Source of the DNA: a virus
Direction: 5' to 3' (one strand)
Virus record (IMG/VR): IMGVR_UViG_3300032893_000171
Coordinates: 1-37,433 of that record
DNA: 37,433 bases
Position 1 is the stretch's first letter. Each line of letters begins with the position of its first letter. A program made the position numbers and the translations under genes. Shown in pieces: positions 1 through 37,433 of the stretch. The notes beneath the pieces were generated by a model that saw only the letters and a list, made by a program, of their open reading frames with translations, ran no database searches and was not told the origin of the DNA.

Positions 1-362
1 CCGGCGGCGGTGATGTCCCCGGCCTTATAGGCCGTCTTGGCTCCCGCCAGTTGCTCCCTCACCTGCCCTGCCGCCTCTTTCTCCGACTCCTTGAGTCCCC
101 GGCCAAGACGATGCAGCGGCAACGGCACCTGCCCCTTGGCCGTCTCTTCCTCTGTAGGAGGGCCGACCAACCCGGCCATGCCCTTGAACGTAGACACCGC
201 CCGTCGCTTAAGCCCCCCAAGGAACGAATCTGGCTGCTCGATGCTCTCGCCGACCATCCCTCGGGGGACAGCGATCCCCGTCGAAGTCTGCTCTACGGGA
301 GTCCAGCCGGGAGCCTCCGTGGTGCTCACTGGCGTCCAGCCGTTATTGTCCTGTGGGGGCAT
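1..362 (-). CDS. Probable virion protein, N-terminal part (runs off window)
   Basis: An open frame starts at ATG 362-360 and stays open to the window edge, giving about 120 residues beginning MPPQDNNGWTPVSTTEAPGW. The start lies inside the end of the preceding gene (stop at 343-345), a 20-nt overlap in another frame that fits the tight packing here. The N-terminus is Pro/Thr/Ser-rich, followed by a basic stretch (GGLKRRAVSTFKGMAGL) and then a charged, probably helical part rich in Lys, Glu and Ala. I recognise no family. Its position after the tail genes, next to other low-complexity proteins, suggests an internal or ejected virion protein; that is inference. The C-terminus is missing. Confidence 0.6.
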   Translation of the reverse strand, partial: MPPQDNNGWTPVSTTEAPGWTPVEQTSTGIAVPRGMVGESIEQPDSFLGGLKRRAVSTFKGMAGLVGPPTEEETAKGQVPLPLHRLGRGLKESEKEAAGQVREQLAGAKTAYKAGDITAA

Positions 363-2124
363 TGGTCAGCTTCCATCCGGGCGGCAGCGGTGTGCCCTTC
401 TTGGCCTTGTGCGTCACGCCCTGCGGGTCCTTGGCGTAGATCACATCGGAGTCGGAGCTGGGTGGCGGCGGAATGGCTTTCGACGACAAAGGATTCCGTT
501 TGGCCACCACGTTGGTCTCTTTCACGTAGTTGTCGATCCGGCGCTTGGCCTCGGCGTAGGACGTGACCGGCCCTGGCGTAGGCAGCTCCGACCTTAGCGT
601 GTTAAACGACCATTTGGCCGCCGACGCCCCGGTGGAGGCTCTCATGCCGCCGATGGTTCCCATGGTCCGGTAGTAGTCGGCCACGAAGCGGTGCTCAGGG
701 CCATCCTCAGCCCCTCCATCCAGCCCCTGCGAAGCCTCACGCAGCGCTCCCTGTTGCAGGCCGATTACCGCCTGTGGCAGTCCCAGATACCACTCGGCTG
801 CCGCCCAGGCCCCTTGGCCTGTGATCGGCTTGGCCTCGTTCTCCATCTGGGAGTTGACCAGCGCGAGGTACTCTGACAACCGCCTGACCGACGTGGGGCT
901 CTTGAACACGTCGAGGTCCGCCGCGAGCCCTCCTGGCGTGCTGGGATCGTCGCCGATGAGGGAGTTCCGCGCCTCGTCGATGGCCGTGGCCTGCTTCTGG
1001 AGGATGTTGAACTGGCGCGCGGGGATGCCATGGCGGCCTCCGCTGCCGACTGTGGGCATTGAGGCTGAGGGCTTGCCGCCTCCGCCGCCGCTCGGCGGTG
1101 CGGGAATCTTGCTCGTCCCTCCGCCCTTCCCCGGCGCAACCTTCTGCGACCTCGAATACGTGGGCTGCATCTCGAACTGATTGGTCTGGGGATTGAATAC
1201 CGCTTGCTCACCGGCACGGGCCGTGGGCAGCATTGAGGGCACAACCTGCCCAGCATCGGGTACCACCTGTCCCTCTTGGTCGTATACCACTCCCCCGACC
1301 TCGGTCCCGAACAGCTTCCTCGTCGGGTCGTCGGGATCGGAATACATGACAGGCTTAGGCCTTCCGGCGGTCCCCGAATACTTCTCCGAGACGATCTTCC
1401 TCGCCTCCTCGGGGGTGATCCCCGGCACCTTGACGAGGCTGTCGTACATCCGCTTGGGCTCATCCCCCTTGATGTCGGCCTCGGCTTGGGACTTCTTCTT
1501 CTCGAAGTCCAGCTTCCCCGCTTCCTCCTGCGCCGCTTGGCTCTGCTGGTACAGCGCATCCGGGTCCTGTCCCGCTGGCGTGTAGCCCGGTGGCAAGGGC
1601 ATTCCTGAGGTTTGGGCCGTCCCACCCCCTCCCGGCCCCGCAGCGGCCTGTGGCGTGGGCGGAGCAGGCATTCCCTGACCCGATGGCTGTGGCGAGGGTT
1701 GTCCCGGTTGCCCCCCAGCCCGATGATGCACCAGCTTGTCGGTCAGCTGCCCCAGCTTGCCGATGATCGACTTCGATTCCTTGGTGACCCCGGCGGCTTT
1801 CTGCCAGGCGTCAAAGGCTGCCCGGCGCTGCAACTCCAGCTTCTGGCCCTCGGGCGTCAGGTTCCCCTGCGGGTCCATGTACTTGCCGGTCTTGTCTCCG
1901 GCGAGCACCTGCGAAATCTCAGCGTAGCTGCGGTGATTGCGCTCGGCCTCAGCCACCCGCTTGGCGTGTGCGTCCTCTAGTTGCTGCCGGACGCCGGGCA
2001 TCCCTCCCCCGGTGAGGTTTACGAGGAACTGCTTCCACTGGTCTCCACGCGAGCCCGAGCCCGCGCCGGATACCGGAGTGTCGGTTGGAGTCGTGGTCGG
2101 AGGCGGTGGCATGGATGTAGACAT
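343..2124 (-). CDS. Low-complexity virion-associated protein (593 aa)
   Basis: Function unknown. The N-terminus is Pro/Thr-rich (MSTSMPPPPTTTPTDTPVSG). A charged helical segment follows (about residues 40-130, with alternating Lys, Glu and Ala), then a long Pro/Gly/Gln-rich linker (about 135-195), a second charged segment, and a Gly/Ser-rich linker around residues 330-360 before a more globular C-terminal part. No signal peptide or membrane segment is visible. Linkers between helical blocks are common in podovirus internal or ejection proteins and in virion core proteins, and the gene lies downstream of the tail genes, so an internal virion protein is my best guess. No clear Shine-Dalgarno precedes the ATG at 2124. 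Confidence 0.7.
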   Translation of the reverse strand: MSTSMPPPPTTTPTDTPVSGAGSGSRGDQWKQFLVNLTGGGMPGVRQQLEDAHAKRVAEAERNHRSYAEISQVLAGDKTGKYMDPQGNLTPEGQKLELQRRAAFDAWQKAAGVTKESKSIIGKLGQLTDKLVHHRAGGQPGQPSPQPSGQGMPAPPTPQAAAGPGGGGTAQTSGMPLPPGYTPAGQDPDALYQQSQAAQEEAGKLDFEKKKSQAEADIKGDEPKRMYDSLVKVPGITPEEARKIVSEKYSGTAGRPKPVMYSDPDDPTRKLFGTEVGGVVYDQEGQVVPDAGQVVPSMLPTARAGEQAVFNPQTNQFEMQPTYSRSQKVAPGKGGGTSKIPAPPSGGGGGKPSASMPTVGSGGRHGIPARQFNILQKQATAIDEARNSLIGDDPSTPGGLAADLDVFKSPTSVRRLSEYLALVNSQMENEAKPITGQGAWAAAEWYLGLPQAVIGLQQGALREASQGLDGGAEDGPEHRFVADYYRTMGTIGGMRASTGASAAKWSFNTLRSELPTPGPVTSYAEAKRRIDNYVKETNVVAKRNPLSSKAIPPPPSSDSDVIYAKDPQGVTHKAKKGTPLPPGWKLTNAPTGQ

Positions 2125-2127
2125 AGG

Positions 2128-2757
2128 TTAGGCCAATAGCGCGGCTTCGAGCACCGAGGACACGATCTGGGCCGCTTGGTCCGCTTTCTGGTTATGCAAG
2201 GCGTTCGACTCTGCCCTCGAATTCCCCGCCAGATCCGTCAAGTTCTCTGCGGACTTGGCTCCAATCCCCAGCAGGTTCAGCGCCGCATTCAACTGCGAAT
2301 CCCCCACCTTGCTGGTCTCCCCGGCGACCTTCGTAGCCCCTGCCGCCGCCCCGGCCTTCGCCTGATTCACAGCAGTGTCGATCGCCGACTGCTTCGAGGT
2401 CTCCAGCTGCTGCCCCACAGCATTCACTCCTCCGCCACGAGCCGTTCCGCTCGACGCCAGTTGCCGCTTCTGAGCATCCGACTGGGCATTCACCACGTTC
2501 GTCACTGGAGCCACGGCATTCAAAGCCGATGTCCGGTTCCCGCTCAGCAGGCTCTGGTAATACTGCGCGGGCGACGCCAGCTGACTCAGCGCATCCTTCT
2601 GTGTGGCCTGCCCAGCCGTGTACCCGGCCTCGGCGTTCGGCAGGGCGAAGTTGAACACGTTCGACAGGTCCCCGAAGCCCGCGAGCTGATACTTGCGGTC
2701 GGTCTTGGCCCCGGAGCCGGAGAACAGGCTAAAGATCGCGCTGAGTGGAGATCCCAT
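2128..2757 (-). CDS. Ala/Gln/Asn-rich virion protein, ejection-like (209 aa)
   Basis: A 209-residue protein whose N-terminus (MGSPLSAIFSLFSGSGAK) is mildly hydrophobic. Nearly all of the rest is Ala, Gln, Asn, Ser and Lys, with the helix-forming composition of phage DNA-transfer or internal virion proteins (for example AQSDAQKRQLASSGTARGGG and AKAGAAAGATKVAGETSKVG). No Cys is present. It sits between the signal-peptide adhesins and the 593-aa protein, 3 nt from the next start, so it is co-transcribed with them. Similar small proteins occur next to tail genes of environmental podoviruses as I remember them, but no biochemical role can be named from sequence. The ATG at 2757 lacks an obvious Shine-Dalgarno. 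Confidence 0.7.
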   Translation of the reverse strand: MGSPLSAIFSLFSGSGAKTDRKYQLAGFGDLSNVFNFALPNAEAGYTAGQATQKDALSQLASPAQYYQSLLSGNRTSALNAVAPVTNVVNAQSDAQKRQLASSGTARGGGVNAVGQQLETSKQSAIDTAVNQAKAGAAAGATKVAGETSKVGDSQLNAALNLLGIGAKSAENLTDLAGNSRAESNALHNQKADQAAQIVSSVLEAALLA

Positions 2758-2761
2758 AGCG

Positions 2762-4957
2762 TTATTGTACCGTGGGCGTCAATCGGCTCCCATCATCTCC
2801 CGTGGCCTTCTGTGCGAAGACCACAGCCGCCGGAGCGGTATTCGGCGGCCCACTTGGATCGTTCAGGTAGCAGATCGCCGCGCTAAAGCTGGCGATGACC
2901 CCTGACCAATAGTTGTAGCAATCCTCTGCCGGGTTGGGGTTGGCGCGGCCATTGTAGCCGGAGACGCTGCCGCCGCTAACATCCGGGCCGATGGGCGGGA
3001 ACGGCTCACAGTTTGGAGTCGCTGGAGTCTTCCACCACGTGAGTCCCGTACCACAGCTGGCTGCCGTCGTCGCCGTCAGATAGAACGAGTTGGGCAAGGT
3101 GTGATTCCCCGGTACCGAATTCGGATAGTAGGGGTCAGTCGTCGGAACCTCGGAGGAATTGAATTGGTTCGCGGCGTTCACCGTATCGTAGTTGCCCCAG
3201 AGCATCGCCGTCTGCGAGACTTCCTTGTCATCATTGATGTTTGAAGATGGTCCCGGCCCGGCATTCGCATCGGGATAGCCGAAGCGGTAGATGTTCGCGT
3301 TGAAGCGTCCGCAACTGGCCGTCGAGCTTGGCGCGATGCAGGCATAGTTGGTCGAGCCCGCCGCGCCCAGCACGTTGCCGATGATGTTGAAGTATCGGTC
3401 ATAGCTGTTGAGGTCAATCGGCGCGGTCGAAGTATCGTTCATAAAGTTGCGGAACAACGCATTCAGCAAGCCGTTCCCGTGGAAGTCGTCCGCCTTGATC
3501 GTGTCGCCGATGTTGCCCTCTACGAGGTTGAACATCGCCGCTTCTTCGTGGAAGTCGAGGCCTGTAGTCCCTGAAGGACAATAGGTGCCGCTATCAGGGC
3601 AGGCCCAGAAGTTGTAGGCGAACACGTCCCCCGTGTTGCAGCAGCTTCCAACAAACGGCGCGTTATTGTCGATGATGATGTTGTTCTGCACCAACAGGTC
3701 ACTGGACCCCCACATCTCGAAGCCGTAGCCCGTGGCAGCCCCGCCACAGCCGCCCGTGCAGGCGTATTGCAGCCAGTTGTTCGCCCAAGTGAGCCTAGCG
3801 GACTGGAAGGCAAGATAATGGTCTCGTGAGCCGGTTTCCTGCGTGCTGACTCCGGTAACCCAGCAGTTCAGGGCGTTGAAAAACCCAATCACGCTGAACA
3901 GGCTGGTTGATCCGGCGATGATCGAGAGGTTCTCCAGACCGCTGTTCACGATGGGCGAGCCCCACCAGCCGAGTTGCGGGCTTCTGCTGCTGGCCCACCA
4001 GTCGCCAACGATGCCGGGGGAGACGGTGACGGTTGTGCCAGAAACATTGGTCACAGTAACAAACTGCTGCTGGCCCGTGCCGCGCGAGCCGTCGATGGCG
4101 ATCTGTGTGCCATTGCCGACGTTGGTATAGACCACGCCGCCTGAGTCGGTCACTGTGTTGGTCACCGTCTGCGGCCAAGTGGGAGCCGAGCCGGAAGTCC
4201 CGGCGGTCGTCACCTGATAGAAGTATCCGCCTGCGTTTCCTGAAGTCGGCTTGATGATGTCGTAGAGCGTGTAAGCGTGCGAGGCAGCGAAGTTTGGAGG
4301 CGCGGCACAAGCTGCCGAGTTGCAAGCGTTAGTAAAATTGCCTCCGGTCGGCACCGTGCTGGTATCGGCCTGCCACAAAATTGCTAGTGTGCCGTTGGTC
4401 AACCCGCTGGGCGTGAAGCCGAGGTTAAGTGTAGTCGCGCCTTGCGTGTAGACGCCCGAGGAACCATTCGTGCCCGTCCAGCTGCCCTGCTGCAAGGCGG
4501 GAACTGAGGCCGGAGCTGGGTTGTAAGGAGGATTCCCCGGCTGATTCGACCCGGAGCCCGAGAACTGCACCACGCAGTTGCCTGCGCCGATGACACAGGA
4601 GGACCCTCCGTTGAAATGGATGATCGTGCTGTTCGCCCCAGCCCCGCGCAGGGCGACATTCGAGACCATTGAGATTCCAGCGTTCAGGTAGAACGTGCCG
4701 CTGCCGAGTTGTACGTAAGTATTGGCGCTGCAAGCTGAAAGAGCGTTGTTAATCGTTGCCGGAGAGGCGTAGGAGCCACTTGTGCCGTAAGCGGCGATGG
4801 TCGAGCCGCACTTTCCCCATGAGCTGTCAGGAATACCGCCAGAGACTCCAGCGCTGCCCCAGTTCGGGCTGTAGCGGTTTGTGGCAAGGATAGTGGATTG
4901 TGCTGAGGCGTTCACCGTCAGAAACAGGCACAACGTAGCAATGACGGCTCTTAGCAT
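2762..4957 (-). CDS. Secreted right-handed beta-helix protein, tailspike/pectate-lyase-like (731 aa)
   Basis: Residues 1-19 form a Sec signal peptide (MLRAVIATLCLFLTVNASAQ) with a basic n-region, hydrophobic core and AxA-type cleavage site before Gln20. Residues about 50-135 carry a pectate-lyase-superfamily beginning: INNALSACSANTYVQLGSGT, then VALRGAGANSTIIHF, the typical first coils of a right-handed beta-helix that starts from an array of possible values. Further helix-like coils with Asn ladders follow (for example LLVQNNIIIDNNAPFVG). Many Cys residues are present, compatible with oxidation outside the cytoplasm. The ATG at 4957 overlaps the previous stop by 7 nt (ATGCTAA). The family includes polysaccharide lyases and hydrolases and phage tailspikes; no catalytic residues can be assigned. 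A signal peptide on a phage tailspike is odd. Confidence 0.75.
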   Translation of the reverse strand: MLRAVIATLCLFLTVNASAQSTILATNRYSPNWGSAGVSGGIPDSSWGKCGSTIAAYGTSGSYASPATINNALSACSANTYVQLGSGTFYLNAGISMVSNVALRGAGANSTIIHFNGGSSCVIGAGNCVVQFSGSGSNQPGNPPYNPAPASVPALQQGSWTGTNGSSGVYTQGATTLNLGFTPSGLTNGTLAILWQADTSTVPTGGNFTNACNSAACAAPPNFAASHAYTLYDIIKPTSGNAGGYFYQVTTAGTSGSAPTWPQTVTNTVTDSGGVVYTNVGNGTQIAIDGSRGTGQQQFVTVTNVSGTTVTVSPGIVGDWWASSRSPQLGWWGSPIVNSGLENLSIIAGSTSLFSVIGFFNALNCWVTGVSTQETGSRDHYLAFQSARLTWANNWLQYACTGGCGGAATGYGFEMWGSSDLLVQNNIIIDNNAPFVGSCCNTGDVFAYNFWACPDSGTYCPSGTTGLDFHEEAAMFNLVEGNIGDTIKADDFHGNGLLNALFRNFMNDTSTAPIDLNSYDRYFNIIGNVLGAAGSTNYACIAPSSTASCGRFNANIYRFGYPDANAGPGPSSNINDDKEVSQTAMLWGNYDTVNAANQFNSSEVPTTDPYYPNSVPGNHTLPNSFYLTATTAASCGTGLTWWKTPATPNCEPFPPIGPDVSGGSVSGYNGRANPNPAEDCYNYWSGVIASFSAAICYLNDPSGPPNTAPAAVVFAQKATGDDGSRLTPTVQ

Positions 4958-5814
4958 GAAATCGTCACCACCACCTGATTGGAAGAAGTCGCTCCGTTAT
5001 CCGTAAGCGCATGGCAGGTGCCATCGAGCGAGAGCGTGCTGCCATTATTCGGCAATGAGCCCCAGATTTCGCCCCACACGTCTGACGCCGCCGTATACGT
5101 CAAGGTCGTGCTGGAGCTGGCAGTGGTCTGCACGTAATATTCGGGATACATCGCTTCATTGGCAATCGTGTCTATCAGCGTTCCGTTCCCAGCGGTTGGA
5201 GTAGCCACGCCGCCGTTGACCATCACTCCGATAATCAGATCCCCGTTCGCCGTGGTCTGAAAGTTGCCGCTGGTCGGATTGGTCGATGTAGTCCCGCCTG
5301 CGGCAGTGTTACCGGGGTTGGCCGTGCCCGTGTCGAGCCCAGTGGAGGTTTTAGCGTTCTTCCATGCCTGGCAGGACATGGCCGCTCCGCCGTGAGCAGA
5401 GGAAAACTGTAGAGTGATGGTATCGGAACTGCCGTGGGCGCTGTTCTGGAAGTAATAGAGCCCCACTCTTTCTGTGAGAGCGGCAGCGGTGAAATTAGTG
5501 ATGTTGACGACCGTGAACGTAGCGCTGTTGAGCGTGTCGGTTACGCTGGTGAACGTCTCCGCGTTGGCGAACTCAAACTCACAGGTAATGGCATCGCCCG
5601 CCGTGATGCCGCCAGCGCCACCTCCCGGCGATGCTAAGTTGTTCCATTTCCCGATGTTTCCAGCGGTGGTCCCAATCGTCCCGTTGTTCCACTTGCCGAC
5701 GTTGCCTGAAGTCGAGCCAACGGTGATCCCGTTCCACTTGGACCAGGTTTGGCCAAGCACAGCAACTGCGCAGATGAAGACGATCCACGCTGTCAGAATT
5801 ATGCGGTCTCTCAT
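4951..5814 (-). CDS. Secreted or membrane-anchored beta-rich protein (287 aa)
   Basis: The open frame extends upstream, but the start is set at ATG 5814, which overlaps the preceding stop as ATGA. Residues 1-21 are a signal peptide (MRDRIILTAWIVFICAVAVLGQ) with basic n-region and long hydrophobic core; cleavage before Gln22 is plausible. Residues about 23-50 contain an internal repeat of WSKWNGITVGSTSGNVGKWN type, two more copies of GKWN with G/T/S spacers. The remainder is a Thr/Ser/Asn-rich beta domain (about 60-287), with alternating hydrophobics and few charges, ending in two Cys residues. It resembles extracellular adhesion or jelly-roll-like domains but I cannot name a family. It lies between two other signal-peptide genes and is translationally coupled to both. 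Confidence 0.7.
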   Translation of the reverse strand: MRDRIILTAWIVFICAVAVLGQTWSKWNGITVGSTSGNVGKWNNGTIGTTAGNIGKWNNLASPGGGAGGITAGDAITCEFEFANAETFTSVTDTLNSATFTVVNITNFTAAALTERVGLYYFQNSAHGSSDTITLQFSSAHGGAAMSCQAWKNAKTSTGLDTGTANPGNTAAGGTTSTNPTSGNFQTTANGDLIIGVMVNGGVATPTAGNGTLIDTIANEAMYPEYYVQTTASSSTTLTYTAASDVWGEIWGSLPNNGSTLSLDGTCHALTDNGATSSNQVVVTISC

Positions 5815-8800
5815 TGGATGGTTCCTACGTCCAGAGAAGGATTGATGATGAGCACGGTCGTGCTTAGAGCTACTCCCATGCGCTGCACGAACTGGCCGGT
5901 GCTCGATGGCGCGGTTGAGGTCACGACTCCAGATGCGGTTGGCACGTAGTACACGGCCCCAGCTGTCAACCCGGTCGTCGTGTAGGTGCCGCGTGTCAGA
6001 CACTGCGTGGTGTTGATGGCCACGCAGACGGCGGGTGCCGTGGCCGAGATCCCACCGCCAGCCTCACTCAAGGTATTCGCCGCGCTGATGTAGTAGGCGT
6101 GGCCAGCGGTCAGACTGGTTGTGACGATCATATTCTGGCCATCGACATAAGCCGTACTCGCCACCTTGGTTGAGTTGTCACCCTGCGCCTGCGTCGTAAC
6201 TGACTGGTTGGCCGTGAACGTCTGCGCCAGCCCAAGCTCAGCCACGACCGCGTTCGACTGAGTCGTGTTCGATGGAAAGACAGCATACGACGTGCCGAGC
6301 GCTCCAGCTGCTGGCGTCACGGCGATCGACCCGGAGGTCGTGTTGTTCAGCGTGAAGCCGCCGACGGACGTGCCGGAAACGCCGAGCGTGATCTTGCTCA
6401 CGCCGTCGCTCGTGATGCCTGCCACCGTGGCCGATCCCTGCGCGCCGCCTGAGCCGAGCACGAAGCCGTTGCTAGCCAGCGGGGAAGCCGAAGTGATGCA
6501 TGTGGCGCAGGCTACCGTGATGGCCCCTGAGGTCACGGTGCCACCAGTGATCGGCGAAGTCGTTGCGATGCTGTTGATCGGCACCGCCCACGAACTCTGC
6601 ATGGTACCGCCACCAGGAGTCGCAGCGGTCAGCACCGCTCCGTTCGATGGGTCGGTGGTCGGCAGTAGAATCCTCGATGGAGTTCCGGCGGCTGCCGCCA
6701 CACCAATCGAGGCATTCCCGCTGGTCGAGCCATCGAGCCGCAAGGTCGAGCTGGCGTTCAGCTCCAGCGTTTGGCCGGTCACGCCCGGCAGGCGCATACG
6801 ATTCCCATTCGAGTCCGCCGCGCTGATCTGATACCCGCCGGGATTCTGCTGCGTGCCGAAGCAGTTCGAGTTGTTCGAGTTGCAGTTGCCGGTCCCGGCG
6901 GCGATCGTGTCGTCTTGGTAGCAGTTGCCTGAGCCCTGGATATAACAGTTGCCGATCTTGATTGACCCGACGTTCGCGCCGAGTTCCGCCCCGACGGTGT
7001 TCGTAATCGTGGCGTCGATGGTATGGACGTTGAGGCTGATGCCAGGCGTGGTGCCAGAGGTGTTGAAGGCTCCGGCGCACTCCGCCACGTCTTCGCAGTG
7101 TAGCTCACCGGCGTCGATTTCCCCTTTGCTGCCATCGACGAACAAGCCGTAGGGGACCAGAGTGCCGTTAGCTCCAGGCGGCGGCGAGTAAAGGTTGATC
7201 GACATGTCGCCGGTAGCACGGATCGCCTCACCGCTGCGACCGTCTATGCCGTAGCCAGCCAGCCGCTGCATGTAGTATGGCCCACTCGCGTTGTTGTCGT
7301 TCGCCAGGTAGAGCGTCCCGGTCTTCGAGTTCACCGAGTTCGGGCCGTGCGAGTAGACCGACGACTCTAGCCCGCCGTTGGTGAGGATGTTGTCGATCGT
7401 CGAGTTCTCCTGATCGCCGCTGCGGTAGACCGCCTGCGTGGCGATGTCGCGGGCGTCGATAACCATATCCCGCACAATCGAGAACGAGGTGAAGCCGCCA
7501 GCGCCGTCTTCGCCAAGGCCGACCAAGGGGGCCGAGGAGTCTTCGAGTCGCGGCTGGTTTCCGTTGGTCGTGTAAGCCGTCAGGTTGGCGGTCGTCGCAA
7601 TCGGGCAGTAACTGATCCCGCTCAGGTTGACCCCGCTCGCGCCGCAGTAGTTGGTGATTGTCTGTACCGTGTAGGGGTCCGTGCCCTTTGAGGCCAACAG
7701 GAGGTAGCCGACCGGGGAGATGTAGTTAGTGGTCGAGCCGACCTCTTGCCAGCAGACCTGCCCGCTCGTCAGCCCTGAGCACGCCGGGTGGCCCGTAGCG
7801 TCACCGGATTGCGCGCCAGCGGTCGTCGCGGCTGCACAGTTGATCGAAGTACCGGCGTTCAGCGCCACGTAAAGATGCGTCGAGTTCATTATGACGAATC
7901 GGGGCTGCCCGGAGCCTCCGTAGGCCGTCGAGGTCGCGCAGGTGGGATAGGCTGGTACGGATAGCGATGCGTAGGTGATGTTGCCGCTGGAGGAGACCGA
8001 CAAGCTGGTCTGGGCGGTCCCTGGCAGGCTCACGCCAGCCAGTCCATAGACGGTAGAGATGTTGCCGACGTTGACCATCACGACCGTCGCGCCGGAGGTC
8101 GTCTGCCCGCCGACCGAGGAGTTCCACGAGGGCGTGCCGCTGCCGGTGGTCCCGGCGACGATCACCACTTCGGTGCAGGCCGAGCCACTACAGTTAGTCG
8201 TCGCGTCGGTGAAGAACTGGCCAGCTACGACCGCCGTCGAAGTCGGGAAGCTGGGGGCGCTAGCCGTGGCTATCGAGTCCGGGCCGGTGTTCAGCTGGAC
8301 GACCCACTCGAACTCCGTGTTGTAGGTGCCCGAGGCCAGTGACCCGCTGGTGTGGGCCGTCCCTACGGGCTGCGGAGGCGCGGGTAGCTGCGTCGGGAAG
8401 TAGAGGCCGCTGCATTGGGTATCCGCCTGACAGGCCGCCCACCGCGTGCCGCTCGTGGAGGCCGTCCGATCGGAGTTGAGGGGCCGGAATGCTCCGCTGA
8501 ACTGGTCATTGCCGTCGAGGATCGGCACCGTAGTCCACCATGTGCCCTTGCCGAACTTGATCGTGTAGTTGCGCGAGCCGAGCAGCGGCCAGTATTGCCA
8601 TACCTCGCCCGTGTCGTCTTCGATCTCGCAGCCCTGTTTGGTGCCTGAGGCCCCGAAGCACTGTGCAGAGTAGGCCGCCTGTGCCAAGGTCGTGTTGACC
8701 ACGCCATCGACGTAGGCTTTGGTGGCGATTGCCGGAGGGTAAATCGCCCCGGGAAACTGCGTCGGGTTGGTGAACGAGATCGTCGGCGTGGTCGTCGAGT

Positions 8801-10538
8801 TCGCGACCGCCAGCTCGTTCGCCGTGCCAGACACGCTGGTCACGGTTCCAGTCGAAGACGCCGTCCACGACGCAACGCCGGAAGAGTTCTCGCTCAGTAT
8901 CTGCGTACCAGAGTTGTTTCCTGCTATGGTCGTCCACACGCTGCCGTTCCAGAGCATCAAGTCTCCAGGCCGCGTCGGCGTCGGAGCCAGAGAAGCGAAG
9001 GCGAGGCTGTTGCAGCCAAAAGCCCCAGTCGAACTGGTGAAGCTGAGCGCCCCGGTGGGGCAGTTGCCGAAAGCCCCGAAGTCTGGCAGCCGCGAGACCA
9101 GCAGGTTCGTATTGTCGGACCAATGGAAGGCCGTCCACATCGACGGGATCAGCAGCGAGGACCCGCCGTTGATGTTGAAGCCACTCGCGTTCTCCGTGAC
9201 CGCCCCAGTGCCGATGTTCTTGATGATGTAGGGGAAGTTGTTACCGAAGCCGGAAGTCGATGGGTTGGTGGCCGTGTAGGTCTGGGCACTGGAGTTGCTG
9301 GCGGTGATGAGCGTTGTGCGATCGGTCAGCTGGACGGTGTAGGTCGTTCCGGTCTGGGCATTCACCGGCACACCCATCAGGCCCCATGTCTCGGCTCCAG
9401 CTACACCACCGGAGGGAGTGGACATCAGCACCTGTGGCACTCCGTTGGGAGTGGTCGGCGCGGAGAGCGCGGTAGTGGCTCCTGAAGCTCCGCCGACGAT
9501 CATCTGATAGGGGATCGTCATCGGGTTCGTTAGCGAGGCAGTCCACGTCATTGCTGAGGAGCCGCTTTGGGATGTCAGCACCTGTCCCGCAGCGCCCGGA
9601 GTTGCGGGGACGATGAAGTTATAGGGGCTGGTCGCTGCGTTATTCACCAGCGTGACCGTGGCCCCGCCGCCATTGCCATTAGCTAGGCCCAAGGTGCCCG
9701 CTGTCGAACCATTGGTGCCTAGCGTCGGCGTGGCGGTGAACGCCGGACTCGATCCGGCCAGCACCTGTCCGGCGGCTCCGGTGATCGAGATGGCTCCGCC
9801 GCTGGAGATCGCTACCGGAGAGGTCCCGCTTAGAGCTCCTCCGCTGGTGGTCGTGGCGCAAGTGGCGCACCCGATGGTCCCGGTGGTGGTAATGGTGCCC
9901 CCGGTCAGGGGGGACGAGATAGTGAGGCTGGTGACCGTGCCGGTGCCTGCCGAGTGGCACGCGCCGTCGGCCCCGAGGTACTGCGTGCCGGAGCAGCCCG
10001 AGAATAGGCTTGTGATGTCGGTGACGCCGCCGATCGAGGGCACGCCGGTGCCGGTGGTATTCTTCAGGAGACCCGTGCCGAGACCTGCTAAGGATGTCCC
10101 GTTGAGTCGCACGACGGTCACGGCATTCGATCCTGAGGTCGTGGCATCGCCCGACAGCTCGGCGCTGGTGATCGCCCCGGTCGAGGTCGTGACCCGGATG
10201 ATGCCTGAGACCAAGGCTCCCGGCAGCTTCAGGTTAGCCACGGAGAACGCGGACAGGTCCATGACCTCGGTGCCTGCCGCCACCCCGTTGAAGGTCGAGC
10301 CCGAGCCCATGGTGAAGGTCGAGGACGTGTTGGTCCCAGTGCCGACCGTGGCGAAGGTAGGCGACCCTGAGCAGGCACCGCCGGAGTCCTGAATAGAGCT
10401 GGCGGTGGCGAAAGCCGCGCAGTGACCAGCCGTGATAGCCCCGGAGACCGTGATCCCCCCAGAGCCTCCGCTTGAGGACTGGGCAGCGGCTATGGCGGCG
10501 AACATCAGGATAGCGAGACCAACGCGAAGGGTTTTCAT
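5811..10538 (-). CDS. Giant secreted tail-fibre-like adhesin with beta-helix (1575 aa)
   Basis: Residues 1-19 form a signal peptide (MKTLRVGLAILMFAAIAAAQ). The mature part is overwhelmingly Gly/Thr/Ser/Ala/Asn with few charges. GTVTS-type fibre repeats occur near residues 200 and 580. The segment near 620-690 (GEVWQYWPLLGSRNYTIKFG) resembles the beginning of a pectate-lyase-like fold, and about residues 1000-1270 contain helical-coil repeats with many Cys residues. Near 1460 an NSTKVASTAYVDG motif matches motifs in the other fibre (25224-26543). Such composition is typical of phage tail fibres, yet the signal peptide is typical of exported adhesins. The ATG at 10538 overlaps the previous stop (ATGA) and has no clear Shine-Dalgarno, suggesting translational coupling. 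Receptor or matrix binding is inferred. Confidence 0.75.
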   Translation of the reverse strand: MKTLRVGLAILMFAAIAAAQSSSGGSGGITVSGAITAGHCAAFATASSIQDSGGACSGSPTFATVGTGTNTSSTFTMGSGSTFNGVAAGTEVMDLSAFSVANLKLPGALVSGIIRVTTSTGAITSAELSGDATTSGSNAVTVVRLNGTSLAGLGTGLLKNTTGTGVPSIGGVTDITSLFSGCSGTQYLGADGACHSAGTGTVTSLTISSPLTGGTITTTGTIGCATCATTTSGGALSGTSPVAISSGGAISITGAAGQVLAGSSPAFTATPTLGTNGSTAGTLGLANGNGGGATVTLVNNAATSPYNFIVPATPGAAGQVLTSQSGSSAMTWTASLTNPMTIPYQMIVGGASGATTALSAPTTPNGVPQVLMSTPSGGVAGAETWGLMGVPVNAQTGTTYTVQLTDRTTLITASNSSAQTYTATNPSTSGFGNNFPYIIKNIGTGAVTENASGFNINGGSSLLIPSMWTAFHWSDNTNLLVSRLPDFGAFGNCPTGALSFTSSTGAFGCNSLAFASLAPTPTRPGDLMLWNGSVWTTIAGNNSGTQILSENSSGVASWTASSTGTVTSVSGTANELAVANSTTTPTISFTNPTQFPGAIYPPAIATKAYVDGVVNTTLAQAAYSAQCFGASGTKQGCEIEDDTGEVWQYWPLLGSRNYTIKFGKGTWWTTVPILDGNDQFSGAFRPLNSDRTASTSGTRWAACQADTQCSGLYFPTQLPAPPQPVGTAHTSGSLASGTYNTEFEWVVQLNTGPDSIATASAPSFPTSTAVVAGQFFTDATTNCSGSACTEVVIVAGTTGSGTPSWNSSVGGQTTSGATVVMVNVGNISTVYGLAGVSLPGTAQTSLSVSSSGNITYASLSVPAYPTCATSTAYGGSGQPRFVIMNSTHLYVALNAGTSINCAAATTAGAQSGDATGHPACSGLTSGQVCWQEVGSTTNYISPVGYLLLASKGTDPYTVQTITNYCGASGVNLSGISYCPIATTANLTAYTTNGNQPRLEDSSAPLVGLGEDGAGGFTSFSIVRDMVIDARDIATQAVYRSGDQENSTIDNILTNGGLESSVYSHGPNSVNSKTGTLYLANDNNASGPYYMQRLAGYGIDGRSGEAIRATGDMSINLYSPPPGANGTLVPYGLFVDGSKGEIDAGELHCEDVAECAGAFNTSGTTPGISLNVHTIDATITNTVGAELGANVGSIKIGNCYIQGSGNCYQDDTIAAGTGNCNSNNSNCFGTQQNPGGYQISAADSNGNRMRLPGVTGQTLELNASSTLRLDGSTSGNASIGVAAAAGTPSRILLPTTDPSNGAVLTAATPGGGTMQSSWAVPINSIATTSPITGGTVTSGAITVACATCITSASPLASNGFVLGSGGAQGSATVAGITSDGVSKITLGVSGTSVGGFTLNNTTSGSIAVTPAAGALGTSYAVFPSNTTQSNAVVAELGLAQTFTANQSVTTQAQGDNSTKVASTAYVDGQNMIVTTSLTAGHAYYISAANTLSEAGGGISATAPAVCVAINTTQCLTRGTYTTTGLTAGAVYYVPTASGVVTSTAPSSTGQFVQRMGVALSTTVLIINPSLDVGTIQ

Positions 10539-10981
10539 GCGATTAGCAACGTCACAAGCGCCGCGTCATTGGCGTTGTCGGCGTCAATGTAGTAGCGATA
10601 AGGGGAGAACTTGTTGCGTTCGAGTGGCGCGGAGGACAGAAACAGGTTGGCCCCCGGAGCCAGGGTGAATATCATCGCCCCGTAGTCGTCCCGGTTGCCC
10701 GCTCCCTGCACGCCCTTGCGCACGATGTAGATATTCCCGGTGTTATTCTGGACCCCGTGTGAGGCTCCGGCCTTCACGGCCTGAAAGAATATCTGCTGCA
10801 CCGAGGGGGAGTATTCGTACTCGCCAGCCGTGCCCGCCGTGGTAGCGGTGTTCGGGGCATTGACGCTCGCCGAATCCACGAGAGACATGATGCTCACGGG
10901 GGTCCCCGGCGAGGTCACCACGATCAGCCCTAATGGCCAATCCGGTCCATATTCATCCTGCATCACGCTCTGTGTCGCCAT
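10535..10981 (-). CDS. Small virion protein (148 aa)
   Basis: No family recognised. Two ATG codons stand in tandem (10984 and 10981). An AAGGAGG motif lies only one base before the first, so the second gives the better spacing and I use it. The product (from MATQSVMQDEYGPDWP) is a balanced globular protein with beta-rich character: a Thr/Ala-rich loop (about 50-65), then SPSVQQIFFQAVKAG and a C-terminal part containing FSPYRYYIDADNANDAALVT. There is no signal peptide, in contrast to the next gene, whose start overlaps this stop by 4 nt. Its position just before the giant adhesin suggests a baseplate, adaptor or chaperone role for the fibre; that is inference. Confidence 0.65.
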   Translation of the reverse strand: MATQSVMQDEYGPDWPLGLIVVTSPGTPVSIMSLVDSASVNAPNTATTAGTAGEYEYSPSVQQIFFQAVKAGASHGVQNNTGNIYIVRKGVQGAGNRDDYGAMIFTLAPGANLFLSSAPLERNKFSPYRYYIDADNANDAALVTLLIA

Positions 10982-10990
10982 CATGCCTCC

Positions 10991-11392
10991 TTAAAACGTA
11001 GAAAGCGCTGCCCTTGCCCATGAGTTTACCCCAATGCAGATGTAAACGAAACCAGAATCAAACGCGATCTGGCCGGGCTGGCCCGTAGCGCTTGAGGACG
11101 CAGGAGCCGCTACGGCCCCGGCGGGGGTCTGGTACTCGAATTGCCCGGACGCCTGGTTGTAGAACGGCGAGGTGCCGTGGCTTGGCGGCACGGCCTTGAC
11201 GCCGATCCCAGTCAGCTTGGTGTTCGAGGGACCCGAGGAAGAAGGCGCTGCCGGGGCAGGCTTCGCCATCTCGCCGACCTTGCGCTCCAGGGTGCTGAGC
11301 CGGTCGGAGTTCTGGTAGGACTGGTCATACACCAGCCGCAGGTCCTCGTTTAGCCGCGCCGGATGCGAAGTAGGATAGTAAAGTTGCGTCAT
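10991..11392 (-). CDS. Small virion protein with helical N-terminus (133 aa)
   Basis: Residues 1-45 look helical and charged (LNEDLRLVYDQSYQNSDRLS followed by TLERKVGEM), which could form a short coiled coil. An Ala/Pro/Ser linker follows (about 46-60), and the C-terminal domain (GQPGQIAFDSGFVYICIGVN then SWARAALSTF) resembles the small beta modules often found at the end of phage tail-fibre or neck proteins. The C-terminal part matches a pattern I have seen repeatedly in environmental phage structural proteins, but I cannot attach a named family. Its ATG at 11392 overlaps the stop of the methyltransferase-glycosyltransferase gene (ATGA). Likely a structural or fibre-attachment component. Confidence 0.65.
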   Translation of the reverse strand: MTQLYYPTSHPARLNEDLRLVYDQSYQNSDRLSTLERKVGEMAKPAPAAPSSSGPSNTKLTGIGVKAVPPSHGTSPFYNQASGQFEYQTPAGAVAAPASSSATGQPGQIAFDSGFVYICIGVNSWARAALSTF

Positions 11393-12753
11393 CGAGACCT
11401 CATGGGATAGGAGTCGTCGGGCAGGAAGTAGACGTTGCCGTCCTGGTCCCAGTGTCCTGGCAGCACCCCGCCGTGGGCGAGAATCCTGAATCCCGCCTCC
11501 CGCACCTTGCGGCAGAAGTACACGTCATCGGTCATTTCGAAATGGACGGAGTTGTGGTCGGCTGGGATCAGGCCTAACTCGACCGCCTGCGCCGGGGAGG
11601 TGACATCCCGGAACCACGGCTTGGGGATCTGGGCCAAGGCCTTGGTGCGGATCATCATGCAGCCCGTGGCAATAACCTTGCAGGGGAAGATGTCTCCCTG
11701 CTTCCAGCGCCAGTGGCATCCCTCGCCCTCTTCGAGCCACACTAGAGGCGTGGGGGGATTCGTCTTGGTGCAGTAGATGCCGGCTACGACCGCCACGTCG
11801 TCGTCTGCGTTCTCCATGGCGGAGAGGAGCTTGTAGAGCGTGTCGGGCGGCGGCGGATTGTCGTCGTCGAAGAACAGGACATTGCGCGCGCCGATCTCGA
11901 TGGCCTTCTCGGCAATCCCCTCGCGGGCTACGTCGCGCTGTACGCCCTTGACCGGGAGCAGGGTGGTATTGGTGCCAGGAGGAACGGCGAGGCCGTAGAG
12001 CGCCAGCCCCCATTCGAGCGGCACGTAGCGGCCTGAGGAGGCCACGCCGATGGCCACAGCGAGGTTCTTGGGGATCTGGTTGATGATCTTCCATTCGGGA
12101 AGCGCGGATTGCACAGGCGGCGTGGCGGGGGGAGGAGAGTCAGGCAGACGCAATCCCTTGCGGGACGCCAACTCCGAGATGTCCATCTTCACCATCGGGC
12201 TGTTCTGCCAGTACCAGAGAGAGGTGCCGGGGACGGACTTGGCGAACGGCAGCAGCTCTCCCACGGCTTGGTACACGCCATCCCAGTTGTAGTCGTGACC
12301 GCAGAGCAGGCCGCCGGGAGCCAGCCGCGCCTGCCAGTAGAGGATGTCCCGGCGCACGTCAGGGTACTCGTGCGAGCCGTCGATGAATACCATGTCGGGC
12401 TGCTGGACCTCGGGTGGGCGCGCGTGGTCGCAGGAGAACGGCTGGACGTTCGAGAGCCCGGAGACATTAGCCAAGAACTGGGAGTAGCCATGCTCGGAGA
12501 AGTCATACCCGCTACGCTTCCGCCAAGCCTCGACGCCCGCCGTGTTATCTCGTGGACCTCGCCAGTCGTCGAGGGCAATCACCACGCCATCGGTGTTAGC
12601 CGCCAACGCCACAGTGGACCGCCCGAGGAACGACCCGATCTCGACGATCACCCGATGCGAGCGAGCCTGCTCAGCCAGCCACAGGAGTTCTTCCTCGGCC
12701 ATCCAGCCTTCGACGGCCAATGCGTGGGTGATGTCCACAGCGAGGGTTGTCAT
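11389..12753 (-). CDS. Methyltransferase-glycosyltransferase fusion (454 aa)
   Basis: The start is ATG 12753, overlapping the previous stop (ATGA); upstream in-frame sequence is low-complexity shadow of the Gly-rich gene. Residues about 30-170 are a class I SAM-dependent methyltransferase: motif I VIVEIGSFLGRSTVALA (about 33-48), an acidic DDW near 58, FIDGSHEYPDV (about 119-130) and PGGLLCGHDYNWDG (about 145-158), the pattern of the Methyltransf_24 type. After a Pro-rich linker (near 205-215) a GT-A glycosyltransferase domain follows: DDDN near residue 294 as the metal/nucleotide-sugar site, then CHWRW, GCMMIR and EMTDDVYFCRKVREAGFRIL, with HGGVLPGHWD near the end. Targets are unknown; virion protein or cell-surface sugar is plausible given the neighbours. 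Confidence 0.8.
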   Translation of the reverse strand: MTTLAVDITHALAVEGWMAEEELLWLAEQARSHRVIVEIGSFLGRSTVALAANTDGVVIALDDWRGPRDNTAGVEAWRKRSGYDFSEHGYSQFLANVSGLSNVQPFSCDHARPPEVQQPDMVFIDGSHEYPDVRRDILYWQARLAPGGLLCGHDYNWDGVYQAVGELLPFAKSVPGTSLWYWQNSPMVKMDISELASRKGLRLPDSPPPATPPVQSALPEWKIINQIPKNLAVAIGVASSGRYVPLEWGLALYGLAVPPGTNTTLLPVKGVQRDVAREGIAEKAIEIGARNVLFFDDDNPPPPDTLYKLLSAMENADDDVAVVAGIYCTKTNPPTPLVWLEEGEGCHWRWKQGDIFPCKVIATGCMMIRTKALAQIPKPWFRDVTSPAQAVELGLIPADHNSVHFEMTDDVYFCRKVREAGFRILAHGGVLPGHWDQDGNVYFLPDDSYPMRSR

Positions 12754-14006
12754 GTTACCTTGGTCACCTCTCCGGTAGAGAATAGTCCCTGTTGCGTCAC
12801 GTCCACAACCCCTCCGATGGTGAATTTTCCTGTCTCGGTCACGTTCACTATGGCAGGAGGAGGCGTAAGGAGGAAGGTGCTGGCGCAGGATATGGTGGCG
12901 GAGATGAAGGCTGCGCTGAACATCGTCCCCCGGACGGTAGTGGCCCCGGCTTCCGTGCTGCTCAGGGCACCCGTGCCTGCCATTCCGAAGGTCGTGCTCG
13001 TGCTCGGAGCGATGGTCGCGGAGAGCATGACGAGCGCCGTGATTGTGCCGTTTGCCGTAGCAGAAGCGGCGATGGTATCGGCCAGCACTCCGTCTCCCAC
13101 CACTGACGCAGAGACCGATGTAGCTGGGGCGCTGGTAGCCGCCATCACGCCGTCGCCTGCCATCCCAAAGGTGGTCGTAGTGGCAGCCGCGATAATCGAG
13201 GACAGTTGAGGCGTCGCCGCAAAGGTCGTCACAGGCGCGACGGTTGATGCCAGCGCTCCTTGGCCAAGCAGGCTGGCTGTGCTGACCGCCGCTACGCCAG
13301 CCGCACTGGCTCCGGCGGCTAAAGCGGTCCATGTGAAAATAACCTGCCCATTTGCTCCGTTGCTGCCGGTCTTTAGGGCGTTCGCGCCCTTGCCAGCCCC
13401 ACCACCACCGCCGCCTGGGATGGAACCAGCAACCGACGCATTGGCGTTATTCGCTGCTCCGGTGCCTCCGCTTCCTCCACCGGCGCTACCAGCTCCTCCG
13501 GTCGTGCCGGAAGCATTCGCACCCTTGGCGTTGTTACCGGACCCAGCCCCGCCACCACCACCGGAATTAGTGGCAGAGGCTGCACCGTGCCCGCCGCTGT
13601 AGCTGGCGTCTGCCCCGGTATTGTTATTCGCCCCTCCGGCCCCGGTATTACCACCGCCGTTGCTCGGACCACCAGAGCCGCCAGCCGCCGTGAACAGAAT
13701 CGCCGACTGGTTGGCGGTGTTGTTGAAGGTAGTGTTGCCGCCGCCAGCACCGTTATTCCCGTTGGCGTTCGCCCCAGCTCCACCAGCTCCCACGCTGAAG
13801 GCGTAGCTATTGCCGGGGACCACCGTCTGGTTGGAACGGATATACGCACCGCCACCGCCGCCCTCTCCACCTGAGTTGTTGTTGGAGTTGCTGTTCGACC
13901 CGCCACCACCACCCCCGCCGCCCCACAGCTCAACCTGAACGGAGGTTACGCCGTTCGGGGCCGTCCACGACCCAGCGCCGGAGGTGTTATAGGTATTGTT
14001 GGCCAT
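12750..14006 (-). CDS. Glycine-rich tail fibre/adhesin (418 aa)
   Basis: Start taken as ATG 14006, overlapping the previous stop (TGATG); a TTG one codon earlier is less likely. The N-terminal module (NTYNTSGAGSWTAPNGVTSV then QVELWGGGGGGGG) is the Gly-rich adhesin beginning common to phage tail fibre tips: a short beta domain followed by poly-Gly sheets. Residues about 30-210 are runs of Gly/Asn/Ala with little else, the composition of the polyglycine-II bundle of T4-like adhesins. Residues about 230-418 switch to Ala/Thr/Ser repeats with AxATxFGMAGDGV-like units (GMAGDGVMAATSAPATS, GMAGTGALSSTEAGATT) that recur roughly every 35-70 residues. Probable receptor-binding fibre; many Thr/Ser/Asn make it a candidate substrate of the adjacent glycosyltransferases (inference). 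Confidence 0.7.
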   Translation of the reverse strand: MANNTYNTSGAGSWTAPNGVTSVQVELWGGGGGGGGSNSNSNNNSGGEGGGGGAYIRSNQTVVPGNSYAFSVGAGGAGANANGNNGAGGGNTTFNNTANQSAILFTAAGGSGGPSNGGGNTGAGGANNNTGADASYSGGHGAASATNSGGGGGAGSGNNAKGANASGTTGGAGSAGGGSGGTGAANNANASVAGSIPGGGGGGAGKGANALKTGSNGANGQVIFTWTALAAGASAAGVAAVSTASLLGQGALASTVAPVTTFAATPQLSSIIAAATTTTFGMAGDGVMAATSAPATSVSASVVGDGVLADTIAASATANGTITALVMLSATIAPSTSTTFGMAGTGALSSTEAGATTVRGTMFSAAFISATISCASTFLLTPPPAIVNVTETGKFTIGGVVDVTQQGLFSTGEVTKVT

Positions 14007-14806
14007 CAATGCCCATTGGTGCTGCCCGTGTCCGCGAAGGAGTAGGACTTCGGCTCATCCACCGGCATCTTCCACTCCTTGAGCACTTCCTTCAGCTTGG
14101 CGATCTTCTCTTTGGTCGAAATCTGGTACGCATGGTGCAGGAAGTATCCGGTCTGGTTGAGGTTGGTGAGAATCTGCGCCGTGGTGATGACCTTCAGGCC
14201 GAACCGTGCGATATTGCGCGAAAGCACATAGTCGGTGATGAGATGCTCGGCCTGCTGGCAGCGCCCAGTACATACCCGCTCCTCATAGATCGGGTAGATG
14301 TTGGCGACCGCCTCCTGCAATGTCAGGTCGTCTAGGGGCTTCCAGAGGTCGATGCACCAGTCGCTGCCGATAGCGAACCAGTTGCAGGAGCCAACGTTGC
14401 GGCCGTCGCGCCAGAAATACTGATCGTACTTGAAGCGGACGTTCGCCATGTCGATGCCGTTGTGCAGCACCGTGTCCTTGGCCATGAAGTTGGTGAGGTC
14501 GAAGTAGTCGGGATGCACGAGGGCGTCGGAGTCGATGTAGATATTCCAGTCGTTGTCGCGCCCCAGCTCATGGATCTGGAGCTTCTCGTAGTCGATCGGC
14601 CACTCTGGGTACTTGCGCTCCTTGATGACGAAGAAGTCGGCGTCGATCTTCTCTGCATACTGCCGAAGCAACGGATAGGTGAGAGCCGTGATCTCCGGCT
14701 CGTAGTCGTGAACGTTGAGGGTGAAGATCGTCTTCTTGAGCCGACGCACCTTGTGGGGCTTGCGTCGGGATGCTGTCAGGGTGCCGCCCAGCGCCGCGTG
14801 GGGCAT
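14006..14806 (-). CDS. GT-A-type glycosyltransferase (266 aa)
   Basis: The start is ATG 14806, with GGAGG 7 nt upstream, one base after the stop of the previous gene. The core resembles nucleotide-diphospho-sugar transferases of the GT-A fold: TIFTLNVHDYEPEITALTYP (about residues 25-45), YPEWPIDYEKLQIHELG, then WNIYIDSDALVHPDYFDL (about 80-98), in which D-S-D is the DxD metal-binding motif. CNWFAIGSDWCIDLW and a HLITDYVLSRNIARFG segment complete the domain. A basic linker (about residues 12-25: ASRRKPHKVRRLKK) precedes the domain. No membrane segment. It stands before the Gly-rich fibre and the methyltransferase-glycosyltransferase gene, so all three are probably co-expressed. The sugar donor and acceptor cannot be told from sequence. 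Confidence 0.75.
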   Translation of the reverse strand: MPHAALGGTLTASRRKPHKVRRLKKTIFTLNVHDYEPEITALTYPLLRQYAEKIDADFFVIKERKYPEWPIDYEKLQIHELGRDNDWNIYIDSDALVHPDYFDLTNFMAKDTVLHNGIDMANVRFKYDQYFWRDGRNVGSCNWFAIGSDWCIDLWKPLDDLTLQEAVANIYPIYEERVCTGRCQQAEHLITDYVLSRNIARFGLKVITTAQILTNLNQTGYFLHHAYQISTKEKIAKLKEVLKEWKMPVDEPKSYSFADTGSTNGH

Positions 14807-14807
14807 G

Positions 14808-15461
14808 TTAATCCTCCGTGACAACCAAGGCTGAAGCCGCGAAGCTCGGGGTGATTCCGTTCGACACCGCGAGGTTGGAAGTGAGCGGGCCGGAGTAGTA
14901 GATGGTCCCGTTGGTCCCGCTGGCGTTGGCACCGATCGAGGCGTTGGTCAGCGTGGCCCCGCTGGCCCCGCACTGAGCGAACGCCACAGCGGCGTTATTC
15001 ACCACCTGCGTCGGCGAGGACCCGGAGATGGTCCAGCCGTTGCTGCCATTGCCTGCGCCGCGATTGACGGCCACGCGGACGTAGTTGGTGTAGGCGGTCT
15101 CGTTGTTGTTCTGGCCGCCTCCGGCTCCGGGGTCCGCCGTGTAAAGCGCCACGTAGAGCGAGGTCAGCCCCGTGCTGGTGGCGATGTTCGAGATCGAGGT
15201 CGCCTGAAACAACAGCGCCAGCAGGCTGTTCTGGTAGGAGTTCGACTTGTAGCCCGCCAGCCACACGTCGTAGTTGGGATAGGTAGGGCCGCCCCAGTTG
15301 ACAGGATCGCGGCGATAGCGCTCGTACTTGTCGATCGCGTCCTGCACATACTCCTTGACCTGATCGAGGCTGGCCACGCGCTTCAGATGCGCGTGCATTG
15401 GGGCGATGACGGGTTTGACTGCCGAGGTGACTGCCGGTTTGGTGATGGGCCGAACGATCAT
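14808..15461 (-). CDS. Phage virion module protein (217 aa)
   Basis: Residues about 1-75 are a charged, mostly helical part containing VKEYVQDAIDKYERYRRDP and NYDVWLAGYKSNSYQ. Residues about 80-217 match a pattern I know from many phage virion ORFs of unknown role: LLALLFQATSISNIA, then TSLYVALYTADPGAGG, YTNYVRVAVNRG and a Gly/Ser/Thr-rich end with VAFAQCGASGATLTNASIG. This module usually sits next to tail fibre genes. RBS AGGAG lies 8 nt before the ATG. It is followed after one base by the glycosyltransferase. Call: structural, probably tail-fibre-associated; exact role unknown. Confidence 0.6.
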   Translation of the reverse strand: MIVRPITKPAVTSAVKPVIAPMHAHLKRVASLDQVKEYVQDAIDKYERYRRDPVNWGGPTYPNYDVWLAGYKSNSYQNSLLALLFQATSISNIATSTGLTSLYVALYTADPGAGGGQNNNETAYTNYVRVAVNRGAGNGSNGWTISGSSPTQVVNNAAVAFAQCGASGATLTNASIGANASGTNGTIYYSGPLTSNLAVSNGITPSFAASALVVTED

Positions 15462-15476
15462 AATCGTATCTCCTGT

Positions 15477-18400
15477 CTAGACCGCAGCTCGGTCGCCACG
15501 CACGCCGCCGAGTTGTTTGTAGTTCAAGTATCCACTGCTCCGCCCCCAGTTGCCAACCAAAACTTCACAGTCGTTCCAGTAAATCTGGTGGGGCGAGGCA
15601 CTCAGAGATTTGAAAAAGTATAGCTGTCCTTTGTTGAACGTGAGGACCACGAGCTGCTTCTGATACGCGCCGCCGGTTGCAGGCAGCGTTACAGGCGATG
15701 GAGAGGTACCATCGAACGCCGTGATCGTCAGGGTCACAGGCTGTACGGCGGTATAGGCGATCACCACTCTCTGGATATGTGAATACCCGTTCAACTCGAA
15801 ACTTGTACCCTGCGTCTGCCATGTCTCGGCCGCCTCGGGAGTCGGCTGTGAAATCCATTCCACGTCGAAGAAGCGCCACGGGATGGAGTCCGTGGGCTCG
15901 ATGCGCACCAGATGGGCAATGAACGGCGTGTTGAACGAGTAGGCTTTCGACTGCTCGCCGTTGTGCTGCACCACGGGCGTGAAGGCGTGGGTCGTCAGGG
16001 TGTCGGCATCGCGCACGGCCAGCCCCTTGACGGTGTTGAAGGTGTCGCAGTGGAGGATGAATCCCTGCCACCAGGCCGCCGGGGCCGCCGTGTCGCCGTC
16101 GCCTGTCTGGTACCAGTCGGTGAAGCGGTCCACGATGGTTTCGGGCTTGGGGAGGAAGCTCGGCTGCCACACGTGGAGCTTGGTGGGCGACGAGATGACC
16201 GTGAAGTCGTCGGTCCAGGTTGCCATCAAGCCGAGGAAGTCCGAGAGTAGACCGCCACCAAGGGAGATCGCGTACTGCTGACGGGTGCTCGACTGCGGGA
16301 CGGTAGCGGCAGGGCCAAGGGGATTGCCGAACGCCATGGGAGTGACTTGCAGGTTCGAGGTCACGGGCGTGCAGTCGAGCCACAGGTCGCCCCATTGCTC
16401 CCCGGCACGCACGTCGCCCCCGTCCCATTCCATGGTGGCTACCACGCAGGAGATCGGCGTCGAGAGGTCGTTGTGGCGGTCCTGCTGCTGGGCCACGATG
16501 CCGTTGGTCGTGCCGTACATCAGCATCCCGTAGAGGGCGGTGCTCGTCTGCACCGTTCCCTCCTGCTGCTCGGGGTGGTAGACGGTAGACACGGCGGTCC
16601 CGTAGGCATCGAGCGACCAGGCTTTGCGTTTGCGGTCGTAGACCAGCGTGTGGTAGACGCCTGAGGAATCCTGATAGGTGGCGTAAAGGAAGCCGTTGCC
16701 GGTTTCGAGCCGGAAGCTGCCCGCACGCGAGTAGTCCGGCGGCTGGTAGGTCACTGAGCCGTAGGTGATGGACTCGCCAGCCACGCCTTCGTGGGGGAAC
16801 AGGTTATAGAGATCCGCGTCGGTCAGCGATCCCTCGGCGGTATCCCAGATGCCGTCCTTCGCCCACCAAGAGATCGAGGCTCCGTCGGTGCAGTGGCCGA
16901 AGGGGGCGGCGAGGCCACGCGCCACGGGTTGCTGCACGAAGGAGTAGCGGTCTATGCCATTCGGCTGGAAGTACATCCGCCACCAGCGCTCGGTGGACGC
17001 CACGTAGCTCACGCCGTCCATGATCTCTCCGCCCAAGAGAGGTTCTGAGGACGGCACGACCTCTTGGTTATATTTGTCCGGCGCTGAATCAGGTGCGTTG
17101 GCTTTCGATTCGTAGACGAAGCCGGGGCGCAGGGAATCCCCACAGGCGAATACCGTCCCGTTGGCGTCCGGCCCCCACATATAAGGCAGACGCTGTTGGG
17201 CCAGCGCAGGCTCGTAGATCGCCAGCGGGACGTTCGACTGCGCGCCTGCGTTCTCGACGAACTGGAACAGGTAGTTGCTGCCCGAGATCAGCGTAGGCCG
17301 CGTCTGGAGGGTATAGACGTTGGTCCCTCCGATCTTCACGAAGTTGCCGGGGAGATAGCGTAGCGCGTTGGTCGCGCCCGAGATCGTCACTTGCGCGATG
17401 GTCCCGCAGACGGCGGTGGCTGTGACGTTCAGCGGCAAGTCGATCGAGGGCCAGGGCTGGTAGTTGTCGAACTCCAGGGCGTCGCCAGCCAAGGCCGAGG
17501 CATCGGAGTAGTTGTCGAAGAAGGTCGCGGAGGTCGAAGGTGCCTGCCCGATGTAGCGCCACGAAGTCACGCTGCCGCCATAGCGGAACACATCCCAGGT
17601 GTCGATCTGCGGGTCGTAGGCTGCCGACGGGAGGTAAACGGTAGCCTGCTGGCGGCGGGGGTTGATACCGTAGCGGGTGGCCGGCGAGGGATTGCCCTTG
17701 GCTCCCGTGACGCTCGACCGGGGGCGCACGCGGTAGAGGTAAGGCGCGCCGGAGGGTCCCACGTCAGGCGAGTACCCACCCTGCACGTAGACCGAGTTGA
17801 ACGCCACGTTCAGCGGCCCCGAGGCGTTGATGAGCAGCCGCATGGAGTTGAAGTTCTCTAGGGTCCGCGACTGGTCGTTACCTACCCGAGTGAGTTCCGT
17901 CAGGGCGAACGACACCTCCGACCACTGGCTGGTCCCGGTGACCGACTGCGCTGAAGAGGACGTGGGACCCTGGTTGGCGGTCTCCGCCGCCTGCTCCTCG
18001 TCGATCTCTGCCCGCTGCGCTACGATCTGCGCGACGCCCAGCTGGGTCAGGCCGTTGGACACGCCGAGGGCAATGTCATTGGGCCGGATGGCTTTGAAGT
18101 AGAAGTTCTGGTCGAAGCTGGAGTCGCCTACGTCGAGCAGGATTTTGGCCTCGACGAGGTTATCGAGGTTGTCGATGTTGAGCGACAGGTGGAGGTAGTC
18201 CTGCGGCTGGGCCGTGGCCACGGCGAACGGGTTGACCGTCTGCGGAGAGGTCAGGGTGCCGATGCCAGCGCTGACCGAGAACTGGGCGTCGGCTGAGGAG
18301 ATGGCCTGGCCCACGGCAGCCCCCGGCAGGAACAGCTGAATCCCCGGCGCACCCTTGAGAGTGTCGGAGGTGGTATGCGCCCCGGCGGTCGAGGTCGTGA

Positions 18401-19985
18401 AGCAGACGGTGCCGTCGGGCCCGGTCTCGACATCCCAGACGTAGCACACTTCGGAGCCGATCTGGACGAGGGCTCCTCGGCGCAGGGAGGCCACCAGTGC
18501 CTCCTCGTAGATCGAGGTATCGTCGATGCCGGGACCGGAGCCGAGCACCGAGGGCACCACCACGCACTTGCCCGTGGTGCCCGAGAAGTATTGGATCGCC
18601 GAGATCGGCACCGAGGGCGGGATCGGCGGGAACACGTCCTGCACGGTGAAGACCTCTCCATGGATGACCACCTCCATGCCGCGCTGGTAGGAGCCGATGC
18701 CGGTCGCCTGCTTAAAGATCCCGCTCGCGCCGTTGTAGACGCAGAGGCTCTGGTTGTCCACCCACGAGGAGTAGTCGATCTCGATCGGGTAGGCACCCGC
18801 CGCCGAGAAGCTGACCACGAAGGTCTCGTCCCACGCCGCGCCTCCGCCGGGGCCGGATTCGTTAGTGCCCGCCACGCCGCCGTTGGTGAACTGGTAGCCG
18901 TTGACCGCCGTCTGCGTGTGATTGAAGAACGGGTCGGTGCGGTTGCCTGAGACCAGAGACGCCCCGGAGATGGCGAACACGATCCCGTCGTCGTGGTTGA
19001 TGGTGATCGTGTAACTGCCGGGGGCGGGCACGAACAGGCTGGCCACGACCACCATGTCCCAGTCCTGCGTGGCCCCCGACCAAGGCTGGAAGTAGCCGGT
19101 GATGGTGCCGCTGGCGTTGACCGAGGCCCACTCGATCGGCTGTACGTTAGGGTTGGTCGTGCCGTTGTACTGCGGCGGGTTGAAGAGCAGCGAGGTCCCG
19201 GAGGAGGTAGCCGACGCCGAGGCCGTCGAGAGCGGGTAGTAGCGCCCGAAGGCTCCCTTCTCGTTCGAGAGCCTTGGCCAGAAGTAGGCGACGACCGAGC
19301 CTGAGAGGTAGACCCCGGCGGCGAGGTTCGAGCCCCCAGTGACCTGCACGGTGGTCATGCCGGAGCCTGTCGGGTCGCTGAACACCCCCTGCACGCTGTC
19401 GGTGATGCGGTTGCCTACGGTAAAGGCGCTGGCCGTGCCGCCCGTGGTGTAGCTGCCGCCTGAGGGTTCGCCCATGGTAGCCGTGAAGAACTGGGAGACG
19501 CTGGCGTCCGGGGCCGTCTGAGGCTCGGCGATGCCTGCCGCTTGCTGGGTCACGGCATTGGAAGCCGAGGGGGCGGAGAACTTCTGGTAGTCCTGCGCGG
19601 TCGCCACGTACATGTATGGGTTGGGAGACTCGTCAGGCCGGAAGGGCAGCATCGAGGCCCCCAGAGGATGGCCGCCGCTCGACGCCATGGAGCCCACTTG
19701 GACTCCCGTGTCGAGCCAGATGCGGTCGGAGGCATCGCGGGCGAGGAACCGGGGACGGTCATCGGAGCCCAAGGTGGCGTAGGCCCGCAGGTCAGTGACC
19801 GCCGAGCCTCCAGTGGTGAACGACTGCGCCATGCCGGGGCGGGTGCGGAAGGAATTGTCGCTGACGGTACGGACGTTCTGGAGTGCCGGGTACTTGTTCG
19901 GCGGCAGGGCGTCGGGCACGGAGTTCAGCTTGACGCCGCCGTTCTGGTAGCGGAAGCCCTCTTTGGGCCGGGAATAGTCGGCCAT
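15477..19985 (-). CDS. Nozzle-like tail protein with PA14-like insert (1502 aa)
   Basis: A very long virion protein. The N-terminus (RYQNGGVKLNSVPDALPPNK then YPALQNVRTVSDNSFRTRPGM) has the style of podovirus nozzle/tail tubular proteins and other tail-hub proteins: a repeated SxPDALPxxxxxxLxNV...RPGM start used in beta-propeller-like tail proteins. Residues about 285-415 (EWASVNASGTITGYFQPWSG to VDNQSLCVYNG) look like a PA14/GLEYA-type sugar-binding domain with INHDDGIVFAI. A charged helix (AQRAEIDEEQAAETANQ) lies near 650. The C-terminal half contains blade-like segments with Trp (WWRMYFQPNGIDRYSF, IWDTAEGSLTDADLYN) and ends in beta-rich material. AGGAGGTGA precedes the ATG; the ATG overlaps the previous stop (TAATG). 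T7 gp12 is much shorter, so the assignment is tentative. Confidence 0.55.
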   Translation of the reverse strand: MADYSRPKEGFRYQNGGVKLNSVPDALPPNKYPALQNVRTVSDNSFRTRPGMAQSFTTGGSAVTDLRAYATLGSDDRPRFLARDASDRIWLDTGVQVGSMASSGGHPLGASMLPFRPDESPNPYMYVATAQDYQKFSAPSASNAVTQQAAGIAEPQTAPDASVSQFFTATMGEPSGGSYTTGGTASAFTVGNRITDSVQGVFSDPTGSGMTTVQVTGGSNLAAGVYLSGSVVAYFWPRLSNEKGAFGRYYPLSTASASATSSGTSLLFNPPQYNGTTNPNVQPIEWASVNASGTITGYFQPWSGATQDWDMVVVASLFVPAPGSYTITINHDDGIVFAISGASLVSGNRTDPFFNHTQTAVNGYQFTNGGVAGTNESGPGGGAAWDETFVVSFSAAGAYPIEIDYSSWVDNQSLCVYNGASGIFKQATGIGSYQRGMEVVIHGEVFTVQDVFPPIPPSVPISAIQYFSGTTGKCVVVPSVLGSGPGIDDTSIYEEALVASLRRGALVQIGSEVCYVWDVETGPDGTVCFTTSTAGAHTTSDTLKGAPGIQLFLPGAAVGQAISSADAQFSVSAGIGTLTSPQTVNPFAVATAQPQDYLHLSLNIDNLDNLVEAKILLDVGDSSFDQNFYFKAIRPNDIALGVSNGLTQLGVAQIVAQRAEIDEEQAAETANQGPTSSSAQSVTGTSQWSEVSFALTELTRVGNDQSRTLENFNSMRLLINASGPLNVAFNSVYVQGGYSPDVGPSGAPYLYRVRPRSSVTGAKGNPSPATRYGINPRRQQATVYLPSAAYDPQIDTWDVFRYGGSVTSWRYIGQAPSTSATFFDNYSDASALAGDALEFDNYQPWPSIDLPLNVTATAVCGTIAQVTISGATNALRYLPGNFVKIGGTNVYTLQTRPTLISGSNYLFQFVENAGAQSNVPLAIYEPALAQQRLPYMWGPDANGTVFACGDSLRPGFVYESKANAPDSAPDKYNQEVVPSSEPLLGGEIMDGVSYVASTERWWRMYFQPNGIDRYSFVQQPVARGLAAPFGHCTDGASISWWAKDGIWDTAEGSLTDADLYNLFPHEGVAGESITYGSVTYQPPDYSRAGSFRLETGNGFLYATYQDSSGVYHTLVYDRKRKAWSLDAYGTAVSTVYHPEQQEGTVQTSTALYGMLMYGTTNGIVAQQQDRHNDLSTPISCVVATMEWDGGDVRAGEQWGDLWLDCTPVTSNLQVTPMAFGNPLGPAATVPQSSTRQQYAISLGGGLLSDFLGLMATWTDDFTVISSPTKLHVWQPSFLPKPETIVDRFTDWYQTGDGDTAAPAAWWQGFILHCDTFNTVKGLAVRDADTLTTHAFTPVVQHNGEQSKAYSFNTPFIAHLVRIEPTDSIPWRFFDVEWISQPTPEAAETWQTQGTSFELNGYSHIQRVVIAYTAVQPVTLTITAFDGTSPSPVTLPATGGAYQKQLVVLTFNKGQLYFFKSLSASPHQIYWNDCEVLVGNWGRSSGYLNYKQLGGVRGDRAAV

Positions 19986-21811
19986 TACTGGTCACCTCCC
20001 GCTGCGGGGTCGGCGTCGGCGCTGTATCGGGGATTCATGTCCGCCTCCCGCTGGCTCAGGCCATAGAGGATCTTCGTGAACTCTCCCTGCTCGGCCAGCT
20101 TCGAGGAGTATAGCGCGGCCAGCTGCATGAAGCGCTGGAGAAGTGGCTCGGTGGCGAGGAACTCCGCGCCTCCCATCTTGAACGACGCCAGATGCTGCGC
20201 GTAGTCGATCATCACGTCGTAGACATCCTGCGTCAGGTTGAGGCAGTCGGTCGAATTGACCGGCACCGGAGCGTTCTCAACCACCGTCAGGGTGAGCGAG
20301 TAGTCGCCGGTGTCAGGCGGCGGGGAGAGCGCGACGAGGTTGAGCCCGGCGGTCAACATGGTCCCCGGTGCTCCCTGCGGCTGCCCCTGCCAGGTCGGCG
20401 TGTAGAGGTCTGCGGACCTCACGGCGTCGATCTGGAGCGGGACGTTTGAGGCCCGAGCGGCGAGCACCGCTGAGGCCGCAGCCAGCAGGGAGAGGCCTTG
20501 GCGATAGCGACCCTCACAATACTTCGCCCGCAGGAGGTCCTTGGCGTTCGACTCCCGGCCAAGGAGATCCGCCAAGGCCCCCCACTTGAGCACCCACGTC
20601 CAGTCGTCGGGCACCAGGAACGTGCTGGAGGAGAGGAGGGTAAGGGTGGCTCCGGCGTTCAGGGTGAGCAGGTCGTACTGGCCGGGCAGGGGAGGCACGT
20701 CGGCGTCGAAGGATAGCAAGGGCTCGGTCGATACCCGATAAAGGCTGGGCACACCCGGAGGCTGGACCGTGTAGCTCTGGTCGTAGGCCTGAATGCCCCA
20801 AGTGTCGTCCTGGAACATCGGGGACACTGCGCCCGAGCCTGCGACGTAGGCTACGCGCCGGAGGTCCAGCACGGTGTTCGGCAGGTAGATGCGATCCGGC
20901 GTCGCGCTGGTCACGCTGTGGGCCACGTTGCAGCCGGTGACACCCAGCATCTCGTTGTGGCGACGCTGCACGGCGTTGAGGATGTCGTCGAGGGAGAACT
21001 GCGCGGAGCCCGTCCACGGCCCCGAGCCGACAGCCGGCTCCAGCAGGTGGTACTCGATGATCGTGTAGAGATAGGAGTCGGTGACGGTCAGAGGCCGCAG
21101 GGTGTTCGGGGCCGTCGTCTGGCTGGTGATGTCGTAGAACACCGTCCCCTGCGTCGAGAGCATAGTGAAGTCGCCGCGCCAATAGGAGGCGAGGGCGTTC
21201 CAGGTGCGAAAGGCCTCTTGGAAGTAGTAGATCAGTTCCGCCAGCGACCAGAATTGCATGTTGGGGTCGTAGAGTCGGTTGGCCAGCTCCTGAAGGGCAA
21301 AGGAGAACGGGAACGGGCAGGGCTGCGTCCGCACCACCTGGATGTAAGGCGCGGAGGTCGAGCCGAGGAAGTTCGTGTCGCCGCCGTAGGTAGCTACGAT
21401 CGAGTCATTGCCCTGCGGCAGGAACGACGTGGTGACCGAGGCCTGGGACTGGCCGCCGCCGGAGGATGCCAGGGTAGCCGTGCCGATCGGCTGGCCATTC
21501 GAGGTGAAGGTTACGGTCCCAGTGGGGGATTGCGGCCCGGAGCCTCCCTGGACGGTGGCCGTGAGGGTCACCGCCTGACCGTAGTTCGAGGGGTTCAGGG
21601 AGCTGGAGACCACGTTGGTCGTGGCCTGCGGGCCTCCGAGGGACACCCAGAAGACGAGGGAGAGTTGATTAAGCCGGGTGTTGCCGCCGCCCGACTTCAG
21701 CGACGGAGCAGCGATGACCAGTGATTCCTGATTCAGCCGGGTGTTGCCGCCTGAGGAGGTCAGTTCGCTTGTGGCGATGACCAACGAGTCCTGGTTGAGT
21801 CGAACGGACAT
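19985..21811 (-). CDS. Ig-domain virion protein with N-terminal triple repeat (608 aa)
   Basis: Residues 4-57 hold three near-identical units, VRLNQDSLVIATSELTSSGG / TRLNQESLVIAAPSLKSGGG / TRLNQLSLVFWVSLGG, each about 20 residues. A bacterial Ig-like domain follows (about 65-160: VSSSLNPSNYGQAVTLTATV then GTVTFTSNGQPIGTATL and NDSIVATYGGDTNF), of the Big_3-type found in adhesins and tail proteins. From about residue 175 a helical segment occurs (FSLAELIYYFQEAFRTWN-like, actually WSLAELIYYFQEAFRTWNAL) followed by a mixed domain that I do not recognise, with several acidic-aromatic motifs. It lies between the lectin-like protein and the 1502-aa protein, with a short gap and TAATG overlap, so it is part of the tail operon. 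Probably a neck or fibre-attachment protein; the Ig domain may bind surface sugars. Confidence 0.6.
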   Translation of the reverse strand: MSVRLNQDSLVIATSELTSSGGNTRLNQESLVIAAPSLKSGGGNTRLNQLSLVFWVSLGGPQATTNVVSSSLNPSNYGQAVTLTATVQGGSGPQSPTGTVTFTSNGQPIGTATLASSGGGQSQASVTTSFLPQGNDSIVATYGGDTNFLGSTSAPYIQVVRTQPCPFPFSFALQELANRLYDPNMQFWSLAELIYYFQEAFRTWNALASYWRGDFTMLSTQGTVFYDITSQTTAPNTLRPLTVTDSYLYTIIEYHLLEPAVGSGPWTGSAQFSLDDILNAVQRRHNEMLGVTGCNVAHSVTSATPDRIYLPNTVLDLRRVAYVAGSGAVSPMFQDDTWGIQAYDQSYTVQPPGVPSLYRVSTEPLLSFDADVPPLPGQYDLLTLNAGATLTLLSSSTFLVPDDWTWVLKWGALADLLGRESNAKDLLRAKYCEGRYRQGLSLLAAASAVLAARASNVPLQIDAVRSADLYTPTWQGQPQGAPGTMLTAGLNLVALSPPPDTGDYSLTLTVVENAPVPVNSTDCLNLTQDVYDVMIDYAQHLASFKMGGAEFLATEPLLQRFMQLAALYSSKLAEQGEFTKILYGLSQREADMNPRYSADADPAAGGDQ

Positions 21812-21814
21812 TCA

Positions 21815-22906
21815 TCAGCCTTCCACCACTCCCACTTGAGCGGCGTCCGCGTTGGCTCCGGTCCAGGCGCTGCTCGTGTTGGGGTCATTCTGGAACACCG
21901 TGTCGTAATAGAGAGGGCTGGAGGTGATCGGGGGGAGGGCCGATCCCACGCCGTCGGTTGAGCCGCTGCGTACCATGAGCGATGGCGTGTGAGGGCCTGC
22001 GTCATCCCGGTAGAGGCTGCCTCGAGCCATGACCATCAGCGGGTTAGTCGTGAGGCCCGCCGTAGGCGGAGTGTAGGAGTCCTTGGTGCCGCCCGTGTTA
22101 TTGGCGTTGTAGTCGGAAGTGTTAGGGGGCGCGACTGCCGCGTTCTGCCAGTTGGCAGCCAGCCCCGTGGGCGTCCAGTTAGTGTAGAAACCCGCTTGGG
22201 TCGGGAGCTTCTGGATCAGCCGGGTGTCGTTGGTCGGCGGGGTGTTCAGGAACGCGCCGGTAGTGTCGAGGCACAGGAAGTCGTCGTAGCGCACCACGGC
22301 GAAGCCCGCGTTGGCCGTGTTGCCGAGGCCCACCTGCGTGGCGTAGGCGTTGGTCGTGGGAGCGGTGTTGAGCGACGAGGAGTTGATGACCGCCGAGGAG
22401 CTGCCGTTGAGGTTCAGCTGGACCGAGCCCGAGAAGCCGTTGAAGGTCACCTGGATCAACATGCCATACCAAGTGCCGGGGACGACCGTACCGTTCGGGG
22501 TCAGGGTCCCGATGGCGGCGTTGAGCGCCTGGCCGCCGCTGCCGGGGGCTAGGCCGTTCCCCCGGTAGAACTGAAGACCGCCGTTCGAGGTGACGGCCAG
22601 CGAGACCTGAAACTTGCCGCTGTCCCAGAAGGTCAGGAAGTCGTTGGGCGAGGACGTAGGCAGGCCGATGAACTTCACGCCCACCGGGACGATCAGGGAC
22701 GAGGGGGTGCCGACGAGGTTCCCTCGGGCGTAGTTGCTGGGGTTCACCGAGAGGCAGCCGACGGGGATGCCCGCCGCCGGCGAGGGGAACCGGGAGTCGG
22801 TGTTGATGACCGTCGGCGAGCCAGTGACGTTCGTCCACGGGTAGCTGGCGGTCAGGCCGAAGTTGTTGCCGTAGGAGTCGAAGGGGTCGCAGATCTGGTA
22901 GGCCAT
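21815..22906 (-). CDS. Lectin-like (ConA fold?) virion protein (363 aa)
   Basis: The N-terminal part (ICDPFDSYGNNFGLTASYPW) matches the start of a phage virion family that begins with a D-x-F-D-x-Y segment and continues in a concanavalin-A-like jelly roll. Residues about 70-190 show alternating beta strands (VGVKFIGLPTSSPNDFLTFW, FQVSLAVTSNGGLQFYRGNG, WYGMLIQVTFNGFSGSVQLN) as expected for such a fold. The end is Asn/Thr/Pro-rich, with WTGANADAAQVGVVEG. No signal peptide. The start is ATG 22906 two bases after the previous stop, with GGGAGGT about 11 nt upstream. The role is probably a decoration or fibre protein contacting the host surface; the fold is inferred from strand pattern, not from a search. 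Confidence 0.6.
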   Translation of the reverse strand: MAYQICDPFDSYGNNFGLTASYPWTNVTGSPTVINTDSRFPSPAAGIPVGCLSVNPSNYARGNLVGTPSSLIVPVGVKFIGLPTSSPNDFLTFWDSGKFQVSLAVTSNGGLQFYRGNGLAPGSGGQALNAAIGTLTPNGTVVPGTWYGMLIQVTFNGFSGSVQLNLNGSSSAVINSSSLNTAPTTNAYATQVGLGNTANAGFAVVRYDDFLCLDTTGAFLNTPPTNDTRLIQKLPTQAGFYTNWTPTGLAANWQNAAVAPPNTSDYNANNTGGTKDSYTPPTAGLTTNPLMVMARGSLYRDDAGPHTPSLMVRSGSTDGVGSALPPITSSPLYYDTVFQNDPNTSSAWTGANADAAQVGVVEG

Positions 22907-22907
22907 G

Positions 22908-23084
22908 CTATTTGTGACCTCCCTTGCGGCGAGATTTCTTCTTCGACTTCTTGCCGGGGCGGTTCATGCCGCGCTTGTTGGCTGTCGCGTAGAACACGCG
23001 CTTGCCCTTCTCCTCGCCATACTCCTTCTTCATGTTGGACATGACCTCGGAGCCGTGACCTTTGTAGTATTCCTTGACAGGCAT
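22908..23084 (-). CDS. Basic miniprotein (58 aa)
   Basis: ATG 23084 is preceded by AAGGAG about 7 nt upstream, and the frame ends at TAG 22908-22910. The 58 residues begin MPVKEYYKGHGSEVMSNMKK, continue EYGEEKGKRVFYATANKRGM, and end in a strongly basic tail (PGKKSKKKSRRKGGHK). I have seen proteins with a KEYYKGHGSEVM...FYATANK core in phage late regions, but no function is established that I know of. The positive tail could bind DNA or the capsid lumen. It lies 4 nt after another small gene and 1 nt before the lectin-like gene, so it is co-translated. Real gene by SD, spacing and conserved-looking sequence. Confidence 0.75.
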   Translation of the reverse strand: MPVKEYYKGHGSEVMSNMKKEYGEEKGKRVFYATANKRGMNRPGKKSKKKSRRKGGHK

Positions 23085-23088
23085 CGCG

Positions 23089-23241
23089 TTACTCCTTCTT
23101 CGGCTCCTCGGGTCTGCCGGTCTCAGAGTTGTGCCACTCCTCGTGCGTGCGCTCCTGCGCGAACGTCGGGCGCTCAGCGATCTCGCGGACGTTCATACCG
23201 TCGCGCTGGCAGGGCCACGGGTAACCTTCTTTGTTGGCCAT
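23089..23241 (-). CDS. Small phage ORF (50 aa)
   Basis: ATG 23241 with AAGGAG 7 nt upstream, stop TAA at 23089-23091. The product begins MANKEGYPWPCQRDGMNVRE and continues IAERPTFAQERTHEEWHNSE, ending in GRPEEPKKE. It is hydrophilic and acidic at its end, has one Cys, no membrane segment. No family recognised. It sits between the membrane protein gene at 23258 and the basic miniprotein, with gaps of 16 and 4 nt, so it belongs to the same operon. The GGAG-containing end of the gene provides the Shine-Dalgarno of its neighbour. Confidence 0.65.
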   Translation of the reverse strand: MANKEGYPWPCQRDGMNVREIAERPTFAQERTHEEWHNSETGRPEEPKKE

Positions 23242-23257
23242 CGGTATCTCCTTCTCC

Positions 23258-23599
23258 CTAAGGTACAGGGGTGATCGGTTGCAACAGCGTGGGATCGACC
23301 TTCACGGCAGCCGCAGCGTCGGCGGTCAGAGCCGCCTGCAACGCGGTTTCGAGGATGGCGATGTCGTCGAGCACCGTCTGGTTCAGGCCGGGGACGGTCT
23401 TCAGCTCGGCGATGACCCCCTGGAGGGTGGCGAGGACCACCGTTACCGTCACCGGGGTGCCCGAGCCGATGCCGTTCTTGATGATGACACCAAGCGTGGC
23501 CGAGACCGAGCCGAGGATGGTCCCGATCTTCGACGGCAGGCCCGGCAGGGTCTGGATGGCCGTAGCCACCAGCGATGCGATCAGCAGTGCTAGGGACAT
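23258..23599 (-). CDS. Small membrane-associated protein (113 aa)
   Basis: The start is ATG 23599, where TAATG joins it to the preceding stop; AAGGAGG is 6 nt upstream. An N-terminal hydrophobic segment (MSLALLIASLVATAIQTLPG, about residues 2-20) and a second weakly hydrophobic stretch (IGTILGSVSATLGVIIKNG, about 25-43) precede an amphipathic Ala/Asp/Val-rich helical part (VLDDIAILETALQAALTADA). It follows the lipoprotein gene in the lysis region, so it might be a holin-like or other envelope protein; the sequence alone does not decide it. A family name is not recognised. Confidence 0.6.
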   Translation of the reverse strand: MSLALLIASLVATAIQTLPGLPSKIGTILGSVSATLGVIIKNGIGSGTPVTVTVVLATLQGVIAELKTVPGLNQTVLDDIAILETALQAALTADAAAAVKVDPTLLQPITPVP

Positions 23600-23946
23600 T
23601 ACTTGCCTCCTTGGAGTTGGGTGGTGATGGCCGCCACGTCCGCCACCAGAGCGTTGATGGCCGCTGTCAAGGCCGCCGGGTTCGAGGTCGCTCCGGCGTG
23701 GTACGCCTGCCATGCAGCCTCAGCCACGTTGTAGTCCTGAATCGCCTGATTGACCACGGCTTTCTGCTGCGTGGCCAAGGCCGATCCCTTCACCGATTGG
23801 ATCGCTGCTTGGGCGTCCATCAGCGTGCGATAGCTCAGGGCGTCGAAGGAATTGATGGAGCCCGGCACGGGAGCCGTGACCGGGGATTTCGCGGCGCAGC
23901 CTGCGAGGCTCAGCGAGAGTAGCAGGAGCGCGAGTAGTCGTTTCAT
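23599..23946 (-). CDS. Small lipoprotein (115 aa)
   Basis: The start is ATG 23946 because AGGAGG lies 6 nt upstream; an in-frame ATG at 23961 would translate the Shine-Dalgarno itself as Arg-Arg. Residues 1-16 are a lipoprotein signal (MKRLLALLLLSLSLAGCAAK) with a classic LAGC lipobox, so Cys17 would be lipid-modified. The mature part is helical, Ala/Gln/Asn-rich (SYRTLMDAQAAIQSVKGSAL and similar), compatible with coiled coil. Position next to the SLT enzyme and small membrane ORFs is compatible with an outer-membrane spanin (o-spanin) role, but there is no Pro-rich stretch or overlap with an i-spanin, so it could equally be an exclusion or surface lipoprotein. Confidence 0.7.
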   Translation of the reverse strand: MKRLLALLLLSLSLAGCAAKSPVTAPVPGSINSFDALSYRTLMDAQAAIQSVKGSALATQQKAVVNQAIQDYNVAEAAWQAYHAGATSNPAALTAAINALVADVAAITTQLQGGK

Positions 23947-23957
23947 CGGGTACCTCC

Positions 23958-24242
23958 TCATTGATTTGGATTCTTGGAGCTATCGGGCACGAAAGCGCTT
24001 CTCGCCATTGGGGTATTGTTTGCCGCATCCGTAGCCGCAGGCAATAGTGCCATGAAGTCATCGACGTGCAGACACTCTTTCAGGTTGGGACAGGGATCAT
24101 TCGGCTTCGTCACCGCGATCTTCCCGTTGCAGTAGTCGTTGCCTGCCGTCGCGTCATACAGAATGCCAACGACAGGACCGCCCCAACCTAGCAGCACAAC
24201 CTTGTCGCCATTCTTTGCTTCACGTCCATTCGCGTAGTGCAT
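23958..24242 (-). CDS. Conserved-looking small phage protein (94 aa)
   Basis: ATG 24242 with GGAGG upstream (TGAGGAGG contains the previous stop). The product starts MHYANGREAKNGDKVVLLGW and contains VVGILYDATAGNDYCNGKIA then CPNLKECLHVDDFMALLPAA, ending Ser/Asn/Gln-rich. Three Cys residues (about 38, 51, 57) are present, and the NGDKVV and beta-turn pattern looks like a small SH3-like barrel. I remember similar YANGREAKNGDKV proteins in many phages, always uncharacterised. It lies between the SLT enzyme and the lipoprotein in the lysis region. No membrane segment or signal peptide. Confidence 0.7.
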   Translation of the reverse strand: MHYANGREAKNGDKVVLLGWGGPVVGILYDATAGNDYCNGKIAVTKPNDPCPNLKECLHVDDFMALLPAATDAANNTPMARSAFVPDSSKNPNQ

Positions 24243-24252
24243 GTTAGCCTCC

Positions 24253-24705
24253 TCATTGGTATTTAGCCACCAGATCCATTACCAGATCCGGGTAGTTCGG
24301 GTCGCCACCGCCATTGTAGAGCAACAGAGCCTGATGCGGGTCATTCGAGGCGGAGTCGAAGCATTTCCTCAGCTTGCGGCAGCCCCACTCAAGCGCCGTG
24401 TCGGGGTCGGTCATGCGCAGCAGGTCCCCGGTGTAGCCGAACTCCCGCGCCACTTCCCCCATCAGCTGCATCAGACCGACGGACATAGCGCGGAGGGTGG
24501 CCTCGGTGGCGGTGTGGACCGTGCCGTTATTCAGCAAGGGCTGGATGTAGCGGGAGTAGAAGGCTGGCTCGTAGCGCGCGGCGTAGGGATTCCACGAGGA
24601 CTCGTGGTCGCAGAGGGCGCAGAGGAGGGCGGTGTCGAGGGAATACTTGGCTGCGTACTTCCCCGCCAGCTGCTTCCTCGCGTCGATCGTCGAGAGGTCG
24701 ATCAT
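24253..24705 (-). CDS. Endolysin, SLT-type lytic transglycosylase (150 aa)
   Basis: Cleaves the glycan backbone of peptidoglycan to lyse the host. The fold is that of soluble lytic transglycosylases (GH23): catalytic Glu35 in LLCALCDHESSWNPYAA (residues about 28-44), the GLMQ signature (SVGLMQLMGEVAREFGY, about 76-92), and the AYN-like motif LLLYNGGGDPNYPDL (about 127-140). The 150-residue length suits a single-domain enzyme, and no separate cell-wall-binding domain or signal peptide is present, so release depends on a holin or similar. The ATG at 24705 follows the previous stop by 9 nt. It lies beside two small membrane proteins and a lipoprotein, consistent with a lysis cassette. Confidence 0.85.
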   Translation of the reverse strand: MIDLSTIDARKQLAGKYAAKYSLDTALLCALCDHESSWNPYAARYEPAFYSRYIQPLLNNGTVHTATEATLRAMSVGLMQLMGEVAREFGYTGDLLRMTDPDTALEWGCRKLRKCFDSASNDPHQALLLYNGGGDPNYPDLVMDLVAKYQ

Positions 24706-24714
24706 ACGGCTTTC

Positions 24715-24951
24715 CTAATCGGAGTGTGCGCTGTAGTGTGACCGCCCATCGAAGAACGAGTCGCACCTTCCTTGTAGCCGTGCAAGTTCCGCGCCAGTAT
24801 TCGAGAGGTCGTCTCGGTTTTTGTTGATCGCGGCCCATAGCGCAGCATTCTGACTTCGTAGGCCAGAAAGCATAGAGCCAACGACCACACTACTGATAGC
24901 CCCAACCGCACCCACGATAGCCATGAGCCACTCGCCAGGAGAGATGCCCAC
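24715..24951 (-). CDS. Holin/spanin-like membrane protein (78 aa, GTG start)
   Basis: Residues 3-30 (ISPGEWLMAIVGAVGAISSV then VVGSMLSGL) form one transmembrane segment, followed by a charged helix (NAALWAAINKNRDDLSNTGA and ELARLQGRCDSFFDG) that could be a coiled coil. A membrane anchor followed by a helical tail fits a holin or inner-membrane spanin. The start is GTG at 24951, overlapping an ATG at 24953 that opens a second, longer frame (24702-24953) also beginning with a hydrophobic stretch. I prefer the GTG frame because its hydrophobic/charged order is more protein-like. It is immediately before the SLT enzyme. Start and frame are uncertain. Confidence 0.6.
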   Translation of the reverse strand: MGISPGEWLMAIVGAVGAISSVVVGSMLSGLRSQNAALWAAINKNRDDLSNTGAELARLQGRCDSFFDGRSHYSAHSD

Positions 24952-24953
24952 AT

Positions 24954-25208
24954 TTACTGTCCCCCTGAGCCAGAGTTGGGTTTCGTCGGAGCCGTGGACT
25001 GCCCAGTGACGGCCGTCAGCGTGCTCGGTGAGTAGACGGCCAGCAACCGGGGGATGGCCGCCCCCACCGGCTGCATGAACTTGAAGAACCAGTCGTAGAA
25101 CGCCGAGCTGTCAGACTTGGGCGTGGGCATGGCCGATACGGCATTCCCCACCAGCCACATCCCCACGGCCCCGAAGATCAGTTGGTGCGCCATCACGAAG
25201 GACCACAT
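24954..25208 (-). CDS. Holin-like small membrane protein (84 aa)
   Basis: ATG 25208 has GGAGG about 9 nt upstream. Residues 1-27 (MWSFVMAHQLIFGAVGMWLV then GNAVSAMPT) are a transmembrane segment, and WFFKFMQPVGAAIPRLLAVY (about 40-59) is a second amphipathic or membrane-associated stretch. The end is Pro/Ser/Gly-rich. The position directly before the second membrane protein and the SLT lysis gene fits a holin that forms the inner-membrane lesion, but the single clear transmembrane segment leaves a spanin or other role open. The pattern GNAVSAMPTPKS...WFFKF resembles small proteins I recall from environmental phages. The stop is followed after no gap by the next start. Confidence 0.6.
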   Translation of the reverse strand: MWSFVMAHQLIFGAVGMWLVGNAVSAMPTPKSDSSAFYDWFFKFMQPVGAAIPRLLAVYSPSTLTAVTGQSTAPTKPNSGSGGQ

Positions 25209-25223
25209 TGCGTTGTACCTCCC

Positions 25224-26543
25224 CTACTGTAGAGTAATCAGCGTGTAGTTGATATACAGAACTGCCGTGCCGTTCCCGAGCGTCATGTTCGACCCCCCGG
25301 CGGCCCCGATCGTGAACGGCTCGTTCTCGACCAGTGTACGTGCGCCGTTGGCCGTCGTGCCATTGAAAAACTTGAACTGGTCCGAGGTCTGGTCAAAGAA
25401 CCCCGCCTCGGAGAAGGTGAGCGCAAAGGCCGTGGCGGCGTTGTTGTAGTCGAGCTTGATGGAGTCGCCGTTGATGGTGTAGGCCGTCGAGTTGTACTTG
25501 TAGTGCAACATGCAGTCGAGGAGGGACAAGGCGAAGCCCGCGCCGGGCGCGGCGATCAGGGTCACAGGCGTAGCGTGTAGGTTGAGCAGTTGCGACGAGG
25601 ATAATTGCACGGCCACGAAGATCGTCGGCGAGAGGCCGGCCTGCTGCACGAATTGGGTCGTGGCTAGCTTCGAGGACGAGTCGCCGATCGAGGGCGTGGG
25701 GGCGGTAGGGGTGCCGGTGAGGGCCGGAGAGGCGAGGGGAGCCGCACCGGTAATGTTGGCTACCGCGTAGTCGCCCGTCTGAGGGACTACCGCCCCCGAG
25801 CGCCCGTTGAAGGTCACCACACCCGTCGAGGGCAATGCCGCCTGCACGAAGGCCGTCGTAGCCAGCTTGGTCGTGTTATCGCCGAAGGTCGGAGTGGGAG
25901 CCGCTGGGGTCCCGGTGAAGGTCGGAGAGGCCAGAGGGGCGGCACCTGTGACCTGCGCGACCGCGTAGTCGCCGGTCTGGGCCGTGACGGCCCCGGTGCG
26001 GCTGAATACCGAGGACACTGGCACCGAGGGGAGGGCTGCAGCCACGAATGCCGTGGTCGCCAGTTGCGTGGTGTTGGTCCCCGGAGAGGCCGTTGGGGCC
26101 GTCGGGACCCCCGTGAGCGCGGGGGAAGCCAGAGGAGCCGCGCCGACCACCTGCGCTGCCGTGTAGTCCCCGGTCTGGGCGATCACCGTGCCGGTACGGC
26201 CAAAGACGGAGTTCACCGTGCCACCACCGCCCGCCGGATCGTTCAGCAGGATGTCGGAGATCAGGATGGGGGAGGCCGGGCCGGACCCAGCGTTATTCGA
26301 TAGCACCACGTCGTAGCGGTTGTTAGCCGCGTAGAACGTGAACTGCCCGTTGGCGTTAGCCGTGAACGGGTTGGCCAAGGGGGTGACGCCGTTGTCGGAG
26401 TAGATCGTGGCCAAGCCCCCGCCGTGGAGGTTGACCTGCACGAAGCAGCCGGGATAGGAGCCTTCGACGACCGTAGTCGAAGAGAGACCGGCGGTGACCA
26501 CCTGCACATCGCCCTGCTGTGCGAATCCCGTGTAGGCCTGCAT
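25224..26543 (-). CDS. Tail fibre protein with three repeats (439 aa)
   Basis: The start is ATG 26543 (TAATG with the previous stop); upstream in-frame sequence is shadow. Residues about 35-90 (LATIYSDNGVTPLANPFTAN then GQFTFYAANNRYDVVLS) are a common N-terminal tail-fibre domain in phages that attaches the fibre to the virion. Three repeats of about 63 residues follow (about 110-300), each with VxSVFxRTGxVxAQTGDYxx, then APLASPxxTGxPxAPTP and TTKLATTAFVxAALPS. The C-terminal part (about 310-439) is a beta domain with DQTSDQFKFFNGTTANG, probably the receptor-binding tip. The matching repeat DNA is nearly tandem (25640-26220) and may recombine. The gene lies immediately after the connector-like gene and before the holin, a usual position for a podovirus fibre. 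Confidence 0.75.
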   Translation of the reverse strand: MQAYTGFAQQGDVQVVTAGLSSTTVVEGSYPGCFVQVNLHGGGLATIYSDNGVTPLANPFTANANGQFTFYAANNRYDVVLSNNAGSGPASPILISDILLNDPAGGGGTVNSVFGRTGTVIAQTGDYTAAQVVGAAPLASPALTGVPTAPTASPGTNTTQLATTAFVAAALPSVPVSSVFSRTGAVTAQTGDYAVAQVTGAAPLASPTFTGTPAAPTPTFGDNTTKLATTAFVQAALPSTGVVTFNGRSGAVVPQTGDYAVANITGAAPLASPALTGTPTAPTPSIGDSSSKLATTQFVQQAGLSPTIFVAVQLSSSQLLNLHATPVTLIAAPGAGFALSLLDCMLHYKYNSTAYTINGDSIKLDYNNAATAFALTFSEAGFFDQTSDQFKFFNGTTANGARTLVENEPFTIGAAGGSNMTLGNGTAVLYINYTLITLQ

Positions 26544-27571
26544 TATTGCACCCCCGAGTAGCCGGGCGACGCTGAGTTGCCCAGACTGTTGTACCACGCC
26601 ATCCACTTGGCGTAGTTGGCGCGGGTGCGGAGGGCGAACCAGTTGTCCACGCGGTCCCGGTCCATCTGGCGGTACTTGCGAAACAGGTCCGAGTATTCTT
26701 TGTTGGCCGCTCCCATCAGGAACTTGAAGTCCGGCCCCGTGGCGCGTGGGGTGAGGTCCTTGTTGGCCTCCGCCCACTCGTAGGCATAGTATTTCGCGCG
26801 GGCGATCACCACGTCCTCGCCGATCACGTAGGGGAGAGTGTCGGTTGGGGCCGAAAGGTCAGGGCCGAAGCGAATGCCATAGAGCTGATAGTTGACGTTG
26901 AAGGTCGGCAGGCCCCAGAGCATGTAGAGCAAGGAGCCGTAGGAGGGCGAGGCCGGATTCTGGTCGTCCTGATAGGGGACCACATCCGACGGAATGCCAT
27001 ACCAGGTCCGCTGCGGATCCATCACGTCGATGTCGCGCATCTGGTAGCGCTCGGTGTAGAGGTCGATGAAGTTCATCATGTCGCGGACGGAGATCCAGGT
27101 GCGGAAGTCCCGGATCGGGGAGTTGCCCACGACAGGGGGCAGGTAGCACTGGAAGATGATGTACTGGGAGTTGGTCACCGAGGGCTCGCCGTACCAGCGG
27201 TCGAGTACCAGCTGGCCAAGGCCACCCGGAGCGCCAGTCGGGTTGTAGCCCCAGATGTTATAGATGCCACCGCTGGCAATGCGGAACTGACGCTGGGTGA
27301 TGAGGGAGTAAGGTTGGGTCGATGCGAGGGCGTTGACTGCGGTGGTAGCGGTGGCATCCAGGTTGACGAGGTTCGAGCCTTGGGTGGCGGTAGCGACTCC
27401 CGTAGAGGCCAGTTGCGGAGGGACGATCCACTGACCCTCAAAGAGCTGGAACGACCACAGGGATTGCCGCCGGAGGTCTTTGTAGGCGCGGTTGATGAGG
27501 GTCTTGGTGTAGGAGAAGGCGAGCTTCGGCACGGCTCCCCGCAGCTCGGCCATCATGTCGATCAGGGCCAT
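26543..27571 (-). CDS. Head-tail connector/adaptor candidate (342 aa)
   Basis: A mostly soluble protein starting MALIDMMAELRGAVPKLAFS, with YTKTLINRAYKDLRRQSLWS (about 20-40) as an amphipathic helical opening typical of podovirus head-tail adaptors such as T7 gp11 or P22 gp4-type proteins. It continues with a mixed domain containing Trp/Tyr-rich motifs (WYGIPSDVVPYQDDQ, YVIGEDVVIARAKYYAYEWA). It is first after the capsid terminator and is followed by the tail fibre, which is the usual gene order for an adaptor. TAGGAG about 9 nt before the ATG is the Shine-Dalgarno. At 342 residues it is longer than known small adaptors. The role is inferred from context and helical start. Confidence 0.5.
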   Translation of the reverse strand: MALIDMMAELRGAVPKLAFSYTKTLINRAYKDLRRQSLWSFQLFEGQWIVPPQLASTGVATATQGSNLVNLDATATTAVNALASTQPYSLITQRQFRIASGGIYNIWGYNPTGAPGGLGQLVLDRWYGEPSVTNSQYIIFQCYLPPVVGNSPIRDFRTWISVRDMMNFIDLYTERYQMRDIDVMDPQRTWYGIPSDVVPYQDDQNPASPSYGSLLYMLWGLPTFNVNYQLYGIRFGPDLSAPTDTLPYVIGEDVVIARAKYYAYEWAEANKDLTPRATGPDFKFLMGAANKEYSDLFRKYRQMDRDRVDNWFALRTRANYAKWMAWYNSLGNSASPGYSGVQ

Positions 27572-27588
27572 GAATCCCGCTCCTAGCT

Positions 27589-27613
27589 AAAAAGGCGCGA
27601 CCGAAGCCGCGCC
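27589..27613 (-). terminator. Rho-independent terminator with UUCG tetraloop
   Basis: Read on the minus strand, an 8-bp stem (GGCGCGGC with GUCGCGCC, including one G-U pair) closes a UUCG tetraloop and is followed by five T. It lies between the last capsid-region gene (stop at 27638) and the connector-like gene (start 27571), so it would end or attenuate the highly expressed capsid transcript. Confidence 0.85.
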
Positions 27614-27637
27614 CTCTCGAATCCTTCCCGGCCGTCC

Positions 27638-28036
27638 TTAAACCAACCAGCACTCAAGCCGGACGGACTCCGCCGAGAGATTAGTGGCGTTCGTGACCTC
27701 GGTTGAGATCGCTCCGAAAGCCGCAGAAGTCGTGTACCAGATCAAAGTGACGGCCGGGGACGCCAGCCCGCCCAACGAGAGTGTGGGAGTGGTCGTAGTA
27801 TGGCCGGTGACGACCTTGATGATGTAGTTGCCGGAGTTCGAGTAGCCCCCGAACACCGGATGCACGGTGTCGAAGCCTCCGTAGCTCAGGTCCGTGGCGT
27901 TGATGACATCTCCGGCACCGCCCGAGGTCCCGATGTTGGCATACGAGGTGGGTCCGGTGTGATCGAAGATGTCTTGGACCTTGGCACCGACCGCCTGCGG
28001 ATAGCCGAGCAGCGGAGTGTTTGGGTTGTTCGCCAT
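27638..28036 (-). CDS. Capsid-region structural protein (132 aa)
   Basis: Starts MANNPNTPLLGYPQAVGAKV with GGGAGG about 7 nt upstream, and starts immediately after the previous stop. The sequence is Thr/Ser/Asn/Gly-rich beta-type: GGYSNSGNYIIKVVTGHTTT, TPTLSLGGLASPAVTLIWYT, and an end ASVR-like LSAESVRLECWLV. No membrane segment, one Cys. Because it lies directly behind the capsid gene and before the terminator, it is probably a capsid decoration (head fibre or cement) protein, made in high amounts from the same transcript. No named family is recognised. Confidence 0.6.
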   Translation of the reverse strand: MANNPNTPLLGYPQAVGAKVQDIFDHTGPTSYANIGTSGGAGDVINATDLSYGGFDTVHPVFGGYSNSGNYIIKVVTGHTTTTPTLSLGGLASPAVTLIWYTTSAAFGAISTEVTNATNLSAESVRLECWLV

Positions 28037-28672
28037 TTAGATCCTCCCAATGCCTCGCGTGATGGAGACCTTGACCAGCGTGGAAGTGGTGACCGTGGTG
28101 AGCGACACGCCGATGACCGCTGCGATGACCGCCGCCGAGGGGTTGGTCACAGTCGTGTTGTCGGCCGTAGACGCCACCGAGGCCGAAGCCTTGGCCACGA
28201 CCAGCGAGCCGAGCACCGTCGAGGTCACCGAGGAGTCGAACAGCACGTTGGCCACGCCTGCCACCTGAATCCAGCCCCAGTTGCCCTTGGAGATCGCGTT
28301 CAGGAAGATGCCGGCGATCATCGCCGGGAGCGTGGTGGTAGCCTGCGCGTCAGGCGTCACCTCATAGAGGTTGGTGGCCGTGGCCGAGACCGAGGCGTTG
28401 GTGAAGAACGCGATCTGGCCGGAGGCCGCCGTGGCCGTCGAGGTGCCCGCCACATGGACGTACATGTAGATGCCGCCGTAGAGGGTGGTCGTCGAGTTCG
28501 ACAGGGCTGAGGCCGTCACGTCGTCGAGGATGATGCGGTCGCCGGGGACGTTCTGCTGGTACTGGGTGAACCCCGTCGGCATGGAGGTCAGCTGGCCTCC
28601 AAGCGTCGAATCGTTGTAGGAGTTGATCGGCCCCGAGTAGTAAAACGGCGGCTTTACGAAAGTGTCCGACAT
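28037..28672 (-). CDS. Capsid-region structural protein (211 aa)
   Basis: Starts MSDTFVKPPFYYSGPINSYN with GGAG close to ATG. It is a beta-rich, Ala/Thr/Ser/Val-rich protein of low charge (GGIYMYVHVAGTSTATAASG, GIFLNAISKGNWGWIQVAGV, VASTADNTTVTNPSAAVIAA), ending in a short basic tail. The GNWGWIQVAG segment is reminiscent of the phage capsid decoration domains in which an oligo-beta barrel with W-Q/V pattern occurs. Position between the major capsid and the 132-aa protein supports a capsid surface role. Its stop is contiguous with the next ATG, so expression is coupled. Family not certain. Confidence 0.6.
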   Translation of the reverse strand: MSDTFVKPPFYYSGPINSYNDSTLGGQLTSMPTGFTQYQQNVPGDRIILDDVTASALSNSTTTLYGGIYMYVHVAGTSTATAASGQIAFFTNASVSATATNLYEVTPDAQATTTLPAMIAGIFLNAISKGNWGWIQVAGVANVLFDSSVTSTVLGSLVVAKASASVASTADNTTVTNPSAAVIAAVIGVSLTTVTTSTLVKVSITRGIGRI

Positions 28673-28681
28673 GGCGTCTCC

Positions 28682-29869
28682 TTAGAACCCTGCTCCGTAG
28701 ATTTGAACGTTGTCACGGGGCGAAGTCGTGTAAATGTTAAGCGCGATCTTGAAGAACCCGACCACCAAGTCGGCGTTGGTCTGCGACCGCACCCACGGCG
28801 TGAAGTTGAAGTTGTACTCGGGGTCGGTCGTCGGACGGACCTTCCAGCCCTGCGAGCGCAGGATGAACAGCGGCTCGCCGGGGTTGATGGTCTTGTTCGA
28901 CGGCAGGTTCGAGATCGTCGAGATGCCCGAGGACGCCGAGGTGAAGGTCGCGGGCTTGATCGCCGTGGTCTGCGAGAGCCCCGAGGGAAGCAGCTGCCCG
29001 TATTTGGTCGAGGGGCAGAGCTTATCGACCATGATGAGCACGGACATCACGCGGATGCCCGACATGCCCATTTTCACGTCCTGCTCCTCGCCGTAGCGTT
29101 GCTTGGGATCGAGGCGTTCGAGCAGGTAGGCGTAGAGGGCTTTGTTGCAGGCCCCGAAGTCGGGTGGCTGCACGCAGTTGAGAATGGCCTCGACCAGAGG
29201 CTTGTAGGCGATCTGGCCGGTGTTGCCGTTCTGGTCGCCGACCCAGATGGGCACCGAGTTCAGGGTGTTGCCGACCACGCCGTTGCGGGTCTGCCCGCCG
29301 TAGGTGGTGAAGATGTTGCCGTCCCAGGAGTTGGTCACGCCATCGTTCATGGCCTCGGAGAAGCCGTTGATGTAGACGATGCGGTTCGAGCCTGAGATGT
29401 TCTGGCCGTGATGGAAGATGTCGATGCCAAGGTCGGTGTTGGCCGACTGCACGGCGTTGGTCATGTAGGCGTCGATGATCTTGACCTTGCCCGCCGGCCC
29501 GGCGTTGATGACGCCCACCTGAAACAGGTTCACGCCGATCTGCTCAAGGTATTCCTTGGGCTGGAAGGCCGTTGCGGCGAGGATCTGCACCTGCGAGACG
29601 TTCACGTCCGAGCCGGGGGCAATGGCACCGCCGTTCACGCGGTTGTACTGGAACGGGTTCTGCATGGCCGTGCCGCCCGCATAGTCGTCGAGGGCACCGG
29701 AGAGCCGGAGCTTGCGCAGGGTCGTGGTATCGACGAAAAAGTTGTCGGTCACGATGTCGTCCTTCAGGTCGGCAAGCGTGGTCGCCGAGATCTGGTCGAA
29801 GGCCGGGTCAGTGAAGACCGCCATGAAGCGGAAGAAGTATTGGTAGAACAACCACATCATTAAGCGCAT
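28682..29869 (-). CDS. Probable major capsid protein (395 aa)
   Basis: The start is ATG 29869, with GGAGAG 6 nt upstream; an alternative ATG at 29824 (MAVFTDPAFD...) lacks a Shine-Dalgarno but gives a more typical soluble start, since the longer form adds an odd aromatic stretch (MRLMMWLFYQYFFRF). The 395-aa sequence is of mixed composition (SGALDDYAGGTAMQNPFQYN, KVKIIDAYMTNAVQSANTDL, GYTNSWDGNIFTTYGGQTRN-like) as expected for an HK97-fold capsid. It follows the scaffold-like protein directly, in the classic portal-scaffold-capsid order, and is followed by small decoration-type proteins and a strong terminator. No fold-specific motif is certain, so identification rests mostly on context. Confidence 0.65.
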   Translation of the reverse strand: MRLMMWLFYQYFFRFMAVFTDPAFDQISATTLADLKDDIVTDNFFVDTTTLRKLRLSGALDDYAGGTAMQNPFQYNRVNGGAIAPGSDVNVSQVQILAATAFQPKEYLEQIGVNLFQVGVINAGPAGKVKIIDAYMTNAVQSANTDLGIDIFHHGQNISGSNRIVYINGFSEAMNDGVTNSWDGNIFTTYGGQTRNGVVGNTLNSVPIWVGDQNGNTGQIAYKPLVEAILNCVQPPDFGACNKALYAYLLERLDPKQRYGEEQDVKMGMSGIRVMSVLIMVDKLCPSTKYGQLLPSGLSQTTAIKPATFTSASSGISTISNLPSNKTINPGEPLFILRSQGWKVRPTTDPEYNFNFTPWVRSQTNADLVVGFFKIALNIYTTSPRDNVQIYGAGF

Positions 29870-29880
29870 CGTGACTCTCC

Positions 29881-30708
29881 TTAGGCTTGGCCTACCAGAT
29901 CCGGGTGGGCTGCCAGAACTTTGTTGACGCGGGAATTGACCTTCTCGGAATCCGAACGCAGCCACGGCTGGGTGGCGTCGGAGGCCGAGGGGATCTTGCC
30001 CGTGAAGGGATTGGCCGAGGGCTGACCGAAGCCCAGAGCGGGGTTCACTGCCGAGGCCGGATGCTCCGCGCGGTACTTGGCGATGGCGTCCTCGGCGATC
30101 TTCTTCTCGTAGGCGGATTTCTCGGCAGCGGCTTTCTCCGCCCGCTTGGCGTCCACGTTGTAGCGGGTCTTCCAGAAGGTCTCGACATCCTGATTGGCCG
30201 CAGCGGCTTCGGATTTCAGCGTGCGCCATGAGACCGGGGGCAGACCGAGGGCTTGGTGCTCCTGCGCGAGGTCGGCCACGAGGGTGATTGAGTCGGCGGC
30301 CCGTACGGCGAGTTCGTTGAACTGCTCGCGGGGGACGAATTTTGTCGGGTCGAACGTCGGGGAGCCCGAGGAGGCAGCGGCTGCGGCAGCGGCTTTGGCT
30401 GCGTCGTCCTGAGCCGCGACTTCGATGAGGCCGGCTTCTTGGAGGGCTTTGGTGCGAGCGCGCTCGGCGGCCAGATTGGCCTCGGCGATCTTGTATTTGC
30501 TCTCGGTCTCGGTGACGTAGGGCAGAGCCTGCTCGTCGTACCACTTCTGCATGGCGGCGGCCTGCTTCGAGGCTTTGTCGGCGGCGGCCTGCGCAGCGGT
30601 GGTGTCGGCCTGCAACTTGGCGAAGGCTCGTTGGGCCGTAGGAGTGTCGAGCAGCTTGATCTCGTCCTCGGTCGCGCCCTGTGCTTTCAGAAATTCTGCG
30701 TAGGTCAT
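29881..30708 (-). CDS. Capsid scaffolding protein (275 aa)
   Basis: Highly charged, Ala/Glu/Lys-rich helical protein (KLQADTTAAQAAADKASKQA, AKRAEKAAAEKSAYEKKIAE), typical for scaffolds that guide procapsid assembly and are then expelled or cleaved. It has an N-terminal short globular part (MTYAEFLKAQGATEDEIKLL) and a flexible Pro/Ser/Gly-rich hinge near 105-115. The C-terminal end (SEKVNSRVNKVLAAHPDLVG) is basic, as needed to bind the coat protein. AAGGAG precedes ATG 30708. It lies directly before the probable capsid gene and after the portal block, which strongly supports the assignment. Minor head protein is the alternative. Confidence 0.75.
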   Translation of the reverse strand: MTYAEFLKAQGATEDEIKLLDTPTAQRAFAKLQADTTAAQAAADKASKQAAAMQKWYDEQALPYVTETESKYKIAEANLAAERARTKALQEAGLIEVAAQDDAAKAAAAAAASSGSPTFDPTKFVPREQFNELAVRAADSITLVADLAQEHQALGLPPVSWRTLKSEAAAANQDVETFWKTRYNVDAKRAEKAAAEKSAYEKKIAEDAIAKYRAEHPASAVNPALGFGQPSANPFTGKIPSASDATQPWLRSDSEKVNSRVNKVLAAHPDLVGQA

Positions 30709-30718
30709 AGTCCTCTCC

Positions 30719-31000
30719 TTAGCCGTTCACGGGTGGGGCTTGCGGCTCTGACGGCTGCGCCCCTTTCATCATGCCCATCTGTACTTCCCGCATAAGATTA
30801 TTGATCTCCGAGATGGGCTTCGAGGTGGCCGGGAAGTTCTGGGCAATCCAGCGCAACCCCTGCACCACCTGAATCGTCATCTTCGATCCCTGCTCCAGCT
30901 TCGGGTTCGGCGTGGCTGAGGAGGGCGAGGCCGCGACCGGCGAGGTCGGAGCCGTGGGGCCTCCCGGAGGAGGAGGCATCGTGGGGGAGGCGGCAGCCAT
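30719..31000 (-). CDS. Small Pro-rich head-region protein (93 aa)
   Basis: The ATG at 31000 overlaps the previous stop (TAATG). Residues 1-35 are Ala/Pro/Ser/Thr-rich and disordered (MAAASPTMPPPPGGPTAPTS), followed by a helical, mildly amphipathic stretch (LEQGSKMTIQVVQGLRWIAQ and ISEINNLMREVQMGMMKGA) and a Pro-rich end. It could be a small head-assembly or internal protein. I recognise no family. Its place between two other small head-region ORFs in front of the scaffold gene suggests coexpression at packaging or head assembly. Confidence 0.6.
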   Translation of the reverse strand: MAAASPTMPPPPGGPTAPTSPVAASPSSATPNPKLEQGSKMTIQVVQGLRWIAQNFPATSKPISEINNLMREVQMGMMKGAQPSEPQAPPVNG

Positions 31001-31191
31001 TAGACCTTGGCCCTCGCCTGCTTGCGGGCTTTCGACTTGCCCATGAGAGAGCCCGCCATGCCCTTGCCGGCACCTTTGCCGAAGGGACGCTTCTGGCCGG
31101 ATTTGGCTCCCATGTTCATGTCGGATTTGAGGGAGAAGCCGTGCTTGCCCGCTCCGCCGACTTTGAATCCCGTGCTGCGTCCGTAAGCCAT
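31000..31191 (-). CDS. Basic Gly/Lys-rich miniprotein (63 aa)
   Basis: ATG 31191 follows AGGAG at short distance. The sequence MAYGRSTGFKVGGAGKHGFS continues with KSDMNMGAKSGQKRPFGKGA, then GKGMAGSLMGKSKARKQARAKV; net charge is strongly positive, with Gly/Lys/Arg/Ser only. It has no hydrophobic core, so it is likely unfolded and could bind DNA, RNA or an acidic capsid surface. Together with the 21-aa and 58-aa ORFs this phage encodes at least three small basic proteins of this kind. No family is recognised. Confidence 0.6.
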   Translation of the reverse strand: MAYGRSTGFKVGGAGKHGFSLKSDMNMGAKSGQKRPFGKGAGKGMAGSLMGKSKARKQARAKV

Positions 31192-31214
31192 CTGTGGCTC
31201 CTTTGAAAATGGAT

Positions 31215-31240
31215 GGGACGGCGAACGGCGCGTCCGTCCC
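31215..31240 (-). other. Weak GC-rich hairpin downstream of the 21-aa ORF
   Basis: A 7-bp inverted repeat (GGGACGG at 31215-31221 with CCGTCCC at 31234-31240) lies in the 125-nt gap 31192-31316. On the minus strand it is followed, after a short spacer, by TTTT. It could be a weak terminator, a processing site or a stability element for the miniprotein mRNA at 31191. The rest of the gap holds the palindrome CCTAGCTAGG (31255-31264) and no gene. Confidence 0.35.
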
Positions 31241-31316
31241 TTACCTCGGTTGATCCTAGCTAGGAGAGCCCACCGCAGAATCCGCAGCGGTAGCTCGTTT
31301 CCTGGTTAGGGACGGG

Positions 31317-31382
31317 TTACCGCTTTTTGCCGCCCTTCTTGTGCTTTTTGCGATTGGCTACGGGGCCGAAGTTGTCGATCAT
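31317..31382 (-). CDS. 21-aa basic peptide
   Basis: An ATG at 31382 is preceded by AAGGAGG about 8 nt upstream; the frame ends at TAA 31317-31319. The product is MIDNFGPVANRKKHKKGGKKR, with nine Lys/Arg residues in the last eleven. The strong Shine-Dalgarno, good spacing and position in a transcript between terminator hairpin and capsid genes argue for a translated microprotein. It is too short for domain calls. The KKxKKGGKKR tail is similar in style to those of the 58-aa and 63-aa proteins. Alternatively it is a leader peptide controlling the downstream genes. Confidence 0.5.
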   Translation of the reverse strand: MIDNFGPVANRKKHKKGGKKR

Positions 31383-31427
31383 CAGGTTGTCCTCCTTCCT
31401 CAGAATCAGATTCCGCCGGGAATGACA

Positions 31428-31484
31428 AAAGGCTCCTGAGAAGGAGGTCCACAGTGGAGGATAGGACCGCTCTCAGGAGCCTTT
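31428..31484 (-). terminator. Long hairpin, rho-independent terminator/attenuator
   Basis: A perfect 14-bp inverted repeat (31428-31441 with 31471-31484; arm AAAGGCTCCTGAGA) encloses a 29-nt loop and is followed on the minus strand by T-rich sequence (the arm ends in TTT, then T). It lies in the 150-nt gap between the gene ending at 31533 and the 21-aa ORF. Loop sequence contains ACCTCCT on the minus strand, which is complementary to a Shine-Dalgarno, and the loop has a second inner inverted repeat (GGTCC/GGACC). This separates the packaging operon from the capsid operon; partial read-through or a promoter is needed for the capsid genes. I found no convincing promoter. Confidence 0.8.
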
Positions 31485-31532
31485 CGTAAGGGAGCGGAGA
31501 CCGTTACTCCGTCTCCCACGTCAGAATCTCAA

Positions 31533-31787
31533 TCACATATTACGCATACCCTTGCCTGTCGAGTCAAGGTTTATTTTCGCCGACTCCTCGCATTGCAGCG
31601 CGATCGGCGCGCCTTGGGCGAGATGGATGATGATCTTTCCCGTGACGTGCTCCTTCGCCAGCTCGTCGAGAATCGAGAGGATGACCGGGGGGCTGATGCG
31701 CCCGGAGACGGCGAACGCCCGCTGGCGCACGATGCGATGCTGCTCGATGATGGGCTGGGTGGTTGTCGTGGGGCCAATGGTCGTCAT
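31533..31787 (-). CDS. Small ORF after the portal gene (84 aa)
   Basis: The ATG at 31787 overlaps the portal stop (ATGA), so translation is coupled to the portal. The product begins with a Thr-rich stretch (MTTIGPTTTTQPIIEQHRIV), followed by a small alpha/beta part (ISPPVILSILDELAKEHVTG then KIIIHLAQGAPIALQCEESA), and ends with polar residues. There is no signal peptide or membrane segment. No family is recognised; position at the end of the packaging operon, just before its terminator, suggests a virion or packaging accessory role. Confidence 0.6.
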   Translation of the reverse strand: MTTIGPTTTTQPIIEQHRIVRQRAFAVSGRISPPVILSILDELAKEHVTGKIIIHLAQGAPIALQCEESAKINLDSTGKGMRNM

Positions 31788-33862
31788 ACCGTCGCTCCTC
31801 CGCCTTCTGATTGCGTGATGGTCGATGAGCCGTCGGTGCGCTGCTTGAGGGCCGGGGCTTGGTTGCCCGACGCGGGGCGGCCTTCAGGGCCGGACTTGCC
31901 GGGGGCGGGCGCACCGGGTTGCGAGGCCAGCTGATCCACGCCGATGGCTTTCATCCGGGCCGCGAACTCCAGATCTTCCTCCTGCTCCTCGCGCCACTTC
32001 TCCATGACCGTCGAGCCCTTGATCTGGCCGTAGTTCGAGACGTTCCAGGCTTCGGCAAGCGTTTGGGAGTCGATCTTGACGCCAGCCTTCTTCAGCTGGA
32101 TCAGGCCCAGCTGCATCTTGAGCTGCGTGATCTCGTGGACCGAGTGCGGCGTGACCATGAACTTCAGGTTCGAGGCGAACATCCGGCAGCGCTTAATGAT
32201 GTCGTAGGAGGAACGTTTGGGCTCGGCTTCGGTGCCAGGGTCCTCGCCGGGCATGTGCGAGGGAACCAGCCGCGCCGGGTCGTAGTCGAAGGTCTGACGG
32301 CTGAGGTTGTCGTCGCCGATGTACTGCATGACGCGGGCGGTCGGGAGGTACTGGAGGATCAGGTATTTCACCTGGTTCGCCATCTCGCGGATCGGCGGCT
32401 CCATCGAGCGCGACATGTCCTCGACGATCGGACCCATGGCGGTGAGGAGCTTTTCTACGTCCTCGCCCGACATGCGGGCTTTGGCCAGGGCGAGGGCATC
32501 CTTGAGCGCGTGCTGCTCGTCCATGGTGTTGGTCAGGTATTCGAGCCAGGTGAAGTCCGTCGCGTCCAGCTTAATGACCTCGGGCGGAATCGGCATCTGA
32601 AATGGCTTGTCCACCTGCGAGCCGTCGTAGCCGCAGCGGGCGCGGGGCTGCATGGGGTCGAAGGCCTTAGCCTCGCGTGAGGAGACGGAGTTGATGTCGT
32701 AGGCCAACGGCATGTCGAGCTGCACGCGCTTCTTGTCGGCCATGCCGCGTTCCTGCTCGGTGATGGTCTGCTGGATGTCGTAGCCGTCGCGCACCATGGA
32801 GAAGCCGAGGGGCTCCCATGGCCAGCGGTCGGTCGAGAACGGGATGCCGTCGAAGCGCCCATGCCAGTTGAAGGCCGGGCCGTCGTACATGACGCAGGAC
32901 TCGGAGGAGATCATCAGGCGGCGGTACGGGTAGAGCCGCGCGTCGTTCTCGTCGGCCTTGCGGGTGCCGCCCGAGCCGTCGGGGATGTCTTGGCCGATGT
33001 ATGGGACCTCGTAGTACCAAGTGGACCCCGGTTCGCCCATGGGGATCATCTGGGCGGTCTTTGGGTTCGTGCCGGTCGTGTTGCGCGTGAGGTCGATGAC
33101 GGTCGTGTAGCGGATGGGGATCATCAGGTCCGGGAGGTTCGAGGGGCCGGAGGATGTGGCCTTGCCGAATACCCGCTTCCAGATGTTGCCCTGAGCCGAG
33201 CGCCGGATCTCCGGTGAGTACCAATAGAGGGAGGTCGTGGGATGCAGGCGGTGCTGGTAGAGCGGGAACAGGGCATGGGCCATGAAGATCGGCATCTCGT
33301 CGAGGATCGTCATGGCGTAGGCCTTCTGGAAGTCCCCACTGGCAGGAAGCTGCGTGGGGAGCACCGACGGCGCGCCGTAGGTCAGGAGCTGGATCGAGCC
33401 GGCACCGGAGACCAGATCACGGGTGTAGACCGGACGTACCCAGCCGGTGCAGGTGGCTGCCGCGTACTGGAGGGCCTCCTTGATCGAGCGGTCGAAGTCC
33501 TGTTCGAGGAAGATGGCCCGCGTCAGAAGGTTCATCTGGTTGGCCTCGGAGGCGAAAGCCGGATTGTCCGAGGAGTAGCCCCACAGGGGACGGATTTTTG
33601 AGAGCACGCCGACGATCTCACGGATGTTGCGCTTGAGGTGGTTGGTGTTCAGCTGCGAGCGGTAGGTCGGGATGTCGGCGGCCATCAGCCGTCCGGAGAT
33701 CACGTCGAGCGCCCGCTTCCAGTCGGTCGTGCCGCGCTGGGTGCGGAGCCAGGAGAGGCCGGTCTCGGTGCATTCGTTGATCCAGCCGAGCTTGGTGGAT
33801 TCCACGGAGGCCGCCATGGGGGCCTGCCACTGGCGATAGGGCGAGATGGATTCGTCGGGCAT
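31784..33862 (-). CDS. Portal protein (692 aa)
   Basis: Forms the dodecameric ring at one capsid vertex through which DNA is packaged and ejected. The start is ATG 33862 (TGATG with the previous stop); upstream in-frame sequence belongs to the 70-aa ORF region. Size of about 690 residues suits podovirus portals. Visible features are a helical N-terminal region (TNHLKRNIREIVGVLSKIRP, about 70-90, preceded by ALDVISGRLMAADIPTY), a central mixed domain with YWYSPEIRRSAQGNIWKRVF and YEVPYIGQDIPDGSGGTRKA, then a long helix (YLTNTMDEQHALKDALALAK and VEKLLTAMGPIVEDMSRSME) and a basic/acidic C-terminus ending in Pro/Gly-rich sequence. Neighbours are terminase upstream and scaffold/capsid downstream, which fixes the assignment well. 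Confidence 0.85.
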   Translation of the reverse strand: MPDESISPYRQWQAPMAASVESTKLGWINECTETGLSWLRTQRGTTDWKRALDVISGRLMAADIPTYRSQLNTNHLKRNIREIVGVLSKIRPLWGYSSDNPAFASEANQMNLLTRAIFLEQDFDRSIKEALQYAAATCTGWVRPVYTRDLVSGAGSIQLLTYGAPSVLPTQLPASGDFQKAYAMTILDEMPIFMAHALFPLYQHRLHPTTSLYWYSPEIRRSAQGNIWKRVFGKATSSGPSNLPDLMIPIRYTTVIDLTRNTTGTNPKTAQMIPMGEPGSTWYYEVPYIGQDIPDGSGGTRKADENDARLYPYRRLMISSESCVMYDGPAFNWHGRFDGIPFSTDRWPWEPLGFSMVRDGYDIQQTITEQERGMADKKRVQLDMPLAYDINSVSSREAKAFDPMQPRARCGYDGSQVDKPFQMPIPPEVIKLDATDFTWLEYLTNTMDEQHALKDALALAKARMSGEDVEKLLTAMGPIVEDMSRSMEPPIREMANQVKYLILQYLPTARVMQYIGDDNLSRQTFDYDPARLVPSHMPGEDPGTEAEPKRSSYDIIKRCRMFASNLKFMVTPHSVHEITQLKMQLGLIQLKKAGVKIDSQTLAEAWNVSNYGQIKGSTVMEKWREEQEEDLEFAARMKAIGVDQLASQPGAPAPGKSGPEGRPASGNQAPALKQRTDGSSTITQSEGGGATV

Positions 33863-34074
33863 CAGCGTGGCACTTCTTCGTAGAGGACGATGCCGTGAAC
33901 GGGGTCGGCGGTGGCCGTCAGGCGCTCGAAAACCCGGATGCCGGTGCAGCAGGTGACAGCGCTGGAGGGGGAGTCGGAGGGGTCCGGCTCCCATGACATT
34001 TCTAAGTGGGGAGGAGCGTCGTCATGCTGTAGGGCGAATACCCGGAGGTCGCGGGTGATGCAGCAGAGGTTCAC
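33862..34074 (-). CDS. Small ORF before portal (70 aa, GTG start)
   Basis: A GTG at 34074 overlaps the preceding stop (GTGA), with GGAGG about 7 nt upstream, and the frame ends in TGATG with the portal start. The product starts VNLCCITRDLRVFALQHDDA (Val read as Met), continues PPHLEMSWEPDPSDSPSSAV and ends GIRVFERLTATADPVHGIVL then YEEVPR. Four Cys residues occur (about positions 4, 5, 42, 43) as two CC pairs. No family is recognised. It is clearly embedded in the packaging operon and coupled on both sides. Confidence 0.6.
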   Translation of the reverse strand: MNLCCITRDLRVFALQHDDAPPHLEMSWEPDPSDSPSSAVTCCTGIRVFERLTATADPVHGIVLYEEVPR

Positions 34075-34310
34075 GATAGGGCCTCCATGGTCAGGGCCAG
34101 CATGTAAGGGGAGACGTTGAGGGCCTTGGCGAGACGGGTGAAACTTGGCAGACGAGGATCCACCCGCGAGTTCTCGATGCGATAGTAGTTCTGGCGTTTC
34201 ATGTGCGCCCGCTCGGCGATTTCGCGCTGGCTCAGGCCGTCGAGGGTGCGCCAGAAGTAGAGGGCCGCGCCGATCGAGAGGTTGTAGGAGCCTTTGTATT
34301 GGCGCGTCAT
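34071..34310 (-). CDS. XRE/Cro-type HTH DNA-binding protein (79 aa)
   Basis: The start is ATG 34310, overlapping the preceding stop (ATGA). Residues about 14-70 match an HTH_3 domain: ALYFWRTLDGLSQREIAERA as helices 1-2, then HMKRQNYYRIENSRVDPRLP with recognition helix and YRIENG-like turn, and FTRLAKALNVSPYMLALTME as final helices. At 79 residues it is a bare DNA-binding domain, comparable to Cro. It is located between terminase and portal, unusual for a lysogeny regulator, so it may regulate late transcription or autoregulate the packaging block. No operator could be assigned. It might alternatively bind terminase recognition DNA, acting as a small-terminase-like DNA binder. Confidence 0.8.
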   Translation of the reverse strand: MTRQYKGSYNLSIGAALYFWRTLDGLSQREIAERAHMKRQNYYRIENSRVDPRLPSFTRLAKALNVSPYMLALTMEALS

Positions 34311-34732
34311 AGCGACTCCCCCAAGGTCTCCTCGGCGTTGCGCGGCTTGTCCATCTCCCGCATTTCGAGGAACGCCCGGTCGCAGATGAAGCGCTGGCGG
34401 TACTTGGCCCGCTTCTCCTCCCGCAGTTGGATATAGGCCCGGATGAACTCCCGCTCGTACTCCGTGGTAGCCGAAGATGCCAAGGTCGAGTGCAGAGAGT
34501 CGATGACGCGCCGCCGGGCCGCTGCCCACGCCTGGTCGTCATGCTCCCACTCGCGGTGCTGGCGCTCGTAGGTCTGTTGCTGAAGGGCTTTCTGGAGCCG
34601 GTCTACCTCGTCGAGCGTGTTGGCCTCGAAGCGGTCGTAGCCCTGGGGGCAGAAGGAGAAGTAGCACTCGTCGTTCGGCGGGAGCTGGATGTCGCCTGCG
34701 GCATTTTTGAAGTAGTAGAGGTGAATGGCCAT
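34307..34732 (-). CDS. Charged coiled-coil phage protein (141 aa)
   Basis: The start is ATG 34732, with GGAGG about 10 nt upstream, 1 nt after the previous stop. Residues 1-45 are a small beta part (MAIHLYYFKNAAGDIQLPPN and ECYFSFCPQGYDRFEANTLD), followed by a long helix (EVDRLQKALQQQTYERQHRE to FIRAYIQLREEKRAKYRQRF) rich in Glu, Arg and Gln, likely a coiled coil. The pattern TEYEREFIRAYIQLREEKR is one I remember from many uncultured-phage proteins next to terminase/portal, without known function. Two Cys residues at about 24 and 29. Possible packaging cofactor; not small terminase by recognisable motif. Confidence 0.65.
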   Translation of the reverse strand: MAIHLYYFKNAAGDIQLPPNDECYFSFCPQGYDRFEANTLDEVDRLQKALQQQTYERQHREWEHDDQAWAAARRRVIDSLHSTLASSATTEYEREFIRAYIQLREEKRAKYRQRFICDRAFLEMREMDKPRNAEETLGESL

Positions 34733-34733
34733 C

Positions 34734-34904
34734 TCAGCAGGTCCTCCAGTAAAGCCTGCTTCCATCCCAGACCTTGGCCAAGTGGCTTCCCTTGTGGCCA
34801 CGAGGACGGATACACCGATTGGTCTCCTGCGCCCAGCGCCTGCGACCCTTGGAATCCTTTCCTATCCGCTGATGTCGAATACGATATTCGCAGGGGCATT
34901 TCAT
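34734..34904 (-). CDS. Cys/His-rich miniprotein, possible zinc ribbon (56 aa)
   Basis: The ATG at 34904 joins the terminase stop as TGATG. The 56 residues begin MKCPCEYRIRHQRIGKDSKG, continue RRRWAQETNRCIRPRGHKGS, and end HLAKVWDGSRLYWRTC. Cys3, Cys5, Cys31, His37, His41 and Cys56 are arranged like a small zinc-binding site, and the protein is very basic (about a quarter Arg/Lys), so nucleic-acid binding is plausible. No membrane segment. Being coupled to the terminase gene it may act in DNA packaging, for example as an HNH-less accessory; this is inference. Confidence 0.65.
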   Translation of the reverse strand: MKCPCEYRIRHQRIGKDSKGRRRWAQETNRCIRPRGHKGSHLAKVWDGSRLYWRTC

Positions 34905-37162
34905 CAGCGCCACCTTTCCAGATCCGCCGTGGACGAATAAAGCATGTCCTGAATACTTATAGCATGTTCGCCCGAGGATTTCGACGAGAAGGTGTGGCCC
35001 GTGTAGCGCTCGACGTTGACCGGCGGGAGGGCGGAGTTGGCGGCGTCGGTGAAGCGTTTCTTCGAGCGCTCGGTCATGGTCTTGATGTCGTTGACGATGA
35101 TCTCCGAGATGGCCCCGGCGAATAGCCCATCGTCGTGCTCGCCTTCCTCGTGCTCCTTTTTCTCCTTGCCCGAGGCCGTGTAGTGGACCTCGAAGTGTTT
35201 GCACTCGTCAATCAGCCACGGGGAGTTGATGACGTACCAGCCGTTCTGGACCGAGTGGACGAAGGAGTCGATCAGGATCGGGCGCGACCAGGAGTTGGTG
35301 TACCAGCCGAGCTTGCGGGATTTCACTTTCTTCAGGTCCTTGCCGTCGTAGCGGATGAAGGCGTGGAAGCGCGACCAGCCCATCTTGCGCATCTGCACCT
35401 GCGCCACGTCGCCGACCGAGGCAATCTGCTCGATGCCGACGATCGGCTGGCGGTGGGCAGTCGAGTCCTCCATGAAGCGGGCGTATAAGGCGGCGATGCA
35501 CATGATGAACGCATAGGCCTCGACGTGCGAGACGTAGGCGGAGCGGAACTCGGCGACCTGCACATCCGGCTGGCCCCGGCGCTGAGCGGGGGCCGTGACG
35601 CAGATGACGGTCGAGTCCGCCCCCATGCCGTTCGAGGTGTCCACGCCGATCGAGTAGTCGATGCCGGGGGCGGGCGGGTGGAACACCATCAGCTTGCCGT
35701 TCGCGTAGTCGCGGAAGGCGTCGGGCTTGGTCTTGAGGGAGTTGACGAAGGCCGGGTCGTGCTTCAGCGGGATCAGCTCCCAGCGGTAGGAGTCGCCACG
35801 CGGGGAGTTGAAGACCACCGGGAGGCGCTCGCGGGGATGGTCGGGGGTGCCGTAGTCGATGTCCTCGGGCGGCGGCTCGTGGTGGTCCTCGATGGATTGC
35901 CCGGAGAGCCCGTAGACCTCGAAGTCGGGCTTGGCACGGGTCTCGACTTCGACCATCGTGTCGTGGCCGAAGACCGATTCGCTGCTACGCTGGAGGGCTT
36001 CGAGGTCGTCGCCCGCCATCTCCTGATACCAGATGGCCTCCATGCCCTTGGCCTTGTGCTCCTCGTGACCGACCTCCCAGAACCACTGCTGCTCGATGGG
36101 CATCCGCCAGCCTTGGCCGAGGTGGCGGCGCAGGAGGGGCGTCATGGCGATGTAGGCCTCAACGCGGGCGACATGCTCGCGGGTGTCAGGCAGGCGGCGC
36201 TCGTAGAACCCAAGGGGCACGGGGCGCATACGCAGCCAAGAAGGTTTGGGATAGAGGTCGCGGCCGATCACCCACGGGAAGAAGATCGGGCAGAGGCGGC
36301 AGGTGCGGGTCGGCCAGTTTTCTTTCGAGTAGTGCCAGGTTTCGGCCCACCAGCCTTCATCTCCTTCTCCAGTGCTTTCAAGGATTCCGAATATCGACGG
36401 TGAAGCGTGTACAGCTTTGAATAAAGACGCCTCAATTTGCTCTTTGGCATTGGTGAATGAGGCACACTCAGATAGGTGGTACAGAGTAGGCGTAGAGCCT
36501 CGCGCAATTCCAGACATCTGATTGCCGTGCTGTACGTATACACCGGAGTTAAGTTGTCCAAAGGTCAGCTCTCCTTGCTCGGTCTCTACCCGAGAAGTGT
36601 ACTGGGGCCGCAACCAGATCGGCAGCCGGTCGTAGCCCATCAGAAGCTTCTTGGCCATCATCTTGGATTTCTGCCGGTCGGCGGAGGCGATGATGGCGTT
36701 GACGCCGTTCGAGAAGATGATGCGGAACATGATGAGCAGCTCGACGAGCGTGGTCATGCCGAGCTGCCGGGCCTTCAGGATCATAATCTCGATGGCCGCG
36801 TCGAGGTCTTCGAGGTCCGAGATCACATCGAAGAGAAGCTGCTGGGCGAGGCGGAAGCGGAAGCGCCGGATGACGCCTTCCTCGTCCGAAACCCAGCCGT
36901 AGCGGGTGACCGCGTAGGCCGCATCGCACTGCACCATCAGCTGCTCGTTGAGCATCCAGTGGGCTTCCTCGGGGGAGAGGTTCTGGGTGTCGATGGGGAG
37001 GCCCGTGGGGCCGTAGATGTACTTGTTGCCACGGGCTAGACGCTCCTCGAACTCGTCTACCTCGGGGACGGTGCGCTGGAGGAGGGAGAAGGGAGTGCCC
37101 TGCTCGCGGAGCATCTGCTCGGCGATGGCAATGCGGCGGTCAACGTGGCGCTGGCAATACAC
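34904..37162 (-). CDS. terL: Terminase large subunit (752 aa)
   Basis: ATP-driven DNA packaging motor and nuclease. The start is GTG 37162, with AGAGAGG 7 nt upstream, directly after the previous stop. ATPase: deviant Walker A ILKARQLGMTT (about 127-137), a Q-motif-like region before it, Walker B PTLYHLSECASF (about 224-235, with E as catalytic Glu) and coupling motif ILESTGEG (about 259-266). Nuclease: SIGVDTSNGMGADSTVI (about 502-518) with Asp505, IVGIEQIASVGD (about 571-582) and EHDDGLFAGAI (about 676-686) as the three metal-site segments. The 752-residue length is large for the family, with an N-terminal extension of about 90 residues. A segment with lower G+C lies inside (36360-36600). 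Confidence 0.9.
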   Translation of the reverse strand: MYCQRHVDRRIAIAEQMLREQGTPFSLLQRTVPEVDEFEERLARGNKYIYGPTGLPIDTQNLSPEEAHWMLNEQLMVQCDAAYAVTRYGWVSDEEGVIRRFRFRLAQQLLFDVISDLEDLDAAIEIMILKARQLGMTTLVELLIMFRIIFSNGVNAIIASADRQKSKMMAKKLLMGYDRLPIWLRPQYTSRVETEQGELTFGQLNSGVYVQHGNQMSGIARGSTPTLYHLSECASFTNAKEQIEASLFKAVHASPSIFGILESTGEGDEGWWAETWHYSKENWPTRTCRLCPIFFPWVIGRDLYPKPSWLRMRPVPLGFYERRLPDTREHVARVEAYIAMTPLLRRHLGQGWRMPIEQQWFWEVGHEEHKAKGMEAIWYQEMAGDDLEALQRSSESVFGHDTMVEVETRAKPDFEVYGLSGQSIEDHHEPPPEDIDYGTPDHPRERLPVVFNSPRGDSYRWELIPLKHDPAFVNSLKTKPDAFRDYANGKLMVFHPPAPGIDYSIGVDTSNGMGADSTVICVTAPAQRRGQPDVQVAEFRSAYVSHVEAYAFIMCIAALYARFMEDSTAHRQPIVGIEQIASVGDVAQVQMRKMGWSRFHAFIRYDGKDLKKVKSRKLGWYTNSWSRPILIDSFVHSVQNGWYVINSPWLIDECKHFEVHYTASGKEKKEHEEGEHDDGLFAGAISEIIVNDIKTMTERSKKRFTDAANSALPPVNVERYTGHTFSSKSSGEHAISIQDMLYSSTADLERWR

Positions 37163-37345
37163 TCAATGACCTCTCTGCCCATACAGCCATATCCTGAACA
37201 TCGTGAGCCTAAGAAGTTCCTCGTGGGTGATGCTGTGATAGCCATCTGAAGAGTCATCTAGAGCTACCAGTCCTCGCTCGTCTGAAACGATCACGATAGC
37301 CTTCGGGTATTTCTTCGTGGGCGGTATATTCCAACATTGAGCCAT
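37163..37345 (-). CDS. Small ORF before terminase (60 aa)
   Basis: The start is ATG 37345, with AGGAGG 6 nt upstream; the frame is open further upstream, but that part overlaps the preceding gene. The product begins MAQCWNIPPTKKYPKAIVIV, continues SDERGLVALDDSSDGYHSIT and ends HEELLRLTMFRIWLYGQRGH. It looks like a small alpha/beta protein with no membrane segment. It ends directly at the terminase GTG. Local base composition is less G+C-rich than its neighbours. No family is recognised; small terminase is conceivable by position but the protein is short and lacks a visible HTH. Confidence 0.6.
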   Translation of the reverse strand: MAQCWNIPPTKKYPKAIVIVSDERGLVALDDSSDGYHSITHEELLRLTMFRIWLYGQRGH

Positions 37346-37346
37346 A

Positions 37347-37433
37347 CTAATCCTCCTGATCCCCCGCACCGTCTCCGCCATCGACCTCCACAAGCTCCCC
37401 CTCCGCCTGCTCGATCACCATCGGCACCGACTC
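37347..37433 (-). CDS. C-terminal end of an acidic protein (runs off window)
   Basis: An open frame from the window edge ends at TAG 37347-37349, giving 28 residues: ESVPMVIEQAEGELVEVDGG then DGAGDQED. It is strongly acidic. The stop is 1 nt before the next ATG, and the last codons contribute the AGGAGG of that gene, typical of an operon junction. Being before the terminase, it might be the end of a small terminase or another regulatory protein, but too little is visible to say more. Confidence 0.55.
   Translation of the reverse strand, partial: ESVPMVIEQAEGELVEVDGGDGAGDQED

Follow-up and report, generated by a model that had tools for sequence, protein, structure and literature searches.

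Phage tail fibres and tailspikes are treated as cytoplasmic proteins, and a signal peptide (SP) is unexpected on them. In the stretch of DNA analysed here (the window, a complete IMG/VR record of 37,433 bases), three consecutive genes for fibre-like or beta-helical proteins each begin with a predicted SP. This raises the question of what such proteins do once exported, and whether they become parts of the virion or act free of it.

Three coupled genes with predicted export signals

The window carries the structural half of a podovirus-like soil phage, with genes for the terminase (37162-34904), the portal (33865-31784), the major capsid protein, tail proteins and a lytic transglycosylase-type protein. 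The record is probably a fragment, since most of its genes are structural and it falls about 25 kb short of a close relative (G001, 62 kb).

The three-gene block lies on the minus strand. The first gene (5811-10538) codes for a fibre-like protein of 1575 aa with tail-fibre-type repeats (ATKAYVDG, STKVASTAYVDG) and 30 Cys in its mature part. The second (4951-5814) codes for a protein of 287 aa with 4 Cys in the mature part, and the third (2762-4957) for a member of a pectin-lyase-like beta-helix family with 731 aa and 19 mature Cys. Counted over the whole proteins, Cys numbers are 30/1575, 5/287, and 20/731. The predicted SPs were read directly as MKTLRVGLAILMFAAIAAA (10482-10538, cleavage before Q20), MRDRIILTAWIVFICAVAVLG (5752-5814, cleavage before Q22), and MLRAVIATLCLFLTVNASA (4901-4957, cleavage before Q20), all on the minus strand. 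Each consists of a positive n-region, an uncharged hydrophobic core, and small residues at -3/-1, after which Gln follows, and each passes our heuristic Sec-signal scorer. Adjacent genes are joined by ATGA at 5811-5814 and by 7 overlapping nt at 4951-4957, and a further ATGA couples the first gene to the gene upstream (stop at 10535). The three coupled genes with a Sec SP and Gln, as described in the initial annotation, are thus all found in the window.

The block is enclosed by two conserved genes without SP, both on the minus strand: one before it (10535-10981, 148 aa, 87-88% identical in G001) and one closing it (2128-2757, 209 aa, 75-76% identical in G001). As had been claimed, SPs are also absent from the fibre encoded at 25224-26543, from the Gly-rich protein, and from the other tail genes of the window. 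Three further products may be mentioned. The SP-like start MKRLLALLLLSLSLAGC of the gene at 23946-23599 is that of a lipoprotein with a weak match to an Rz-like spanin family, and its product is likely an outer-membrane spanin. The tail-type protein encoded at 19985-21811 has an N-terminal bacterial Ig-like domain (Big_3_5, E=1e-20), which looks variable, as the alignment with G001 begins only at residue 179. The conserved tail protein of 1502 aa (15477-19985) has a sub-threshold PA14 match (E=0.026).

Signal peptides among the tail genes of related phages

Scans of INPHARED phages and IMG/VR with the proteins of the first and third genes (tblastn and pattern scans) gave no matches, and relatives were reached by other routes. 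Starting from the portal gene, we found contigs G001 and G002, whose portals are 82-84% identical to that of the window. The two anchor genes that flank the block, together with a capsid profile, yielded six further genomes (G003-G008), and an alignment of three members served for the family of the third gene.

In G001, a block of these three genes is likewise enclosed by the two conserved genes. The G001 counterpart of the third gene is 28% identical, the match of the first gene is confined to a stretch of 155 residues, and for the second gene no significant similarity to the window was detected. All three G001 proteins have an SP before Gln although their mature parts have diverged. The same block is present in G003, so that the three-gene block with SPs, for which the initial annotation had suggested a search, recurs in two metagenomic phages. 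SP-bearing positional homologues of the first gene occur in both G001 and G003, and one of the second gene in G001. G004-G008 have other SP blocks; across these genomes, SPs are kept while the mature parts diverge or are unrelated. SP genes are found mainly in two places among the tail genes, slot A directly after the conserved tail gene at 26543-27571 of the window and slot B at or near the conserved gene before the block. Related phages have three to five SP genes each among the tail genes, differing in number and location from genome to genome, and within the slots that were read, SPs occur jointly on most neighbouring genes. Such joint SPs would fit partners that need one shared compartment. 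Pfam and PHROGs returned almost nothing for the SP proteins. An SP-less gene amid the tail genes of G001 (L004:17877-19850) reads like a glycoside hydrolase (CPWNEFTR); the same assignment for a gene of G004 (11491-9836) was rejected, as it had no Pfam or PDB support.

The nearest isolates are the Tunturiibacter phages Tunturi_1 and Tunturi_2 (Acidobacteriota host; PMC11924767), which present the same phenomenon with five SP genes after a tail gene. In Tunturi_2, SPs follow the tail gene gp11 on gp12, gp13, gp14, gp16, and gp17. The annotated starts already include the SP for all but gp14, where it is clearest with an internal TTG start coupled to gp13. These genes are annotated as hypothetical, tail fiber, tail spike, pectin lyase or virion structural protein; the main text of that paper does not mention signal peptides, mass spectrometry or SDS-PAGE, and no virion proteomics was found. 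Between the two phages, gp12 differs by 13 synonymous and no non-synonymous codon changes. That such fibres are a general effect of the host was rejected: the fibres of Tunturi_3, an unrelated podovirus infecting the same strain, are ordinary and SP-less, so that the host does not force the SP solution. That fibres of this kind are normally SP-less, as the initial annotation had assumed, holds in control phages too. We infer the hosts of the metagenomic contigs, that of the window phage included: a capsid search of GTDB genomes found no prophage, nor did a host emerge from a scan with a domain of Tunturi gp17.

SPs were called with a home-made heuristic scorer (positive n-region, uncharged core, small residues at -3/-1) on gene starts that likewise came from a caller of our own. 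The SP set, put together by manual curation, comprises 37 proteins, of which seven clade genomes contribute 30, Tunturi_2 five, and the siphovirus Tunturi_4 two. The scorer passes 34 of the 37; when their N-termini are shuffled the pass rate is about 6%, and among the other genes of the seven clade genomes it is 7 of 278. Gln is found at an allowed +1 site in 31/37, and 32/37 of the genes start within 15 nt of the upstream stop codon. Granulicella is presumably in the same family as Tunturiibacter (Acidobacteriaceae). On the Granulicella tundricola plasmid pACIX901 (L064-L072, NC_015057), +1 Gln is allowed in 25 of 38 putative secreted proteins, a count obtained with a slightly different site rule from that used for the phage proteins, which suggests that Acidobacteriaceae follow a Q-rule like that of Bacteroidetes. 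The Q-rule has been described for Bacteroidetes in a paper that does not mention Acidobacteria (PMC5837995), and Q-rule phage proteins are known from Porphyromonas gingivalis phages (PMC10367356; again PMC10653852). The cleavage sites of the block proteins are thus of the type of the inferred host, and export of the SP proteins by Sec is predicted with high confidence.

The initial annotation had pointed to many Cys residues in the two longer proteins, and this feature proved to extend across the clade. After residue 25, the median Cys content is 2.16% in SP proteins compared to 0.89% in other genes and 0.47% in SP-less virion-type proteins. The difference between SP proteins and SP-less virion-type proteins has p=1e-15. 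The Cys count of the mature part is even in 31/36 SP proteins (binomial p=6e-6), compared to 61/101 controls (Fisher p=0.003); the p-values for even counts are optimistic, as members of the SP set are partly homologous. The mature proteins look extracytoplasmic and are putatively disulfide-bonded. The exported beta-helical or fibre-like set proposed in the initial annotation is well supported by the SPs conserved in other phages, the host-type +1 Gln, and the enriched and even Cys; what the set consists of had been left open there and is taken up below.

A scan of IMG/VR with three proteins of the type of the third gene returned 43 loci, G001 and G008 among them. The 42 readable homologues belong mostly to unrelated phages: the clade capsid profile has a match in 3 of 28 tested contigs and none in the other 25. 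Of these homologues, 34/42 pass the SP scorer, 33 with Gln at +1; two more (L076, L077) have SPs by eye, and several other failures come from genes truncated at the end of a contig, so that truncation or a miss of the scorer accounts for most of them. Often, two to four SP genes are adjacent. G+C ranges from 39% to 68% in these phages, so that not all of them need infect Acidobacteriota. The family profile (A8) matches the putative pectin lyase PDB 7chu (E=4e-5 over 63 positions), and Beta_helix and Pect-lyase are matched by single members only. On these profile matches, the family is a pectin-lyase-like right-handed beta-helix.

The tailspike domain and the proposed fate of the exported proteins

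The conserved tail gene at 26543-27571 (minus strand) is the positional counterpart of Tunturi gp11, an annotated tail protein. Directly after it follows the SP-less tail fibre of the window (25224-26543, minus strand), the counterpart of SP-bearing fibres in the same position of related phages. By homology, about residues 1-101 of this fibre (26240-26543, minus strand) form a tailspike-type N-terminal domain that is common to a slot A fibre in each genome. The domain begins at the initiator Met in G000-G003 and lies directly behind an SP in G004, G005, G006, G007, G008, and Tunturi (gp12); in G007, this fibre comes second in the slot, and the heuristic scorer misses its long SP. Versions preceded by an SP have a second Cys near the mature N-terminus which is absent from SP-less versions.

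The same domain starts SP-less tailspikes of Serratia, Erwinia, E. coli, and Klebsiella phages (among them the Serratia phage MTx tailspike and the Erwinia phage Cronus EPS depolymerase), and the best four matches of its profile in PDB, all weak, are to the tail spike entries 9vyg and 9vyh. Such tailspikes share this N-terminal domain with the slot A fibres, and they resemble the proteins studied here in a location by tail genes and in the beta-helix-like fold of the third gene's family. They begin with the domain and are made and assembled in the cytoplasm, whereas the related phages have an SP before the domain and a Cys-rich mature part. In the capsid tree, the SP-less fibres fall into a single group (support 0.999), which makes one loss of the SP the simplest reading; the terminase tree, with Tunturi as root, does not speak against it. 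The window fibre appears to have lost its SP.

Because the same slot in related phages carries a tailspike domain behind an SP, exported receptor-binding proteins are likelier than unrelated secreted enzymes or decoys. No large SP-less fibre was seen in the tail-gene region of G006, G007, and Tunturi_2, so that their receptor-binding proteins would be either the exported ones or a conserved protein of 1300-1500 aa. Gene order and coupling place the block proteins with the virion genes. We consider a receptor-binding or polysaccharide-related function likely. For the full explanation, that these are deliberately exported tail-fibre/tailspike-type proteins binding receptors or acting on polysaccharides, the case seems to us evenly balanced, and attachment to the virion is put forward tentatively, as a step that falls somewhat short of an even chance. 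The block proteins would be made together with the late structural genes and carried over the inner membrane by the host Sec pathway. Signal peptidase I would cut them in the host's own style, with Gln at +1, and they would fold outside the cytoplasm with disulfide bonds and act there on polysaccharides of the host surface or the matrix. Most likely, at least the fibre with the anchor would join virions at cell lysis, together with its partners. With more reserve we suggest that a widespread group of tailed phages, probably mostly on Acidobacteriota, may have Sec-exported tailspikes which are disulfide-bonded in the periplasm and mounted, at or after lysis, on virions assembled in the cytoplasm. 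We know of no mechanism by which a cytoplasm-assembled tailed phage picks up periplasmic fibres, and tailed phages are not known to send host-binding proteins out of the cytoplasm.

The main rival, possible but in our view rather doubtful, accepts the same SP, Cys, and +1 Gln evidence and holds that the proteins are never virion parts: adhesins that are released or held on the surface, enzymes that degrade the matrix, or decoys that mask receptors would, for example, clear polysaccharide for the progeny or block receptors on the infected cell and its debris. The pectin-lyase-like fold of the third gene's family and, by profile match, of Tunturi gp14 is compatible with such roles, and no tailspike anchor domain was detected in the window's three SP proteins. 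A tailspike domain kept behind the SP is unexpected for a free protein, however, and the virions of G006, G007, and Tunturi_2 would be left without an obvious receptor-binding protein save the conserved large one.

Two other explanations we regard as improbable. The N-termini might stay uncleaved and serve the virion, in membrane contact during DNA delivery or in trimer packing, without ever entering Sec. Tail proteins may indeed contact membranes, and SP-like starts have been predicted on capsid proteins, where they are thought to be removed by the prohead protease (PMC10367356), but the complete n-h-c form, the prevalence of host-type +1 Gln, and the even Cys numbers argue for cleavage and export, and the SP may be absent while the domain that follows it stays. 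Alternatively, host-derived cargo genes (morons) could benefit a lysogen. The SP itself is a feature of Lom-like lysogenic conversion, and the varying number and place of the SP genes would suit morons, yet these genes are coupled within the late gene order and have tail-fibre-type domains, and no integrase was noticed in the clade genomes, in a look that covered regions other than the early genes. An annotation or assembly artefact with true starts downstream of the hydrophobic segment is very improbable even for metagenomic phages with unverified starts, as the starts overlap upstream stops (ATGA), annotated Tunturi starts include the SP, and homologues at most of the 43 loci repeat it at the same boundary, contrary to the downstream starts that the initial annotation had named as an argument against export.

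Relation to known systems

The initial annotation had considered the block a candidate for an undescribed system. This stands in part: Q-rule SP proteins adapted to the host, with Gln exposed by cleavage, have been reported from P. gingivalis phages (Nixviridae; PMC10367356), but these are proteins of Bacteroidota phages with unknown function which have not been described as tail fibres or spikes. They are also a precedent for exported proteins that act free of the virion, as is lambda Lom, an SP protein encoded between tail spike and tail fibre genes (PMC12309495), although Lom is an outer-membrane beta-barrel and the block proteins belong to fibre and beta-helix families. Secretory endolysins (Oenococcus phage fOg44 Lys44; PMC6116005) likewise represent a normally SP-less class that gained Sec export and has SP-less relatives; unlike a receptor-binding protein, Lys44 is a lysis enzyme. 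In the open PMC literature, no SP-bearing sets of tail fibres or spikes were found, and "undescribed" applies within this scope.

If the exported proteins do join virions, a branch of tailed-phage morphogenesis takes place outside the cytoplasm, with receptor-binding proteins stabilised by disulfides, and SPs would help to find the host-range proteins of soil phages. Should they act free of the virion, soil would be receiving large sets of surface-active proteins secreted by phages. Both readings can be tested directly with the cultivated Tunturi_1 and Tunturi_2, which grow on Tunturiibacter psychrotolerans X5P2. A further observation concerns Tunturi_4, which has two SP genes: the product of gp114 (L046:37019-39325) is about 49% identical over 650 aa to that of gp17 of the podovirus Tunturi_2 (L042:18902-22744), each with its own SP. 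To judge from the sequences, this likeness is an exchange between unrelated phages of one host genus.
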